Shown here piece by piece: positions 1 through 64,000 of a stretch of 64,000 nt of DNA. Where the stretch lies: NCBI RefSeq assembly GCF_003046175.1, contig NZ_PZZM01000001.1:310001-374000 (forward strand), written 5' to 3'. The position numbers and the translations under genes were made by a program. This DNA comes from Bosea sp. 124 (lineage in GTDB: Bacteria; Pseudomonadota; Alphaproteobacteria; Rhizobiales; Beijerinckiaceae). The notes under the pieces were generated by a model. That model was not told the origin of the DNA. It made no database searches and saw only the letters and a program-made list of their open reading frames with translations. The first letter of the stretch is position 1. Each line of letters opens with the position of its first letter.

Positions 1-1236
1 AGTCCGCTCCTGCTCCTCAAGCGCGCGCACACGCTCGCCGTTCTCCTTGAACACGGTCAGCGCACCGGCCATCGCGCCGATCTCGTCTTGCCGCTCGCCA
101 TAGGGCACGGCGGCGGAGAGATCCCCGGCCGCCATCGCCTTCATGACCAGCGTCATCTGCCCGATCGGCCCGGTGACGCGCGAGCGCACCTGACTGTAGC
201 CGACAGCCGTCAGGATGAGCGCGGCGACGAAGAGGATCGAATACTGAATCAGCGTCCACGAGGCGGCCCGTGCATCGGCCGAGGCGCGGTTGTTCAGCAC
301 GGTGATCGCGACGCTGGCGACATCGCCGACCGTGTCGAGCACCGGCACGACCTTCTCGCGCCACGCCTCCGTGCTCATGTCGACGGTCGAGCCCGTCGTC
401 AATTTCTGGATCATGCCGTCCTTCATCTCGCGGAAGGGGCCGGTGAAATAGCTGCTGTTCGCCTTGCTGATCGCCGCCTTGATCTCCGGGGCTGCCTGCG
501 GCGTGTCCGCAATCGCGCGCAGCGAATCCCAGGCGAAGGTGCTGCGCCCTTCGGCGAGAATGATGGCGCGGGTTTCGGTCGCGTCGAAGGGGCGCTTCTG
601 GGCCAGGATCGCACTCATCATGGCGCCGCTCGTCCCGGTCACGGCCCGGACGGACCAGGCCAGCGAGCGGATGATGACGAATTCCGACAGTGGCGGGCTG
701 GCCGCGCGGATCTCCGATTCGACCGCGGCCGAGGCCTTTTCGAGCGATTGCAGATAGGCCTCGCCGACGGCGAAGACCTTGGTCGACATATCCTTGGTGC
801 GGCCGGCCGGCGCGAGCTTAGCCTCGGCGTCGACCTGTTCGCGCAGCTTGCGATAATCCCCATAGGCGCCGCGCAACGCACCGGCCGCGGTCTGGACGAA
901 GGCCTGCGGCGCCTTGTCGATCTCGGGCTGCGCCTCCGCCATCGCCGCGTCGACTTCCTTGCGGCGCTCCATATAGGTCTTGATCGAGGCCTGATTGGAT
1001 TCGGGCGGCTGGATCACGGCCGTCTGCAGCGACGCCCGCTCATAGCGCGCCGCCACCAGCGCATCGAACAAATCCCTGTTCAGACCGGCAAGACTGGCAG
1101 CCTTCCCGGCAGCGTCGTGCTGCCAATACGAGGTCCAGATCTGCTGGCCGCTGAGCGCGGCAACGGCAACCCCCATGAGGCCGATCAGGCCTGCGAGCAT
1201 CGTCCTGATGGACATGGTGGAAAAGAGCTTCGTCAC
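1..1236 (-). CDS. Methyl-accepting chemotaxis protein, C-terminus cut by window edge
   Basis: Inner-membrane chemoreceptor that would signal through CheA/CheW. The visible 412 residues begin with a basic stretch and a membrane segment (about residues 9-30), then a long, mostly helical extracytoplasmic region, a second membrane segment (about 320-345) and a HAMP linker that includes MKAMAAGDLSAAVP. The cytoplasmic signalling domain lies beyond base 1, so the receptor type rests on architecture only; a HAMP-containing histidine kinase or cyclase is the main alternative. The GTG at 1236 is preceded by GCGAGG about 9 bases upstream; an in-frame ATG at 1215 has a poorer ribosome site. It is divergent from the L,D-transpeptidase gene. 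Confidence 0.8.
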   Translation of the reverse strand, partial: MTKLFSTMSIRTMLAGLIGLMGVAVAALSGQQIWTSYWQHDAAGKAASLAGLNRDLFDALVAARYERASLQTAVIQPPESNQASIKTYMERRKEVDAAMAEAQPEIDKAPQAFVQTAAGALRGAYGDYRKLREQVDAEAKLAPAGRTKDMSTKVFAVGEAYLQSLEKASAAVESEIRAASPPLSEFVIIRSLAWSVRAVTGTSGAMMSAILAQKRPFDATETRAIILAEGRSTFAWDSLRAIADTPQAAPEIKAAISKANSSYFTGPFREMKDGMIQKLTTGSTVDMSTEAWREKVVPVLDTVGDVASVAITVLNNRASADARAASWTLIQYSILFVAALILTAVGYSQVRSRVTGPIGQMTLVMKAMAAGDLSAAVPYGERQDEIGAMAGALTVFKENGERVRALEEQERT

Positions 1237-1588
1237 GTGCGCGCCTCGCTTCGGCAGATCTCCGAACTCACGTGGGTTCGGCAATATATCAACAATGCGC
1301 GCAAAGACTTGAGATTGTGTTTACTTTGACGGCCCCGATTGTACCCCGCCCGAACCGCGCGCCAGTAAGACCCCGACCGGCGCGTCACGACCGGATGCCG
1401 CATGCCCGCCGGCATCACCGTTGCCAATCGGTCACAGTCACCATCCGCCACATTCTCGCCACATCGCGTTCACCCCGCGGCCATCTCGTGCCCCTTGAAC
1501 GGTCGTCATGCGTTCTCGTTGGAACGCCAAGCCATTTCGGCAGTTGATACCCCGTTTCCGCAAGATCGATTCAGCAGAGTCAAACTCC
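1237..1588. other. Intergenic region between divergent genes
   Basis: About 350 bases between the receptor gene (leftward) and the L,D-transpeptidase gene (rightward). It must hold promoters for both. I see no convincing -35/-10 pair, RNA gene or palindrome, and no reading frame resembling a protein family. An in-frame extension of the transpeptidase to an ATG at 1508 is possible but would place the lipoprotein signal internally. Confidence 0.5.
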
Positions 1589-2350
1589 ATGTCCGTCGCC
1601 ACGCCCGCCGTTTCCCTGCTCGACCGCCCGCTGAAGCGCGTGGTGGCGCTGCTGATGCCGCTGCTTCTGGCGGCCTGCGTCGGCGCCCAGCCGCCACAAC
1701 CCTTCGAGGTGGCGTATACGCCCGGCGCCCATGTCAGCGCCGAGTATCTGGCGATGTATGGCGAGCAGCCGAACGAGCAGTTCCCCCTGCCGGCGACCGA
1801 TCTGAGCGAGGTCGACCCGCGCTTCCTCAGGCAGGAAGTCGCCTATCCGACGCGCGAGCAGCCCGGCACCATCGTCGTCGATACGGACAACCGCTATCTC
1901 TACCTGGTGCGCGAGAACGGCCGCGCGGTCCGCTACGGCATCGGCGTCGGCAAGCAGGGCATGTCCTGGCGCGGCCGCGCCACCGTCGCCCGCAAGGCCG
2001 CCTGGCCGCGCTGGACGCCGACGGCGGCCATGGTCGCCCGCGATCCCGAGAAGAACGGTCCCTGGGCCGGCGGCATGCAGGCCGGGCTCGACAATCCGCT
2101 CGGCGCCCGCGCGCTCTACCTCTACCAGGGCGACCGCGACACGCTCTACCGTATTCATGGCACGTCGGAGCCGTGGTCGATCGGCAAGTCCGTCTCCAGC
2201 GGCTGTATCCGGATGTTCAACCAAGACATCATCGACCTGCACAGCCGCGTCCCCACCGGCACCACGGTCGTGGTTCTGAACCGCCGGCAGTTGCTCACGC
2301 CGGAGCCCGGCGAGAGCTTCGACGAGTTCACCCCCGACGACAGCATCTGA
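1589..2350 (+). CDS. L,D-transpeptidase (YkuD domain) lipoprotein
   Basis: Periplasmic enzyme expected to make 3-3 peptidoglycan cross-links or to attach proteins to the wall. The chosen ATG gives a lipoprotein signal: basic start, hydrophobic core and lipobox LLAAC with the lipidated Cys at residue 30. The YkuD domain fills the C-terminal half, with the signature IHGTSEP followed by SSGCIRM; the catalytic Cys is residue 206. A longer start at 1508 would bury the signal peptide and is disfavoured. It resembles the second L,D-transpeptidase at 4872-5687 across the YkuD domain, so the two are probably paralogues. It stands alone; the following ugd gene has a 175-base gap of its own. Confidence 0.9.
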
Positions 2351-2525
2351 CACCACGCCAGAAGACGTCATGCGCCTGACAACCGCAGGCCCCACAACGC
2401 TGTGGTGTGGCGGGCTCGGTTGTTCAGGCGCGGCAATCTGGTGTAGTCGGTAGCGCCGGACGCACCCGCCCGTCCTTTGCCGCTGCCGCGCGTGGCGGGT
2501 TCGTGCCGGCGGGAAAGGCAAGTCC

Positions 2526-3830
2526 ATGCGCGTGACGATGATCGGTTCAGGCTATGTCGGCCTGGTGTCGGGTGCCTGCTTCGCCGATTTCGGCCATGTC
2601 GTGACCTGCGTCGACACCGACGCGTCCAAGATCGATGCCCTGAATCGCGGCGAGATTCCGATCTTCGAGCCTGGCCTCGCCGATCTCGTCGCCAAGAACG
2701 TCCGCGAAGGTCGCCTGACCTTCACCACGGAGCTTGCCGGCCCGGTCCGCGGGGCCGATGCCGTCTTCATCGCGGTCGGGACACCGACGCGACGCGGCGA
2801 CGGCCATGCAGACCTGTCCTATGTCTATCAGGCAGCGCGCGACGTCGTCGCCGAGATCGATGGCTTCACCGTCATCGTCACCAAATCGACCGTTCCGGTC
2901 GGCACCGGCGACGAGGTCGAGCGCATCATGCGCGAGACGCGGCCGGACGCGGATTTCGCCGTCGTTTCCAACCCGGAATTCCTGCGTGAAGGCGCCGCGA
3001 TCAGCGATTTCAAGCGCCCCGACCGCATCGTCGTCGGGACGGATGACGAGCGCGCCCGTCGTGTCATGGAAGACCTTTACCGGCCGCTCTACCTGAACGC
3101 GGCGCCGCTGCTGTTCACGCAGCGACGGACCTCCGAGCTGATCAAATACGCAGCCAATGCCTTTCTCGCGATGAAGATCACCTTCATCAACGAGATGGCC
3201 GATCTTTGCGAGGCAGTCGGCGCCAATGTCCAGGAGGTGGCGCGCGGCATCGGCCTCGACAACCGCATCGGAGCCAAGTTCCTGCATGCGGGCCCCGGCT
3301 TCGGCGGCTCCTGCTTTCCCAAGGACACGCTGGCGCTGATGAAGACGGCGCAGGATCTCGCGAGCCCGCTGCGCATCGTCGAGACCGTCGTTGCGGTCAA
3401 CGACCAGCGCAAGCGCGCCATGGCGCGCAAGGTGATCGCGGCCTGCGACGGCAGTGTGCGCGGCAAGCGCATCGCCGTGCTTGGCCTCGCCTTCAAGCCG
3501 AACACCGACGACATGCGCGAAGCGCCTTCGCTCGCGATCATCGCGGCGCTGCAGGATGGCGGCGCCGAGATCGTCGCCTATGATCCCGAGAGCATGGGGC
3601 CCGCCAAGGCCCTGCTCAGCGGCGTCAGCTTCGCGGCCGACCCCTATTCCTGCATCGAGGGCGCCGATGCGCTGGTGATCGTGACGGAATGGGACGCCTT
3701 CCGCGCGCTCGACCTCGACCGGGTCAAGACAAGCCTGCGCACACCCATCGTCGTCGACCTGCGCAACATCTACCGCTCGGACGACATGCGCCGGCGCGGC
3801 TTCAGCTACAGCAATGTCGGCAATGCCTGA
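2526..3830 (+). CDS. ugd: UDP-glucose 6-dehydrogenase
   Basis: Cytoplasmic enzyme oxidising UDP-glucose to UDP-glucuronate with two NAD+, a precursor for exopolysaccharide and lipopolysaccharide sugars. The 434-residue length is typical. The N-terminal Rossmann domain carries GSGYVGL (residues 8-14); a central dimerisation helix region follows; the active-site loop GPGFGGSCFPKD has the catalytic Cys at residue 263; the C-terminal UDP-binding domain starts near residue 315 (GLAFKPNTDDMREAPS). It is likely transcribed alone. A polysaccharide flippase gene lies about 2.5 kb downstream on the other strand, which fits a surface-polysaccharide role but does not show linkage. Confidence 0.95.
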   Translation: MRVTMIGSGYVGLVSGACFADFGHVVTCVDTDASKIDALNRGEIPIFEPGLADLVAKNVREGRLTFTTELAGPVRGADAVFIAVGTPTRRGDGHADLSYVYQAARDVVAEIDGFTVIVTKSTVPVGTGDEVERIMRETRPDADFAVVSNPEFLREGAAISDFKRPDRIVVGTDDERARRVMEDLYRPLYLNAAPLLFTQRRTSELIKYAANAFLAMKITFINEMADLCEAVGANVQEVARGIGLDNRIGAKFLHAGPGFGGSCFPKDTLALMKTAQDLASPLRIVETVVAVNDQRKRAMARKVIAACDGSVRGKRIAVLGLAFKPNTDDMREAPSLAIIAALQDGGAEIVAYDPESMGPAKALLSGVSFAADPYSCIEGADALVIVTEWDAFRALDLDRVKTSLRTPIVVDLRNIYRSDDMRRRGFSYSNVGNA

Positions 3831-3946
3831 GGCCGCGATCTGACGCTGCGTCAGAGGCACCCGCGGGCGCCTTGATACCGTCACATGCAGGCACCACCTC
3901 TTGAGCGGCGGCGCATCCGCGCCGCCCGACATGAGAGGAGATGACG

Positions 3947-4753
3947 ATGACGCCGCAAGAACGCGACGTGATCGCCGGGATTTTCGACCGCCTGAAGCAG
4001 GCGGCCAACCAGCCCCGCGACCCCGAGGCTGAAAGCTACATCGCGGAGCGCCTGCGCGAGCAGCCCTACGCGCCCTATGCCATGGCGCAGGCTGTCTATG
4101 TCCAGGAGAACGCGCTGACCAACCTGCAGGCACAGGTCGAGGAGTTGCAGACGCAACTGCGCGAGCTGCAGAACCGGCCCGCCGAGGCGCCCGCCCAGGC
4201 CGGCGGCTTCCTCTCCGGGATCTTCGGCGGGGCACAGCCGGCAGCGAGGCCGCGCTCGGTGCCGTCCGTTCCGCCGCGCTCGCAGGACGCGCCCTCCCCG
4301 GCATGGTCCGGGCAGCAGCCCGGCGCGATGGCGGCGGCTCCGGCCGGACAGCCCGGCCCCGGCATGCAACCTGGCCCCGGCATGCAACCTGGCCCGTGGT
4401 CGAACGCAGCGGCGCAGCAGCAGGCTCCCGGGCGCGGCGGCTTCATGGCGACCGCGCTGACGACGGCTGCCGGCGTCGCGGGTGGCATGATGCTCGGCAG
4501 CGTGCTGAGCAATGCCTTCGGCGGCGGGGCGGCGAAGGCCGCCGAGGCCAAGCCGGCCGAGGCGGGCGCCAGCCATCAGGCGCAGGATGCCTCCGCGAGC
4601 CCGGGGACCTCTGCGAACACCGATCAGGCCAGCTACAACGACGGATCGTCCGACCCGGCCAATTATCAGCAGGCAGCCCATGAGGAGCCTGTCGATAACG
4701 GCTATGACGACGGCTCGAGCCTGTTCGACGGCGGGGACGAGGACTGGGCCTGA
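3947..4753 (+). CDS. DUF2076 domain-containing protein
   Basis: Function unknown. The start MTPQERDVIAGIFDRL is the typical DUF2076 opening, followed by a coiled-coil-like stretch (about residues 45-75) and a long low-complexity tail rich in Pro, Ala, Gln and Gly. A Gly/Ala segment with GGMMLGSVLSNAFGG (about 180-195) is a recurrent element of this family, and the end is acidic (DGGDEDWA). AGAGGAG sits directly before an ATG at 3941, which is too close, so the second ATG at 3947, with proper spacing, is chosen. An 18-base unit is duplicated in tandem inside the tail (4357-4392). An intrinsic terminator follows at 4815. Confidence 0.85.
   Translation: MTPQERDVIAGIFDRLKQAANQPRDPEAESYIAERLREQPYAPYAMAQAVYVQENALTNLQAQVEELQTQLRELQNRPAEAPAQAGGFLSGIFGGAQPAARPRSVPSVPPRSQDAPSPAWSGQQPGAMAAAPAGQPGPGMQPGPGMQPGPWSNAAAQQQAPGRGGFMATALTTAAGVAGGMMLGSVLSNAFGGGAAKAAEAKPAEAGASHQAQDASASPGTSANTDQASYNDGSSDPANYQQAAHEEPVDNGYDDGSSLFDGGDEDWA
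4357..4392 (+). repeat. Two tandem copies of an 18-base unit inside the DUF2076 gene
   Basis: The unit (4357-4374, repeated exactly at 4375-4392) encodes PGMQPG-type repeats in the low-complexity tail. In-frame slippage at this site would change the tail length by six residues without breaking the gene. Confidence 0.9.
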
Positions 4754-4814
4754 GGCGCACGCCCTTGCCACGACACCGGGCCAGAGCCGCCACAAGGACC
4801 CGACATCACGAGAA

Positions 4815-4845
4815 ACCCGCCCGGTTCGCACCGGGCGGGTTTTTT
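4815..4845 (+). terminator. Intrinsic terminator after the DUF2076 gene
   Basis: Perfect 10-base stem ACCCGCCCGG / CCGGGCGGGT with a 6-base loop, followed directly by a run of T. It ends the DUF2076 transcript. On the opposite strand the A-run precedes the stem, so it could also serve the converging L,D-transpeptidase gene that stops at 4872. Confidence 0.92.
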
Positions 4846-4871
4846 CATGGGCGTCGCGCGGGAGCGCGTGA

Positions 4872-5687
4872 TCAGATCACCAGCACCCTGGCGCCGACAC
4901 GCACGCGCTCATAGAGGTCCGTGACGTCATCATTGGTCATGCGGATGCAGCCGGATGATACCGCCTGGCCGATGGTGTGCGGCTCGTTGGTGCCATGGAT
5001 GCGGTAGAGCGAGGAGCCGAGATACATGGCGCGCGCGCCCATCGGGTTTTCCGGGCCGCCCGGCATGAAGCGCGGCAGGTCGGGCCGGCGCTTGAGCATT
5101 TCGGGCGGCGGCGTCCAGGTCGGCCATTCCGCCTTGCGGCTGACGCTCTTCATGCCGGCCCAGGAGAAGCCGGGACGGCCGACACCAATGCCATAGCGCA
5201 AGGCCCGGCCGCCGGGCTGGACGAGGAAGAGGAAGCGCTGGGGCGTGTCGATGATGATCGTGCCCGGCTTGTGCGGACCGTCATAGGCGACCTCCTGCTT
5301 GTGGAAGCGCGGATCGATGACGCGCTCGATCGGGCGCTCCATCTCGATCGGCTGGCCCAGCGCCGCGACGCGCCTGCCCGGAGTCCGCTGTCCCGCCGCC
5401 TGCTCGAAGGGATCCATCTCGTAGCCGGCCTGCGGCCTGACGCCTTGACCATAGGCGGAATAGCCGCCCGGCCGGTTGTAGACCGCCCCGCCCCGCCCCG
5501 GCGGCGTCGGATCGCGGCCAGTCATCAGCATCTCGATGAAGCCACCGCCGTAATTGCCCCGCCCCGCCGAGGCGGTCGTCATGGGGTCGACCTGCGCGGG
5601 ACGGCCATAGGGCTGGGCCAGCGCCGAGCCGGGAACGGCAGCGGCTCCCGACAGGACAAGCAGCGGAACGAAGAGGACTGGACGCAT
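4872..5687 (-). CDS. Secreted L,D-transpeptidase (YkuD domain)
   Basis: Periplasmic peptidoglycan cross-linking enzyme. A cleavable signal peptide ends near ALA-QP (residue 24). A Gly/Pro-rich spacer of about 100 residues precedes the YkuD domain, whose signature reads IHGTNEP then SSGCIRM, with the catalytic Cys at residue 247; the protein stops about 25 residues later. GAGAG sits about 8 bases before the ATG. Unlike the paralogue at 1589-2350 it has no lipobox, so one copy is probably membrane-anchored and this one soluble. It converges on the DUF2076 gene and the two are separated by the terminator at 4815-4845. Confidence 0.92.
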   Translation of the reverse strand: MRPVLFVPLLVLSGAAAVPGSALAQPYGRPAQVDPMTTASAGRGNYGGGFIEMLMTGRDPTPPGRGGAVYNRPGGYSAYGQGVRPQAGYEMDPFEQAAGQRTPGRRVAALGQPIEMERPIERVIDPRFHKQEVAYDGPHKPGTIIIDTPQRFLFLVQPGGRALRYGIGVGRPGFSWAGMKSVSRKAEWPTWTPPPEMLKRRPDLPRFMPGGPENPMGARAMYLGSSLYRIHGTNEPHTIGQAVSSGCIRMTNDDVTDLYERVRVGARVLVI

Positions 5688-5860
5688 GACGCAACTCTCT
5701 CGACATCGACTGCGAGAAGCCTTGCGGCGCGCTTTAAAAGGAATGGTGAATCGTTGACTCTTCCGGGCCGGAGACGCCGGTTACCGGGCCAATTCAACGA
5801 ATTAACCTTAGTGGAGCGGAAAAGGACAAGGTGAAGGAAGCGTTGCGGCGGGCCCGCTCC

Positions 5861-6273
5861 TCAGCGGCGGCAGCGCACGAACACCATGGTTCCGTAACGG
5901 TTCGCGACGCTGGCATCGACCCAGCGCAGGACGAGCGTGTTTCCATCGAAGGAGAGGATCTCGCGATCCTTAGAGTCACCGCCCTCGCCCGCCGGGCCGA
6001 CATGGCTTCTGCCGATCATAGCGGGTTTGACGACGTGTTCCGTGGTCTTCGTCGCATCCGGACTGTGCAGCATGACGCCGCCCGACGGGCCTCTGGCGAT
6101 GATGTAGGGCGCGCCGCATCCCTGACCTGGGCGGCATCGGCCTCGCGGAAATAGGAGGCCAGCCCCCAACGACCGATGAGCTGGTCTGCGGTCTGAGCCG
6201 CCGCCGGCGCGACGCCGCCGCCAAGCGCCATCGCACAGGCCGCCATCACGATCCTCGACCTCATTCCGGTCAT
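5861..6273 (-). pseudogene. Small secreted protein gene broken by a frameshift
   Basis: The start MTGMRSRIVMAACAMALGG has a signal peptide ending near AAAQ and is preceded by a good AGGGGG ribosome site. The reading continues as ADQLIGRWGLASYFREADAAQVRD and then, near bases 6119-6126, the sensible sequence moves to another frame: CGAPYIIARGPSGGVMLH through to KDREILSFDGNTLVLRWVD and a stop at 5861. Joined, the two parts give about 137 residues that look like one small conserved periplasmic protein of unknown role. Unshifted, the first frame continues to 6016 with Arg/Ser-rich nonsense. I see no slippery sequence at the junction, so a one-base deletion or a sequencing error is likelier than programmed frameshifting. 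Confidence 0.7.
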
Positions 6274-6317
6274 CGCCTGCCCCCTTGTCGCATGTGGCCC
6301 GGTGCCTCGTGGCATGG

Positions 6318-7745
6318 TCAGCGCTGCCGTCCGCGCCGCGCCACCCACCAGAGCTGCAGCAGGGTGCGCCAGCGCGCGACATCGCAGATCAGGATAACGG
6401 CACCATAGACCAGTCCCCCCAGCACGACCTGCAGGAGCAGTTCCGGCACCGCGGCAAAACGATCCCGCAGCGGCCAGATCGCGGCCGCCATGGCCGCCAC
6501 GGCAAGCAGGATCGCGCCGCAGTCGCGTGGTGGCGGCAGCACCGGGAGCGTGCGCAGCGCGGCGACGGCGGTGATCGCCAGCACGGAGAGGAAGGCCGCC
6601 GACTGCGCCCCGGCATAGACGAGGGCGCCCGAAGCCGACAAGGCAGCCACGACCGCAATGTTCACGCCGAAGCCGATCAGCGCCGCGAGCGTCGCCACCA
6701 GCGTGCGCTTTTCGATCAGGAAGGCGGGATAGAGCCCGGCCTGAAAGATCGCGATCGCGACGAAACCCGGCAGGAGCGGCGCCATATAGGCCGAAAAGCG
6801 ACCCTGGAAGCTCGGCGGCACCAGGATGCGGTCGAAGGCCGGCAGGACCAGCGCGAAGCCCACGGCCGCCGGCAGCGCCACCGCGAGGACGATGACGATG
6901 TTGGCCGCGATGCGCTTTTGCGCCGCGCGCCGTCCGCGCGTCTCGTCGAGGCGGATGACCTGCCGCAACAGCACGATTTCCAGCGTGGCGCCGAGCGTGC
7001 CGAACAGGCGCAGGCCCATGTCGGAGGCAAGCGAGAAATAGCCGGCCTCGGCAAAGCCGTGCGCACCCGCCACCAGCGAGCGGTTGAGCAGGGGAATAAG
7101 CGAGTAGATCGCGTTGCCGGCGACGAGCGGCAGCGCATATTTCGCGAAGGTCCAGGCAATATCCCGGCGGGCAGCCGAGACCGAGAGCGGCGCATCCGCC
7201 AGCGTGCGGCGCACCGAAACCAGCGCGACGGCGGCGCTGAGCAGCCCGCCCAGCAGCACCACGGTCGGATCTCGCGTCAGCCAGGCGCCACCGACCATCA
7301 AGATGAGCGCCAGCAGGTTCTTGACGATGACCAGCCGGGCATAGGCGGCATCGAGGAAGCGCGCCCGCGCGACCGCTCCGTGATAGTCGAAGAGACCGGC
7401 ACCGATGCCCGCCAGCACGGAGGCTGCGAGCATCATCGCCGGCATGCGAAAATCGATGCCGGCGACGACTGCCGCCAGCAGCAAGGCGCAGAGCGTCATG
7501 CTGACGCCGGCGATCAGAAGATCCAGCGTCGCGCGAATCTCGGGCTGCGTCTCGCGCGTCGCCAGCGAGTAGAAGCGCACCGCCGACAGCCTGATCCAGT
7601 CGAGCAGCGCCGTGTTCACCAGGACGATGATCGCCGCGCCGATGGCATAGCGCCCGAACTCGGCCGGGCCGAGGAAGAATGCGATCAGCAGCCCGAGGAC
7701 GAAGTTCAGCCCGGCATTGACGACGAAGGGCAGCAGGACCGTCAT
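6318..7745 (-). CDS. Lipopolysaccharide/polysaccharide flippase-like membrane protein
   Basis: A 475-residue, very hydrophobic protein with about 12-14 predicted membrane segments and the general pattern of the oligosaccharide flippase (Wzx / MOP) superfamily: an N-terminal FVVNAGLNFVLGLLIAFFLG segment and a PAEFGRYAIG motif after it. Such proteins move lipid-linked sugar repeat units across the inner membrane. No glycosyltransferase genes are adjacent, so its substrate cannot be inferred; ugd is the only nearby sugar gene. The 3' end lies about 45 bases from the start of the frameshifted gene and both read leftward, so the two could be co-transcribed. Confidence 0.8.
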   Translation of the reverse strand: MTVLLPFVVNAGLNFVLGLLIAFFLGPAEFGRYAIGAAIIVLVNTALLDWIRLSAVRFYSLATRETQPEIRATLDLLIAGVSMTLCALLLAAVVAGIDFRMPAMMLAASVLAGIGAGLFDYHGAVARARFLDAAYARLVIVKNLLALILMVGGAWLTRDPTVVLLGGLLSAAVALVSVRRTLADAPLSVSAARRDIAWTFAKYALPLVAGNAIYSLIPLLNRSLVAGAHGFAEAGYFSLASDMGLRLFGTLGATLEIVLLRQVIRLDETRGRRAAQKRIAANIVIVLAVALPAAVGFALVLPAFDRILVPPSFQGRFSAYMAPLLPGFVAIAIFQAGLYPAFLIEKRTLVATLAALIGFGVNIAVVAALSASGALVYAGAQSAAFLSVLAITAVAALRTLPVLPPPRDCGAILLAVAAMAAAIWPLRDRFAAVPELLLQVVLGGLVYGAVILICDVARWRTLLQLWWVARRGRQR

Positions 7746-7937
7746 CTGGTTTCCGTCACCTCATCCGGGCCCTGTCGTTCAAATCCCGTCGCCCAAAAGC
7801 CAGTCACCCGACCCTGTCGCCGCGGACATGGCGCCGATGCAGCAGGCGGCTTGGCGACTCAGTGCGCGGAGTGTGAACCTGCTATTCCAATGGCCTAGAC
7901 GGCCCTCCGGCGTTTTCCAAGGGGAAGCACCCGCTCC

Positions 7938-8702
7938 ATGCCCGGCGATCCGCTGTTCTATCTCGTCGGCTGGGCGACGACGCTCGTCATCGCGATCGGC
8001 AAGAGCGCCTTCGGCGGCGGTCTCGCCATCCTCGGCATCCCGCTGCTGGCGATGGTCGTCTCGCCTCTGGACGCGGCGATCATGGTCGCGATGCTGGTCT
8101 CGCTGATGGATCTCCTGGCACTGCGCAGCTTTGGCCGCGAGACCTGGTCGACGCCGGACCTCGCCTGGCTGCTGCCCGGGCTCGCGGCCGGCATCGGCAT
8201 CGGCTACGTCGTCTTCGTGCGCATCGACCCGCGCATCGTCACACTGGTCATCGGGCTGACGACGCTTGCCTTCACGCTGCAATGGTTCCTGAAGGGGCGG
8301 CTCGCGGCAGCAGGCGCGCGGCCGGTCTCGGGCCGACTCGCCTTGCTCGCCGGCACGGTCTCGGGCTTCACCACCTTCGTCGCCCATGCCGGCGGCCCGC
8401 CCGTCGCGATGTATCTGCTCTCTCGTGGGCTGCCGAAGAGCGTGCTGGTCGGAACGACAATCGCCCTGTTCACGCTCGGCAACTGGCTGAAGCTGCCGCC
8501 CTATTTCATGCTGGGGCTGAAACATCCTGACGCCCTGTGGGGCGCGCTCGCGCTGGCGCCCGCCGTGCCGCTCGGGATCTGGCTCGGCCATGTCGTGCAT
8601 CGGCGGCTCGACCAGAAGAAGCTGTTCCTCTGCTGTTATGCCCTGCTGGCGGTCGCCGCGCTGAAGCTGACGGTCGATGCTGCACTTGCTCTGCTGCGCT
8701 GA
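7938..8702 (+). CDS. TauE/SafE (DUF81) family membrane exporter
   Basis: Inner-membrane protein of 254 residues with about eight hydrophobic helices and the typical family features: an N-terminal SAFGGGLAILGIPLLA segment, the mid-protein FTTFVAHAGGPPVAMYLL motif, and the repeat KLPPYFMLGL. The family exports or takes up sulfur-containing and organic anions such as sulfite or sulfoacetate; the specific substrate cannot be read here. It is divergent from the flippase gene (about 190 bases apart). Confidence 0.88.
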   Translation: MPGDPLFYLVGWATTLVIAIGKSAFGGGLAILGIPLLAMVVSPLDAAIMVAMLVSLMDLLALRSFGRETWSTPDLAWLLPGLAAGIGIGYVVFVRIDPRIVTLVIGLTTLAFTLQWFLKGRLAAAGARPVSGRLALLAGTVSGFTTFVAHAGGPPVAMYLLSRGLPKSVLVGTTIALFTLGNWLKLPPYFMLGLKHPDALWGALALAPAVPLGIWLGHVVHRRLDQKKLFLCCYALLAVAALKLTVDAALALLR

Positions 8703-8767
8703 CGGCATGGGGGAGGATCGCGGCGCACCCCTATCGCGGTGCCGGGATTGGCCCTAATCGAGCGGCC

Positions 8768-9268
8768 ATGACCAGCCTGCCGCCTCCGCTGCGCCTTGCC
8801 CGCGACGACGATTCCGAGCCGCTCGCGGCCCTGATCGCGGCGAGTTTCGCCGAGTATCCGAACTGTTTCTTCGAATGGTCGGAGTTCCCGGAGCTGCGGC
8901 GGCCGGCCAGCCATTTTGCCGCCAAGGGCGGACAGCTCTGGGTCGCGGAGGCGCCCGGCGGCGGCATCGCCGGCTCGCTGGGCGCCACGCCGATCCCGGA
9001 ACAGAACGCGGTCGAGATCACCAAGGTCTATGCCGCGCCAGCCTTTCGGGGCTCGGGACTGGCGCAGGCGCTGTTTGCGAAGGCGCTTCATTTCGCCGAA
9101 GGCGGCGGCTTCGACGCCATGATGCTCTGGTCCGATTCCCGCTTCGCTCGCGGCCACCGCTTCTACGAGAAGCTCGGCTTCCGGCGCTGGCCGGGCGAGC
9201 GCTATCTCGCGGACACCTCCGCGACCTGGGAATATCATTTCCGCCTGAACCTGCCGCAGCAGGCATGA
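8768..9268 (+). CDS. GNAT family N-acetyltransferase
   Basis: A 166-residue acetyl-CoA-dependent acetyltransferase. The acetyl-CoA-binding motif A is visible as VYAAPAFRGSGLAQALFAKA, and motif B as GHRFYEKLGFRR near the C-terminus. The acceptor (small molecule or protein) is unknown. The ATG at 8768 opens the domain at the usual point; an upstream in-frame start at 8537 would lie inside the TauE gene. Its stop overlaps the start of the next gene (ATGA at 9265-9268), so the two are translationally coupled. Confidence 0.88.
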   Translation: MTSLPPPLRLARDDDSEPLAALIAASFAEYPNCFFEWSEFPELRRPASHFAAKGGQLWVAEAPGGGIAGSLGATPIPEQNAVEITKVYAAPAFRGSGLAQALFAKALHFAEGGGFDAMMLWSDSRFARGHRFYEKLGFRRWPGERYLADTSATWEYHFRLNLPQQA

Positions 9269-10107
9269 CCGCCGGGCCGGCTCTTCGCGCCCTCACAGGC
9301 ATCGCGCTCCTCACCGTCATGGATGCGGTGGTGAAGGCGCAGATGCAGACCCATCCGTTCGTCCTGACGCTGTTCATGCGCTTTGCCATGGGCGGGCTCT
9401 GCGCGCTCGCGGTGCTCGCCTTCGTGCGCCCGCCCGCACCGACGCGCGCGAGCCTGATCGGCAACGCCATCCGGGTTCCAGTGGTGGTGCTGACGGCCGG
9501 CAGCTTCTTCTATTCGCTGTCGGTGCTGCCGCTGGCGGAGGCGCTGACGCTCGCCTTCCTCGCGCCGGTCTTCGTCGCACTGCTCGGCGGTGTGCTGCTC
9601 AAGGAACGGATGGACAGCCGCATCCTGCAGGCGCTCGGCTTCGGCGTCGCGGGCATGCTGATGATGGTCTGGCCGCGGCTGCAGGGCCATGTCAGCGGCG
9701 CCAGCCTCGGCGTCGCAGCCGCCCTGTTCTCCGCCATCGCCTATGCCTTCAACCTGATCCTGCTGCGGCGGATCGCGATGAAGGAACATCCGGCGATCAT
9801 CGTGGCCTTCCAGAATTGCGGGCCGGCGCTCTGTCTCGCCATCCCTGCCGCGCTGAGTTTCGTGCCGATGACGGCGCGCGACCTGCTGATTTATCTCGCG
9901 GCCGGTGCGCTCGGCGTCGCCGGCCATCTGACGCTGACCTCGGCCTTCGCCCGCGCCGAGGCGTCGCGACTTGCCCCGCTGGAATACACGGCGCTGATCT
10001 GGGCAAGCCTGCTCGGTTATTTCGTCTTCGGCGAGGTGCCGCTGATCACGACCTATGCCGGCGCCGTCTTGATCGTGGCGGGAGCGATCGCGATCAGCCG
10101 GCGATAG
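9265..10107 (+). CDS. DMT superfamily (EamA) transporter
   Basis: A 280-residue inner-membrane protein with ten hydrophobic segments arranged as two EamA repeats (about residues 5-135 and 145-275), including GALGVAGHLTLTSAFARAEAS and the closing LLGYFVFGEVPLITTYAGAVLIVAG. Members export metabolites and amino-acid derivatives; the substrate is unknown. The start ATG overlaps the stop of the acetyltransferase by four bases, suggesting that one protein modifies and the other exports related compounds, which is inference only. Confidence 0.9.
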   Translation: MTAGPALRALTGIALLTVMDAVVKAQMQTHPFVLTLFMRFAMGGLCALAVLAFVRPPAPTRASLIGNAIRVPVVVLTAGSFFYSLSVLPLAEALTLAFLAPVFVALLGGVLLKERMDSRILQALGFGVAGMLMMVWPRLQGHVSGASLGVAAALFSAIAYAFNLILLRRIAMKEHPAIIVAFQNCGPALCLAIPAALSFVPMTARDLLIYLAAGALGVAGHLTLTSAFARAEASRLAPLEYTALIWASLLGYFVFGEVPLITTYAGAVLIVAGAIAISRR

Positions 10108-10177
10108 GCCGGCCGTAAATTCGCCGGTTTGGTCGGCCTCTTGCGTGGCCGGGCTGGTGTGCAGGAGGGGGCCGCCG

Positions 10178-10240
10178 ATGAGACCGATCCTCGTTGCCGC
10201 GGCCCCGCTGTTCGCAGCCGGGCTCGCCGCCGCGCCCTGA
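10178..10240 (+). CDS. 20-residue hydrophobic leader-type reading frame
   Basis: ATG with a strong ribosome site (GCAGGAGGGGG) about 9 bases upstream encodes MRPILVAAAPLFAAGLAAAP and a TGA. Three bases later, in the same frame, comes the ATG of the DUF930 gene, which has no ribosome site of its own. Either the short frame is a translated leader coupled to the downstream gene, or the TGA is a nonsense change that split a signal-like N-terminus from it. I recognise no family; evidence is the ribosome site and the spacing. Confidence 0.4.
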   Translation: MRPILVAAAPLFAAGLAAAP

Positions 10241-10243
10241 ACC

Positions 10244-10951
10244 ATGCGGCCTCCCGCGCCCCTGCGGAAGAGACCGGCGACGCTTGCCGTCATTGTCTCG
10301 TTTGGACTGCATCTGGCGCTTCTGGGTGCCCTGGCCCTATTGCCAAGCATCGAGCGTTTGCAGCAGGAGCCCGACCAGGGCATCGAGGTCGAACTCGTCA
10401 CGCCGGAGCAGATCGGGCTGCCAGCGCCAATGCCGACCGCGGAGCCCGCGCCTCCGGCAGCAGGCGAGGCTCCGCCCGCGGCCTCAGCCTCGGCGGCCCC
10501 TGCGCCGGCCAGCCCGCCTCCCGCTGCGCCACCCGCCGCGCCTCCTGCTGTGCCGGCCGCGCCGGTGCGCGTCAGGGCACGGCGGCTGCTCTCCGGTGAG
10601 GTTCTCTCGAACCCGCACAGCCGCGGAACGCGGGACGCCCTTGCGCGGATGGACGAGGCCGAGCGCATCGAGCAATTGTGCAACCTCGAAGCGATGGGCC
10701 AGATCCATGCCTGGAAGGCCGCGTTCGAACCGGACCGGGTCGTCGCCTATGCGATGGGGGGCACGAAGCTCCTGAAGACGACGATGCAGGCCGACGCCGC
10801 TGCGTTCCGCAGCAAGCGGCAATGGTATCGCCTGCAGTTCAGATGCGAACTCACGCCAGACCGCAAGGCGATCGGCGGCTTCGAGTTCATGGTCGGCGAT
10901 CCGGTGCCGCGCGACCAGTGGCTCGCGCTCGATCTGCCGGAGGTCCACTGA
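10244..10951 (+). CDS. DUF930 domain protein with TonB-like N-terminus
   Basis: A 235-residue protein with a single N-terminal membrane anchor (about residues 14-34, LAVIVSFGLHLALLGALALL), a Pro/Ala-rich spacer of about 60 residues like those of TonB proteins, and a C-terminal DUF930 domain beginning at RMDEAERIEQLCNLEAMGQIHAWK. The domain lies in the periplasm; its function is unknown. Two Cys residues (in LCNLEA and RCELTP) could form a disulfide. The start codon follows a 20-residue reading frame by three bases and probably depends on translational coupling. Confidence 0.82.
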   Translation: MRPPAPLRKRPATLAVIVSFGLHLALLGALALLPSIERLQQEPDQGIEVELVTPEQIGLPAPMPTAEPAPPAAGEAPPAASASAAPAPASPPPAAPPAAPPAVPAAPVRVRARRLLSGEVLSNPHSRGTRDALARMDEAERIEQLCNLEAMGQIHAWKAAFEPDRVVAYAMGGTKLLKTTMQADAAAFRSKRQWYRLQFRCELTPDRKAIGGFEFMVGDPVPRDQWLALDLPEVH

Positions 10952-10962
10952 GACATAAGCTG

Positions 10963-11451
10963 CTAGCGCCCGGCGCCTTGCCCCTTCGCCGGAAAGATCA
11001 TGCAGGTCTCGGTGCCGTGCGCGAGCAGCTTGCCGCGCGCATCGACGAGGCGCCCCTCGGTGGTGGCGACCGTGCCGCCACGGTGGATCAGCTTGCCCTC
11101 GCAGCGCACCGTGCCGCTTTCGGGCATGACCGGCCGGACATAGTTCACCTTCATCTCCAGCGTGGTGTAGCCCTCGCCGGCTTTGAGCGTCGCATGGGTG
11201 GCGCAGGCCATGGCGGAATCGAGGATCGTCGCGGTCCAGCCGCCATGGATCGTCCCGAGCGGGTTGAAGAAGCGCGCCGACGGGCGGCCGACGAAGACCA
11301 CCCTGCCCTCCTCGACCTCGACCAGGTCGAAATCCATCGCATCCGCGAAGGGCGGGCCCGGATGATGCCCCGCGATCATGCCGCGCAGGAAATCGAGGCC
11401 GCTGCCCGCCAGCAGGGTGTCCCGCGATACCACTCCGACCTCGCGTGCCAT
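10963..11451 (-). CDS. PaaI-type hotdog-fold thioesterase
   Basis: A 162-residue acyl-CoA thioesterase of the hotdog fold. The active-site region reads FFNPLGTIHGGWTATILDSAMACA, matching the HGG-x-TLLD-type motif of the PaaI family, followed by the beta-strand LEMKVNYVRPV. It probably hydrolyses aryl- or acyl-CoA esters in the cytoplasm. The ATG has GGAGGG at good spacing. It lies 64 bases downstream of the marR gene on the same strand, with a palindrome between them (11468-11481), so MarR control is likely. Confidence 0.9.
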   Translation of the reverse strand: MAREVGVVSRDTLLAGSGLDFLRGMIAGHHPGPPFADAMDFDLVEVEEGRVVFVGRPSARFFNPLGTIHGGWTATILDSAMACATHATLKAGEGYTTLEMKVNYVRPVMPESGTVRCEGKLIHRGGTVATTEGRLVDARGKLLAHGTETCMIFPAKGQGAGR

Positions 11452-11467
11452 CGACCGCCCTCCACAG

Positions 11468-11481
11468 CGTGTAGATACACG
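11468..11481. promoter_or_regulatory. Palindrome between marR and the thioesterase gene, candidate operator
   Basis: Perfect 6-base arms CGTGTA / TACACG around GA, about 17-30 bases upstream of the thioesterase ATG. MarR proteins bind such short, symmetric sites; the assignment to the adjacent MarR protein is inference. Confidence 0.5.
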
Positions 11482-11515
11482 TTATGGACAAGTCCGCCGT
11501 CCGGTCAAGCCGGTC

Positions 11516-12001
11516 TCAGGGCGCCCCGCGCGCGACGCGACGCAACGCCTTCAGCCTGTCGCGCATCTCGCTCCAGTTGTCCTTGCCGAGCCCACCTTCG
11601 ATCCGCTCCTGCGCCTGCCGCCAATGCGGGATCGCGGCCTCGATCGCGGCCCGTCCCTTCGCGGTCACGGCATGAATCGAGGCGCGGCCCTTGCACTCGA
11701 CCGGCTCGATCAGCCCGGCGGTCACGAGCAATTGCAGGTTGCGCGTCAGCGAGGTGCGTTCCAGCGCGAAGCGGTCGGCGAGTTCGGTCACCGACCGCCA
11801 GGCCCCGGTCGAGAGCGCCGAGAGCAGCACGAACTGCGTGATCTTGAGCCCGCTCGGGCGCATCGCCTCGTCATAGGCGCGCGTCACGGCGCGAGCGGTC
11901 ATGCGCACATGCAGCGCCACGCAGGCGCGCGCGATGTCGTCCAGCGGCGGGGCGGGCCGGGACGCATCCTGCCGAGCGGGATCGGGCGCATCTGTCGTCA
12001 T
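11516..12001 (-). CDS. MarR family transcriptional regulator
   Basis: A 161-residue dimeric winged-helix DNA-binding protein. After a Pro/Ala-rich start, helix 1 begins near DDIARACVALHVRM; the recognition region is SVTELADRFALERTSLTRNLQLLVTAGLIEP and the wing contains GRASIHAVTAKGRAA. Effectors are often phenolic or aryl-CoA compounds, which would suit the downstream thioesterase. It probably controls itself and the thioesterase. It is divergent from groES, whose promoter begins about 80 bases away. Confidence 0.9.
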   Translation of the reverse strand: MTTDAPDPARQDASRPAPPLDDIARACVALHVRMTARAVTRAYDEAMRPSGLKITQFVLLSALSTGAWRSVTELADRFALERTSLTRNLQLLVTAGLIEPVECKGRASIHAVTAKGRAAIEAAIPHWRQAQERIEGGLGKDNWSEMRDRLKALRRVARGAP

Positions 12002-12082
12002 TCCGCCATGCTACCGTGTTCGAACGCCGATGCCAGCCGGCCCCGCCGCCGGCGGCGGATTCACCTTTCGTCGGGATCGTTT

Positions 12083-12112
12083 CTTGACTCGCGGCGGGCA
12101 CGCGCCTATCTC
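12083..12112 (+). promoter_or_regulatory. groESL promoter, heat-shock and housekeeping type
   Basis: TTGACT (12084-12089) and TATCTC (12107-12112) are 17 bases apart. Read as a sigma-32 site, CTTGAC and CCTATCT fit the alphaproteobacterial pattern CTTGAA ... CYTATNT. It lies directly upstream of the CIRCE element, so both sigma-32 activation and HrcA repression are plausible. Confidence 0.75.
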
Positions 12113-12123
12113 CCCGCCATCGG

Positions 12124-12150
12124 TTGGCACTCACGGATCGAGACTGCTAA
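12124..12150 (+). promoter_or_regulatory. CIRCE element (HrcA operator)
   Basis: TTGGCACTC, nine bases, then GACTGCTAA. This differs from the consensus TTAGCACTC-N9-GAGTGCTAA at one position in each arm, and spacing and position just after the groESL promoter are exactly as expected. HrcA bound here represses the operon until heat stress. Confidence 0.93.
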
Positions 12151-12213
12151 CAGATGCCCATCGCGGGCAATCTGACGCCCGCATCGAATTTGTACCGAGA
12201 GGAAGACAGAACC

Positions 12214-12501
12214 ATGAAGTTCCGTCCGCTGCATGACCGCGTCGTGGTCCGCCGCCTTGATGGCGAAGAGAAGACCAAGGGTGGCATCATCATCCCCGAT
12301 ACCGCCAAGGAAAAGCCCCAGGAGGGCGAGGTGGTGTCCGTCGGCCCCGGCGCCCGTGACGACGCCGGCAAGCTCGTCGCGCTGGACGTCAAGAAGGGCG
12401 ATCGCGTCCTCTTCGGCAAGTGGTCCGGCACCGAGGTCAAGATCGACGGCCAGGATCTCCTGATCATGAAGGAATCCGACATCATGGGCGTCATCGGCTG
12501 A
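12214..12501 (+). CDS. groES: Co-chaperonin GroES
   Basis: The 95-residue lid subunit of the GroEL-GroES protein-folding machine; seven copies cap the GroEL ring. It begins [14 protein letters not shown], has the mobile loop [21 protein letters not shown], and ends [12 protein letters not shown], all typical. GAGAGGAAG precedes the ATG. An upstream in-frame ATG at 12154 falls in the promoter leader and is rejected. It is first in a two-gene operon with groEL 45 bases downstream and is controlled by the promoter and CIRCE element upstream. Confidence 0.98.
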
Positions 12502-12534
12502 ACGCCTGAGACCGCTCTTTCCGTCATTTCATAA

Positions 12535-14259
<1,725 letters not shown>

Positions 14260-14286
14260 TCCAAGCCTCTCAGCACAGAACTGCGG

Positions 14287-14313
14287 AAGGCCCGGCGCAA
14301 GCCGGGCCTTTTT
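14287..14313 (+). terminator. Intrinsic terminator of groESL
   Basis: Perfect 10-base stem AAGGCCCGGC / GCCGGGCCTT with loop GCAA and a following T-run. Confidence 0.92.
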
Positions 14314-14481
14314 CATTTCCGCGTCGTCCCATGAACGCCGTCGAAGCCGGCCCCAAAAGCGGCTTTCCGCCCGATGACAATCTGCTCATCTTGACGCGAC
14401 GCCATTGAACGGCCGCATCCGCTGCGACATGGTCGGCTTCGCGGTTCTTGCCGCGATTCAATCGTTGATCAGGAACTGCCG

Positions 14482-16578
14482 ATGCGCCCGTTGAGTTTCG
14501 CCGTCGCCGCGCTCGCCCTTGTGGCGCTCATCGCTGGCCAGCAGAGCGGTGCGGCCGGTACGATCGGCATGGGCGTGGTCGGCATCCTGCTGGCGCTGGC
14601 GCTGTTCCGCTCGACCGAGATCGACTTCTTCCTGAAGATCTTCTCCGGCATCTTCGGCTCGGAATATGTCGTCTTCGGCGCCGGCGCGCTGCTGGCCCAG
14701 GGTGGCTACTGGCCGCAGGACTGGATGGCCGCGGCCCCGCCGACGAGCCTCGCCACCACCGTCGCGGTCTTCGGCATCCTGATCTACGCGATCTCGTTCA
14801 TCCCGGTGGTGCAGCGCATCGCGCGGATTTCCTCGCCCTATTTCCTCTCCGGTGAGGCGACCGAAGCCAATCTCTGGTTCCTCGGCCGCTATCGCGTGAA
14901 GCTTGGCCATCTCGCGGTCGCGCTGATCGTCTTCCTCGTGGTGCTGAACCAGGCGCAGGTCGGCGTCTCGCTGCGGCTGAATTTCTTCTATCGCGACTTC
15001 TACAACGCCCTGCAGGAGAAGAACGCCGCGGCCTTCTGGGAGCAGCTGATCTGGGTGTTCTGCGTCTGGGCCGCGATCTCGGCGATCACCAACCTGATCG
15101 AGATCGTCGCCCAGTCGGTGTTGCTGATCCGCTGGCGCGAATGGATGGCCGACGAGTACAGCCGGCGCTGGCTGCAGAACGGCACGCATTACCGCATCTC
15201 GCTCGCCGGCACGGCCGACAACCCCGACCAGCGCATCTCGGAAGACACGCGCTCCTTCCTGAACCAGACCTATTCCTTCTCGCTGACCATGCTGACGCAG
15301 GTCTCGACGCTGGTCTCGTTCTCGATCATCCTCTGGAACATACCCGTAGCCATCACCGTGCCGGGAACGAACCTCGTCATTCCGGGCTTCATCTTCTGGG
15401 CGACGCTGATCTATGCGGCGGCGGCGACCTGGATCACCCACCTCATCGGCAAGCCGCTGATCGCGCTCGATTTCGAGCAGGAGCGGCGCGAAGCGAATTT
15501 CCGCTTCTCGCTGGCACGGCTGCGCGAATATTCCGAGCAGATCGCCCTGATGCATGGCGAGCCGGCCGAGCGCCAGCATCTGGCCCGCGGCTTCCACGCG
15601 ATCGTCTCGAACTTCTACCAGCTGATGTGGCGCAAGCTGAAGCTGACCACCTTCACCCTGTCCTACAACCAGGCGAACGTGGTCATCCCCTTCGTGCTGC
15701 TGGCGCCCTACTATTTCGCCGGGGCGATCACCTTCGGCGTGCTGACACAGGTCTCATCGGCCTTCGGGCGGGTGGAGACGGCGATGTCCTTCTTCATCAA
15801 CAGCTACCAGTCGATCGCCTCCTACCTCGCCTCGATCAACCGCCTCACCACCTTCGAGACGGCGATCGCCCAGGCACAGGCCGCCAATGTCGGCGACAAG
15901 GCGATCCATCGCGATCCGGCGCCCGACCGTGACGTCCATATCGGCGGCGCCACGCTGACCCTGCCGAATGGCGCACCGATCGTGCGGGTGGACGATCTCG
16001 ATCTCGGCCAGGCACGGCGGACGCTGGTGGTCGGCCCGTCGGGCTCGGGCAAATCGACGCTGTTTCGCGCCATCGCCGGCATCTGGCCGTTCGGCGAGGG
16101 CAAGGTCGGCATTCCGGCCAATGCCGAGATCATGCTGCTGCCGCAGCGGCCCTATCTGCCGCAGGGCACGCTGCGGGCGGCGCTCGCCTATCCCTCGCAG
16201 GACGATGCCTATGGCGACGACGCGTTCCGGGACGCGATGGACAAGGTCAGGCTCTCGCATCTGAAGGACCGGCTCGACGAGGTCGATCTCTGGGGCCAGC
16301 GCCTGTCGGGCGGCGAGCAGCAGCGGCTGGCGGTGGCCCGCGCCCTGCTCGCGCGGCCCGACTGGTTGTTCCTGGACGAGGCGACCGCCTCGCTCGACGA
16401 GAAGCTGGAAGGCGAACTCTACGCCGCCATCGACAAGTCGCTGCCGGAGACGCGGGTCGTCTCGATCGGCCATCGCGGCACGCTGCGCGAGATGCATGAT
16501 GTGGTGGTGACGATGGAGCCGAACGAGGACGGCACCTTCACCCCGCGCATGCCCGTGAAGGTTCCGGCGGAGGCTTGA
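14482..16578 (+). CDS. ABC transporter, fused membrane and ATPase domains (BacA/SbmA-like family)
   Basis: A 698-residue inner-membrane protein. The N-terminal two-thirds has about eight hydrophobic segments of the ABC_membrane_2 type (NFFYRDFYNALQEKNAAAFW is a hallmark of the SbmA/BacA/YddA group). The ATPase domain has Walker A GPSGSGKST at residues 518-526, signature LSGGEQQRLAVARALL and Walker B WLFLDEAT. Relatives import cobalamin, bleomycin and peptides, or export lipids; the cargo here is unknown. The ATG has AGGAA at good spacing. It stands alone between the groESL terminator and a dispersed repeat. Confidence 0.9.
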   Translation: MRPLSFAVAALALVALIAGQQSGAAGTIGMGVVGILLALALFRSTEIDFFLKIFSGIFGSEYVVFGAGALLAQGGYWPQDWMAAAPPTSLATTVAVFGILIYAISFIPVVQRIARISSPYFLSGEATEANLWFLGRYRVKLGHLAVALIVFLVVLNQAQVGVSLRLNFFYRDFYNALQEKNAAAFWEQLIWVFCVWAAISAITNLIEIVAQSVLLIRWREWMADEYSRRWLQNGTHYRISLAGTADNPDQRISEDTRSFLNQTYSFSLTMLTQVSTLVSFSIILWNIPVAITVPGTNLVIPGFIFWATLIYAAAATWITHLIGKPLIALDFEQERREANFRFSLARLREYSEQIALMHGEPAERQHLARGFHAIVSNFYQLMWRKLKLTTFTLSYNQANVVIPFVLLAPYYFAGAITFGVLTQVSSAFGRVETAMSFFINSYQSIASYLASINRLTTFETAIAQAQAANVGDKAIHRDPAPDRDVHIGGATLTLPNGAPIVRVDDLDLGQARRTLVVGPSGSGKSTLFRAIAGIWPFGEGKVGIPANAEIMLLPQRPYLPQGTLRAALAYPSQDDAYGDDAFRDAMDKVRLSHLKDRLDEVDLWGQRLSGGEQQRLAVARALLARPDWLFLDEATASLDEKLEGELYAAIDKSLPETRVVSIGHRGTLREMHDVVVTMEPNEDGTFTPRMPVKVPAEA

Positions 16579-16601
16579 GCGAGAGGAAGCAAGCTCGGGC
16601 C

Positions 16602-16708
16602 CGGAAACACGCCGTCATCCCGGACAGGCCGCGAAGCGGCGCAGCTCCGGGATCCATCATAAGGCTCCGGACCACTCCGATGGATCCCGGGTCAGGCCCG
16701 GGATGATG
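16602..16708. repeat. Dispersed palindromic repeat, family B copy 1
   Basis: About 107 bases starting 24 bases after the ABC transporter stop. It contains inverted segments built on GTCATCCCGGAC ... GGGATCCA and TGGATCCCGGG ... CCCGGGATGATG. A second copy, nearly identical over its whole length, lies at 63770-63874, again directly after a stop codon. Confidence 0.88.
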
Positions 16709-16752
16709 CTTGAGGATCGGTAGAACAGTCCTGCCTCGGTAGAGCAGTCCTG

Positions 16753-17235
16753 CTAAAGCGCCCGGTCGAAGCGCAGTTCGCCGGCGCCTCCCTTGAGCAC
16801 AAGCTTGCCGTCGACGAGGTCCCAGTTGCGGGCGGCGCGCAGCGCCGTCAGGAAGCTGCGCTCGAAATCCGAGAGGCCCTTGTCGCAACTGCGCTTGGTC
16901 AGCGCGAGCGGGCCCACCGCGAAACCCTGCTGGCGCAGCGGGTAGGCGGAAGCCGAGAAGGTGTTACAGCCGCCGAAGCCGGTGCCGCGCAAATTGGCGT
17001 CGACCTGCAATGTGGCGCGCCGGTCGGCGATCGGCTTGCCGTTCATCGAGACCGCGCTCCAGGCGGCCCCGAGCGGGAAGTTCTTCTCCTGCTGCTGGGC
17101 TGGCGCCGCCTGCGGCGTGCCCAGGTCCTGGCGCGACGGCATCTGCTGGCGGCGCTGCGCGAGCGCATCTGTCGGCATCAGCAAGGGGGCGGCCATCACG
17201 GCAAGAGCGGCGGCGTAGCCAAGGCGTCGAATCAT
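16753..17235 (-). CDS. META domain-containing secreted protein
   Basis: A 160-residue exported protein. A signal peptide (about residues 1-26, ending DALA) is followed by a Gln/Pro-rich spacer and a META domain (about 55-160) with WSAVSMNGKPI, the GFGGCNTFSASAYP motif and LTKRSCDKGLSDFERSFLTAL. META proteins such as HslJ are periplasmic or outer-membrane associated, linked to stress or novobiocin resistance in other bacteria; the mechanism is unknown. Two Cys residues in the domain may pair. It is transcribed leftward with no partner gene. Confidence 0.87.
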   Translation of the reverse strand: MIRRLGYAAALAVMAAPLLMPTDALAQRRQQMPSRQDLGTPQAAPAQQQEKNFPLGAAWSAVSMNGKPIADRRATLQVDANLRGTGFGGCNTFSASAYPLRQQGFAVGPLALTKRSCDKGLSDFERSFLTALRAARNWDLVDGKLVLKGGAGELRFDRAL

Positions 17236-17610
17236 TGTCGTCTTACCCGGTCGTCTAACCTGAATTCACTGGCAGGACCCTAGCGCATCGGCCAGCCCCT
17301 GTGAAAGCGCGTAGCGACGTATCGCCCCGCGATCAACCGCGAAGCTGATCGGCCAGCGTTTTCACCCAGCGCTCACCGGATGACGACGCGCGATTTTTTT
17401 CGTCCGCGCATGCATCCGGAACACGATCGGATTCGTAAACAGCAAATGCGTCGGAAACGCGAGGTCCGGCATCACGAGGTCCAGAAGCCGGCCCCACCCC
17501 CCGGGGTCGTCTGCGACCGGCGAGGCCGCTTGCCCCCCAGCAGCGGCCTCGCTTGGCCGGCGCCGGAGTCGAGGCCCTGGAGACACGGGGCCCGGGAGAC
17601 GGACCTGTCG
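17236..17610. other. Intergenic region between the META gene and hisG
   Basis: About 375 bases. It must hold the META gene promoter, but I see no clear -35/-10. A perfect 10-base-pair hairpin sits at 17521-17551. No open frame in it resembles a known protein. Confidence 0.5.
17521..17551 (-). terminator. Hairpin downstream of hisG, possible terminator without T-run
   Basis: Perfect 10-base arms CGAGGCCGCT (17521-17530) and AGCGGCCTCG (17542-17551) with an 11-base loop, about 60 bases after the hisG stop. No T-run on either strand, so intrinsic termination is uncertain. Confidence 0.4.
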
Positions 17611-18600
17611 TCAGATCCGGGCCTGGAGCCGTTCGATCAGCGGATTGGCCTTGCGGAAGACATAGGCCGGCGCGCTGACGGTGACGTCGTCCGCGCCCGC
17701 CCTCGCCAGATGCTCGACCAGCGCAAACACCGCCTTTTCGGGGCAGTGGATCGTCACGATCCCGCCCGTCATGCTCGCGCCAAAGGGCAGGCGTGCGCCG
17801 AAGAGGCCGGCGAGATCACCCAGCATGTCCGAGGTGGCATCGATCCTGGCCCTGATCTCACGGACCGAACGCGCCTCCTCCTCGGCCGCGATGCGCGACA
17901 GGATGGCGTTGGCCGCAGCCTTCGCCCGCTCGCCCCAGGGCGCACGGACGGAGGCGACGAGATTGGCTTCCGACGCCAGCATCACGCCGTCGTCGAGGAT
18001 CTTGAGGGCATTTGCCGAGAGGGTGGCGCCCGTCGTCGTGATGTCGACGACGATTTCGGCCGTGCCGGCGGCCGGCGCGCCCTCGGTCGCGCCGAGGCTC
18101 TCGACGATGCGGTAATCGGCGAGGCCATGGCTGGCGAAGTAGCGGCGGGTCAGGTTGACGTATTTGGTGGCGACGCGGAGCTTGCGGCCCTGGCGGATGC
18201 GCATCGTCGAAGCGACATCGTCGAGATCGGCCATGGTCCGCACATCGATCCAGGCCTGCGGCACGGCGACGACGACATTGGCGTGGCCGAAGCCGAGCGG
18301 CGTCAGCATCTCGACGGCGGCGTCGGCATCGGCGACCTGCTCGCGGACCAGATCCTCGCCGGTGATGCCGAGATGGGCGGCACCCGAGGCGAGTTGCGCG
18401 ACGATCTCGGAGGCAGAGAGGAAGGCGACCTCTGCACCCTCGACACCGGCGATGGTGCCGCGATAGTCGCGCTCACCGCGCGACTTGACGAATTTCAGGC
18501 CGGCGCGGCCGAAAAAGGCCGTGGCATTCTCCTGCAACCGGCCCTTGGAGGGCACAGCCAGGACGAGCGGGGCATCACCGGCGAGCGGGGCTTCCGTCAT
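17611..18600 (-). CDS. hisG: ATP phosphoribosyltransferase, catalytic subunit
   Basis: First enzyme of histidine biosynthesis: ATP + PRPP to phosphoribosyl-ATP. The 329-residue protein opens with [19 protein letters not shown], and the PRPP-binding loop is [19 protein letters not shown]. In the neighbouring hisZ the two-subunit arrangement is seen directly. The ATG overlaps the hisZ stop by four bases (18597-18600), so the two are translationally coupled and made together. A C-terminal extension of about 80 residues beyond the catalytic core is usual in alphaproteobacterial versions. Confidence 0.95.
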
Positions 18601-19709
18601 GCTGCGTCTCCCGCCAGGCGTTCGAGCCAGATCGAAGCGCCGACCGCCGGGATCGGCGCAGCGGCGCCGAGGCGGCCGAGGACCTGATCGTAGCGCCCGC
18701 CGCCGGCGACCGGCTTGCCGTCGCCGCGGGCCTCGTCGTGAAGCTCGAAGATGAAGCCGGTGTAGTAATCGAGATTGCGCGCGAAGGCCGCCTGGAAGGC
18801 GATTGCCGCGACATCCACGCCGCGCACAGCGAGGAAGCCAGTGCGCTCATCGAAGGCGTCGAGCTGTCGGCCGAGATCGAGCGAGGCCTGGTCGGCCAGC
18901 GCGCGCAGGGCGGCAGAGGCGGTGTCGGGATCGCCCCTGATCGCCAGAACCTGCGCCAGCAGCGCCTTCACATCGGCATTGACCGGGTTCTCGCGCTCGG
19001 CCGCCCGCGCCAGGAAGCGCTCGGCGATGTCGCCCGCGCTGCGGCCGCCCACCGTGGAAATGCCGGCGATGGACAGCACGTCCTCGACGAAGGCCTTGGC
19101 CGCCTTGGGATCCTGCCCCTCCAGCGCCTTGAGCAGGCCGGCATGTGCGGCATCGCCATCGGCCGCGGGCGGATCGAGCGCATCGACGGCCCGCGTGCCG
19201 CTGCCCTGCACGACGGCGCGCATCAGCCGGCGGCGCGCGCCGGCCGGGACCGAAAGCCCGTCGAGCAAGGCGCCGAGCAGCGCGACGTCGCCCATCAGGA
19301 TTTTCGGGCTGGCGAGGCCGAGCGCAGCCGTCGCCTCGACCGTCAGCGCCATGATCTCGGCATCGGTCGCGGCAAAATCGTCACGGCCGAAGGATTCCAG
19401 CCCGGCCTGCGCGAATTCACCCGGCTCGCCGGCACGCATCCGGAAGACCGGACCGGCATAGGCATAGGCAGCCGGTTCGGTCAGGCCGGAGGCGATATGA
19501 TCCAGCGCGACGGGGATGGTGTATTCCGGCCGCAGGCACCAGTCGCGGCCATCGGCGTCCTGCGTCATGAAGATGCGGCGGCGGATGTCCTCGCCAGAAA
19601 GATCGAGGAAGACATCGGCCGGTTGCAGGATCGCGGGCTCGGCGCGGGCATAGCCCTCGCGCGCGAACAGCGCGATCACGGTCTCGATGCTGGCGCGGAT
19701 GGCGGGCAC
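18597..19709 (-). CDS. hisZ: ATP phosphoribosyltransferase regulatory subunit
   Basis: A 370-residue paralogue of histidyl-tRNA synthetase that lacks aminoacylation and instead completes and regulates the short HisG enzyme. Class II synthetase-like motifs remain: [14 protein letters not shown], then [14 protein letters not shown], and near the end [15 protein letters not shown] and [15 protein letters not shown]. The start is GTG. It lies between hisS and hisG; the distance to hisS is enlarged by the inserted GIY-YIG cassette, and hisG overlaps its stop. Confidence 0.94.
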
Positions 19710-19799
19710 GGCGGGTCAATCCTGTTGCGGCGCTGTCCTAGCAGCGACGGCTGCAATTTTCGACTGATTTGAGGGAATTGGGTGAACGGGAATCACATA

Positions 19800-19904
19800 C
19801 GTCATGCTCGGGCTTGACCCGAGCATCTCAGGACAACAGAGGCTCCCTCACCTCGGCTTGCCTGAGATCCTCGACCCTTTCGTTACGCTTCGACCGAAGA
19901 TCAC
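19800..19904 (+). repeat. Palindromic repeat family A, copy 1 (left boundary of GIY-YIG cassette)
   Basis: Bases 19800-19829 are the perfect inverse of 20247-20276 and contain the palindrome ATGCTCGGG / CCCGAGCAT. The rest, to about 19904, is a diverged version of the partner half that elsewhere reads CTTCGCTCCGCCCGAGAATGAC. The stop codon of the GIY-YIG gene (19901-19903) lies in its edge. Confidence 0.85.
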
Positions 19905-20200
19905 GTCGGGCAAATGTCCTCGAACAGATCGCGCCATTGAGGATTGGCTTTCTCGACCAACTCGATTTTCCATTCCCGATACCAACGCTTCAAACTCGTC
20001 TCGCGCTGAATGGCCAGATCAATGTGATCGAACAGCTCGAACCAGACGAGCTTTTCAAGGTTGTAGCGGGCCGTGAAGGAGCGGCTGGCGAGTTGCTTGT
20101 GCTCCGAGACGCGCCGAACGGGATCTGCCGTTACTCCGAGGTAAAGCGTGCCTCGCGGCTTGTTCGTCATGATGTAGACGTAGGATGGTTCGAGGTTCAC
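19901..20200 (-). CDS. Small GIY-YIG nuclease family protein
   Basis: A 99-residue protein consisting of one GIY-YIG domain: YVYIM near the start (residues 7-11), LYLGVT (19-24), the Arg-rich helix PVRRVSEH (27-34) and IQRETSLKRWYREWK. These match the standalone YhbQ-like group, which nick or cut DNA; the biological target is unknown. The GTG at 20200 is chosen because it begins exactly where repeat A2 ends; longer frames run through that repeat and encode its translation (MLGLDPSIS). The gene sits between hisS and hisZ and is bordered on both sides by inverted copies of one palindromic repeat. Confidence 0.88.
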   Translation of the reverse strand: MNLEPSYVYIMTNKPRGTLYLGVTADPVRRVSEHKQLASRSFTARYNLEKLVWFELFDHIDLAIQRETSLKRWYREWKIELVEKANPQWRDLFEDICPT

Positions 20201-20276
20201 GTCATTCTCGGGCGGAGCGCAGCGCGGGCCCCAAAATCTTCGGCAAGAGATGCTCGGGTCAAGCCCGAGCATGACG
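20201..20276 (-). repeat. Palindromic repeat family A, copy 2 (right boundary of GIY-YIG cassette)
   Basis: A complete 76-base copy: GTCATTCTCGGGCGGAGCGC at one end and ATGCTCGGGTCAAGCCCGAGCAT at the other. It starts at the base next to the GIY-YIG start codon and ends four bases from the hisS stop. Its 30-base outer end is identical to copies 1 (inverted) and 3. Confidence 0.9.
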
Positions 20277-20280
20277 CCTT

Positions 20281-21825
20281 TCATCCGTGTCGCGCGAGCA
20301 CCCGCTTCACGCCGTCGACCAGTTCCGCCAGCGGCACCGCGAACTGCGCCTCCGCCTGCTTGGCCTTGTGCTCGGCGGAATCCTTGACGTCGCGGCTGGC
20401 GGCGGCGAGTTCGGCCCCCAGGATGAGGTCCTTGATGATGACGGTTCCGGCCTCGCGCTCAGAAGAACCCTGAATGACGGCGCAGATCGCGCCGCGCCGG
20501 TCAGCGTACTTCATCTGGGCGTTGAAGCCGGACGATCCGAGATAGAGATCGGCACGGACCAGCGGCTTGCCGTTGCCATCGACGGCCTTGCGAAGCTGCG
20601 ACACCATCGCCTGATAACCCGGCATGAACTCCGGCGACTTGTTGTCCATTGCGGTCACGACGACGAGCGGGAGTTCGCTCTTCGCGTCGACGAGCGGCGA
20701 CTTGGCCGCCTTCAGCGCCGAATAGAGCCGCGAGACGCCGATCGAGAAGCCGGTCGCCGGCACGGGCTCGGGCCGGAAGCGGCCGACGAGCCCATCATAA
20801 CGCCCGCCACCCGCGACCGAGCCGAAGCGCACGACCTGGCCATCGTCGTTCGTGACCGGGAAGGTCAGTTCGACCTCGTAGACCGGGCCGGTGTAGTATT
20901 CGAGGCCGCGCACGACGGAAGGATCGATGCGGATGCGATCGGGACCATAGCCCGCCGCGACGACCAAAGCATGAATTTGACCGAGATCGGCGAACCCCTC
21001 TCGCATTGACGCGTTCTGGTCAAAATTCTTGTTCCAGTCTTTGATTGTGTCGAATTCTGGCTCGCTGCCCGCAAAGTATCCTGTTTCATTCTGAACTACT
21101 GCCAGAACGTAGGTGCTTTGCTCATCGTTCAGCCCCGCGCCCTTCGTGAAATCCCCGCTCTCATCCTTGCGGCCCTCGCCGAGCAGCAGCCGCACGCCCT
21201 CCGGCCCGAACTTGTCGAGCTTGTCGATGGCGCGCAGCACCGTCAGCCGGCGGCCGGCATTCTCCTCGCCGCCGAGGCCAATCGCCTCCATCACGCCGTC
21301 GAGCACCTTGCGGTTGTTGACCTTGACGACATAGTCGCCGCGCTTGATGCCGAGCGCCTCCATCGTGTCGGCAGCAAGCATGCAGATCTCGGCATCGGCC
21401 GCGACAGAACCCGCCCCGACGATATCGGCATCGAACTGCATGAACTGGCGGAAGCGGCCGGGACCCGGCTTCTCGTTGCGGAAGACGTAGCCGGCACGAT
21501 AGCTGCGATAGGGCTTCGGCAGGGCGTCGAAGTTCTCGGCGACATAGCGGGCGAGCGGCGCGGTCAGGTCGTAGCGCAGCGAGAGCCACTGCTCGTCATC
21601 GTCCTGGAAGGAAAAGACGCCCTCGTTCGGGCGGTCCTGATCGGGCAGGAACTTGCCGAGCGCGTCGGTGTATTCGACGAAGGGCGTCTCGACCGGATCG
21701 AAGCCGTAGCGCGAGAAGCTCTCGCGGATGACGGCGAGCATGCGCTCGGTGGCGGCGACATCGGCCGGGCCGCGATCGACAAAACCGCGCGGCTGGCGGG
21801 CCTTGAGCTTGCTGGGGGCGGACAT
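20281..21825 (-). CDS. hisS: Histidyl-tRNA synthetase
   Basis: Charges tRNA-His in the cytoplasm. The 514-residue class II enzyme shows motif 2 ([21 protein letters not shown]), the histidine-specific stretch [13 protein letters not shown] and motif 3 ([14 protein letters not shown]), with a C-terminal anticodon-binding domain. It is longer than the E. coli enzyme (424 residues), which is usual for the alphaproteobacterial type with internal insertions. It is first in the hisS-hisZ-hisG set, and its stop is followed at once by repeat A2 and the GIY-YIG gene. Confidence 0.96.
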
Positions 21826-22201
21826 GGGTGTTCGCTTCTCTGGTCATGCGGCACCACCAGCAGATGGTGCAAAGTGTTGCGCGAGGGGTTAGCCCGCTCG
21901 CGCGAACGGGGCAAGTGAGGCGAGCGCCATGCAGGGCAACCGCCCGAAAGTTCTGGAATGGCCGCTGGCGCACTCAAGCCCTCCCCCCCGCTTGCGATGG
22001 GGAGGGTTGGGTGGGGGGCAGCGCCGCTCGGCACGACGATAAGGATGTGGAGTTCCGGCTTTCCCGCCCCCATCCCCAACCCTTCCCCGCCGCAAGCGGG
22101 GGGAAGGGGATGGCGCATGCCTTGTCCCGCCAGCGCAGCCGGCGTTAGGCCCCGGCGCAAGCTTGCGTTAGCATGTCGGCATAAAAAGGCTGGAGGGCGC
22201 C
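21826..22201. other. Intergenic region upstream of hisS and the DUF3053 gene
   Basis: About 375 bases between divergent genes. Its centre is the family D inverted repeat (21979-22113). I see no T-box-like leader for hisS and no open frame that resembles a protein outside the repeat's own translations. Confidence 0.5.
21979..22113. repeat. Long imperfect inverted repeat, family D
   Basis: The left arm (about 21979-22020, with CGCTTGCGATGGGGAGGGTT) and the right arm (about 22064-22113, with CCCAACCCTTCCCCGCCGC) are inversely related over roughly 40 bases with a few mismatches. The composition is strongly purine/pyrimidine-segregated. It looks like a non-coding dispersed repeat; only this copy is in the window. 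Confidence 0.75.
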
Positions 22202-22903
22202 ATGGCAGGCCGGCTTCTGACCCTGTTGACCTGCCTGTTGGTGGGGCTGTTGCTCGCCGCCTGCGGGCAGAGCGAAGCCGACCAGCGCCAGGCCTTCATC
22301 GCCTTCCTGCAGACGGAAGTGCTGCCGAAGCCCGGCGCGCGCGTACCGCAGCCCAACGCCGAGAAGCTCACATCCTTCGGCGACTATGCCGGACACTACG
22401 CCGTGATCACGCGGTTCCACGAGCGCATGAACGCCTCCGTCGCCAATCCGATGCAGGATGCGATGAGCAAGGGCATGCCGCGCTCGATCGAGGAGGTGGC
22501 GACGCGCAAGGCCGACATCGCGGCGGTGCGCGCCGGCTTCGTCAAGATGCGCGACGCGCTGGATCGCTCGGTCGCGACCGCGGATGCCGAGCGCGACGCG
22601 CTCAAGCAGCCGGCCGATCTGGCGAGCGTCTATGCGGCGACCTACGACAAGCTGGTGGCACAGCCGGTCGCGACGTTCCGCGAGATCTTTCCGCCGACCG
22701 ACGACGCCTTCGGGGCGGTGCTGGAGCTGGCCGAGCTGATCGACGCCAACCGCCCGGCGATCCGGTTCAACGGCGCGCAGATGGAGATCAACAACATCGC
22801 CCTGCGCACCAAAATGCAGACCGCGATGACGGCCATGACATCGAAGCAACGCGCGATGATCGAGGCCCAGCAGAAGCTGCGGCGGATGGTCTACGGGGGG
22901 TAG
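22202..22903 (+). CDS. DUF3053 family lipoprotein
   Basis: A 233-residue protein of unknown function. It has a lipoprotein signal with lipobox LLLAAC (lipidated Cys at residue 21), then QSEADQRQAFIAFLQTEVLP, and a largely helical body with little Cys or aromatic content, matching the DUF3053 (YiaF-like) family. It should sit on the periplasmic face of a membrane. GGAGG precedes the ATG. It converges on glcF, with a family A repeat in between. Confidence 0.85.
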   Translation: MAGRLLTLLTCLLVGLLLAACGQSEADQRQAFIAFLQTEVLPKPGARVPQPNAEKLTSFGDYAGHYAVITRFHERMNASVANPMQDAMSKGMPRSIEEVATRKADIAAVRAGFVKMRDALDRSVATADAERDALKQPADLASVYAATYDKLVAQPVATFREIFPPTDDAFGAVLELAELIDANRPAIRFNGAQMEINNIALRTKMQTAMTAMTSKQRAMIEAQQKLRRMVYGG

Positions 22904-22926
22904 CGGGCGAGCCCCGAGTCGGAGAA

Positions 22927-23030
22927 CGTCATTCTCGGGCGGAGCGCAGCGCAGACCCGGGAAGCTCGGGACAAGAACACGCGCGAGACTGCTTCGGCAC
23001 GAGATGCTCGGGTCAAGCCCGAGCATGACG
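22927..23030. repeat. Palindromic repeat family A, copy 3
   Basis: GTCATTCTCGGGCGGAGCGC at the left and, at 23001-23030, a 30-base end identical to that of copy 2. It lies five bases beyond the glcF stop and separates converging genes. No reading frame of interest lies inside. Confidence 0.9.
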
Positions 23031-23035
23031 CCGTG

Positions 23036-24415
23036 CTACTCAGCCGCAACCAGCGTCGGCGCCTTGAGTGGCGCATCCGCAATACCCGCCTTCGCCAGCT
23101 TCTCCGGCAGCGGGCCGCCGGTCGCCCAGTCGAGCAGTTCGGCGGTGTGGACGACCGGAGTGGTCGCACCCTTGTCGGCGAAACCCTTGGCGATCTGCGT
23201 CATGCAGCCGATATTGCCGGTCGCGACCAGCACCGGCTTCGTCTTCTCGATATTGCCGACCTTGCGTTCGCGCAGGCGCCCGGCGATCTCGGGCTGGAGG
23301 ATGTTGTAGACGCCGGCCGAGCCGCAGCAGATATGCCCCTCCGGCACCTCCTTGACGCGGAAGCCCGCAGCCGAGAGCAGGCGCTTGGGTCCGTCCTTGA
23401 GCTGCTGGCCGTGCTGCATCGAGCAGGCGGAATGATAGGCGATCGGCATCGCGACATCGCGGACGGGCGCGAGGTCGATCGTCTCGAGGAATTCGGTGAC
23501 GTCCTTGGCCAGCCCCGAGACGCGCATCGCCTTCCCGGCATAGGCCGGCTCGTTGCGGAACATGAAGCCGTAATCCTTGATCGTCGTGCCGCAGCCGGAT
23601 GCCGTGATCAGGATCGCGTCCAGCCCGTCGCCCTCGATCTCGGCCATCCAGGCGTCGATGTTGCGGCGGGCGAAGTCGAGCGCGTCATGCTCGCGGCCCA
23701 TATGGTGGACGAGCGCGCCGCAGCAGCCCTCCCCCTTCGGCAGCACGACCTCGACGCCATGGCGCGTCAGCAGGCGGATGGTCGCCTCGTTGATCGCGGG
23801 GTCGAGCACCGGCTGGGCGCAGCCGGAGAGGATGGCGACGCGCCTGGCCAGCGGCGCGACCGTGGTGGGCGCGAAGCTCTGCGGCCCCTCCATCGCCGAG
23901 CGCGCCGGCAGCCGTGACGGCGCCAGCGCCAGCATCGCCTTCAGCCGGCCGCCGACGAGCGGCAGGGCGCCGAGCACAGGCCCGAGCGGCTTCGCCAGCA
24001 TGGCACCCAGCATGGCGACGCGGAAGCGGCCGGGATAGGGCAGGATCGCCGACAGGATGCGCCGCAACGCCTTGTCGTGCCAGGAGCGCTCATAGGTTTC
24101 CTCGATATGGGCACGGGCATGGTCGACGAGGTGCATGTAGTGCACGCCGGAGGGGCAGGTCGTCATGCAGGAGAGGCAGGAGAGGCAGCGATCGACATGC
24201 TTCACCACCTCTTCCGTGGCCGGCTTGCCGTTCTCCAGCATGTCCTTGATCAGGTAGATGCGCCCGCGCGGGGAATCCAGTTCGTCGCCCAGCAGCAGAT
24301 AGGTCGGGCAGGTCGCGGTGCAGAAGCCGCAATGCACGCAGGTGCGCAGGATCTTTTCCGAGGCGGGAAGCCTGGGATCGGAGGCGAGATGGGCAGGGGT
24401 GAAGTTGGTCTGCAT
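23036..24415 (-). CDS. glcF: Glycolate oxidase iron-sulfur subunit
   Basis: The electron-transfer subunit of glycolate oxidase GlcDEF, which oxidises glycolate to glyoxylate and passes electrons to the respiratory chain. Two 4Fe-4S motifs are visible: CVHCGFCTATCP (residues 26-37) and CLSCLSCMTTCP (77-88). Two CCG-type domains follow, with GEGCCGALVHHMG and EGHICCGSAGVYN. The length of 459 is slightly longer than the usual 410-430. It is last in the glcDEF operon; a family A repeat lies between glcE and glcF. Confidence 0.95.
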   Translation of the reverse strand: MQTNFTPAHLASDPRLPASEKILRTCVHCGFCTATCPTYLLLGDELDSPRGRIYLIKDMLENGKPATEEVVKHVDRCLSCLSCMTTCPSGVHYMHLVDHARAHIEETYERSWHDKALRRILSAILPYPGRFRVAMLGAMLAKPLGPVLGALPLVGGRLKAMLALAPSRLPARSAMEGPQSFAPTTVAPLARRVAILSGCAQPVLDPAINEATIRLLTRHGVEVVLPKGEGCCGALVHHMGREHDALDFARRNIDAWMAEIEGDGLDAILITASGCGTTIKDYGFMFRNEPAYAGKAMRVSGLAKDVTEFLETIDLAPVRDVAMPIAYHSACSMQHGQQLKDGPKRLLSAAGFRVKEVPEGHICCGSAGVYNILQPEIAGRLRERKVGNIEKTKPVLVATGNIGCMTQIAKGFADKGATTPVVHTAELLDWATGGPLPEKLAKAGIADAPLKAPTLVAAE

Positions 24416-24437
24416 GGTTTTGTCCGTTCGCCTGCCC

Positions 24438-24514
24438 CGTCATGCCCGGGCTTGACCCGAGAATCTGGTCCCGAGAGTTCCCCGGGTCTCCGCTTCGCTC
24501 CGCCCGAGAATGAC
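24438..24514. repeat. Palindromic repeat family A, copy 4, between glcE and glcF
   Basis: A 77-base copy in the opposite orientation to copies 2 and 3: GTCATGCCCGGGCTTGACCC at the left and CTTCGCTCCGCCCGAGAATG at the right. It diverges slightly from the others. Its position inside an operon means glcF translation starts after a strong RNA hairpin. Confidence 0.88.
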
Positions 24515-24522
24515 GGTCGCGG

Positions 24523-25710
24523 TCAAATCCCCGCATACATCCGGCCGGGCTCGAAAATCCCCGCCGGATCGAAACTCTGCTTGATGCCGGCGGTGACCCG
24601 CATCAGCGGCTCCGCCAGCGGCTCGAAGACCGGCACGGCAGCGCGGATCGCGGCCGGTGCGCGCACCAGCGTCGCATGGCCGCCGAGCGGCTTCAGCGCG
24701 GCGCGGATCGCGCCGGCAGCCGCGTCATCGCCGGCCGGCACCGCGAGCCAGACCAGCCCGCCGCCCCAATCGTAGAACCAGCGCGCGCCCGGCAGGCGCG
24801 CCGCAATCGCCGCCGTCGCGCGGGGGCCATCGGTGGGCGCGACGGAGAGGCGCCAGACGGCTTCCTCCGTCCCGGCGAAGACGCGGGCGTCGCGGACATC
24901 GTGCCAGAGCTCGCCCGACGCCGCGCCCTCCAGCATCTCGGGCGTGCCGTGGAGGCGCAGGAGTTCGATCAGTTCGCGGCTGCGATAATCGATCGAGTCG
25001 GAGAAATTCTCCAAACGCAGCAGCGTTCGGGCCTGGTCGGCACCGATACCTTCCGGCAGATGCGCCGCGGCGAACGGCTCGAAGGGCGAGCCGAGCGCGG
25101 CCGAAAGCAGGCCGACCGCGGTCTCATCGGAGAGCCCGCGCCAGACCAGCGTGACGACCCGTTCCGGGGCCGGAAGCACGCGGAAAATCACCTCGGTCAG
25201 GAAGCCGAGCGTGCCATGGCTGCCGGCGACGAGCTTCACGAGGTCGAGCCCGGTGACGTTCTTCATCACCCGCCCGCCAGATTTGATCGCCTCGCCGCGT
25301 CCGTTCACCAGCCGGATGCCAATCAGCGAGTCGCGTGCCGCGCCGGCATTGATACGGCGGGGCCCGGAGATGTTGCCGGCGGCGACGGCGCCGATGGTCG
25401 GCTCGCCCTCCGTGCCGAGCAGAGCGCGATGGTCCATCGGCTCGAAGGGCAGCATCTGGCCGCGCTCTGCCAGCGTCGCCTGGACGAGCGCCAGCGGCGT
25501 GCCGGCGCGCGCGCCGATCACCATTTCGGCGGGCTCGTAGATCGTGATCCCGCTGAGGCCGGCGCTGGACAGCGTGCTCTGCGTCTGTGTCGTGCGGCCG
25601 AGGCCGGCGCGGGTGTTGCCGCCGGCAAGGGACAGCGGCGTGCCGCTGCCGATCACGGATTTGACGATGGCGCAGGCCTGCGCCTCGGTGGTGGGAATGT
25701 GGAGGGTCAC
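24523..25710 (-). CDS. glcE: Glycolate oxidase FAD-binding subunit
   Basis: A 395-residue FAD-binding subunit of glycolate oxidase. It has the PCMH-type FAD fold, with LSLAGGNTRAGLGR, a TIGAVAAGNISGPRRINAGAARD loop and KSGGRVMKNVTGLDL; the short C-terminal half distinguishes it from GlcD. The start is GTG at 25710, overlapping the glcD stop by four bases (GTGA), so expression is coupled. Longer in-frame starts lie inside glcD and are rejected. After its stop the operon continues past a family A repeat into glcF. Confidence 0.93.
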   Translation of the reverse strand: MTLHIPTTEAQACAIVKSVIGSGTPLSLAGGNTRAGLGRTTQTQSTLSSAGLSGITIYEPAEMVIGARAGTPLALVQATLAERGQMLPFEPMDHRALLGTEGEPTIGAVAAGNISGPRRINAGAARDSLIGIRLVNGRGEAIKSGGRVMKNVTGLDLVKLVAGSHGTLGFLTEVIFRVLPAPERVVTLVWRGLSDETAVGLLSAALGSPFEPFAAAHLPEGIGADQARTLLRLENFSDSIDYRSRELIELLRLHGTPEMLEGAASGELWHDVRDARVFAGTEEAVWRLSVAPTDGPRATAAIAARLPGARWFYDWGGGLVWLAVPAGDDAAAGAIRAALKPLGGHATLVRAPAAIRAAVPVFEPLAEPLMRVTAGIKQSFDPAGIFEPGRMYAGI

Positions 25711-27143
25711 GCCGCGACCCTGCCTTCGAGCGGAAACACCTTGGCGGGGTTCAGCAGCCAAGCCTGATCGAACACCGCCCGCACCCGCATCTGCTGCGCG
25801 AGGTCCTCGGGATTGAACTGGAAGGTCATCAGGTCGCGCTTCTCGATGCCGACGCCGTGTTCGCCGGTGAGGCAGCCGCCGACCTCGACGCAGAGCTTGA
25901 GGATGTCCATGCCGGCATCCTCCGCCTTCTGCGCCTCGACCGGATCGTTGCAGTTGTAGAGGATCAGCGGGTGGAGATTGCCGTCGCCGGCATGGAAGAC
26001 GTTCGCCACGCGCAGGCCATAGCCCTTCACGATCTCGTCCATGCGCCGCAGCACATGCGGCAACTGCCCGGTCGGGATGGTGCCGTCCATGCAGATATAG
26101 TCGGCGATGCGCCCGGTCGCGCCGAAGGCCGATTTGCGGCCCTTCCAGATCGCGGCGGCCTCCATGGCGGATTTGCTCTCCTTCACCGTCTTGACACCGT
26201 GCTCGCGGGCGATCGCGACGATGCGGGCGAGCTGGGCGTCCATCTCGGCGTCGGAGCCTTCGACTTCGATGATCAGCAGCGCCTCGACATCCATCGGGTA
26301 ACCGGCATGGGCGAAGGCTTCGCAGATCTCGATCGCCGGCTTGTCCATGAACTCCATCGCGACGGGAATGATGCCGGCGCCGATGATGGCCGCGACCGCC
26401 TCGCCCGCCTGCTCGCTGGTCGGGAAGCCGAACAGCACCGGGCGCGCGCCCTCGGCCGAGCGCAGGATGCGCACGGTCGCCTCCGTGACGATACCGAGCT
26501 GGCCTTCGGAACCGACGATCAGGCCGAGCAGGTCGAGCCCCGGCGCATCGAGATGCGCGCCACCGATTTCCACAACGCTCCCATCCAGCATGACCAGAGT
26601 GACGCCGAGCACGTTGTTGGTGGTGACGCCGTATTTCAGGCAATGCGCCCCGCCGGAGTTCATGCCGATATTGCCGCCGATCGAGCAGGCGAGCTGCGAG
26701 GAGGGATCGGGCGCGTAAAAGAAGCCTTCCGCCGAAACCTCGCCGGTGACCGCGAGGTTGGTGACGCCAGCCTGAACCTTCGCAACACGGTTGGCATAGT
26801 CGATCGCGAGGATGCGGTTCATCTTCGAGACGCCGATGACGACGGCGTCCTCCTGCGGTATCGCGCCGCCGGCGAGCGAGGTGCCGGCGCCGCGCGGCAC
26901 GACCGGCACGCCCTGCTCGCCGCAGAATTTCAGCACCGCCGCGACCTCCTGCGTCGTGGAGGGCAGCACCACGGCCAGTGGCAAGCGGCGATAGGCCGTC
27001 AGCGCGTCGGTCTCGTAGGGCCGACGCTCGTCCTCGGCGGTAATCAGCGCGGCGGGCGCGACCAGTCGCGACAATCCTTCGATGATCTGTTCGCGACGGG
27101 CGAGGATGGTCGGGTCGGGAACGGGAAAGGCGATGGCGGACAT
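25707..27143 (-). CDS. glcD: Glycolate oxidase catalytic FAD subunit
   Basis: The catalytic subunit: oxidises glycolate (and D-lactate in some species) with FAD. The 478-residue protein has the FAD-binding PRGAGTSLAGGAI (near residue 84) and SIGGNIGMNSGGAHCLKYG, and at its C-terminus the HAGDGNLHPLILYN and LTGEHGVGIEKRDLM motifs characteristic of the GlcD / D-lactate dehydrogenase C-terminal domain. It is first in the glcDEF operon, divergent from a LysR gene, with a LysR-type palindrome in the 117-base gap. Confidence 0.95.
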   Translation of the reverse strand: MSAIAFPVPDPTILARREQIIEGLSRLVAPAALITAEDERRPYETDALTAYRRLPLAVVLPSTTQEVAAVLKFCGEQGVPVVPRGAGTSLAGGAIPQEDAVVIGVSKMNRILAIDYANRVAKVQAGVTNLAVTGEVSAEGFFYAPDPSSQLACSIGGNIGMNSGGAHCLKYGVTTNNVLGVTLVMLDGSVVEIGGAHLDAPGLDLLGLIVGSEGQLGIVTEATVRILRSAEGARPVLFGFPTSEQAGEAVAAIIGAGIIPVAMEFMDKPAIEICEAFAHAGYPMDVEALLIIEVEGSDAEMDAQLARIVAIAREHGVKTVKESKSAMEAAAIWKGRKSAFGATGRIADYICMDGTIPTGQLPHVLRRMDEIVKGYGLRVANVFHAGDGNLHPLILYNCNDPVEAQKAEDAGMDILKLCVEVGGCLTGEHGVGIEKRDLMTFQFNPEDLAQQMRVRAVFDQAWLLNPAKVFPLEGRVAA

Positions 27144-27220
27144 GACGCGGATTCCTGAGCGGCGGCGCAGACCCTAGACCAAATCGAAACTGCTTGCAGC
27201 GCGACGAGCGTGCATGATTG

Positions 27221-27235
27221 TTTCCAATTGGGAAA
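27221..27235. promoter_or_regulatory. LysR-type box between glcD and the LysR gene
   Basis: TTTCC-N5-GGAAA, a symmetric T-N11-A-type site about 30 bases before the LysR start and 80 before glcD. It is the obvious operator candidate for the divergent LysR protein. Confidence 0.55.
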
Positions 27236-27260
27236 AGATGACGAGAGGACGACCCTACTC

Positions 27261-28166
27261 ATGGACCGTTTCGGGGATCTCGACGTCTTCGCCCATGTGG
27301 TGACGGCGCGGAGCATGTCGGCGGCAGGCCGGCAGCTCAACCTGTCGCCGGCGGTGATCTCGAAGCGCATCCGCCGGCTCGAGGAACGGCTGGGCGTGCG
27401 GCTGCTCCAGCGCACGACGCGGCAGCTCTCGCTGACCGAGGCCGGACAGGGATTCTACGAGCGCGTGGTGTCGATCCTGTCCTCGATCGAGGATGCCGAG
27501 GCCTGGGTCGCCAGCGGGGCCGGCCAGGCGCGCGGGACACTGCGGGTCTCGGCACCGACCTCCTTCGGGCGGCTGCACATCGCGCCGCATCTCAAGCCGT
27601 TCCTCGACGCGCACCCGCTGGTGACGGTCGAACTCGTCCTGACCGATGCCTTCATCGACATCGTCGGCGAAGGTTTCGACCTCGCGATCCGCATCGCCGA
27701 CCTGCGCGATTCGAGCCTGGTCGCGAAGCGCCTCGCACCAAACCATCGTGTGCTCTGCGCGGCGCCGGACTATCTGGCCCGAGCAGGCGTGCCGAGCGGC
27801 ATCGAGGCTCTCGCGGGGCATACGCTGATCGCCCACAATGCCGACCACTGGCGCCTCGACGGGCCGGACGGGCCGGTCACGGTGCGGGTCCACGGGCCGT
27901 TGCGGACGAATTCGAGCGAGGTCGTGCGCGAGGCGCTGCTGGCGGGGCTCGGCATCGCGTTGCGCTCGACCTGGGATGTCGGGCCGGAGCTGCAATCGGG
28001 CGCGCTGCAACGGGTGCTGCCGGACTATTCCGTCGGCAAGCGCGTCGCTATCCACGCGGTCTATCCGAGCCGCCGCCACATGGAGCAGAAGGTGCGCGCC
28101 TTCGTGGACTATCTCGGCGAGCTTTACGGGCAGACGCCCTATTGGGATGCTGGGCTCGCCCTGTAA
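27261..28166 (+). CDS. LysR family regulator, probably of glcDEF
   Basis: A 301-residue regulator: an N-terminal winged helix (HVVTARSMSAAGRQLNLSPAVISKRIRRLEERLG) and a substrate-binding domain (about 90-300) with RVSAPTSFGRLHIAPHLKPFL. The close match to the group that regulates aldehyde and organic-acid genes supports, but does not prove, regulation of glycolate oxidase; the family usually activates the divergent neighbour. The ATG at 27261 is preferred over 27210 because GAGAGGA sits upstream of it. Confidence 0.9.
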   Translation: MDRFGDLDVFAHVVTARSMSAAGRQLNLSPAVISKRIRRLEERLGVRLLQRTTRQLSLTEAGQGFYERVVSILSSIEDAEAWVASGAGQARGTLRVSAPTSFGRLHIAPHLKPFLDAHPLVTVELVLTDAFIDIVGEGFDLAIRIADLRDSSLVAKRLAPNHRVLCAAPDYLARAGVPSGIEALAGHTLIAHNADHWRLDGPDGPVTVRVHGPLRTNSSEVVREALLAGLGIALRSTWDVGPELQSGALQRVLPDYSVGKRVAIHAVYPSRRHMEQKVRAFVDYLGELYGQTPYWDAGLAL

Positions 28167-28233
28167 TATCTCCGCTCATGTTTCTATGGTGGATATCGAC
28201 CTTTCATCCAGCGCCCATCCCCGGGGATCGTGC

Positions 28234-29205
28234 ATGCCGCGCCGCCGTATCCTTCTTTCGTTTGCGCTGACCTTCGGCCTGTCGATGAGTACCCCCCTGT
28301 TCGGACAGGCCTCCGCCGAGCCGCGCTTCACGCTGGACGCCAGCGGTCGCAAGATCGTCGCCGTCACCAATCTCCCGACCGCATCGGGATGCCAGCCCGC
28401 CACCGGCACCGGGCGCATCGTCGAGCGTCAATTCGAGAAGGGCCAGTTGCGCGGCGTCATGTTCCGGGAGCCGCCCTATGACGACGCCTACATCAATCTC
28501 CCCGACGCCTACCAATTCAGGAACAAGGCGACCCATGCCCGCACCCGCGCCGTATTCGACGACCTCCTGCGGGAAGGAAACGAGGTCAGGCTGGGCATGG
28601 TCGCATGCGGCGCTGCGGGACGTGTCGTCAAGCTGACCTCGATCGCGCTCATCGCCCGTGCCTCCGCACCTGTCAGCCCCTCCGCCGCGAGCCCCTCCCC
28701 CGCCGCACCGCCAGCCGAGCCCATGCCGGCACCGGCAACCTCCGCGCCGCCTGCCTCCTCAACGCCTGCCACGAGCGCCGCTGCGGCAGCCGATGACGAA
28801 GCGTCCTGGGACGTCTCTACCTACCAGCGCAACCTCAAGCTCGGCATTGCCGACGGCAATCATTTCACGACACTGATGCTCGACTGCGTCCTCGGCTCGG
28901 GCCGGGTGAAGATGCTCGTCGATGACCCCAAGGGCCGCTATCGGCGCGGATCGACGCAACCTTTCCGGGTCTCGGCGGGGCAGGCCATCGCCCTGCTCAG
29001 CGGAACGGCGCTCTTCAGCGACATGAATTCCGAGATGCAGATCGAGGCGAATGTCAGCCTCTCCCAGCTTCGCGGCGTGCTATCGGAGATCGCCCGACAG
29101 CGGCAGTTCGTCATCACCACGCCGGGCGGCACACAACCTGTCGACGTCAAAGGTGCCGACAAGGCGATTCCGACCTTCCTCTCATCATGCGCAATAGCCG
29201 GCTGA
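28234..29205 (+). CDS. Secreted protein of unknown function, two domains joined by a Pro/Ala linker
   Basis: A 323-residue exported protein. A signal peptide (ending SAEP, about residue 28) is followed by a first domain of about 120 residues containing GCQPATGTGRIVERQFEKGQLRGVMFREPPYD, a linker of about 45 residues made of Ala, Pro and Ser, and a second domain with LMLDCVLGSGRVKMLVDDPKGRYRRG and SCAIAG at the very end. Each domain has paired Cys residues, consistent with the periplasm. I recognise no family; an earlier in-frame ATG near 28180 would displace the signal peptide. Confidence 0.7.
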   Translation: MPRRRILLSFALTFGLSMSTPLFGQASAEPRFTLDASGRKIVAVTNLPTASGCQPATGTGRIVERQFEKGQLRGVMFREPPYDDAYINLPDAYQFRNKATHARTRAVFDDLLREGNEVRLGMVACGAAGRVVKLTSIALIARASAPVSPSAASPSPAAPPAEPMPAPATSAPPASSTPATSAAAAADDEASWDVSTYQRNLKLGIADGNHFTTLMLDCVLGSGRVKMLVDDPKGRYRRGSTQPFRVSAGQAIALLSGTALFSDMNSEMQIEANVSLSQLRGVLSEIARQRQFVITTPGGTQPVDVKGADKAIPTFLSSCAIAG

Positions 29206-29247
29206 CCGCCGCGCTCCGCGCGAGATCAGCAATTCCAGGGAGCGCCC

Positions 29248-30198
29248 ATGTTCGGCGTCATCGAAGGCACAGGCTCCACCGTCCTCGATCCGCGCTTCCA
29301 TCGCGTGATCCCGGGCTCGGCGCGGGTCGAGCGCCTCTGGAGCGGGTCGCGCTGGGCCGAGGGGCCGGCCTGGTTCCGGGCGCATAACGCACTGGTCTGG
29401 TCCGACATCCCCAATGACCGGATGCTGCGCTACGATGCGCTGTCGGGTCAGACGAGCGTCTTCCGCCAGCCGGCGCGCAACAGCAACGGCAATACCGTCG
29501 ACCCGCAGGGCCGGCTCGTCACCTGCGAGCATGGCGGGCGGCAGGTCACCCGCACCGAGCATGACGGCTCGATCACCGTGCTCGCCAGCCACTGGCAGGG
29601 CAAGCGGCTGAACTCGCCCAACGACCTCGTGGTGAAATCCGACGGCTCGATCTGGTTCACCGACCCCGACTACGGCATCCTCAGCGATTATGAGGGCAAC
29701 AAGGCCGACAGCGAGATCGGCCATTGCAACGTCTATCGGATCGACGGGCAGACAGGCGCGCTCAGCATCGTCGCCGACGACTTCGTCAAGCCCAACGGCC
29801 TCGCCTTCTCGCCCGACGAGCGCATCCTCTACATCGCCGATACCGGCGCGAGCCATGCGCCCGTCGACGGCCCGCGCCATATTCGGGCCTGCGAGGTCAC
29901 TGCAGACGGAAAGGGGCTCGCGGGCTCCCGCGTCTTCGCGACCTGCACGGCCGGACTGTTCGACGGTTTCCGCCTCGATATCGAAGGCCGGATCTGGACG
30001 AGTGCCGCCGACGGCGTGCACATCTACCACCCAGACGGCACGCTGATCGGCCAGATCGCGATCCCGGAGATCGTCGCCAATGTCTGCTGGGGTGGGCCAA
30101 GGCTCAACCGGCTGTTCATCTGCGGCACGAGTTCGCTCTATGCCGTGCTGACGAACACCAACGGAGCGACATGGCCGGCTGCTGCGCCGGCCCGATGA
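29248..30198 (+). CDS. SMP-30/gluconolactonase/LRE family protein
   Basis: A 316-residue six-bladed beta-propeller lactonase-like enzyme. Typical segments are WAEGPAWFRAHNALVWSDIPNDR with the metal-binding Glu, RLNSPNDLVVKSDGSIWFTDPDYG with the metal-binding Asn, and DDFVKPNGLAFSPDERILYIADTG with the Asn and Asp of the last metal ligands. The family hydrolyses sugar lactones (such as gluconolactone) using a divalent metal. GGGAGC precedes the ATG. It is followed on the same strand, about 120 bases on, by a solute-binding protein. Confidence 0.92.
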   Translation: MFGVIEGTGSTVLDPRFHRVIPGSARVERLWSGSRWAEGPAWFRAHNALVWSDIPNDRMLRYDALSGQTSVFRQPARNSNGNTVDPQGRLVTCEHGGRQVTRTEHDGSITVLASHWQGKRLNSPNDLVVKSDGSIWFTDPDYGILSDYEGNKADSEIGHCNVYRIDGQTGALSIVADDFVKPNGLAFSPDERILYIADTGASHAPVDGPRHIRACEVTADGKGLAGSRVFATCTAGLFDGFRLDIEGRIWTSAADGVHIYHPDGTLIGQIAIPEIVANVCWGGPRLNRLFICGTSSLYAVLTNTNGATWPAAAPAR

Positions 30199-30316
30199 CT
30201 TCGTCCGCGTGAGGCAGGGCGGTCGCGCGTTCACGTTCACGCGAGACCGCGCCTCCAGGCCAAGGTGGCATGGCGCTTGCTGAATTGCATGCACCTTGCC
30301 CCGTGGAGCTGCATGC

Positions 30317-31906
30317 ATGTTCAAACGTCTGGCTATTTCAGCCGCACTCGCCTTTTCCCTCGCCACGGCGGCGCAGGCGGAATCGGTGGTGCGCTACGGC
30401 ATCTCGCTGGCGGACATCCCGCTCACCTCCGGCCAGCCCGATCGCGGCGCCGGCGCCTACAAGTTTACCGGCTATACGCTCTACGACCCGCTCGTCGCCT
30501 GGGAGATGGATGTCGCCGAGCGGCCAGGCAAGCTCGTGCCGGGGCTCGCCACCTCATGGATGGTCGACCCCGCCGACCAGAAGAAGTGGCTGTTCACGCT
30601 GCGCGACGGCGTCAAATTCCATGACGGCTCGGCGCTCGACGCGGCAGCTGTGATCTGGAACCTCGACAAGGTGCTGGACGAGAAGGCGCCGCATTACGAC
30701 CGGCGCCAGGCGGCGCAGGTCAAGCCGCGCCTGCCCTCGGTCGCGAGCTACCGCGTCGTCGATCCGAAGACCGTCGAGATCACCACCAAGGCGGTCGATT
30801 CCTTCTTCCCCTATCAGATGCTCTGGTTCCTGGTCTCCTCGCCGGCCCAGTACGAGAAGCTCGGCAAGGATTGGGACAAGTTCGCGTTGCAGCCCTCGGG
30901 CACTGGCCCGTTCAAGCTCGACAAGCTGGTGCCGCGCGAGCGCGCCGAACTCGTCAGGAATCCCGATTACTTCGACAAGAAGCGCCTCGCCAAGGTCGAC
31001 CGGCTGATCCTGCTGCCGATGCCCGACGTGCTGGCGCGCACCAACGCGCTGATCACCGGCCAGGTCGACATGATCGAGACGCCGGCGCCCGACACCGTGC
31101 CGCAGCTCAAGTCGGCGAAGATGCGGATCGTCGAGAACGTCACGCCGCATGTCTGGAACTATCATCTCTCGGTCGCGCCGGGCTCACCCTGGACGGATGT
31201 GCGCCTGCGCAAGGCGCTCAACCTCGCCATCGACCGCGAGGGCATCGTCGCCCTGCTGAACGGGCTGGCCCGTCCAGCCATTGGCCAGGTTGATCCGACC
31301 AGCCCCTGGTTCGGCAAGCCGACCTTCCAGATCAAATACGATCCTGAAGCCGCGAAGAAGCTCCTGGCCGAGGCCGGCTATTCGAAGCAGAAGCCGCTCA
31401 AGACAACCTTCGTCATCGCGCAGGGCGGTTCGGGCCAGATGCAGTCGCTGCCGATGAACGAGTTCATCCAGCAGAACCTGAAGGATGTCGGCATCGAGAT
31501 CGAATTCAAGGTCGTCGAGCTCGAGGTGCTCTACACGCGCTGGCGCAAGGGCGCGAAGGACGAGATGAACGCCGACGTCTCCTCGAACAACATCGCCTAT
31601 GTCACCTCGGACCCGCTCTATGCGATCATCCGCTTCTTCCACTCCAACCAGGTCGCCCCCGTCGGCGTGAACTGGGGAACCTGGTCGAGCCCGGCGGTGG
31701 ACGCCCTGCTGGATGAGGCGGCGAAGAGCTTCGACGTCGCCAAGCAGGACGAACTGCTCGCCAAGGCCCACAGCCTGATCGTCGACGACGCCGTGCTCGG
31801 CTGGGTCGTGCACGACACCAACCCGCATGCGCTCTCGCCGAAGGTGAAGCAGTTCGTGCTGGCCCAGCACTGGTTCCAGGACCTGACCACGATCGGCGTG
31901 GACTGA
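30317..31906 (+). CDS. Family 5 ABC solute-binding protein without adjacent permeases
   Basis: A periplasmic binding protein of 529 residues for peptides, nickel or similar cargo. The signal peptide ends at AQAES; the family 5 (DppA/OppA-type) features include LVPGLATSWMVDPADQKKWLFTLRDGVKFHDG, GTGPFKLDKLVPRERAELVRNPDYFD and LRKALNLAIDREGIV. The ATG has GTGGAG upstream; the in-frame start at 30296 is rejected because it delays the signal peptide. Permease and ATPase genes normally follow; here the next gene is on the other strand, so its partners must be elsewhere. Confidence 0.92.
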   Translation: MFKRLAISAALAFSLATAAQAESVVRYGISLADIPLTSGQPDRGAGAYKFTGYTLYDPLVAWEMDVAERPGKLVPGLATSWMVDPADQKKWLFTLRDGVKFHDGSALDAAAVIWNLDKVLDEKAPHYDRRQAAQVKPRLPSVASYRVVDPKTVEITTKAVDSFFPYQMLWFLVSSPAQYEKLGKDWDKFALQPSGTGPFKLDKLVPRERAELVRNPDYFDKKRLAKVDRLILLPMPDVLARTNALITGQVDMIETPAPDTVPQLKSAKMRIVENVTPHVWNYHLSVAPGSPWTDVRLRKALNLAIDREGIVALLNGLARPAIGQVDPTSPWFGKPTFQIKYDPEAAKKLLAEAGYSKQKPLKTTFVIAQGGSGQMQSLPMNEFIQQNLKDVGIEIEFKVVELEVLYTRWRKGAKDEMNADVSSNNIAYVTSDPLYAIIRFFHSNQVAPVGVNWGTWSSPAVDALLDEAAKSFDVAKQDELLAKAHSLIVDDAVLGWVVHDTNPHALSPKVKQFVLAQHWFQDLTTIGVD

Positions 31907-31928
31907 TCCGCAATGGGCCGCCGGAGCC

Positions 31929-33041
31929 TCAGGGCTTCGGCGGCTCGGCCTTCAGGTGCACCACGATGAAGGGCATCGCCAATCCCAGCACCATGAAGCG
32001 CGCGAGATGATGGGCGCCGACATAGAGCGGGTCGAGCCCCATGGCGAAGGCGAGCATCGCCATCGCCTCGAGCCCTCCCGGCGCGAAGGCCGCCATCGCC
32101 GTCGCATAAGGCACGCCCGCGAGCCAGGCGGCCGGCCAGGCGAAGGCAAAGGCGACGACAACCGCGACGACGAAACTGCCGATGGCGAGCGGGAACAGGG
32201 CGGCGAGTTCATGCCGCTTCACCGTCGAAACGCGCCCCCCCATCACGGCTCCAAGCAGGATCAGCACGGCGATCTGGATCGAGCCGGGTAGCGTGCCCTG
32301 AATGAAGCCGCTGCCATGCAGGACGGCGCTGGCCATGGTCGAGCCGAGGATGATCGGCGCGGTGACGCGGAGGCGTTCGAACAGGAGGCCTGCGGCCAGA
32401 CCGCAGGCGAGCAGCAACAGCAGGTCGCCCGCTCCGACGATCTGCGCCACAGCCGGCGTGCCGGTGGCGGCGTGGCCGGCGATCTGCATGATGCTCGGCA
32501 GGAACGCGACCAGTACGAGGATACGGAAGAGCTGGACGACAGCGATCTTGCCGATATCGGCGCCCTTGGCCTGCGCCACGGCGATGACGGCGGAGAGCGC
32601 GCCCGGCGCGGCGGCGAGCAGCGAGTCGATCCAGGACCAGCGCGCGACATAACGGAGATAGGCGCCGCTCGCGACCATGATGGCGGCGAGCGCCAGGATC
32701 AGCACCGCGAGCGAGCCCGGATAGCGTGCGGCGGCAGCCAGCGCCTCCGGCGTCGCAGCCGAGCCGATCAGCGCGCCGGAGACCAGCATCGCGGCATCGA
32801 ACCAGGGCTTGCGCAGATCGGGCAAGGGCCTGAGCACGCCCACGATCGCCACCAGCAGCATCGACCCCGAGAGCCAGGCCGCAGGGACGCCAAACAGGGA
32901 GAGCGCGGCTCCGCCACAACCCGCCAGCGCGATGACGGCCGCCTCGCGCCCGAGGGTGATCGCTCGCGTCGAGTGGAATTGTGAGCGTGCCATGGCGTCC
33001 GCGCTGCGCGCCGCTGCATGCGTCGCCCCTCGCGCGTTCAT
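31929..33041 (-). CDS. AbrB family membrane protein (ammonia-monooxygenase-like, PF05145 type)
   Basis: A 370-residue inner-membrane protein with about ten hydrophobic segments arranged as two halves, each containing an AbrB-type duplication (GALIGSAATPEALAAAARYPGS in the first half, GAVMGGRVSTVKRHELAALFPLAIG in the second). The family is not related to the transcription factor AbrB; its function is unknown, with transport suggested. Starts at 33065 (TTG), 33041 (ATG) and 32993 (ATG) are possible; 33041 is chosen without a clear ribosome site. It converges on the solute-binding protein gene, with a gap of 22 bases. Confidence 0.85.
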   Translation of the reverse strand: MNARGATHAAARSADAMARSQFHSTRAITLGREAAVIALAGCGGAALSLFGVPAAWLSGSMLLVAIVGVLRPLPDLRKPWFDAAMLVSGALIGSAATPEALAAAARYPGSLAVLILALAAIMVASGAYLRYVARWSWIDSLLAAAPGALSAVIAVAQAKGADIGKIAVVQLFRILVLVAFLPSIMQIAGHAATGTPAVAQIVGAGDLLLLLACGLAAGLLFERLRVTAPIILGSTMASAVLHGSGFIQGTLPGSIQIAVLILLGAVMGGRVSTVKRHELAALFPLAIGSFVVAVVVAFAFAWPAAWLAGVPYATAMAAFAPGGLEAMAMLAFAMGLDPLYVGAHHLARFMVLGLAMPFIVVHLKAEPPKP

Positions 33042-33137
33042 GATCGGCTCGCGCCCGACGGTCAATTTCCGACGCTTCGCGACGGCGCAAGCCTGCCCTG
33101 CACACAGAGCAGGCGTCGCCTGCCGTCGGGGCGCGGC

Positions 33138-34331
33138 TCAGCCTGCTGCGAGGGCCTTCTGCAACCGCTTCACGACCTCGACCAGATCGGAGGATTTGCG
33201 CGCGAAGCAGAGGCGCAGGCCCGTCTCGCCGCCCGCCCCGAAGGCGGTGCCGGGCGCGAGGCCGACATTCGCCTTGTCGACGAGTTCGATGGCGAGGGCG
33301 CGGGAATCCTCGCGGCCATCGACCGAGAAGAACTGGTAGAACGCCCCGTCTGGCGGCGCCAGCGTCACGCGGTTCGTCGCCTTCAGCCCCTCGGCGATGA
33401 TTTTGCGCCCCTCGGCCGCGCGGGCGATCTGCTCGGCGACGAAGGGCTCGCCCTCGTCGAGCGCGGCGATGGCGGCGCGCTGCACGAAGACCGGCGAGCC
33501 CGACGTCGAATACTGGATCAGGTTCTCGATGACCTGGCCGAAAGCGGCCGGCGCCTCGATCCAGCCGATGCGCCAGCCGGTCATCGCCCAGTTCTTCGAG
33601 AAGGTCTGGACGAAGAGGACGCGGTCGTTCTCGTCCATGACGTCGTGGAAGGAGGCGGCGCGGGCCGAGCCGTCATAGACGAAGCGGGCATAGATCTCGT
33701 CGGCGATGATCCAGAGGCCGTGCTTGCGCGCCAGCGCCAGGATCGCGGCGAGTTCATCCTTCGTCGCGGTCCAGCCGGTCGGATTGGCGGGGGAGTTGAT
33801 CGCAATCGCGCGGGTCTTCGGCGTGATCGCGGCGGCGAGCCGGTCGAGATCGAGCGAAAAGCGGCCATGGACATAGTCCATCGGGACATCGACCGGGACC
33901 GCCCCGCCGATGCCGATCGCGGCGGCGACATTCGGCCAGGCCGGTGTCGGGATCACGACCTCGTCGCCTGGGCCGGTGATCATGCGCACGACGATCTGGA
34001 CCGACTGCATGCCGGAGCCGGTGACGAAGAAGCGGTCCATCGCGAAGGGCTGGCCGTAGAGCGCGGTGTGATAGCGCGCCAGCGCCTCGCGCAGCTCGGG
34101 GATGCCGCGCTGCCAAGTGTAGAAGGTTTCGCCCGCAGCCAGGGATTTGTTGGCGGCGCGCGCGATGAAATCGGGCGTCGGGAGATCGCCCTCGCCGACC
34201 CAGAGCGGGATCAGGCCTTCCTTGAGCCGGCCGTGATTGACAACCTCGACGATGCCGCTTTCGGGCGCATTGCGGGCCTCGGGCCTCAGCTCGGCGATCA
34301 GGCTGGAGCCCGGAAGCGTGACGGTGGACAT
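33138..34331 (-). CDS. Class I/II pyridoxal-phosphate aminotransferase
   Basis: A 397-residue fold-type I aminotransferase of the AspC/AAT-like group. The PLP Lys is K246 in TFSKNWAMTGWRIGW; NSPANPTGW (about 179-187) and DEIYARFVY are the typical coenzyme-binding segments, and the C-terminal Arg that binds the substrate carboxylate lies in LRLCFARKS. Substrates are probably aspartate or aromatic amino acids, not decided by sequence. It lies downstream of mscL on the same strand, separated by a perfect 16-base-pair hairpin. Confidence 0.92.
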   Translation of the reverse strand: MSTVTLPGSSLIAELRPEARNAPESGIVEVVNHGRLKEGLIPLWVGEGDLPTPDFIARAANKSLAAGETFYTWQRGIPELREALARYHTALYGQPFAMDRFFVTGSGMQSVQIVVRMITGPGDEVVIPTPAWPNVAAAIGIGGAVPVDVPMDYVHGRFSLDLDRLAAAITPKTRAIAINSPANPTGWTATKDELAAILALARKHGLWIIADEIYARFVYDGSARAASFHDVMDENDRVLFVQTFSKNWAMTGWRIGWIEAPAAFGQVIENLIQYSTSGSPVFVQRAAIAALDEGEPFVAEQIARAAEGRKIIAEGLKATNRVTLAPPDGAFYQFFSVDGREDSRALAIELVDKANVGLAPGTAFGAGGETGLRLCFARKSSDLVEVVKRLQKALAAG

Positions 34332-34404
34332 CGGTGGCGACCTCGTGACTGTGAGCCGCCACCTTTAGCCGATGGCGACGCGCCCAGGCATGAAATCGCG
34401 AGAT

Positions 34405-34450
34405 CGGGTCGATCGGTCGCGGTGATGAATCAGTGCGACCGATCGACCCG
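34405..34450 (-). terminator. Perfect 16-base-pair hairpin between mscL and the aminotransferase gene
   Basis: Arms 34405-34420 and 34435-34450 are exact inverse copies (CGGGTCGATCGGTCGC) with a 14-base loop. It begins about four bases after the mscL stop. There is no T-run, so it would work as a Rho-type or processing hairpin, or as the end of mscL mRNA, rather than a classical terminator. Confidence 0.6.
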
Positions 34451-34453
34451 GCG

Positions 34454-34873
34454 TCACACTGCCTTCTGCTTCAGCAGGTCGCGAATCTCGCCCAGCAGGA
34501 CAACGTCCTCGGCCGGCGCGGCCGGAGCCGAAGCCTCGTCCTTCTTCTGCTTCTGCATCTGGTTGATCCCCTTGACGACGAGGAACAGCACGAAGGCGAT
34601 GATCATGAAGTTGACGGCGATGGTGATGAAGTTGCCATAGGCCAGGACGGCGCCCTGCTTGCGGGCCTCAGCCAGGGTCGTCGCCGTTATGCCACTGTTG
34701 AGGCCGATGAAATGGTTCGAGAAGTCGACGCCGCCGAGCGCGCCGATGAACGGCATGATGATGTCGTTGACCAGCGAATCGACGATCCGGCCGAAGGCCG
34801 CGCCGATGATCACGCCGATGGCGAGATCGACGACATTGCCCTTCAGTGCGAATTTCTTGAATTCCTCAAGCAT
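34454..34873 (-). CDS. mscL: Large-conductance mechanosensitive channel
   Basis: A 139-residue pentameric inner-membrane channel that releases solutes on osmotic downshift. It opens with [43 protein letters not shown] (first helix with the Gly/Ala-rich pore), has the periplasmic loop with [16 protein letters not shown], a second helix and a charged C-terminus. Length and order of elements are standard. It is downstream of nothing on its strand and followed by a strong hairpin. Confidence 0.96.
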
Positions 34874-35034
34874 GCTTTAGCCCCTTCTCCAGTCTGGCGT
34901 CCTGAGCCGGGTATGGCCACGCCGCGTCGCAGACCGGAAGGCTAGAGACAAATGGCGGATGTGGAAACCAGTTCCCACCCGTCGGGATCGTCCTCTAATG
35001 TCCCGCCAGCGCAGCGCCCGACGATGGAGGCAGA

Positions 35035-38000
35035 ATGATCCCCGCATGGTCCGTCGTCCTGGTGGCGCTGGCCTATCTGTGCGCGCTGTTTGCGATCGCC
35101 CACGCCGCCGACACCTCGGGCCGCCGGCTGATCAGCGGCCGGGCGCGGGCGACGATCTATGCGCTGGCACTGGGCGTCTACTGCACCTCCTGGACGTTCT
35201 ACGGTTCGGTCGGCTTCGCCAGCCGGGCGGGGCTCGACTTCCTCGGCATCTATGTCGGCCCGATCCTCGTCATCGGCTTCGGCCACCGTTTCGTCGGCCG
35301 CATCGTCAGCATCGCGAAATCCCAGAACATCACCTCGATCGCCGATTTCGTCGGAGCCCGCTACGGCAAGAGCGAGCGCGTCGCGGCGCTGGTCTGCCTC
35401 GTCGCCGTGATCGGCGCCCTGCCCTACATCGCCCTGCAGCTCAAGGCGGTGGCGAGCTCGCTGTCCGTGCTGCTGACGGCGGCCGGGGGGCGTCCCGCGC
35501 CGCCCGACGTACCGGTCCTGACCGACCTCGCCTTTCTGGTCGCGCTGGTGCTGGCCGGCTTCGCCTGCGCCTTCGGCACGCGGCATATCGATGCCACCGA
35601 GCATCAGGACGGGCTCGTGCTGGCCATCGCGGTCGAGTCGCTGGTGAAGCTGGTGGCTTTCCTCGTGCTCGGCGTCTTCGTCGTCTACGGGCTCTATGAC
35701 GGCGCGGGCGACCTGCTCGCCCAGGCGTCGAAGCTCCCCGACGGCATGGCGCCGATCTGGGAGCGCACCTCGAGCTGGCCGACCTTCCTGACGCTGACCC
35801 TGCTTTCCGCCTGCGCGGCGCTGCTGCTGGCGCGCCAGTTCCACATGACGATCGTCGAGAACCGCGATGCGCGCGACGTCCGCCGCGCGGCCTGGATGTT
35901 CCCGATCTACCTCGTCCTGATCAACCTGTTCGTGCTTCCGCTCGCCATGGCCGGCGAATTGATGATGCCGGGCTCAGGCGTCGACCGCGACATGACCGTG
36001 CTGCTGCTGCCGCTGCAACGCGACGCCGGGCTGCTCGCCCTGCTGGTCTTCGTCGGGGGCCTGTCGGCAGCGACCGCGATGGTGATCGTCGCCTCGGTCG
36101 CTCTGGCGATCATGATCTCCAACCATCTCGTCATGCCGGTCCTGCTGCGCGGACGGCGCGGACTGAGCGATCCCGCGGGCTCCAAGGCCCAACTGGAAGC
36201 CCAGGGAGCCGGCAATGGCACGATGGGCGGCGACCTCGGCTCGCAGGTGGTGATCATCCGGCGCGTCGCGATCCTGTGCGTGATCCTGCTCGGCTATGCC
36301 TATTACCGCGCGGCCGGCGAAGCGGCGCTGGTCTCGATCGGCCTGCTCTCCTTCGCCGCGACGGCGCAGATCGCGCCGGCCTTCTTCGGCGGGCTGGTCT
36401 GGCGCCGCGGCACGGCGCTGGGCGCGGCGGCCGGGCTGATCATCGGCATCGCGACCTGGGCCTATACGCTGCTGATGCCGAGCCTGGCGCATCCGGGCGG
36501 CTACTGGAGCGCGATCGTCGCGCTCGGCCCGCTCGGCAAGGCCGCGCTGCGGCCGGAGGCCCTGCTCGGGCTCGACCTGCCAGCCCTGCCCCATGGCGTG
36601 CTCTGGAGCCTCGGTCTCAACATCCTGGCCTATATCGGCTTCTCGCTGCTGCGCCCGGCCAATGCGATGGAGCGGCTCCAGGCCAACGCCTTCGTCGAAT
36701 CGGACAGGGCGACGATGGCGCAGTCGTTCTCGCTCTGGCGCTCCAGCGTCACCGAATCCGAGCTGCAATCGACCATCGGCCGTTATCTCGGCCAGGAGCG
36801 GACCCAGCGCGCCTTCGAGGGATTCGCCAGCAGTCGTGGCGAGGAGCCCACCCCCGGCCGTGACGCCGACATCCATCTGCTGCGCTTCGGCGAGCATCTG
36901 CTCTCTTCGGCGATCGGCGCCGCCTCCTCGCGCCTCGTGCTGTCGCTGCTGCTACGGCGGCGCAACCTGACGACCGAGGCGGCCTTCAAGCTGCTCGACG
37001 ACGCTTCGGCAGCGCTGCAATACAACCGCGACATCCTCCAGCACGGGCTCGACCACGCCGGCCAGGGCATCACCGTGCTCGACCGCGACCTCAGGCTGCT
37101 CGCCTGGAACCAGGCCTTCATCCAGCTCTACGACCTGCCGGGCTCGATGGTGCGCTTCGGCACCGGACTCGACGAGATCGTGCGCTACAACGCGGCGCGC
37201 GGCGCCTATGGCGACGGCCAGCAAGACGAGCTGATGGCCGCGCGGCTGCAGAGCTTCGTGCGAGACCGCGAGCCGGTCAGACTCAAACTCTATCCATCGA
37301 AAAAGGTCATCGAGATCCGCACCAACCCGCTGCCCGATGGCGGTTTCGTCACGACCTATACCGACATCACGGAGGCGGTGGAGGCGCAGGAGGAGCTGGA
37401 GCGCACCAATGAAAGCCTGGAGCGGCGCGTCGTCGAGCGCACCGAGGAAATCCTGCACGTCAATGCCGAGCTCCAGCGCGCCAAGGGCCAGGCCGAGGAG
37501 GCCAACGCCTCGAAGACGCGCTTCCTCGCCGCCGCCAGCCACGACATCCTGCAGCCTCTGAATGCGGCGCGGCTCTATGCGACCTCGCTGGTGGAACGGG
37601 ACCGCGCGGCCGGCACCCCGGACCTGGCGGAGAACATCGACGCCTCGCTCGATGCAGTCGAGGAAATCCTGACCGCGCTGCTCGAGATTTCGCGCCTCGA
37701 CGGCGGCGCGCTGAAGCCCGAAATCACCTCCTTCCGCCTGGACGAGCTGATGCGCCAGCTCCAGCGCGAATTCGAGCCGAGCGCCCAGGAGAAGGGTCTC
37801 AAGCTGGTCTTCATGCCGACGGGCCTGGCGCTGCGTTCGGACCGCAGGCTGCTGCGCCGGCTGCTGCAGAACCTCGTCTCGAATGCGATCAAATACACGC
37901 CGAGCGGCAAGGTGCTGATCGGCGCCCGTCGGCGCGGCGCGCAGATTTCGGTCGAGGTTCTCGATACCGGGCTCGGTATCCCGCAGGGCAAGCAGAAGAC

Positions 38001-38604
38001 CGTGTTCCGCGAGTTCCAGCGGCTCGACCAGGGCGCCAGGGTGGCCCGCGGGCTGGGTCTCGGGCTTTCGATCGTCCAGCGCATCGCGCGCACCCTCGAC
38101 CACAAGCTGACGCTCGACTCCGTGCCCGGCCGCGGCAGCCGCTTCGCCGTCCTGGTGCCGCGCGCCTCGCCCCTGCCCGAAATGAGCACGAGCGCCGCGC
38201 CGCGACAGATCCCGGCCGGGCAGCTCGCCGGGCTCAAGCTGCTCGTCATCGACAACGAGCCGGCGATCCTCGACGGGATGAAGCGGCTGCTCGAAGGCTG
38301 GGGCTGCAGCGTCACGACGGCGGCCGGGCTCGACGAGGCGCTGGTGCTGCTGAAGCGGCGCGAGCCCGATGTCGTGATCGCGGACTACCATCTCGACCAT
38401 GGCAACGGCCTGACCGCGATCAGCACCGTGCGCGAGCGCTCGCGGTCGCCGATGCCGGCGATCCTGCTGACCGCCGACCGCACCCCGAATGTGCGCGAGG
38501 CCGCTGCGGCGCTCGACGTCCATCTGCTCAACAAGCCGCTGAAGCCCGGCGCGCTGCGGGCGCTGCTGGCGCAATGGCGGGCGACACGCGTGGCAGCAGA
38601 ATGA
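35035..38604 (+). CDS. Hybrid sensor histidine kinase with a sodium-solute-symporter-like sensor
   Basis: A 1189-residue inner-membrane protein. Residues about 1-560 hold around 13 membrane helices resembling sodium:solute symporters (PutP-like). A PAS domain (about 660-770, RDILQHGLDHAGQGITVLDRD) precedes a coiled coil and the HisKA domain with the phosphoacceptor H836 in SHDILQPLN. The ATPase domain has the N box NLVSNAIKYT (near 945) and G1 DTGLGIPQG. A receiver domain from about 1068 has the phosphoacceptor D1117 in ADYHLDHG. No partner response regulator is adjacent. The arrangement matches the NahK/ErcS-type kinases, which control motility, biofilm or carbon use. Confidence 0.93.
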   Translation: MIPAWSVVLVALAYLCALFAIAHAADTSGRRLISGRARATIYALALGVYCTSWTFYGSVGFASRAGLDFLGIYVGPILVIGFGHRFVGRIVSIAKSQNITSIADFVGARYGKSERVAALVCLVAVIGALPYIALQLKAVASSLSVLLTAAGGRPAPPDVPVLTDLAFLVALVLAGFACAFGTRHIDATEHQDGLVLAIAVESLVKLVAFLVLGVFVVYGLYDGAGDLLAQASKLPDGMAPIWERTSSWPTFLTLTLLSACAALLLARQFHMTIVENRDARDVRRAAWMFPIYLVLINLFVLPLAMAGELMMPGSGVDRDMTVLLLPLQRDAGLLALLVFVGGLSAATAMVIVASVALAIMISNHLVMPVLLRGRRGLSDPAGSKAQLEAQGAGNGTMGGDLGSQVVIIRRVAILCVILLGYAYYRAAGEAALVSIGLLSFAATAQIAPAFFGGLVWRRGTALGAAAGLIIGIATWAYTLLMPSLAHPGGYWSAIVALGPLGKAALRPEALLGLDLPALPHGVLWSLGLNILAYIGFSLLRPANAMERLQANAFVESDRATMAQSFSLWRSSVTESELQSTIGRYLGQERTQRAFEGFASSRGEEPTPGRDADIHLLRFGEHLLSSAIGAASSRLVLSLLLRRRNLTTEAAFKLLDDASAALQYNRDILQHGLDHAGQGITVLDRDLRLLAWNQAFIQLYDLPGSMVRFGTGLDEIVRYNAARGAYGDGQQDELMAARLQSFVRDREPVRLKLYPSKKVIEIRTNPLPDGGFVTTYTDITEAVEAQEELERTNESLERRVVERTEEILHVNAELQRAKGQAEEANASKTRFLAAASHDILQPLNAARLYATSLVERDRAAGTPDLAENIDASLDAVEEILTALLEISRLDGGALKPEITSFRLDELMRQLQREFEPSAQEKGLKLVFMPTGLALRSDRRLLRRLLQNLVSNAIKYTPSGKVLIGARRRGAQISVEVLDTGLGIPQGKQKTVFREFQRLDQGARVARGLGLGLSIVQRIARTLDHKLTLDSVPGRGSRFAVLVPRASPLPEMSTSAAPRQIPAGQLAGLKLLVIDNEPAILDGMKRLLEGWGCSVTTAAGLDEALVLLKRREPDVVIADYHLDHGNGLTAISTVRERSRSPMPAILLTADRTPNVREAAAALDVHLLNKPLKPGALRALLAQWRATRVAAE

Positions 38605-38655
38605 ATCCGGCTCGCGGAATCGGCAGCAGGCCGACATAATCGACGGCTACAGCAT

Positions 38656-38698
38656 CGGCTTTTCCCGAAAGCCGCATTGCGCCTTTCGGGCCGACGCT
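38656..38698. repeat. Dispersed hairpin repeat, family C copy 1
   Basis: CGGCTTT...AAAGCCG hairpin (38656-38674) followed by CATTGCGCCTTTCGGGCCGA. It aligns over its whole length with a second copy at 46849-46890. It lies about 50 bases after the histidine kinase stop. Confidence 0.8.
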
Positions 38699-38742
38699 CC
38701 AAGTCCGGCTTTCTGCGACGAGCCGCAACAGGACATTTCCCG

Positions 38743-39255
38743 ATGCCGACCCTGCATGTCTCGTCCCTGTCGAAACTCCACGATACCGTGGCCGCGGTGA
38801 GCGCCAGCCATCTCGTGACGCTGATCAACGTCAACACCGTGGTCGAGCGGCCCGCCGGCATCAGCGAGAGCAATCATCTCTTCCTCGGCATGTCCGACAT
38901 CAGTGCCCCGATGGAGGGTCATGTCGTCCCGGAGGAGGAGCATGTCGAACGTTTCCTCGCCTTCGTGCGCAGGTGGGACCGCTCTGCCCCACTCGTGATC
39001 CATTGCTGGGCAGGGATCAGCCGCTCGACGGCCGCCGCCTATATCGCCGCCTGTGCGCTGGCCCCTGCTCGGGAGGAGGACGAGATCGCGCGGGAGCTGC
39101 GCGGCGCCTCGCCCTCCGCGACGCCCAATGCCCGCCTTGTGGCGATCGCGGACGGGCTGCTGCGCCGCGACGGCCGCATGAGCACGGCCATCGAGCGGAT
39201 CGGGCGCGGTGCAGACGCCTTCGAGGGCACGCCGTTCTCGCTGCGGCTCGGCTGA
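38743..39255 (+). CDS. Tyrosine/dual-specificity-type protein phosphatase
   Basis: A 170-residue cysteine-dependent phosphatase. The C-x5-R loop is HCWAGISRS with Cys88 as nucleophile and Arg94, followed by the helix TAAAYIAACALA. The Asp that acts as general acid would lie in the preceding loop. Small bacterial enzymes of this kind remove phosphate from tyrosine or from polyphosphoinositide-like substrates. AGGA lies about 10 bases before the ATG at 38743. No kinase or capsule genes are adjacent other than the hybrid kinase upstream, so its target is unknown. Confidence 0.85.
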   Translation: MPTLHVSSLSKLHDTVAAVSASHLVTLINVNTVVERPAGISESNHLFLGMSDISAPMEGHVVPEEEHVERFLAFVRRWDRSAPLVIHCWAGISRSTAAAYIAACALAPAREEDEIARELRGASPSATPNARLVAIADGLLRRDGRMSTAIERIGRGADAFEGTPFSLRLG

Positions 39256-39401
39256 ATCCGGAAGGCTTTTCGTCAGACAGCTTCGTGCGGGCTGCGACAT
39301 CATTGCCACCGATATCGGCGCACTCTCCCAAAATCGATGCAGAAAATTGCTTGCGCTGCAGGGAATTTGCGACAATGCATCACGCGGGGGATACCGGAAT
39401 C

Positions 39402-39866
39402 ATGACCATCGAACTCGACTCACGCGACCGCGCCATCCTGCGCATCCTGCAGGCCGATGGACGCATCACGAACTCCGACCTGGCGGAGAAGGTGCATCTG
39501 TCGCCCTCGGCCTGCCTGCGCCGGGTGCGGCAGCTCGAGGAGAGCGGGCTGATCCGTGGCTACGCCATGATCCTCGACGACAAGATCGCGGGCTTTCCGG
39601 GCACCGCCTTCGTGTTCGTCACGCTCGACCAGCAGGGCCGTGCCTCGCTGGAAGGCTTCGAGCAGGCCGTGCTGAACCTGCCCGAGATCCTGGAGTGCCA
39701 TCTGCTCGCCGGGGCGCATGACTATCTGATGCGCGTGATCTACCGCGACAGCGCCGATTTCGAGCGCATCCACACCGACATCATCACGCAGCTTCCGGGC
39801 GTCACCCGCGTGCAGTCGACGCTGACGCTGCGCAGCATCAAGAAAAGCTCGGCGCTGCCGGTCTGA
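39402..39866 (+). CDS. Lrp/AsnC family transcriptional regulator
   Basis: A 154-residue regulator: helix-turn-helix at the start ([43 protein letters not shown]) and a RAM ligand-binding domain (about 65-150) with VFVTLDQQG and [16 protein letters not shown]. It likely senses an amino acid as an octamer. An in-frame ATG at 39375 is possible, but 39402 places the helix-turn-helix at the usual distance. The target is unclear: no transporter or aminotransferase gene is directly adjacent. Confidence 0.9.
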
Positions 39867-39957
39867 CGATCGTCAGGAGCGTGGGCGACGTCGGCGCGAC
39901 GGGGTTGCAGGGGGCGCCGCTCCGGCGGATAAGCATCCCGCAAACGGGAATCATGCT

Positions 39958-40215
39958 GTGAGCGAAGCCACGACCAATGACGACGTCGCTGCCCTGCCCT
40001 TCGAGGCGGCGCTGAAGCAGCTCGAGGACATCGTCGCCCGGCTGGAGCGGGGCGACGTGCCGCTCGAGGAATCAATCGCGATCTACACCCGCGGCGAGAC
40101 GCTGAAGGCGCGTTGCGACGCGCTGCTGAAGCAGGCGGAAGCGCGCATCGAGAAGATTACGCTCAGTGCCGACGGCAAGCCGACGGGAACCGCCCCACTC
40201 GACGTCGACAAGTAA
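39958..40215 (+). CDS. xseB: Exodeoxyribonuclease VII small subunit
   Basis: The 85-residue small subunit of the ExoVII single-strand nuclease, which trims DNA ends. It opens with [37 protein letters not shown] and its coiled-coil shape is typical. The start is GTG. A palindrome (39934-39957) lies just before it. The partner xseA is not in the window. In many Hyphomicrobiales dxs and tlyA follow directly; here a 3.8-kb block of unrelated genes intervenes. Confidence 0.93.
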
Positions 40216-40238
40216 GCGTCGACAAGTAAGACCTGTCG

Positions 40239-41171
40239 TCAGAGGCGCTCCGCGGTCCCCCCCGCCCATGGCACGAGGCGGCCGATCAGCCCCTCGACCA
40301 GTGCCGCGACATGGCGGACGCCGGCATCATTGGCCCGGCGCCTGTGCCAGGCGAGATGGAGCGGGAAGCCCTCGACCGGGATCGGCGGCGCCAGCGCGAT
40401 CAGCTCTGCCCGCGCCGATTCGGGCAGGCAGCGGCTCGGCAGCAGCGCAATCAGGTCGGAGCCGACCAGCAGCGGCGGCACCATCATGAAGCTCGGCACG
40501 ACGATGCCGAGCTGGCGGGCGCGCCCGATCCGCGCCAGCGCCTCGTCGAGCGCGCCCCTGGTCTCGCCACGGCCCGACACGAGCACATGCCGAAAGGCGA
40601 GCCAGGCATCGAGGTCGAAGCCGGCGCTGGCGGGATGGTTCTTGCGCATCGCAGCGAGATAGGTTTCGCGGAGAAGCTCCTTGCGCGTGAAATCGGCGTC
40701 CATAGCCGGGAAGACGGAGACAGCGAGGTCGATCGTGCTGCGCCCGAGCCCGTCGAGCGCCGCCGCGGCGCCATGCCAGGGCATGATCGCGAGCGTGATG
40801 CCGGGCGCCGAGCGTGCCAGCTCCGCCTGCAGCGCGGGCGCGATCACGACGGCCGGATGATCGGCCATGACGAGGCGGACGGTCTGGCGCAGCGTCGACA
40901 GTTCGGTCTCGCGCGGTTCGAGCAGAGCCGCCATGCCGGCGAGCACGTCCTTGACCGGCTGGGCCAGCGCCTGCGCCTTCGGTGTGAGGCCCATGCCGCC
41001 GGCACCGCGCTCCAGCAGCCGGTCCCCGAAAAGCTGGCGGCAGCGCTCCAGCGCGCTCGACGCCGCCGGCTGCGACAGGCCGAGGCGCTGCGCCGCGCGC
41101 GAGACATGGGCCTCGTCGAGCAGGGCGTCCAGCACCACCAGGAGGTTGAGATCGACGGCGCGCAAATTCAT
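40239..41171 (-). CDS. LysR family regulator, divergent from the flavoprotein/pirin pair
   Basis: A 310-residue regulator of the NodD-like branch: MNLRAVDLNLLVVLDALLDEAHVSRAAQRLGLSQPAASSALERCRQLF is the winged-helix domain, and a substrate-binding domain follows (about 90-300). It is divergent from the flavoprotein gene with an 85-base gap holding palindromic sequences (41185-41212). Family precedent suggests it activates the flavoprotein gene in response to a small aromatic or electrophile. Confidence 0.9.
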   Translation of the reverse strand: MNLRAVDLNLLVVLDALLDEAHVSRAAQRLGLSQPAASSALERCRQLFGDRLLERGAGGMGLTPKAQALAQPVKDVLAGMAALLEPRETELSTLRQTVRLVMADHPAVVIAPALQAELARSAPGITLAIMPWHGAAAALDGLGRSTIDLAVSVFPAMDADFTRKELLRETYLAAMRKNHPASAGFDLDAWLAFRHVLVSGRGETRGALDEALARIGRARQLGIVVPSFMMVPPLLVGSDLIALLPSRCLPESARAELIALAPPIPVEGFPLHLAWHRRRANDAGVRHVAALVEGLIGRLVPWAGGTAERL

Positions 41172-41184
41172 GAAACGGATAGTA

Positions 41185-41212
41185 CGATATATCGATCATC
41201 CATTGGAATGAT
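41185..41212. promoter_or_regulatory. Palindromes in the LysR/flavoprotein intergenic region
   Basis: The perfect palindrome CGATATATCG (41185-41194) abuts a T-N11-A-type symmetric sequence ATCAT...ATGAT (41195-41212). The region is A+T-rich against the surroundings, as expected for a divergent LysR-controlled promoter. Confidence 0.5.
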
Positions 41213-41256
41213 TTTATTGGAGCCGGCATCCTCCCATCACCGCAAAGGAGGTTGCC

Positions 41257-41817
41257 ATGACGAAGACCCTGATCCTGCTGTTCCACCCCCATTTCGAGCG
41301 TTCGCGTGCCAACAAGGCGCTGTGCGAGGGCGCCAGGAACCTGCCCGAGACCGAGATCGTCGACATGCAGGCGCTTTATCCCGATGGTCAGATCGATGCC
41401 GACGCCGAGGTCGCGAGGCTGCTCGCGGCGGACTCCATCGTCCTGCAGTTTCCGGTGCAGTGGTATTCGACACCGCCGCTGCTCAAGGCCTGGCAAGACG
41501 TGGTCCTGACGCGGATGTTCTACATCGCTTATGAATCCGAGGGCGCGAAGCTCGCCGGCAAGCCTTTGCTCATCGCCGCGACCGCCGGCAATGTCCGACC
41601 CGCCTATGCGGCAGAAGGCATCAACCTGTTCCCGCTGCGCGACTTGCTGAAGCCGCTCCAGGCGACGGCCAACCGCTGCGCCCTGAACTGGCACGAGCCC
41701 TTCCTGATCTACAACGCCCACAAGGCCGATGACGAGGCGCTGCAGGCGGCAAGCGAGCACTTTGCCGTAAGACTGAGCCGCCTGGCGGCCCCGGCGCCGG
41801 CCACCGTCCTGGCCTGA
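41257..41817 (+). CDS. NAD(P)H-dependent flavin oxidoreductase (quinone reductase-like)
   Basis: A 186-residue flavodoxin-fold protein of the KefF/NQO-like group: ILLFHPHFERSRANKALCEGA is the FMN phosphate loop, then VLQFPVQWYSTPPLLKAWQDVVL and a C-terminal AYEGINLFPL-like pair of strands. It should reduce quinones or electrophiles with NAD(P)H in the cytoplasm. AAAGGAGG, close to the ideal ribosome site, precedes the ATG. The pirin gene follows 77 bases later, with a hairpin between them (41826-41852), so the two are probably one transcript. Confidence 0.9.
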   Translation: MTKTLILLFHPHFERSRANKALCEGARNLPETEIVDMQALYPDGQIDADAEVARLLAADSIVLQFPVQWYSTPPLLKAWQDVVLTRMFYIAYESEGAKLAGKPLLIAATAGNVRPAYAAEGINLFPLRDLLKPLQATANRCALNWHEPFLIYNAHKADDEALQAASEHFAVRLSRLAAPAPATVLA

Positions 41818-41825
41818 GAGGGGCC

Positions 41826-41852
41826 GCCTGCAGCAAGGCCCTTGCCGCAGGC
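41826..41852 (+). repeat. Hairpin between the flavoprotein and pirin genes
   Basis: Outer arms GCCTGC and GCAGGC with an inner GCAAGG/CCTTGC stem, starting nine bases after the flavoprotein stop. With no T-run it may set relative expression of the two genes. Confidence 0.55.
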
Positions 41853-41894
41853 GCACGATCCCGGCAGGCTTCAGCCAGCAGAGGAGCCCCCGCC

Positions 41895-42815
41895 ATGTCG
41901 CAACTGCCCGCCGAAGATCCCGTCCCGGGCGACGCCCGTTCCTGCGAGGCGATCGAACAGGTGATCGTGCCGCGCGCCCATGATCTCGGCGGCTTCTCCG
42001 TCCGGCGCGCCCTGCCCTCTATCGGGCGCAAGATGGTCGGCCCCTTCATCTTCTTCGACCAGATGGGGCCGGCCGAGTTCCATCTTGGCGAGGGCCTCGA
42101 TGTCCGCCCTCACCCGCATATCGGGCTCTCGACCGTGACCTATCTGTTCGATGGCGAGATCATGCATCGCGATTCGCTCGGAACCGAGTTGGCAATCCGG
42201 CCGGGTGCGGTCAATCTGATGACGGCGGGACGCGGCATCGTCCATTCCGAGCGCACCGGGCTGGAGGAGCGCCAGAAACCGCCGAAGCTGTTCGGCATTC
42301 AGGCCTGGCTCGCCCTGCCGAAATCGCATGAGGAGACCGCGCCGCAATTCGTCCACCATGCCGCACCCGAACTGCCGAGGATCGTGGAAGGCGGGAAGCG
42401 CATCAGCCTGATCATGGGCTCGGCCTATGGCCAGACCTCGCCGGTCCAATTTCCGTGGGACGCGCTTTATGCCGAAGCCGTGCTCTCGCCTGGCGCGATC
42501 CTGCCGCTCGACCCCGATTACGACGAGCGCGCGATCTATATCGTCTCGGGCAGGATCGACATCGCGGGCGACGAGTTCGGCGCCGGCCAGTTGCTGATCT
42601 TCAAGCCGGGCGACCGCATCTCGATCCTCGGCATCGACCAGAGCCGGCTGATGATCGTCGGCGGCGAGCCAATGGACGGGCCGCGCCATATCTGGTGGAA
42701 TTTCGTCTCCTCCTCGAAGGAACGCATCGACCAGGCCAAGGCGGAGTGGAAGGCCGGCCGCTTCGACACCGTGCCGGGCGACGACGCCGAGTTCATCCCG
42801 TTGCCCGAAGGCTGA
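41895..42815 (+). CDS. Pirin family protein
   Basis: A 306-residue two-cupin protein. The metal-binding residues of the N-terminal cupin are present as H73 and H75 in RPHPHIGLST and H117 and E119 in GIVHSER, the same HxH ... HxE arrangement used for iron in human pirin. Bacterial pirins often have quercetinase activity or modulate transcription; substrates are not determined by sequence. It is downstream of the flavoprotein gene and its last 23 bases overlap the converging MFS gene. Confidence 0.93.
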   Translation: MSQLPAEDPVPGDARSCEAIEQVIVPRAHDLGGFSVRRALPSIGRKMVGPFIFFDQMGPAEFHLGEGLDVRPHPHIGLSTVTYLFDGEIMHRDSLGTELAIRPGAVNLMTAGRGIVHSERTGLEERQKPPKLFGIQAWLALPKSHEETAPQFVHHAAPELPRIVEGGKRISLIMGSAYGQTSPVQFPWDALYAEAVLSPGAILPLDPDYDERAIYIVSGRIDIAGDEFGAGQLLIFKPGDRISILGIDQSRLMIVGGEPMDGPRHIWWNFVSSSKERIDQAKAEWKAGRFDTVPGDDAEFIPLPEG

Positions 42816-44019
42816 GCACCCCCTCCGGCATCTCCCTCAGCCCCGGCATCTTCGACGCCAGGATCGCCAGCGTCGACAGGCCGAACAGCGCGACCGGCAG
42901 CCAGATCGCAGTGGCGAGCCCGAACCACTCGCCTACCAGACCGCCGGCGAGCGCGCCGATCGGGCGCATGCCGTACATCGCCGTGGTCAGCGTCGCGCTG
43001 ACCCGGCCAAGCAGCGGCTGCGGCGTCACGGCCTGGCGCAGGCTGGTCTGGGTGATGAACCAGAGGATCGGGCCAAAGCCGAACAGGAAGAAGGTCAGCG
43101 CCAGCGCATGCCAGCCGAGCGCGACCGGCGCCAGCGCCAGCAGAGTGGCCCCGACGAGGGACGAGGCAGGCCCGAAGACCAGCAGCAGCCCCGTTGGCAG
43201 CCGAGCGATCAGCGTGGCCCCGCCAAGCGCGCCTGCGATCAGCCCCGCGCCATAGACCGAGGAGGCGAGCCCGATCGCCTCCGGCGCGAGCAGCAGGACG
43301 CGGGCGGCATAAGGCGCGGCCAACGCCGTGAAGGCGAAGAAGGCAAGGTTCCAGGCGATGGCGCAAAGCGCGATCGGCCTGAGATAGGGATGGCGGGCGA
43401 CGAACAGTCCTCCCTCCGCGATGGCACGGTGCAGCGGCAGGCGCGGTTGCACTGCGGGCCGTTCTCCCGGAAGCCGCGTCGCCGCCGCCAGCACCAGCGC
43501 GCCGGCCAGGGCACAGACCAGCAGGCCGAACCAGCCTGATCCGCGCGCGACGGCCCAGCCTGCGATCAGCGGCGCGGCGAGACTGAAGCAGGCGCGGCCG
43601 AGTTCGAGCCGGCCGTTGGCGCGCGGCAGGGCCGCGACCGCGACCGCGCGCGGCATCAGCACGAAGATCGACAGTGCGATCACGACCGGCCCCATCGCCG
43701 CGACGAAGGCCGAGCCGGCGAGCATCCAGCCCGGCTCGCCCGTCGCCAGCAGACCCGCGCCCGCCAGCGCACCGACGACCATCAGAACGCCGCCGATGCG
43801 GATCAGGCCGCGCGGCGCGACCCGGTCGGCGAAGACACCGGCGGGAAGCGAAACCAGCAGCCAGGCGGCCGATTGCGCCGCGACCAACAGCCCGACGAGG
43901 CGCGGGCTCGCGCCGGCCTGCGTCGCGGCGAGCGTCATCGTGTCGAGCGCCAGCCTGTCGGCGAACTGGGCCATGATCCCGGCGAGCAGCAAGGCCGGCA
44001 GAAAGGGAGAAGCCATCAT
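42793..44019 (-). CDS. MFS family exporter
   Basis: A 408-residue, 12-helix major facilitator. The first helices hold [18 protein letters not shown] and a loop with a typical [15 protein letters not shown] motif A. The overall layout resembles the EntS/MFS_3 group of drug and siderophore exporters; the substrate is unknown. Two ATGs (44019, 44016) are adjacent. Its 3' end overlaps the pirin gene by 23 bases and its 5' end faces dxs. Confidence 0.9.
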
Positions 44020-44171
44020 GCGGGTCCGTGAAAGGGCGTGTCCGGCGGGCTTCGCATCCCGCCGGCCGGGCTCCCACCCGAATCCTGCGCATCCGCTCCA
44101 TCACCGACGCGTTTGCCAGCGTCCGCCGCAGGCTCTATTCCAAACCTTCCTTCAACAGCCAGTGCCGTTTC

Positions 44172-46082
44172 GTGCCACGCCCCCAGACGCCTCTCCTCGA
44201 TACCATCCATGATCCTGCCGATCTGCGGCGGCTCGACGACGCGCGACTGCGCCAGGTCGCCGACGAATTGCGGCTCGAGACCATCGACGCGGTCTCGGTC
44301 ACAGGCGGGCATCTCGGCGCAGGGCTCGGCGTCGTCGAGCTGACGGTCGCTTTGCACCATGTCTTCGAGACCCCGCGCGACCGGCTGATCTGGGACGTCG
44401 GCCACCAGGCCTATCCCCACAAAATCCTGACCGGGCGGCGCGAGCGCATCCGCACGCTGCGCCAGCCCGGCGGCCTCTCCGGCTTCACCCGCCGCACTGA
44501 GAGCGAATACGATCCGTTCGGTGCCGCGCATTCCTCGACCTCGATCTCGGCCGGGCTCGGCATGGCCGTCGCGCGCGACCTCTCCAGCGGCAGCAACAAC
44601 GTCATCGCCGTGATCGGCGACGGGGCGATGTCGGCGGGCATGGCCTATGAGGCGATGAACAATGCGGGTGCGCTCGGCTCTCGCCTCGTCGTCATCCTCA
44701 ACGACAACGACATGTCGATCGCGCCGCCGGTCGGTGCCATGTCGGCCTATCTGGCCAGGCTCGTCTCGGGGCGGACCTATCGCTCGATCCGCGAGATCGC
44801 CAAGCACATGGCCGAGCGGCTGCCGCGCTTCTTCCAGGACAAGGCCAAGCGGACGGAGGAGTTCGCGCGCGGCTTCTTCACCGGCGGCACGCTGTTCGAG
44901 GAACTCGGCTTCTACTATGTCGGCCCGATCGACGGTCACAATCTCGACCATCTGCTGCCGGTGCTGCGCAATGTCCGCGATTCCGGCACCGGCCCGGTTC
45001 TCGTCCATGTCGTGACGCAGAAGGGCAAGGGCTATGCCCCGGCCGAGGCCAGCGCCGACAAATATCACGGCGTCGTCCGCTTCGACCCCGTCACCGGGCA
45101 GCAGGCCAAGGCTCCGGCCAATGCGCCGAGCTATACGGCGGTCTTCGGGAACGCGCTGATCAAGGCGGCGCGCGAGGACGACAAGATCGTCGCCGTCACG
45201 GCCGCGATGCCGTCCGGCACCGGCATCGACGCCTTCGGCAAGGAGTTTCCGGGCCGCACCTTCGATGTCGGCATCGCCGAGCAGCATGCAGTGACCTTCG
45301 CCGCCGGCATGGCGACCGAGGGCTACAAGCCGTTCTGCGCGATCTACTCGACCTTCCTGCAGCGCGCCTACGACCAGGTCGTGCATGACGTCGCGATCCA
45401 GAAGCTGCCGGTGCGCTTCGCGCTCGACCGGGCCGGGCTGGTCGGCGCCGACGGGGCGACCCATGCGGGCGCCTTCGACATCGCCTATCTCGCCTGCCTG
45501 CCCGACATGGTGGTGATGGCGGCGGCCGACGAGGCCGAACTGACCCATATGGTCGCGACCGCGGCAGCGTTCAACGAGGGGCCTATCGCCTTCCGCTATC
45601 CGCGCGGCGAGGGCGTGGGGGTCGATATTCCCGATCTCGGCGTGCCGCTGGAGATCGGCCGCGGCCGCATCGTCCGCGAAGGCGCGCGCGTAGCGTTGCT
45701 CTCGCTCGGGACGCGGCTGGCGGAATGCCTGACGGCGGCCGAGCTGCTCGGCCAGCGCGGGCTGTCGACCACCGTCGCGGATGCGCGCTTCGCCAAGCCG
45801 CTCGACGAGGCGCTGATCCTGCGGCTGGCGCGCGAGCACGAGATCCTGGTCACGGTGGAGGAAGGCTCGGTCGGCGGCTTCGGCAGCCATGTGCTGCACC
45901 TGCTCGCCCGCAGCAGCCTGCTCGATGGCGGCCTGAAGGTGCGGACGCTGACGCTGCCGGACATTTTCCAGGACCACGACAAGCCCGAGGTGATGTATGC
46001 GCGGGCCGGGCTCGACGCGGCCGGCATCGTGCGCACGGTCGAGGGCGCGCTCGGGGTCCCAACCGCGATCAAGCGGGCCTGA
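44172..46082 (+). CDS. dxs: 1-deoxy-D-xylulose-5-phosphate synthase
   Basis: First enzyme of the MEP pathway: pyruvate plus glyceraldehyde 3-phosphate to DXP with thiamine diphosphate; feeds isoprenoids, thiamine and pyridoxal. The N-terminal ThDP-binding domain has [19 protein letters not shown]; the transketolase central domain has [15 protein letters not shown]; and the C-terminal domain closes the 636-residue protein. A GTG at 44172 ([14 protein letters not shown]) matches the usual family opening; an ATG at 44028 would add 48 residues and lies within 8 bases of the divergent MFS start, so it is rejected. No ribosome site is obvious. Followed 15 bases on by tlyA. Confidence 0.95.
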
Positions 46083-46097
46083 GCCGGCCCGCCCGCC

Positions 46098-46832
46098 ATG
46101 AAGAGCCGGGCCGACCAGTTGCTCGTCGAGCGGGGGCTGTGCGAGAGCCGCGCCCGCGCCCAGGCTGCGATCGCCGCCGGTCTCGTCACGGTCGATGGCC
46201 GCCCCGTCCGCAAGGCCTCGGAGATGCTGACGAAGACTGCCGTGCTGACGGCGCAGGCGCCGCATCCCTACGTTTCGCGCGGGGGTCTGAAGCTCGCGGA
46301 AGCGCTCGACGTCTTCGGCTTCGATCCCGCAGGCCGGACCTGCCTCGATGTCGGCGCCTCGACGGGCGGCTTCACCGACCTGCTGCTCAGGCGCGGCGCC
46401 CGCCAGGTGATCGCGGTGGATGTCGGGTGCGACCAGCTCCATGCCTCGCTGCGGCGCGATCCGCGCGTGCTCGGGCTCGAGGCGCAGGACATCCGGACGC
46501 TCGCGCCGGGAGAACTGCCGGAGCAGCCTTCGCTGGCGGCGATCGATGTCAGCTTCATCTCGCTGCGGCTGGTGCTGCCGGCGGTGGTCGCGCTGATGGC
46601 GCCGGCCGCGCAGATCGCAGCGCTGATCAAGCCCCAGTTCGAGGCGGGGCGCGCCGCGCTAAAAAAGGGCATCGTCCGCGACGAAGCGGTGCATGACAGC
46701 GTCTGCGCCGAGATCGCGGCGCTGATGGCGGGGCTCGGCTTCACCGTGGCGGGACCGGTCCCCTCCCCGATCGAGGGCGGCGACGGCAACCGCGAATTCC
46801 TGATCGGCGGGCAGCGCGGAGCAACGCTGTAA
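46098..46832 (+). CDS. tlyA: TlyA-type rRNA 2'-O-methyltransferase
   Basis: A 244-residue protein with an N-terminal S4 RNA-binding domain (SRADQLLVERGLCESRARAQAAI) and an FtsJ-like methyltransferase domain with the SAM motif DVGASTGGFT at residues 84-93. TlyA methylates cytidines in 16S and 23S rRNA and influences capreomycin sensitivity in other bacteria; older annotations call it hemolysin. It is directly downstream of dxs and probably in one operon. A hairpin repeat follows its stop. Confidence 0.95.
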   Translation: MKSRADQLLVERGLCESRARAQAAIAAGLVTVDGRPVRKASEMLTKTAVLTAQAPHPYVSRGGLKLAEALDVFGFDPAGRTCLDVGASTGGFTDLLLRRGARQVIAVDVGCDQLHASLRRDPRVLGLEAQDIRTLAPGELPEQPSLAAIDVSFISLRLVLPAVVALMAPAAQIAALIKPQFEAGRAALKKGIVRDEAVHDSVCAEIAALMAGLGFTVAGPVPSPIEGGDGNREFLIGGQRGATL

Positions 46833-46848
46833 GCCATTCAGATCGCGG

Positions 46849-46890
46849 CGGTTTTTCGCAAAAACCGCATTCCGCTTTTTGGGTCGGCGT
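46849..46890. repeat. Dispersed hairpin repeat, family C copy 2
   Basis: CGGTTTTT CGC AAAAACCG hairpin (46849-46867) followed by CATTCCGCTTTTTGGGTCGG, matching copy 1 at 38656-38698. Its hairpin, 17 bases after the tlyA stop and with a T-run in one arm, could end transcripts from both converging genes. Confidence 0.8.
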
Positions 46891-46891
46891 T

Positions 46892-47395
46892 TTACCGCGC
46901 GAGCAGCGCGTCGATCTCGGCCTGGAGGACGCGGCTCTCGACATTGCCGATCTCGACCGTGCCGTTGGCGTTGATGAACTGCGCCGCCCGGCTGATCTGC
47001 CGCCGCAAGGCGTCGCTGGCGACCTCGACGATGGTCGCGGGTTCAAGTCCGACGCGACGCTCCGCGAGAAGCGCCGTTGCCGTCTCGACGAGCCGGGACA
47101 TTGCCCGGCACAAATCCTCGAATCCCGCCCGGCAGGCCGGGGCCAGCCGGTCATAGGCAGCAAGGGCCGAGGGCGTGCAGCGCAGGGGAGAGCCCTCGAA
47201 ATGCTCGCGATAGGTGACGCTGCGCCAGGCTCTCAGGTCGTCGACGACGCCATCATCATCCGCAGCCAGCTCGATCAGCATCAAGGCTTCGCTGTAGCGG
47301 TTGAGGAAGTCGGTCGAGAGGCGCGGCACCTTGGACGTATCCGCCCTGGCGTCTCCCTCATCAACCAGCGCCTTGATCGCGGAGACAGTCATCAT
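46892..47395 (-). CDS. Uncharacterised 167-residue cytoplasmic protein
   Basis: I recognise no family. The protein is soluble and mostly helical, without signal peptide or membrane segment: VPRLSTDFLNRYSEALMLIELAADD early on, then a hydrophobic helix with LAPACRAGFEDLCRAMSRLVETA, and a C-terminal stretch FINANGTVEIGNVESRVLQAEIDALL. The tail resembles short regulators or adaptor proteins. The ATG at 47395 has GGGG upstream; a TTG at 47434 is possible but not preferred. It converges on tlyA, separated by the family C repeat, and is divergent from the SRAP gene. Confidence 0.7.
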   Translation of the reverse strand: MMTVSAIKALVDEGDARADTSKVPRLSTDFLNRYSEALMLIELAADDDGVVDDLRAWRSVTYREHFEGSPLRCTPSALAAYDRLAPACRAGFEDLCRAMSRLVETATALLAERRVGLEPATIVEVASDALRRQISRAAQFINANGTVEIGNVESRVLQAEIDALLAR

Positions 47396-47480
47396 GAGCC
47401 CCAAACTGGCGCGACTATGCTTCGAAAAACCCAAATAAAGTGTTGATCCGAAAGGGACTCATCGCCACATCTGCGAGATC

Positions 47481-48233
47481 ATGTGTGGTCGCTACGCCAT
47501 TACCCTGCCGCCGGAAGCGATGCGGACGATGTTCGGTTATCGCGAGCAGCCGAATTTCCCGCCGCGCTACAACATCGCGCCGACCCAGCCGGTGCCGGTG
47601 GTGCGGCTGCATGAGGGCGTGCCGCAGTTCATGCTGATGCGGTGGGGCTTCATCCCCGGCTGGGTCAAGGACCTCCGTGATTTCCCGCTCGTCATCAATA
47701 TCCGCGGCGAAAGCGCGGCGACGAAGCCCTCCTTCCGGGCTGCGCTCATCCGGCGCCGCTGCCTGATGCCCGCCGACGGGTTCTACGAGTGGCACCGTCT
47801 CGGCCAGGGCCGACAGGCCGAAAGCCGGGCCTATCTGTTCCGCCGGCCCGATCGCGGGCTCTTCGCCTTTGCCGCGCTGTGGGAGACCTGGCACTCGCAG
47901 GACGGTTCGGAGATCGACACGGTCGCGCTGGTCAATGGGCCAGCCAACGGCATGATGGCGGCGATCCACGACCGTTGCCCCGTTGTCGTCGAGCCCCGGG
48001 ACTTCGGCGCCTGGCTCGATCCCGCAGCGGAAGCCCGCGACATCGCGGCCCTGCTGCGGCCACCGCCGGACGAAATGCTGGAGATAGTCAGGATCGGCAA
48101 CGCGGTGAACAAGGTCGCCCATGACGGGCCGGAGGTGCAGGAGCCGTTCGATTCGTCGACGGCGCCCGCTGCGCCTGCTCCGGCCCGAGCACGGAAAACC
48201 GCCCGGGACAGCGGTCAGGGCGATCTGTTCTGA
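47481..48233 (+). CDS. SOS-response-associated peptidase (SRAP/HMCES family)
   Basis: A 250-residue YedK/HMCES-like protein that protects abasic sites in single-stranded DNA by forming a thiazolidine cross-link through its N-terminal Cys. MCGRYAI gives the essential Cys2 after Met removal; NIRGES, GFYEW (catalytic Glu) and HDRCP (catalytic His) are all present, so it should be active. It ends in an Ala/Pro-rich tail. It converges on a nucleotidyltransferase gene and overlaps its last 19 bases. No LexA box is evident upstream. Confidence 0.95.
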   Translation: MCGRYAITLPPEAMRTMFGYREQPNFPPRYNIAPTQPVPVVRLHEGVPQFMLMRWGFIPGWVKDLRDFPLVINIRGESAATKPSFRAALIRRRCLMPADGFYEWHRLGQGRQAESRAYLFRRPDRGLFAFAALWETWHSQDGSEIDTVALVNGPANGMMAAIHDRCPVVVEPRDFGAWLDPAAEARDIAALLRPPPDEMLEIVRIGNAVNKVAHDGPEVQEPFDSSTAPAAPAPARARKTARDSGQGDLF

Positions 48234-49264
48234 GGTGGCTCGGCGCGCGCTTCGAAAAGCGGGCGGGCAGCATCGAGAATCGCACGCGGCAGCGCAGCCA
48301 GCTCCTTCGATGCCAGCGTCAGATGTGTCAGGTGCCGTGCGACGAGTTGCCCGACCCCCTCCGCCTGGGCGCGGTCGCGCTCGCGCTTCAAGGGATCACG
48401 GCTCGGCTGACCCGAGAGCCAAAGCTTGTGAGCACAAAAGACACGAGGATCGACCGCCACGATTCGGAGCGGCACACCGCGCTCATCGATGGCAACGGCC
48501 TCAAAGGGTGGTGCGTTCTCCAGCCATTCGAGTCCCGCGATCGCAACCGCGGTCAAATCCTCCGCTACGCCGACCAGGCTGTCGCGCACCTGTTTCCAGG
48601 GCGGCGTCGCTGCCGGCATGATGAGATCGACGAGAAAGCCTTCGTTGTTGACGGCGCGAAACGTCTCCCGGCCTCGCTCGAAGGTGCCATCGATCCGCCG
48701 CAGAAGCCCCATCAGCCCCGCCTCGCCGAGATCGCGGCTGGCCACGAAACGCAATTCCCGCCGCGAGTCGAACAGTAGGTCGATGTCTTCCGTCGTGGTG
48801 ATATCGGGATCGACGAAGACGCCGGACGCAGCCTCATAAGCATAGAGAGCATTGGTGCCGACGATCCGCAGCCCTTTGCCCAGGACACCGATGTCATCCA
48901 GCGCCCGGATGATGCGCGCGCTCGTCAGCGGCACTCGCCCCAAGCCGAGCGCGCGGTTGAGCGCCGCCTGCCGGTCCAGCATTGCCTGCGCTGTCTTCAG
49001 GCGCCGGCGCGCAGCCGAGCGAGCCGAATCGAAATCCAGCTTGATCCGCTCCGTCTCCGGCGAGCGGGCACCAAGCGATCGCTGGCTGCGCCGGCCGGTT
49101 CCCTCGGGATAGCTGCTGTGAAGCAGGTAGTCAGTCCCTTTGGTGGCAGACCAGACCATCGAACCACGATAGCCGCGAAGACGAAGCTTCGCCTCACGGA
49201 ACGCTGCATAGCGCTGACGGGTATTGATCGTTTCCCGACGTTGGTCGTTGTCGAGCAAGCGCAT
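48215..49264 (-). CDS. GSU2403-family nucleotidyltransferase-fold protein
   Basis: A 349-residue protein of unknown role in the GSU2403 / NTP_transf_8 family. The nucleotidyltransferase-like core shows GLRIVGTNALYAYEAASG then a DIDLLFDSRR pair of acidic residues that would bind metal, and later FLVDLIMPA; a helical C-terminus follows. Family members are often found near toxin-antitoxin or phage genes, but none is adjacent here. The ATG at 49264 is chosen; a TTG at 49279 lies in an inverted repeat. It overlaps the SRAP gene at the 3' end. Upstream, two tandem 46-base inverted repeats cover its leader. Confidence 0.82.
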   Translation of the reverse strand: MRLLDNDQRRETINTRQRYAAFREAKLRLRGYRGSMVWSATKGTDYLLHSSYPEGTGRRSQRSLGARSPETERIKLDFDSARSAARRRLKTAQAMLDRQAALNRALGLGRVPLTSARIIRALDDIGVLGKGLRIVGTNALYAYEAASGVFVDPDITTTEDIDLLFDSRRELRFVASRDLGEAGLMGLLRRIDGTFERGRETFRAVNNEGFLVDLIMPAATPPWKQVRDSLVGVAEDLTAVAIAGLEWLENAPPFEAVAIDERGVPLRIVAVDPRVFCAHKLWLSGQPSRDPLKRERDRAQAEGVGQLVARHLTHLTLASKELAALPRAILDAARPLFEARAEPPQNRSP

Positions 49265-49267
49265 CGC

Positions 49268-49313
49268 GAGTTCCAACAATCGGGGAGCGATTTCGTCCCA
49301 GTTGTTGGAACTC
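49268..49313 (-). promoter_or_regulatory. Inverted repeat 1 over the nucleotidyltransferase translation start
   Basis: Perfect 12-base arms GAGTTCCAACAA (49268-49279) and TTGTTGGAACTC (49302-49313). The arm next to the gene lies 4-15 bases before the ATG and covers the only GGA-type ribosome site. In RNA it would form a stem hiding the start; as DNA it looks like an operator. Confidence 0.8.
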
Positions 49314-49327
49314 TAGCACATCTTCAG

Positions 49328-49371
49328 GTTCCAACAAATGCAGCCGTTTCCGGTCACAACTGTTGGAACTC
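49328..49371 (-). promoter_or_regulatory. Inverted repeat 2, tandem copy of repeat 1
   Basis: GTTCCAACAA (49328-49337) and CTGTTGGAAC (49360-49369), with the same spacing as repeat 1 and displaced by exactly 58 bases. Its outer end overlaps the stop codon of the upstream FAD dehydrogenase gene. Confidence 0.8.
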
Positions 49372-50782
49372 ACATCTGCAGGACGGCGCCGGGGTTCAGG
49401 ATGCCCTGCGGGTCGAGGGTCGTCTTCAGCGACTTCATCAGGGCGAGCTCGACCGGGTCCTTGACGCCGGGCAAGAGGTCGCGCTTGAGCCGGCCGATGC
49501 CGTGCTCGGCCGAAATCGAGCCTTGCATCTCGCTGACGATGGCATGGACCGCCTCGTTCATCGCACTCCAGCCCCCGATGAAGGCGGCCTTGTCGCCGCC
49601 GACCGGCTGGCTGACGTTGAAGTGGATGTTGCCATCGCCCATGTGGCCGAAGGGCAGCGGCCGGCAGCCGGGCACCAGCGCCATGACGGCCTCCGACGCC
49701 CGGGCGATGAAGGCCGGCACGGCATGCAGCGGCACCGAGACGTCGTGCTTGATCGAACCGCCCTCATAGGTCTGCACCTCGGAGAGCATCTCGCGCAGCT
49801 TCCAGAAATCGGCACGCTGGGTCAGCGAGCCGGCGAGCGCCGCATCGGTCACGAGGCCCTGCTCCATCGCCTCGCCGAGGAAGGCCTCAACCGCCTCGTC
49901 GAGCCCGGTCGCGGACTGGGCAGAAACCTCCATCAGCACATACCAGGGCGACGGGCCGGACAGCGGGTCGCGCGCGCCCGAGGCATGCCGCAGGACGAAA
50001 TCGAGCCCGAGGCGCGATATCAGCTCGAAGGTGGTGAGCGTGCCGCCGGCGCCGGCCTTGGCGGTGTTGAGCAGCGCCAGTGCCTCTTCCGGGCCAGGCA
50101 CCGCGAGGAAGGCGGTGGCGCGGGCGGCCGGCTGCGGAAAGAGCTTCAGCACGGCGGCGGTGATGATGCCGAGCGTGCCTTCGGCGCCAATGAAGAGGTT
50201 CTTCAGGTCGTAGCCGGTGTTGTCCTTGCGAAGCTGGCGCAAGCCGTTCCAGATGCGCCCGTCGGCCAACACGACCTCGAGCCCCATGCAGAGTTCGCGG
50301 GCATTGCCATAAGCGAGGACGGCGGTGCCGCCGGCGTTGGTCGAGAGATTGCCGCCGATGGTGCAGGAGCCTTCGGAGGCCAGCGAGAGCGGAAACAGCC
50401 GCCCGGCTGCCTCGGCCGCGGCCTGCGCCTTCTGCAGCGTCAGCCCGGCCTCGACCGTCATCGTGTCGCTCTGCGCATCGATGGCGCGGACCTTGTCCAT
50501 GCGCTGGAGCGAGAGGATGATCTCGCGCCCTTCCGCAATCGGGATCTGCCCGCCGACGAGGCCGGTATTGCCCCCTTGCGGCACCAGCTTCGTGCCGGTC
50601 CTGGCCGCGAGCTTGACCAGTTCGGCGACCTCCTGCGTCGAGCCCGGCCTGACGATCGCCTGCGCCTTGCCGCGGAACAGGTCCCGCCACTCCTTAAGGT
50701 AGGGCACCATCGCGTCGGCATCGGTGACGACGTTCTTCGCGCCGACGATTGCCGCCATGTCGTCCAGGATGGATGCGCTCAA
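49370..50782 (-). CDS. FAD-binding oxidoreductase (D-lactate/2-hydroxyglutarate dehydrogenase type)
   Basis: A 470-residue flavoenzyme with an N-terminal FAD-binding domain (VPQGGNTGLVGGQIP near residue 68) and a C-terminal domain containing FGHMGDGNIHFNV and SAEHGIGRLKRDLL. It should oxidise a 2-hydroxyacid such as D-2-hydroxyglutarate or D-lactate; the exact substrate is not given by sequence. It resembles GlcD but lacks associated glcE/glcF genes. The start is TTG with a strong GGAGG at good spacing; ATG at residue 9 is the alternative. It follows the RNA methyltransferase gene by 15 bases on the same strand. Confidence 0.9.
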   Translation of the reverse strand: MSASILDDMAAIVGAKNVVTDADAMVPYLKEWRDLFRGKAQAIVRPGSTQEVAELVKLAARTGTKLVPQGGNTGLVGGQIPIAEGREIILSLQRMDKVRAIDAQSDTMTVEAGLTLQKAQAAAEAAGRLFPLSLASEGSCTIGGNLSTNAGGTAVLAYGNARELCMGLEVVLADGRIWNGLRQLRKDNTGYDLKNLFIGAEGTLGIITAAVLKLFPQPAARATAFLAVPGPEEALALLNTAKAGAGGTLTTFELISRLGLDFVLRHASGARDPLSGPSPWYVLMEVSAQSATGLDEAVEAFLGEAMEQGLVTDAALAGSLTQRADFWKLREMLSEVQTYEGGSIKHDVSVPLHAVPAFIARASEAVMALVPGCRPLPFGHMGDGNIHFNVSQPVGGDKAAFIGGWSAMNEAVHAIVSEMQGSISAEHGIGRLKRDLLPGVKDPVELALMKSLKTTLDPQGILNPGAVLQM

Positions 50783-50797
50783 GGATGCCTCCGGATC

Positions 50798-52093
50798 TTA
50801 CTTCTTCTTCGCCCGGCGGAAGACACCGACGAGCTCGATATGAGCGGAATAGCGGAACTGGTCGACGGGCGTGACACCCTCCAGCGCATAACCGCCCGCG
50901 ATCAAGATCGCGGCGTCGCGGGCAAAGCTGCCGACGTCGCAGGAGACATAGACGACCGTACCGGTCTTCGCGCTGGCCAGCCGCCTCGCCTGCGCCTCGG
51001 CACCGGCGCGCGGCGGATCGAGCACGACGGCGTCGAAAGCGTTCAGCTCATGCTCCAGCAGCGGCCGCCGGAACAGGTCGCGAATCTCGCTCGTGATCGG
51101 CTTCAGGCCTTGCGTGGCGCCGGCCGCGCGCGTCAGCGCCAGCACCGCGGCCTTGTCGCTCTCGACCGCATGGACCTGGGTGCGCTCGGCCAGCCGGAAG
51201 GCAAAGGGGCCGCAGCCGGCGAAGAGATCGGCGACACGCTTGGCCTTGGCCGGCAGGCCCGCCAGCACCAATGCGGCGATCGCCTCCTCGCCCGCGGTCG
51301 TCGCCTGCAGGAAGCCGCCGGGAGCGGGCGCGACCATCGCCTTGCCCATGCGCTGCTGCGGCGGACGGCGCTCGACGACGATCTCGCCATGCATGGAAAG
51401 ACGCGCCAGATCGAGCCGCTCGGCCGCTTCGGTCAGGGAGAGCCTGAGCTTGTCGCCAGCCGGGCCATGGCCGCGGATGTCGATGTCGAGCCCGGCTTCG
51501 GACGCCGTGATCTGGATGTCGAGCGGCTTGTTCGAGCCGCCGAGCCGGTTGGCGACGAGTTGGGCCGCGTCCGGTGCGCGCGCAAGACCCGGCGCGAGAA
51601 CCGGGCAAGCCGAAACGGCGATCAGGTCATGGCTGCGAGCGGCCATGAAGCCGACGAGCATGCCTAAGCCTTCCCGCCGGGCATGGAAGGTGACGCGGCG
51701 GCGCCCGGCACCATGGCCATCGACGATCTCGGCGACGGCTGCCTCGACGCCGGCACGCGACAGCGCCGTCTCGACCTGCCGGCGCTTCCATTCGCGGTAG
51801 AGGCCCGGCGCCATGTGCTGGGCAGCGCAGCCGCCGCAGCGGGTGAAGAGCGGGCAGATCGCCGCGATGCGCGAATCGGCCGTCGCGATGATCTCGACGA
51901 GTTGCGCGCGCTCGCCGTCGCGCACCGCCCGCACGGTCTCGCCCGGCAAGGCATAGGGCACGAAGACATCCCCGGCCGGCGTTTCCGCGATACCGTCGCC
52001 GCGTTGGCCCAACCGGACCACCGAAAGAATTTCATTCATGGCGAGCGTCATCGTGGTCGAATTGTCTCCCGTCGGGGTCTTCGCCAGCCGCAT
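50798..52093 (-). CDS. Class I SAM-dependent RNA methyltransferase (TrmA/RlmD-like)
   Basis: A 431-residue 5-methyluridine-type RNA methyltransferase. A TRAM-like N-terminal region (VRLGQRGDGIAETPAGDVFVPYALPGE) is followed by a Cys cluster CPLFTRCGGCAAQH that would hold a 4Fe-4S centre, the SAM motif VADLFAGCGPFAFRLA and the motif DPPRAG. The catalytic Cys lies in VYVSCDVGSFARD. The target (tRNA or rRNA) is not decided. The ATG at 52093 has GAGG at good spacing; ATGs at 52051 and 52039 would begin nearer the TRAM region. It is divergent from cysK. Confidence 0.92.
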   Translation of the reverse strand: MRLAKTPTGDNSTTMTLAMNEILSVVRLGQRGDGIAETPAGDVFVPYALPGETVRAVRDGERAQLVEIIATADSRIAAICPLFTRCGGCAAQHMAPGLYREWKRRQVETALSRAGVEAAVAEIVDGHGAGRRRVTFHARREGLGMLVGFMAARSHDLIAVSACPVLAPGLARAPDAAQLVANRLGGSNKPLDIQITASEAGLDIDIRGHGPAGDKLRLSLTEAAERLDLARLSMHGEIVVERRPPQQRMGKAMVAPAPGGFLQATTAGEEAIAALVLAGLPAKAKRVADLFAGCGPFAFRLAERTQVHAVESDKAAVLALTRAAGATQGLKPITSEIRDLFRRPLLEHELNAFDAVVLDPPRAGAEAQARRLASAKTGTVVYVSCDVGSFARDAAILIAGGYALEGVTPVDQFRYSAHIELVGVFRRAKKK

Positions 52094-52182
52094 TCTTCCG
52101 ACCTCGCGCCGGATGGCGACTTGCTGATGACCCGCTTTCGCGTTTCGCCTATCAGGTTGCAGGCAAACAGGGAAATCTCGGC

Positions 52183-53229
52183 ATGACCACCCGCGACGGC
52201 GTCATCGAAGCCATCGGCAATACGCCGCTGATCAAATTGAAGCGCGCCTCGCAGGCGACCGGCTGCACCATCCTCGGCAAGGCCGAGTTCATGAACCCCG
52301 GCCAATCCGTCAAGGACCGCGCCGCGCTCGCGATCATCCGCGATGCGGAGCGGCGCGGCCAGCTTCGGCCGGGCGGCGTCATCGTCGAGGGCACGGCCGG
52401 TAATACCGGCATCGGCATCACGCTCGTCGGCAATGCGCTGGGCTACCGCTCGGTGATCGTGATCCCGGAGACGCAGAGCCAGGAAAAGAAGGACATGCTG
52501 CGGCTGGCCGGCGCGACGCTGGTCGAAGTCCCGGCCGTCGGCTACGTCAACCCGAACAATTATGTGAAGGTTTCAGGGCGCCTCGCCGAGGAACTGGCGA
52601 GGACCGAGCCGAACGGCGCGATCTGGGCCAACCAGTTCGACAACACCGCCAACCGGCAGGGCCATATCGAGACGACCGGCCCCGAGATCTGGGCGCAGAC
52701 GGATGGCAAGGTCGACGGCTTCATCTGCGCGGTCGGCACCGGCGGGACGCTGGCTGGCACCGGCATCGCGCTGAAGCGCTTCAACCCCAAGATCACCATC
52801 GGCCTCGCCGACCCGATGGGGGCTGCGCTGCACTCGTTCTACACGACCGGCACCCTGAAAGCGGAGGGCTCCTCGATCACCGAGGGGATCGGCCAGGGCC
52901 GCATCACCGCCAATCTCGTCGATGCGCCGATCGACGTGTCCTTCCAGATCCCCGACGAGGAGGCGGTGCCGCTCGTCTTCGACCTGCTGGAGCATGAGGG
53001 GCTGTGCCTCGGCGGCTCGTCCGGCATCAATGTCGCGGGCGCGATCCGGCTGGCGAGGCAGATGGGCCCCGGCCACACCATTGTGACGATCCTCTGCGAC
53101 TACGGCACGCGCTACCAGTCGAAGCTGTTCAACCCGGAGTTCCTGCGCTCGAAGGGCTTGCCCGTGCCAGGTTGGCTCGAGCGCGACGGCGCGGCGCTGA
53201 GAGAGACGGTGGCGCGGGTGATGGGCTGA
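52183..53229 (+). CDS. cysK: Cysteine synthase (O-acetylserine sulfhydrylase)
   Basis: Makes L-cysteine from O-acetylserine and sulfide using pyridoxal phosphate. The PLP Lys is K44 in NPGQSVKDRAA; the phosphate-binding loop is GTAGNTGIG and the substrate loop is GTGGTLAG. The 348-residue length is somewhat longer than standard CysK because of a C-terminal segment (LRSKGLPVPGWLERDGAAL). A MOSC gene follows six bases later and is probably co-transcribed; the paired sulfur/molybdopterin link is suggestive only. Confidence 0.95.
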   Translation: MTTRDGVIEAIGNTPLIKLKRASQATGCTILGKAEFMNPGQSVKDRAALAIIRDAERRGQLRPGGVIVEGTAGNTGIGITLVGNALGYRSVIVIPETQSQEKKDMLRLAGATLVEVPAVGYVNPNNYVKVSGRLAEELARTEPNGAIWANQFDNTANRQGHIETTGPEIWAQTDGKVDGFICAVGTGGTLAGTGIALKRFNPKITIGLADPMGAALHSFYTTGTLKAEGSSITEGIGQGRITANLVDAPIDVSFQIPDEEAVPLVFDLLEHEGLCLGGSSGINVAGAIRLARQMGPGHTIVTILCDYGTRYQSKLFNPEFLRSKGLPVPGWLERDGAALRETVARVMG

Positions 53230-53234
53230 CGCCC

Positions 53235-53738
53235 ATGCCGCTCGACCCCGCCTCGCCGCTGGCGCGTCTGCTCGATGCACCGATGCGACCGGGGCGCGTG
53301 GTCTGGATCGGCTTGCGCCCGGCGCGCCGGGAGCCGATGCAGTCGAAGGAGATGGCAACGCTCGATCCCGCCAAGGGGCTGATCGGCGACCATTACAGCA
53401 GCCGCACCGGCGGCGCCCGGCATGTCACCCTGATTCAGGCCGAGCATCTCGTCGCTATCGCCGCCCATCTCGGGCTCGAGACCGTCGCGCCCGGGCAGCT
53501 TCGCCGGAACATCGTCGTCTCGGGGCTCAATCTGCTGGCGCTCAAGGGGCGGTACCTCCACCTCGGCGACGCGCTGCTGGAGGTGACAGGAGAGTGCCAT
53601 CCCTGCTCGCGGATGGAAGAAATCCTTGGCAGCGGCGGCTACAACGCCGTGCGCGGCCATGGCGGGATCACGGCGCGGGTGGTCGCGGGCGGGGTGGTGC
53701 GGATCGAGGACGAGGTGGCGCGGGCGGAGCGCGCGTGA
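53235..53738 (+). CDS. MOSC domain-containing protein
   Basis: A 167-residue MOSC domain protein, related to the C-terminal domain of molybdenum cofactor sulfurase and to YiiM. The conserved stretch LRRNIVVSGLNLLALKGRYLHLGDALLEVTGECHPCSRMEE contains the Cys that carries sulfur in the family. Family members move sulfur to molybdenum or detoxify N-hydroxylated bases. It lies directly downstream of cysK, consistent with a shared transcript. Confidence 0.9.
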   Translation: MPLDPASPLARLLDAPMRPGRVVWIGLRPARREPMQSKEMATLDPAKGLIGDHYSSRTGGARHVTLIQAEHLVAIAAHLGLETVAPGQLRRNIVVSGLNLLALKGRYLHLGDALLEVTGECHPCSRMEEILGSGGYNAVRGHGGITARVVAGGVVRIEDEVARAERA

Positions 53739-53813
53739 CGGGCTCGGGCGCGATCGTCCAAACGGATCGGGCGCGGAGGGCCAAAACACAGCCCTCCGCC
53801 AAGGCATTCTCGG

Positions 53814-53954
53814 TCAGTTGGGCGGGCTCCAGAAGCCGGCCTGGTAATCGCGATCCGAGACCTTGTCGGCGTCGTCCTGCTCGATCGTCTCGGGTTTTTC
53901 CGGGTGGTCGCACTCGTCATCGAGCACGCAATCCACGTCACGCCGTTCCAGCAT
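53814..53954 (-). CDS. Small acidic protein, 46 residues
   Basis: Encodes a 46-residue, strongly acidic protein: MLERRDVDCVLDDECDHPEK then IEQDDADKVSDRDYQAGFW. It has a good ribosome site (AAAGGAG, 6 bases before ATG). I recognise no family. The charge pattern and size suggest a small regulatory or stress protein, but this is a guess. It converges on the MOSC gene and precedes no other gene on its strand. Confidence 0.72.
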   Translation of the reverse strand: MLERRDVDCVLDDECDHPEKPETIEQDDADKVSDRDYQAGFWSPPN

Positions 53955-54123
53955 CGTCGCTCCTTTCGCAGGTTGGGAGGGTTCGCGGTGGCCGGTCCCA
54001 GATAGGGCGGAATGCTGCAGCGCACAAGGCACGTCATCGTGACGGGTGCGGGAGCGAAGAGGTGCAAGCTGCTTTGGACGGGTGAAACGGGTGGACAATG
54101 GGTCGGCAGGGCAGCCGACCCCG

Positions 54124-55344
54124 TCAGCGCCTTGGGGCCTGCATCGTCGTCAACGCCTCGGCGAGACGCCTGACGCCTTCCGCCAGGCGCTCGGGCTCGT
54201 TGAGGGTGAAGTTGATCCGGATCGCGCGCCGGTTCAGGCCCGAGGCATCAAACACGCTCGAGGGCGTGACGCAGACGCCCGCCGCCATGGCATGGGGCAG
54301 CAGCAGGTCGGTGTTGAGCGCAGGATCGCGCCCCACAGCCCAGACAAACATGCCGCCGACCGGGACTTCCCAGTCGAGCCAATCGCCGAGATGCTCGCGC
54401 ATCGCGGCACAGAGTGCGTCGCGGCGCCGGCGATAGAGATCGAGCACCTGCGGCTGGATTCGCTCGATCAGCCCCGCTTCCAGCGCAGCGAGCGCAATCC
54501 GCTGTGTCACGCCGCTGGTGCACATGTCGGAGCCCTGCTTCGCCATGGTCAGCGCCTCGATCATCTCGGGCGCGGCGATGACCCAGCCGATTCTGAGACC
54601 GGGCGCGATCTCCTTCGACAGCGTGCCCATATAGACGACCGGCCCTGCATAGGCCTCCCCTGGGCGAGCGCGGGCCGAAAGTTCGATCATCCGCGGCAGC
54701 CGCTCGCCGTCATAATGCAGCGTGCCGTAGGGATCGTCCTCGACCAGCCAGGTCCCAGTCGCATGGGCGGCATCGACCAGTGCCTGCCGGGTTTCGACGC
54801 CGACCATCTTTCCGGTCGGGTTCGAGAAGTTCGGCACCGTATAGGCGAATTGCGCCCCCTGGATTGCAGCAACCGCATCGAAGGCCGGATCGTCGATCAC
54901 CAGATTCCTGAATGTCGGGGAGCGCGGGCGCCAGGCGTCGAGCGCACCGAGATAGGTCGGGAACTGGCCAGCGATCACCCCACCCTCGTCCAGCAGGAGC
55001 TTGCCGATCAGGTCGAGCCCCTGCATGCCGCCGGAGGTCACGAAGACATTGGCGCGCGTCAGCGCCAGGGCCGGCGAACTGAACCGCTTTGCGAGCGCGT
55101 CGCGAAGATCAGGCAGGCCTTCGATCGGCCCATAGCCCAGAACCTCGTGAGCATGCGTCTCGACCACCTCCCGCGCGATCGACGCGATCTCGGCGATCGG
55201 GAAGGTCTCCGGGGCCGGCAATCCCCCTGCCATGTTGATCAGCCCGGGAATGCGGCCGGCAGACAGGAAGGTGCGGGTGATGTCGTTCGTCGTGGCCAGC
55301 CATCTTGCAAATGGCGGGCGTTGCACCGTCGCGGCTGCTGTCAT
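54124..55344 (-). CDS. PLP-dependent aminotransferase, 2-aminoadipate/MocR-related type
   Basis: A 406-residue fold-type I aminotransferase resembling the aminotransferase half of MocR proteins and LysN: MAGGLPAPETFP at the start, GPIEGLPDLRDALAKRF, then SNPTGKM and PLP Lys K244 in GTLSKEIAPGLRIGW. There is no N-terminal helix-turn-helix, so it is not a MocR regulator. Substrate is probably a 2-oxo/2-amino acid of the aminoadipate or aromatic group. It is divergent from an Lrp/AsnC gene 91 bases away, which is its likely regulator. Confidence 0.9.
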   Translation of the reverse strand: MTAAATVQRPPFARWLATTNDITRTFLSAGRIPGLINMAGGLPAPETFPIAEIASIAREVVETHAHEVLGYGPIEGLPDLRDALAKRFSSPALALTRANVFVTSGGMQGLDLIGKLLLDEGGVIAGQFPTYLGALDAWRPRSPTFRNLVIDDPAFDAVAAIQGAQFAYTVPNFSNPTGKMVGVETRQALVDAAHATGTWLVEDDPYGTLHYDGERLPRMIELSARARPGEAYAGPVVYMGTLSKEIAPGLRIGWVIAAPEMIEALTMAKQGSDMCTSGVTQRIALAALEAGLIERIQPQVLDLYRRRRDALCAAMREHLGDWLDWEVPVGGMFVWAVGRDPALNTDLLLPHAMAAGVCVTPSSVFDASGLNRRAIRINFTLNEPERLAEGVRRLAEALTTMQAPRR

Positions 55345-55435
55345 CTGGTTTGCTCCCGGCAGAACAGCACTGTATCACCGCCATCGATAGCGATTGCGTG
55401 CGAATTTCCGGGGAACAGGCCTATTGGAGAGCGAT

Positions 55436-55936
55436 ATGCGCCAGCGAAAAGCCAGTAGGCGACAAGACTCGCTACGCCAGCGCTTCGATGCGATCGACCG
55501 GCGCATCCTCATCCATTTGATCGATGACGGCCGGATGCCGAACCTGGACGTGGCCGAGAAGGTCGGGCTGTCGCCGACGCCGTGCAGCCGCCGCATCCGG
55601 CAGCTCGAGGAGGCCGGCGTCATCGAGGGCTATTCGGCCAGGATCAACCCGGCCGCGCTTGGCCTGAATCTCTGCGTGATGGTCTCGGTCAAGCTGGCCA
55701 GGCACGGCCCCGACGGCCATGAGCAGTTCCTGCAGGCGATCCGGGATCGGCCGGAAATCACCGAATGCCTGCTGGTGGCCGGTGCCAGCGACTATCTGCT
55801 GCGGGTCTGGGTCGAGGATATCGACGCGCTGCGGGAGTTCATCACCAACGCGCTCCAGGGCATTCCGGCCGTGGCCGAGACATCGACGATGCTCGTGCTC
55901 GACCAGACGTCCTATCCGCTCGCCGGCCTGCGCTGA
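55436..55936 (+). CDS. Lrp/AsnC family regulator divergent from the aminotransferase
   Basis: A 166-residue regulator with an N-terminal basic stretch, helix-turn-helix (ILIHLIDDGRMPNLDVAEKVGLSPTPCSRRIRQLEEAG) and RAM domain (about 80-160) with LLVAGASDYLLRVWVEDIDALREF. It likely controls the divergent aminotransferase gene in response to an amino acid. GGAGAG precedes the ATG at 55436; an earlier TTG at 55394 is rejected because it would insert 14 unrelated residues. Confidence 0.92.
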   Translation: MRQRKASRRQDSLRQRFDAIDRRILIHLIDDGRMPNLDVAEKVGLSPTPCSRRIRQLEEAGVIEGYSARINPAALGLNLCVMVSVKLARHGPDGHEQFLQAIRDRPEITECLLVAGASDYLLRVWVEDIDALREFITNALQGIPAVAETSTMLVLDQTSYPLAGLR

Positions 55937-55976
55937 CATCGCTCGCGATCGGCCGAGCGCTCCACACGACGAGGCC

Positions 55977-57761
55977 CTACCCCGCCCGCAGCGGCCAGAC
56001 GATCAGGATCATCGGCACTGCCACGGCCAGAACGATCAGGGACAAAGGCGCGCCCAACCGGGGGTAATCGCTGAATTTGTAGCCGCCCGGGCCCATCACC
56101 AGCGTGTTGCACTGGTGGCCGATCGGGGTAAGGAAGTCGCAAGCCGCGCCGATCGCCACCGCCATCAGGAAGGCGTCGGGATTGTAGCCGAGCTTGGCGG
56201 CGAAGCCCGCGCCGATCGGCGCCATCACCAGTACCGTCGCGGCGTTGTTGAGGAAGGGCGTCACCGCCATCGCCGCCGCGAGAATGAGCGCGACCGAAGC
56301 CCATCCCGGCAGGCCGGAGCCGACCTGCGCCAGCCAACCGGCAAAGACATCGGTCGCCCCCGTCGAGCGCAGCGTGTCGCTGACCGGGATCAGCGCCGCG
56401 AGCATCAGCAGGATCGGTGCGTCGATGCTGGAATAGGCTTCGCGCAGAGGCAGGCAGCGCAGCGCGATCAGCAGAACAGCCGCGGAAAAGAAGATCAGCG
56501 GCACGGGGGCGAGGCCCGCCGCCAGCGCGATGACGGCGGCGAGCACGATCGAGACCGTCATCACGGCCTTGCGCGTCGAGCCCAGCGACACGACGCGGTC
56601 GGCGAGCGGCAAAAGGCCGAGCTCCATCAGCTTCTCGGGCAAGAGCTTCTCGTCGCCCTGGATGACGACGATGTCGCCGGCGCGCAGGCGGATGTCGCGC
56701 AGGCGCTGCGAGAAGCGCTCACCGGCGCGGCTGATAGCGATCATGTTGACGCCGAAGCGGGCATGCAGGCCGATATCGCCGGCCGATTGCCCGATCAGCA
56801 CGGAATCGGGGCCGATAATGGCCTCGCTGACCTGATCGGGGTCGAGCGCATCGCCTTTCTGCGTCGGCCTGTTCTTGCCGTCGAGATCGAGCCCGCCCTC
56901 GGCCACCACGCGTTCGAGGACGGCGGCGTCGCCACGCAGCAGCAGCGTGTCGCCGGCCTTCAGGCTGGCATCGGGCAGCGGCGCCTGGAAGCGGCGCTCG
57001 TCGCGCAGCATCGCCACGATCTGGAGATCGCCGCCGCCGAGCGCCTTGAGGTCGGCGACCTGCTTGCCGGCGAGGACGGATTTGTCGCCGATCCGCGCCT
57101 CCGTGACATAGTCCTTGATATCGATTGCCTGATCGAGCGAGACGGCGCCGCGCCGGTCCTTCGGCAGCAGACGATAGCCGACGGCGAGGAAGGCGCAGCC
57201 GGCGAGCGCGACGATGATGCCGACGGGCGTGAAGTCGAACATCGAGAAGGGCTCACCGCCAAGTTCCGCCCTGACGCGGGCGACAATGACGTTGGGCGAG
57301 GTGCCGACCAGCGTGACGATGCCGCCGAGCAGCGAGGCGAAGGCCATCGGCATCAGGAAAACGGAGGGCGAGCGTCCGCCCTTGCGGGCGAGCTGATAGG
57401 CGATCGGCAGCATCATCGCGAGCGCGCCGATGTTCTTGATGATGGCCGACATCACCGCGACGACGACGACCAGCAGCACGATTTGCGCCTGCGTCGAGGC
57501 GAGATTGGGCGCGAGCCGCGCCAGCAGCCGCTCGATCACCCGCGAGCGTGCCACCGCCGCGCTGAGCACGAGCGCGCTGCCGACGATGATGACGATGTCG
57601 TCGGAGAAGCCGGCAAAGGCCTCCTTCGCCGGCACGATGCCGACCGCGACGCCGGCGAGCAGCGCCAGCATCGCGACGATATCGTAGCGCAGGCGGCCCC
57701 AGAGAAAGGCCGCCATCATCACCACGACGAGCGAGACGGAGAGAAGCTGGGGGGTGGTCAT
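55977..57761 (-). CDS. SLC13 family permease with two TrkA-C domains
   Basis: A 594-residue inner-membrane transporter. Two halves of hydrophobic helices (about 1-190 and 400-590) enclose two TrkA-C-type regulatory domains (about 210-290 and 300-380). The second half has LNNAATVLVMAPI and CDFLTPIGHQCNTLVM, the sodium/dicarboxylate-type loops. This fits sodium-coupled anion uptake (sulfate, dicarboxylate or similar) with nucleotide control. It lies downstream of corA on the same strand. Confidence 0.9.
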   Translation of the reverse strand: MTTPQLLSVSLVVVMMAAFLWGRLRYDIVAMLALLAGVAVGIVPAKEAFAGFSDDIVIIVGSALVLSAAVARSRVIERLLARLAPNLASTQAQIVLLVVVVAVMSAIIKNIGALAMMLPIAYQLARKGGRSPSVFLMPMAFASLLGGIVTLVGTSPNVIVARVRAELGGEPFSMFDFTPVGIIVALAGCAFLAVGYRLLPKDRRGAVSLDQAIDIKDYVTEARIGDKSVLAGKQVADLKALGGGDLQIVAMLRDERRFQAPLPDASLKAGDTLLLRGDAAVLERVVAEGGLDLDGKNRPTQKGDALDPDQVSEAIIGPDSVLIGQSAGDIGLHARFGVNMIAISRAGERFSQRLRDIRLRAGDIVVIQGDEKLLPEKLMELGLLPLADRVVSLGSTRKAVMTVSIVLAAVIALAAGLAPVPLIFFSAAVLLIALRCLPLREAYSSIDAPILLMLAALIPVSDTLRSTGATDVFAGWLAQVGSGLPGWASVALILAAAMAVTPFLNNAATVLVMAPIGAGFAAKLGYNPDAFLMAVAIGAACDFLTPIGHQCNTLVMGPGGYKFSDYPRLGAPLSLIVLAVAVPMILIVWPLRAG

Positions 57762-57821
57762 CGACAGGCGCTCATCTCGTTCCCGCGTCGCGGGGTGCCG
57801 CGCCGATCTCGCATCAAAAGG

Positions 57822-58811
57822 TCAGAGCCATTTCTTCCAGCGGAAGAGCATGTAGGGCAGCACGGCGAACAGGATCATCAGCCCGATCGCCATGGGATAC
57901 CCCCACTGCCACTCCAACTCCGGCATCGTCTTGAAGTTCATGCCGTAGATCGAGGCGATCAGGGTCGGCGGCATCAGCGCGACGGAGACGACCGAGAACA
58001 GCTTGATGATCTTGTTCTGCTCGATCGAGACGAGGCCCAGCGTCGCATCGAGCATGAACTGCAGCTTGTTCGACAGGAAGGTCGCATGCTCCTCGATCGC
58101 CTGCACGTCGCGGACCGCGGCGCGCCATTCGGCCGAGAAGCCGGTCTGCGCCTTCTTGGGGCGCGTGTAGTTGGCCGAGAGGAAAAGCAGCACGCGCTCG
58201 ACCGAGACCATGCTTTCGCGGACATTCGAGATGATGTGCTCGTACTGGCCGATCTTCTGGATCACCGCCTGATAGGCGCTGCCCTGCTCGACATCCTGGC
58301 CGCGGCCGGCGAAAATGCGGCGCGAGGCGGCATCGACCTGGTCGCCGACGCCGCGCAGCACCTCGGCGGCGCGGTCGACAATGGCTTCAATCAGACCGTC
58401 CAGCACGGCTTCCGGCTGGGTGCCGCAGCCGCCGGGTTTGGTGGCGCGGTTGAGGAAGATGCTGAAGGCGCCGGGCTCGTCATAGCGCACCGTCACCAGC
58501 GCCTTCTCGGTCAGGATGAAGGTCACGTCCGCGAGCTTGGGCACGATGGTCTCGGACTGGCAGATGATGCGCGCGGTCATGTAATGCGCACCGTTCTCGG
58601 TATAGATGATCTCGGAAGGTTCGAGATCATGCATCTCCTCGCGCGTCGGGATCGAGATGCCGAGATGCTTCTCGACCCGCGCATCCTCCGCCGCCGTCGG
58701 ATTCAGCAGATCGATCCAGATCGAATCCGGCGGAAAGGCCTCCTCGGCGGCGATCGCGCGATGCAGGAGCTTGTCGCGCGAGTTGGGGCAGATGCCGTGG
58801 ATCAGAAGCAT
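57822..58811 (-). CDS. corA: CorA family divalent cation transporter
   Basis: A 329-residue magnesium transporter: a large N-terminal cytoplasmic domain, a long helix (about 220-275) and two membrane helices at the C-terminus with the signature YGMNF before the last helix. It ends LPYMLFRWKKWL, as expected for the basic sphincter. The ATG at 58811 has GAAGG at the right spacing; a longer frame from 58877 is rejected. It is followed by the SLC13 permease gene on the same strand, so the two may be transcribed together. Confidence 0.93.
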   Translation of the reverse strand: MLLIHGICPNSRDKLLHRAIAAEEAFPPDSIWIDLLNPTAAEDARVEKHLGISIPTREEMHDLEPSEIIYTENGAHYMTARIICQSETIVPKLADVTFILTEKALVTVRYDEPGAFSIFLNRATKPGGCGTQPEAVLDGLIEAIVDRAAEVLRGVGDQVDAASRRIFAGRGQDVEQGSAYQAVIQKIGQYEHIISNVRESMVSVERVLLFLSANYTRPKKAQTGFSAEWRAAVRDVQAIEEHATFLSNKLQFMLDATLGLVSIEQNKIIKLFSVVSVALMPPTLIASIYGMNFKTMPELEWQWGYPMAIGLMILFAVLPYMLFRWKKWL

Positions 58812-58898
58812 GGCGGGGCCTTCAACAGTCGTGGGCACGGTTCGACATGGCGGCAGGAACGCCGAACCCGCCGCCATGTCAAACTCATCCGATCAGCG

Positions 58899-59750
58899 TC
58901 AGGACGGGATGGTGAAGCGCTCGGGGCGGCTGCCGTCGCGGTCGGTGAAGCCGTAGGCGCGCGCGAGATCCGCGACCTGCAGCACCTGCCCGCCATGGCG
59001 GGCGACCTCGGTATCGGCCAGAAGCGCGGCGACCGCGCGACCGGCGTAGAGCGGCGTCTCGGTGGTTTCACCCGCCATGCCGGCATCGCGCACACGCTCC
59101 GTCAGGACGTGGCCCGGCGAGAGGCCGAGCGCGGTGACGCCGAACGGTTTCAGCTCGGCTGCCATCGCCAGCGTGAGCCGGTTCATCGCGGCCTTGGCAA
59201 GATCGTAGAAGACATCGCCGAGATAACCGCCTTCCGTGGCGAAGCTCACCGTGACGATCAGGCCCTTGCGCGCCTGCACCATCGCCGGCGCAACGGCCCG
59301 CGCGAGCAGGAGCTGGGCATAGACGCCGCTCTCGAAGCTCTCGCCCAGCCGCGCCACGGGCCTGCGCCAGAACGGCGCGCCGAAGGCCGAGCCATCGGGA
59401 TAGCGCAGGCCGTCATAACCCTCATTGCCGCCCCAGACGGCGTCGACGACCCCGTCGAGCCGGCCGAAACGGCGTAGCGCCCATGACACCAGCGTATCGA
59501 CCTCGCGCTCATTGGTGTGGTCGCAGCGATAGGGATGGCCCTTGCCGCCAGCCGCCTCGACCTCGCGGGCGGCGTCCTCGAAGGTCTCCTGGCGCTGGTC
59601 GGTGCGCGGGCCCGCCTCGCTGGAGCGGCCGGTGACGATGACGGTGGCGCCAGCCTCGCCCAGTGCCCGGGCGACACCGCGTCCGAGGCCGCGCGAGGCG
59701 CCCGCGACGAGACAGATGCGGCCTGAAAGCGGACGGTGCGGCTCGCTCAC
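58899..59750 (-). CDS. Short-chain dehydrogenase/reductase
   Basis: A 283-residue Rossmann-fold oxidoreductase. The dinucleotide motif is AGASRGLGRGVA, and the catalytic Tyr-x3-Lys is FYDLAKAAMNR. It should use NAD(P)H on a hydroxy or keto group; the substrate is unknown. The start GTG overlaps the stop of the upstream acyl-CoA dehydrogenase (GTGA at 59747-59750), so translation is coupled, suggesting a shared fatty-acid or branched-chain pathway. Confidence 0.9.
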   Translation of the reverse strand: MSEPHRPLSGRICLVAGASRGLGRGVARALGEAGATVIVTGRSSEAGPRTDQRQETFEDAAREVEAAGGKGHPYRCDHTNEREVDTLVSWALRRFGRLDGVVDAVWGGNEGYDGLRYPDGSAFGAPFWRRPVARLGESFESGVYAQLLLARAVAPAMVQARKGLIVTVSFATEGGYLGDVFYDLAKAAMNRLTLAMAAELKPFGVTALGLSPGHVLTERVRDAGMAGETTETPLYAGRAVAALLADTEVARHGGQVLQVADLARAYGFTDRDGSRPERFTIPS

Positions 59751-61522
59751 GCCGCGAAGACCGCGGCGGCATCCTCGACGGCCCCCGCGCCCTCGGTCAC
59801 GGCCAGTTCGAGCGCCGGTGCCTCCGTGGCCAGAATCTCGGCGAAGAAGCGGGCGGTGGCGAGATCGCCGGATGCGTTGTCGTCCGCGCGCGTCGCCAGC
59901 GCCTTGCGGGCAAGGCTGGTGCCACCCTGTGCCAGGGCGAAGAGCTTGAGATAAGGCGTCGCACCGGCGAGCGCGTCGCCCTGCCGCTCGCCCATCGTCG
60001 CCAGCATCCATTGCGTCGCCCGCTCCAGCGCATCGACGGCGGCGCCAAGCCGGGCCGCGCTGTGGCCGAAGCCCGGTGTGTTGGCAGCCTCGACCTCACC
60101 GACGACGCCGCGCATTTCCGCGATCAGCGCAGCGACGGCCTGCCCGCCCGAGAGCGGCAGCTTGCGCAGCACGAGATCGATCGCCTGGATGCCGTTGGTG
60201 CCCTCGTAGATCGTCGCGATGCGGGCATCGCGCAGATGCTGGGACGCGCCGGTCTCCTCGATATAGCCCATGCCGCCATGGACCTGGACGCCCGTCGAGG
60301 CGACCTCGACGCCGATATCGGTGGCATAGGCCTTGGCGACGGGCGTCAGGATCGCGGTGCGCTCGCTCGCGGCCTTGCGCCTGGCCTCGTCGGGCTCGCG
60401 GCGGGAGCGGTCGAGCGCCTCCGCTACCTGATAGGCGATGGCGCGCGCGGCTTGCGTCTTGGCGCGCATCTCCATCAGCATGCGGCGGATGTCGGGGTGG
60501 ACGATGATCGGGCTCATCGGCGCGCCCTTCGGCGCATCGAGCGCCACGCCCTGCCGGCGCTCCCTGGCGAAGCCGAGCGCCTGCTGATAGGCGCGCTCGG
60601 CAATCGCCACGCCCTGTAGCGCGACGTTGAGGCGGGCATTGTTCATCATCGTGAACATGCAGGCGAGGCCGCGATTCTCCTCGCCGATCAGCCAGCCGAC
60701 GGCGCCGCCCTTGTCGCCGAAGGCCATGGAGCAGGTCGGCGAGGCGTGGATTCCCAGCTTGTGCTCGATGCCGGAGCAGCGCAGGTCATTGTGCTCGCCG
60801 AGCGAGCCATCGGCGTTGACGAGGTATTTCGGCACGAGGAAGAGCGAGATGCCGCGCGTGCCGGCGGGCGCATCGGGCAGGCGCGCCAGCACCAGATGCA
60901 CGATGTTCCCGGTCATGTCGTGCTCGCCATAGGTGATGAAGATCTTCTGGCCGGTGATGCGGTAGGTGCCATCCGCGGTCCGCTCGGCCTTCGATCGCAG
61001 CGCGTTGAGATCGGAACCGGCCTGCGGCTCGGTCAGGTTCATCGTGCCCATCCACTCGCCCGAGACGAGCCTGGCGAGATAGGTCTCCTTGAGATGCTCC
61101 GAGCCATGGGCGTGCAGCGCCTCGATGGCGCCGACCGTCAGCAGCGGCCCGAGCGCAAAGGCGAAGGCGGCCGAGTTCCACATCTCGGTGCAGGCCGATT
61201 GCAGCAGGGCCGGCAGGCCCTGTCCGCCATGCTCCTCGGGCGCCGGCAGGGCGTTCCAGCCGGCTTGCGCCCAGGCGGTGTAGGCCTCCTTCCAGCCCGG
61301 CGGCGTCGTCACCGCGCCATCCTTCAGGGTCGAGCCATGCGTGTCGCCGATGCGGTTGAGCGGGGCCAGCACGTCGCCGGCAAACTTCGCCGCTTCATCG
61401 AGAACGGCCCGCGTCATGTCGCCATCGAGCTCAGGGGCAAGGCCGTCTGCGATCAGCCGGTCGAGACCCGCGACATGGCGCATCGTGGCGAGGATGTCCT
61501 CGACAGGGGCGCGATAGCTCAT
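59747..61522 (-). CDS. Acyl-CoA dehydrogenase
   Basis: A 591-residue FAD enzyme oxidising acyl-CoA to enoyl-CoA, of the long subtype with a C-terminal extension. The FAD-binding region is TEPQAGSDLNALRSKA; the active-site segment is IATIYEGTNGIQAIDL, and the C-terminal ACAD extension covers roughly residues 460-590. GGGAGA precedes the ATG. It heads an operon with the SDR gene, whose GTG start overlaps its stop; an A+T-rich palindrome upstream (61686-61701) is a candidate operator. Confidence 0.93.
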   Translation of the reverse strand: MSYRAPVEDILATMRHVAGLDRLIADGLAPELDGDMTRAVLDEAAKFAGDVLAPLNRIGDTHGSTLKDGAVTTPPGWKEAYTAWAQAGWNALPAPEEHGGQGLPALLQSACTEMWNSAAFAFALGPLLTVGAIEALHAHGSEHLKETYLARLVSGEWMGTMNLTEPQAGSDLNALRSKAERTADGTYRITGQKIFITYGEHDMTGNIVHLVLARLPDAPAGTRGISLFLVPKYLVNADGSLGEHNDLRCSGIEHKLGIHASPTCSMAFGDKGGAVGWLIGEENRGLACMFTMMNNARLNVALQGVAIAERAYQQALGFARERRQGVALDAPKGAPMSPIIVHPDIRRMLMEMRAKTQAARAIAYQVAEALDRSRREPDEARRKAASERTAILTPVAKAYATDIGVEVASTGVQVHGGMGYIEETGASQHLRDARIATIYEGTNGIQAIDLVLRKLPLSGGQAVAALIAEMRGVVGEVEAANTPGFGHSAARLGAAVDALERATQWMLATMGERQGDALAGATPYLKLFALAQGGTSLARKALATRADDNASGDLATARFFAEILATEAPALELAVTEGAGAVEDAAAVFAA

Positions 61523-61685
61523 GGTCGTTTCTCCCTGGGTGCCGGCCGCGCCTGTCGTCGAGCCCGTCCGGCCTCGGCCATGCCGGTTCCGGTCAAGCCT
61601 GCTTTTGACGTTGCCGCGATGGTAGCGAGGAACTATCCCCGATGCCACGCGCAGGCGAGGACGACTTTGGTCAGGCGCTGGATAT

Positions 61686-61701
61686 AGTTTAGTTGTAAAC
61701 T
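61686..61701. promoter_or_regulatory. A+T-rich palindrome between the acyl-CoA dehydrogenase and Sua5 genes
   Basis: AGTTTA-GTTG-TAAACT, perfect 6-base arms in a G+C-rich region, between divergent genes. It probably lies in the promoter of the acyl-CoA dehydrogenase gene and is a likely operator for a fatty-acid-type repressor; no such regulator gene is adjacent. Confidence 0.6.
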
Positions 61702-61744
61702 GTTTTGGGTCAATCGGGCAGGCAGGCCCGGCAATGGGTGTTTC

Positions 61745-62734
61745 TTGAAGCAGGATCAGGCTTCCGGCCGCGTGACGGAACGGCTCGGGGCGGATGCACA
61801 CGGCATCGCCCGCGCGGCCGAACTGCTGCGTCAGGGCAAGCTCGTCGCGCTGCCCACCGAGACGGTCTATGGCCTCGCCGCCGACGCGACCTCGGGCGCG
61901 GCCGTCGCCGGCATCTATGCCGCCAAGGAGCGGCCGAGCTTCAACCCGCTGATCGCGCATCTGCCCGACCTCGCGGCGGCCCGCCGGCAAGGGCTGTTCG
62001 ACGCCAGTGCGCTGGCGCTGGCGAAGGCGTTCTGGCCGGGACCGCTGACGCTCGTCGTGCCGATCTCGCCGGGCTGCGAGGTCAGCGAGCTCGCGCGCGC
62101 CGGGCTGGCTTCGGTCGCGCTGCGCGTACCTTCGCACCCACTTGCCCATGCGATCCTGCAAGCGGCGGAACGGCCGATCGCCGCGCCCTCGGCCAACCGC
62201 TCCGGCCGCATCAGCGCCACCAGCGCCGCGCATGTGCTGGCCGATCTCGACGGCCGGATCGATGCCGTGATCGACGGCGGGCCGACCGAGGTCGGTGTGG
62301 AATCGACCATCGTCGCCTGCCTCGATGGCGCGCCCAGGCTGCTGCGGCCGGGCGGCGTGCCGCGCAGCGCGATCGAGGGCGTGATCGGGCGGCCGCTGGT
62401 GCTGGCGGGGGACGCCGGCATGGCGCCGATCTCGCCCGGGCTGCTCGCCTCGCACTACGCCCCCGCGGCGCGGGTGCGGCTCGACGCGGAGGTTCCCCGC
62501 CCCGGCGAAGCCTGGCTCGGCTTCGGGGCCGACCCCGACGGCGCCACGGCCGGCCGGCCTGCGCTCAATCTGAGCCCGTCAGGCGATCTCGGCGAGGCAG
62601 CGGCGAACCTCTTCGGCCATCTGCGAAGTCTCGATGCGCTCGGCCCGGTCACGATCGCCATCGCGCCCGTTCCGCAGCATGGGCTGGGCGAGGCGATCAA
62701 CGACCGTCTCCGACGCGCCGCCGCGCCACGCTGA
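61745..62734 (+). CDS. tsaC: Threonylcarbamoyl-AMP synthase (Sua5 type)
   Basis: Makes threonylcarbamoyl-AMP from threonine, bicarbonate and ATP, for the t6A modification of tRNA at ANN codons. The 329-residue length and a C-terminal Sua5 domain identify the longer Sua5/YwlC form. KLVALPTETVYGLAADATSG carries the KxR/YGL motif; APSANRSGR and GVESTIVAC follow. The start is TTG at 61745; a GTG at 61772 is the alternative, neither with a clear ribosome site. It is divergent from the acyl-CoA dehydrogenase gene. Confidence 0.93.
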   Translation: MKQDQASGRVTERLGADAHGIARAAELLRQGKLVALPTETVYGLAADATSGAAVAGIYAAKERPSFNPLIAHLPDLAAARRQGLFDASALALAKAFWPGPLTLVVPISPGCEVSELARAGLASVALRVPSHPLAHAILQAAERPIAAPSANRSGRISATSAAHVLADLDGRIDAVIDGGPTEVGVESTIVACLDGAPRLLRPGGVPRSAIEGVIGRPLVLAGDAGMAPISPGLLASHYAPAARVRLDAEVPRPGEAWLGFGADPDGATAGRPALNLSPSGDLGEAAANLFGHLRSLDALGPVTIAIAPVPQHGLGEAINDRLRRAAAPR

Positions 62735-62834
62735 CACGCGCCGAGGCGGTACTGCCGAGACAGTCTTGCCAGGACCGCCTTGCATTCCCGCAAGATTTCG
62801 GCTTGCCTGCCCGGACTCGAGGACACCGCCGCCG

Positions 62835-63743
62835 ATGCATGCCAATCTCGCTTGGGACGATTTCCGGCTGGTCAAGGCGATTGCCGACCATAGCGGGCTG
62901 ACAGGCGCGGCGGCTGCGCTCAGCGTGAACCACTCGACCGTGTTCCGCCGCCTCGGGCAGATCGAGGAGCATGTCGGGCTGCAGCTCTTCGAGCGCCGCA
63001 AGACCGGCTATGTCGCGACCGCCGCCGGCGTCGAGATGGCCGCGCTGGCCGGCCGTGTCGAGGAGGATGTCGCGGCCTTCAGCCGGCGCCTCGCCGGGCG
63101 CGACGTGGCGCCCTCCGGCGAGCTGCGCGTCACCACCACGGACACGCTCTATCTCAACCTGCTGCTGCCGATCTTCGCGGCTTTCCGAGCAGCTCATCCG
63201 GCGATCCGGCTCGACATCGTGATCGGCAACCAGCCGCTCAACCTGTCCAAGCGCGACGCGGACATCGCCATCCGTGCCAGCGATGCGCCGGGTGAGACGC
63301 TGGTCGGCCGCCGGCTCGCGACGCTGAACTGGGCGATCTATGGCCGCGCCGGAGATGGGCCTGCCCCGCCCGACGCGAACGGCCCGGCCAGCCTGTTCGC
63401 GCGCGACTGGGTCGCGCTCGGAGACCAGCTCGGCCATGTCAAGGCAGCGCGCTATGTCCGCGACAAGGTCGCGCCGGAGCGCATCGCCTTGAAGAGCTCG
63501 GCCGTGCTCGGCCTGGCCGAGGCGGTGGAACAGGGCCTCGGCATCGGCCCCCTGCCCTGTTTCATCGCCGATCAGCGGCCGGGGCTGGTTCGGCTGCTGC
63601 CGCCCGACCCGGATTTCTCCACCGGCCTGTGGATCCTGACCCATCCCGACATCCGCAACGCGCCGCGCGTGCGCGCCTTCATGGATTTTGTCGGCGGCGA
63701 ACTGGCGAAGCGGCGCGGCCTGATCGAGGGGACGAACGAGTAG
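62835..63743 (+). CDS. LysR family transcriptional regulator
   Basis: A 302-residue regulator: DDFRLVKAIADHSGLTGAAAALSVNHSTVFRRLGQIEEHVG is the winged helix, and the C-terminal half (about 95-300) is the ligand-binding domain. The target is not obvious; the next gene on the other strand is a partial oxidoreductase. The ATG at 62835 is chosen because the winged helix begins there; longer frames extend into tsaC. A family B repeat lies directly after its stop. Confidence 0.9.
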   Translation: MHANLAWDDFRLVKAIADHSGLTGAAAALSVNHSTVFRRLGQIEEHVGLQLFERRKTGYVATAAGVEMAALAGRVEEDVAAFSRRLAGRDVAPSGELRVTTTDTLYLNLLLPIFAAFRAAHPAIRLDIVIGNQPLNLSKRDADIAIRASDAPGETLVGRRLATLNWAIYGRAGDGPAPPDANGPASLFARDWVALGDQLGHVKAARYVRDKVAPERIALKSSAVLGLAEAVEQGLGIGPLPCFIADQRPGLVRLLPPDPDFSTGLWILTHPDIRNAPRVRAFMDFVGGELAKRRGLIEGTNE

Positions 63744-63769
63744 GCGGTAGAAGCTCGCTGATTTCGCAC

Positions 63770-63874
63770 GGAAACAGGCCGACATCCCGGACAAGCCGCG
63801 AAGCTGCGCAGCTCCGGGATCCAGCACAAGGCTCCGGAGCGCTCCGATGGATCCCGAAGCAAGCCCGGGATGAC
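63770..63874. repeat. Dispersed palindromic repeat, family B copy 2
   Basis: Nearly identical to the copy at 16602-16708 over about 105 bases, including CGGGATCCAG...TGGATCCCG and CCCGGGATGAC ends. It starts about 27 bases after the LysR stop and precedes the end of a converging gene. Confidence 0.88.
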
Positions 63875-63903
63875 GGAGCGTTTCCGAGAAATCGCCGCAC
63901 GCT

Positions 63904-64000
63904 CTAGCCGATCTCCACCACGACCCGCCCGCGCACCTTGCCATCCAGAATCGCCCTGCCGGTCTCGATCACATCCGCGAGCGGAATCCGCGTGGTCATC
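63904..64000 (-). CDS. C-terminal end of a medium-chain dehydrogenase/quinone oxidoreductase, partial
   Basis: The last 31 residues, ending ILDGKVRGRVVVEIG, are visible. The sequence MTTRIPLADVIETGRAILDGKVRGRV resembles the C-terminus of the acryloyl-CoA reductase / quinone oxidoreductase group of medium-chain dehydrogenases. The rest of the gene and its start lie outside the window, so the substrate is undetermined. It is on the opposite strand to the LysR gene and converges with it. Confidence 0.7.
   Translation of the reverse strand, partial: MTTRIPLADVIETGRAILDGKVRGRVVVEIG

Follow-up and report, generated by a model that had tools for sequence, protein, structure and literature searches.

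The closest described systems are those in which REP palindromes are paired with RAYT (Y1) transposases. In the portions of this literature accessible to us, the definition of a REP element includes a GT(A/G)G tetranucleotide lying 5' beside the palindrome (PMC3686654), REPINs are described as inverted doublets, and the RAYT gene is itself bracketed by inverted palindromes (PMC3116915, PMC3686654). Another line of work concerns the small UvrC-like (COG2827) GIY-YIG genes, whose role was called open in C. crescentus and one of which carries an SOS box there; these genes have the same size and domain as the gene treated here, and the accessible part of that report makes no link to repeats (PMC1839093). 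UPF0213 and Slx1 supply the nearest folds and PDB sequences to our nuclease, as weak matches, and none of them is tied to repeats. The genes of GIY-YIG homing endonucleases sit in an intron or in a single allele, whereas the nuclease gene described here sits at a repeat family. We take the nuclease described here to be a putative member of COG2827. To our knowledge, no enzyme has been assigned to GTCAT-tagged repeats, palindromes which reach up to 80 copies (one type) or 257 copies (another) per genome within the genus considered here. A search of open full texts, as opposed to subscription journals and preprints, found no paper in the text accessible to us that joins GIY-YIG genes with these repeats; as far as its accessible text goes, PMC9465073 lists both kinds of gene in one table only.

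The locus that we compare with these systems lies in a 64-kb stretch of a Bosea genome (the window, by which the whole of that stretch is meant). As with the REP/REPIN-RAYT pairs in the accessible portions of the two papers, a gene is enclosed by inverted palindromes that carry a short tag on their 5' side, inverted doublets with no gene in them are scattered elsewhere, enzyme lineages have their own repeats, and some genomes hold more than one enzyme (PMC3116915, PMC3686654). The features of RAYTs found here are the inverted flanking repeats, their occurrence mostly as inverted doublets (in the TTGCGAG type), and the co-diversification of lineage and repeat. In contrast, the enzyme here is a GIY-YIG nuclease unrelated to Y1/HUH enzymes, the tag is GTCAT and not GT(A/G)G, each flank of the unit is itself a doublet, and framed loci occur in several phyla. 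Because the enzyme is unrelated and the tag is different, this is not a RAYT system, although it would appear to work like the REP/RAYT pairs.

A nuclease gene between two inverted doublets

The unit spans 477 bp (19800-20276), with CGTCAT at one end and ATGACG at the other. On the minus strand, hisS is followed by a two-hairpin repeat (20276-20200), the GIY-YIG gene (20200-19901), the inverse two-hairpin repeat (19905-19800), hisZ and hisG. A sequence-only reading of the window had described a 99-residue GIY-YIG gene exactly framed by inverted copies of one palindromic repeat, and had likened the arrangement to REP palindromes accompanied by a nuclease. The features are as follows.

20200..20276, minus strand: right (5') flanking repeat of 77 bp, a complete two-hairpin doublet, CGTCATGCTCGGGCTTGACCCGAGCATCTC...CCCGAGAATGACG on the minus strand
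19901..20200, minus strand: GIY-YIG nuclease gene (PF01541), 99 codons plus stop, with a GTG start at 20200-20198
19800..19905, plus strand: left (3') flanking repeat, a doublet with its outer hairpin intact and its inner hairpin decayed, containing the stop codon
22927..23030, minus strand: third doublet of the same repeat, gene-less and complete, from repeat search and reading by eye
24442..24464, plus strand: weaker copy of the core palindrome with 2 mismatches, from pattern search
20281..21825, minus strand: hisS, the upstream neighbour, named in the sequence-only reading; its C-terminal part served as tblastn query
18597..19709, minus strand: hisZ, the downstream neighbour, named in the same reading

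The framing of the 99-residue gene holds at the coordinates first given: the GTG start overlaps the final base of the right repeat (20200-20276), the TGA stop (19903-19901) falls in the left repeat within its inner tag, which is degenerate, and hisS ends at 20281, four bases outside the unit, as had also been read. The repeat search likewise recovered the perfect 30-nt inverse copies at the outer edges (19800-19829 and 20247-20276) and the third perfect copy at 23001-23030. The inversion of the flanking repeats thus stood, but the notion of a single palindrome did not; by eye, each repeat is a doublet of two inversely oriented hairpins, of which the left inner hairpin is decayed. An alternative in-frame ATG at 20284 gives a 127-aa open reading frame that reads through the right repeat, and we chose the 99-aa start over it because the start GTGAAYCT is retained in 8/9 relatives at hisS-hisZ, the exception being L228 of G160 (L and G numbers are our handles for loci and genomes). 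The core of the repeat, ATGCTCGGGN5CCCGAGCAT, has 4 matches with at most 3 mismatches in the 64-kb window against 0.12 expected, a number reached by 0/100 shuffles, and its copies in the window are not due to chance. The exact core occupies 24 places in the 5.47-Mb genome, as compared to 0 for a reversed control pattern, and the core together with the tag and a CATNTC end yields 19 copies.

PF01541 is the only domain found in the 99-aa protein, which consists of a single GIY-YIG domain (E 1.6e-14, 54.4 bits against a curated cut-off of 22.6). The catalytic set of GIY-YIG enzymes comprises Tyr, Tyr, Arg, Glu and Asn, and among 178 family loci the corresponding residues are kept in 172 (Y9), 177 (Y20), 178 (R30), 178 (E67) and 178 (N86). 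With an AlphaFold2 model (pLDDT 91.6, built from 39 sequences), the top 13 PDB fold matches are UPF0213, Slx1 and one UvrC GIY-YIG domain, led by 1zg2 (E 1.7e-3) and followed by Slx1-Slx4 7cq3 (E 0.01), with none at or below 0.001; the nearest PDB sequences are 1ywl (E 0.02) and 1zg2 (E 0.048). By domain cut-off, catalytic residues and fold, the protein is a member of the GIY-YIG superfamily, and structure comparison gives the fold only and no further function. The protein shares with GIY-YIG homing endonucleases the core and a possible spread by cutting a site, but its 99 residues form a single domain in the predicted structure, which shows no distinct DNA-binding part. Among the ten hisS-hisZ nucleases dN/dS is about 0.11, where 40 of 45 pairs gave a value and dS is saturated (median 1.34).

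Framing and repeat type among relatives

Relatives of the nuclease are found in 85/149 genomes of the family, among the matches listed, and in 53/61 genomes of the genus; some of the family copies, including the second copy in this genome, are broken by stops or reduced to fragments. This second copy (L001, G000:C1:4880070-4880336), a small GIY-YIG gene with an internal TGA, lies directly against a repeat of another kind (GTCGTCCCGGG type), and the gene downstream of it is found at that position in other members of the genus too. Framing was read at 178 loci from 101 genomes, among the matches listed, with fragments and the weakest matches left out. An inverted match of at least 16 nt frames the gene at 95 of these 178 loci as compared to 1/44 other ORFs, and when inverted and direct matches are both admitted, the counts are 123/178 and 1/44. 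The possibility raised by the sequence-only reading, that the nuclease never occurs beside the repeat elsewhere, is contradicted by these 123 loci. In a cross-phylum set of 79 of 80 loci (L027 was dropped for a short flank), the inverted frame is present at 19/79 against 2/283 other ORFs, and the inverted or direct frame at 35/79 against 6/283, leaving 60/79 without the former and 44/79 without either. When inverted matches of at least 16 nt were sought between 200-nt flanks, they were present at 42/91 family loci against 4/345 control placements and, across many phyla, at 19/79 loci against 6/3659. Furthermore, GTCAT or ATGAC lies within 200 nt on both sides of 142/178 loci, as compared to 117/1022 control windows. 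From the family and cross-phylum counts, therefore, framing is a common but not a universal property of these genes; named examples come from S. meliloti pSymB and from Rhizobium sp. CIAT894, and in CIAT894 the gene is flanked on both sides by perfect 33-nt inverse copies.

The repeats also occur as doublets with no gene between them. Our doublet counts cover the TTGCGAG type, and copies of the window repeat were read by eye around 15 loci. In the TTGCGAG type, the short forms are arranged as inverted pairs whose tags point outward (28 in G180, 7 in G052 and 27 in G154), such that, among the 149 places listed in these three genomes, 62/62 close pairs face outward, 25 places are singles and no pair has another orientation. 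The unit at L300 (G155) has the order doublet, gene, doublet with this type of repeat, and its doublet by itself has tens of matches in G155 and G165; at several other family loci (e.g. L118, L111, L144) the gene is flanked, by eye, by single hairpins. Another repeat type forms 7 doublets in the present genome and occurs in 22/149 genomes of the family. The exact GTCATTGCGAG pattern is absent from this genome and present in 56/61 genomes of the genus.

At least 8 repeat types can be told apart by eye in the genus, each beside its own set of nucleases, and some genomes hold several types. To quantify this, we compared loci in different genomes that do not share outer flanks, scoring a repeat as shared if the 200-nt flanks have a 14-mer in common. 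Sharing amounts to 57/3298 pairs (1.7%) at 45-50% nuclease identity and 160/4386 at 50-55%, and reaches 253/986 at 60-65%, 269/566 at 65-70%, 177/263 at 70-80% and 35/38 (92%) at 80% or above. Leaks in the context filter could inflate these raw rates; the permutation stays within genomes. Over 745 genome pairs, nuclease identity gives an AUC of 0.823 for repeat sharing, and shuffling the nucleases among the loci within each genome (100 permutations) removed the signal (mean 0.504, maximum 0.587). Judged from such comparisons, the type of repeat at unrelated loci can be predicted from the lineage of the nuclease. The edges of what is shared were read in 867 pairs of at least 65% identity at unrelated loci, 854 of which gave a homology block over the gene. 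The 5' end of 647 and the 3' end of 695 of these 854 blocks reach less than 15 nt beyond the gene; among the ends that pass it by at least 15 nt, 104/207 at the 5' side and 76/159 at the 3' side lie no more than 8 nt from a tag (GTCAT or GTCGT, ATGAC or ACGAC), where 5% is expected at random places, and about half fall elsewhere. With each locus used once, edges coincide with tags at 10/22 5' ends, 13/23 3' ends and both ends of 6/13. L139 and L150 share exactly TGTCATTCCGGGGCC...GCCCCGGAATGACAG.

Occupied and unoccupied sites

All 61/61 genus genomes searched have a HisZ match. Of 30 junction loci read, 28 have both hisS and hisZ, and 7 of these 28 carry the unit, always in the same orientation and 4-8 bases past the hisS stop. 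By coordinates, the unit is at hisS-hisZ in 10/61 genus genomes, with hisS and hisZ on either side in 10/10, and the suspicion that relatives might always carry it there is thereby dispelled. By eye, unit-less junctions contain either almost nothing (L210, 93 nt) or repeats of other kinds or terminator-like hairpins; their intergenic sequence is altogether different, and the clean empty site with a target duplication that was to be looked for at such junctions could not be read in them. The stretch directly after the hisS stop (L191-L219) is a hot spot occupied by different repeat families in different species, namely the CCTTCTCCC type, other doublets and terminator-like hairpins.

The nine closest relatives of the nuclease in the genus sample are all at hisS-hisZ, and for this reason the copy there looks bound to its locus and not freshly mobile. 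Presence of the unit changes 9 times on a HisZ tree of 33 genomes. HisZ rejects the group G182+G184 (p-AU 0.0004), whereas the nucleases of G182 and G184 group together; the nucleases reject G171+G184 (p-AU 0.029) and G160+G201 (0.044), and HisZ does not reject G160+G154 (0.10), where the four groups were all named with the trees already in view. As presence changes so often and the two trees disagree, the unit has often been lost, and it has probably passed from one lineage to another at this one site. Recent jumping of this unit is unsupported, given the nine closest relatives at one locus and the tree tests, and the unit looks to have been kept and lost. As such, the proposed likeness to a REP palindrome with its nuclease is borne out in the framing, the lineage matching and the edges beyond this locus, but not as to mobilisation, with relatives at one locus and no target duplication.

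A second site can be followed at L300, where the flanks of the unit are 95-98% identical in the unit-less genomes G177 and G149. The spacing between anchors is 109 nt in G177 and 85 nt in G149, as compared to 580 nt in G155 and 608 nt in G165; in G191, the two flanks lie apart. The difference is not a clean insertion, since the unit-less sites hold a terminator-like hairpin that the unit-bearing genomes lack, and a like pattern is seen at some hisS-hisZ junctions. No target duplication was readable at the unit-less hisS-hisZ junctions or L300 sites. Among the features of insertion sequences, inverted ends are present, and the intergenic stretch differs between sites with and without the unit. 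From these two loci, we infer that units may tend to take the place of terminators.

Copy number is suggestive as evidence for the pairing, and was set aside, not being shown to be independent of phylogeny. In genomes with the hisS-hisZ nuclease the median number of repeat copies is 38.5, as compared to 8 in those lacking it (p 0.008, not independent of phylogeny), and 5 phylogenetically independent pairs give about 2.2 for the link and 0.5 against; 37/51 genus genomes that lack this nuclease still hold the repeat, in up to 80 copies. CTTG-type repeats reach at least 10 copies in 35/85 family genomes with a nuclease and 8/64 lacking one, among the matches listed and with phylogeny uncontrolled. 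By a strict rule, 11/61 genomes have a TTGCGAG-type nuclease locus, with a median of 51 copies against 11 (p 0.001), a contrast somewhat flattered because the rule missed L280 (G157, 7 copies; by eye).

Proposed recognition of the repeats and alternative accounts

Our main reading, to which we assign a probability of roughly 60%, is that the repeat bracketing the gene is recognised by the nuclease and most likely also nicked or cut by it, and that the enzyme moves, or once moved, the gene-less doublets in trans. The bracketed gene would be the enzyme-coding form of a repeat family that is otherwise scattered as short gene-less doublets. The nuclease would recognise the hairpins of its bracket in a form that is probably single-stranded or cruciform, and nicks made there would allow doublets, and occasionally the entire unit, to be copied to other places. 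The match between nuclease lineage and repeat type strongly suggests recognition; binding and cutting of the hairpins by the enzyme, and the spread of the repeats by this means, are what we infer, and hairpin cutting would be plausible since the Slx1 entries concern branched DNA. As many relatives are bracketed alike, each lineage by its own repeat, the comparison suggests that small GIY-YIG nucleases recognise, and perhaps spread, common short bacterial repeats. We consider it an even bet that they are the partners of a bacterium-wide superfamily of GTCAT-tagged palindromes (e.g. GTCATTGCGAG...GAAGCAATCC, GTCATTCCCGCGAAAGCGGGAATCC), and as such a second, independently evolved repeat-and-nuclease system beside REP/RAYT. 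Were this true, it would explain the origin of GTCAT-tagged repeats and the role of many orphan UvrC-like genes, and the pairing of repeat and nuclease would have arisen at least twice with unrelated chemistry. Joining these repeats with small GIY-YIG genes makes both questions testable with a protein of ~11 kDa and a synthetic hairpin.

It is conceivable, if unlikely, that the nuclease gene is instead a homing parasite which invades existing doublets by cutting and repair copying, while the repeats spread by other means. Lineage matching and a gene between inverted repeats would be expected here too, the single-hairpin flanks of L118, L111 and L144 give the impression that the gene occupies the space between the two hairpins of a single doublet, distant lineages, whose nuclease and HisZ trees conflict, have the unit at one and the same site, and an apparent lone remnant of the same repeat is seen by eye at the unit-less junctions L191, L197 and L207. 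However, in the present unit and in L300 the gene lies between two doublets and not inside one, and the repeat types diversify together with the nuclease, so that no second spreading enzyme is needed; the obvious other spreader would be the Y1 transposase, which most of these genomes lack. That transposase (PF01797) is absent from 55/61 genus genomes, this one included, with matches in 6/61, and is present in only 4/47 of the genus genomes that hold the window repeat, counts which, together with a 5' tag of GTCAT and not GT(A/G)G, make it barely credible that these are REP elements of the ordinary kind, mobilised by RAYT (Y1) transposases, with the GIY-YIG gene as a bystander, even though the doublet architecture is the same as that of REPINs in the portions of the literature accessible to us (PMC3116915, PMC3686654). 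RAYTs were accordingly rejected as the mover, Y1 genes being absent from those 55 genomes.

A domesticated nuclease that binds or cuts the repeats as its sites in the service of the host, for instance in chromosome maintenance or the processing of transcript 3' ends, would sit well with the low dN/dS of about 0.11 among the ten hisS-hisZ nucleases (dS saturated), with conserved loci that recur across the genus, and with the SOS box on one small UvrC-like gene in the accessible part of the C. crescentus report (PMC1839093). We nonetheless find a host function quite improbable, as the gene is patchy (85/149 family genomes among the matches listed, with broken and fragmentary copies) and its presence changes 9 times on the HisZ tree of 33 genomes. 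Passive clustering, in which repeats gather in unconstrained intergenic gaps where the nuclease happens to lie, would account for the position of the repeats in intergenic flanks at the loci read, but is very improbable against the framing of other ORFs at only 6/283 and 1/44, as compared to 35/79 and 123/178 for the nuclease, the lineage matching, and block edges that fall at tags.

With regard to the wider distribution of the gene, a phage origin was rejected, as none of 50,697 phage records matches the nuclease at E 1e-5, and 33 plasmid records do, 18 of them from Rhizobium, Sinorhizobium, Shinella or Neorhizobium. A nuclease locus some 5-6 kb upstream of hisZ recurs in the genus (L123, L124, L237, L239, L240, L242, L243, L250-L253) and carries another repeat type, GTCATTCCGGGGC; near the same distance from hisZ, G202 (L288) and G158 (L253) have nucleases of apparently different lineage. 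On S. meliloti pSymB, the locus (L327) lies between gltA and lpxB, and the 3' end of the nuclease together with its repeat has a second copy, 96% identical, 496 nt upstream (1203-1318 and 1699-1814 of L327), the duplicate resembling what may be a decayed earlier copy of the unit. Lastly, L186 has two tandem nuclease copies of equal score 483 nt apart (G084:C1:1765910 and 1766393), and a similar tandem pair is present in G140 and a weaker-scoring one in G114.
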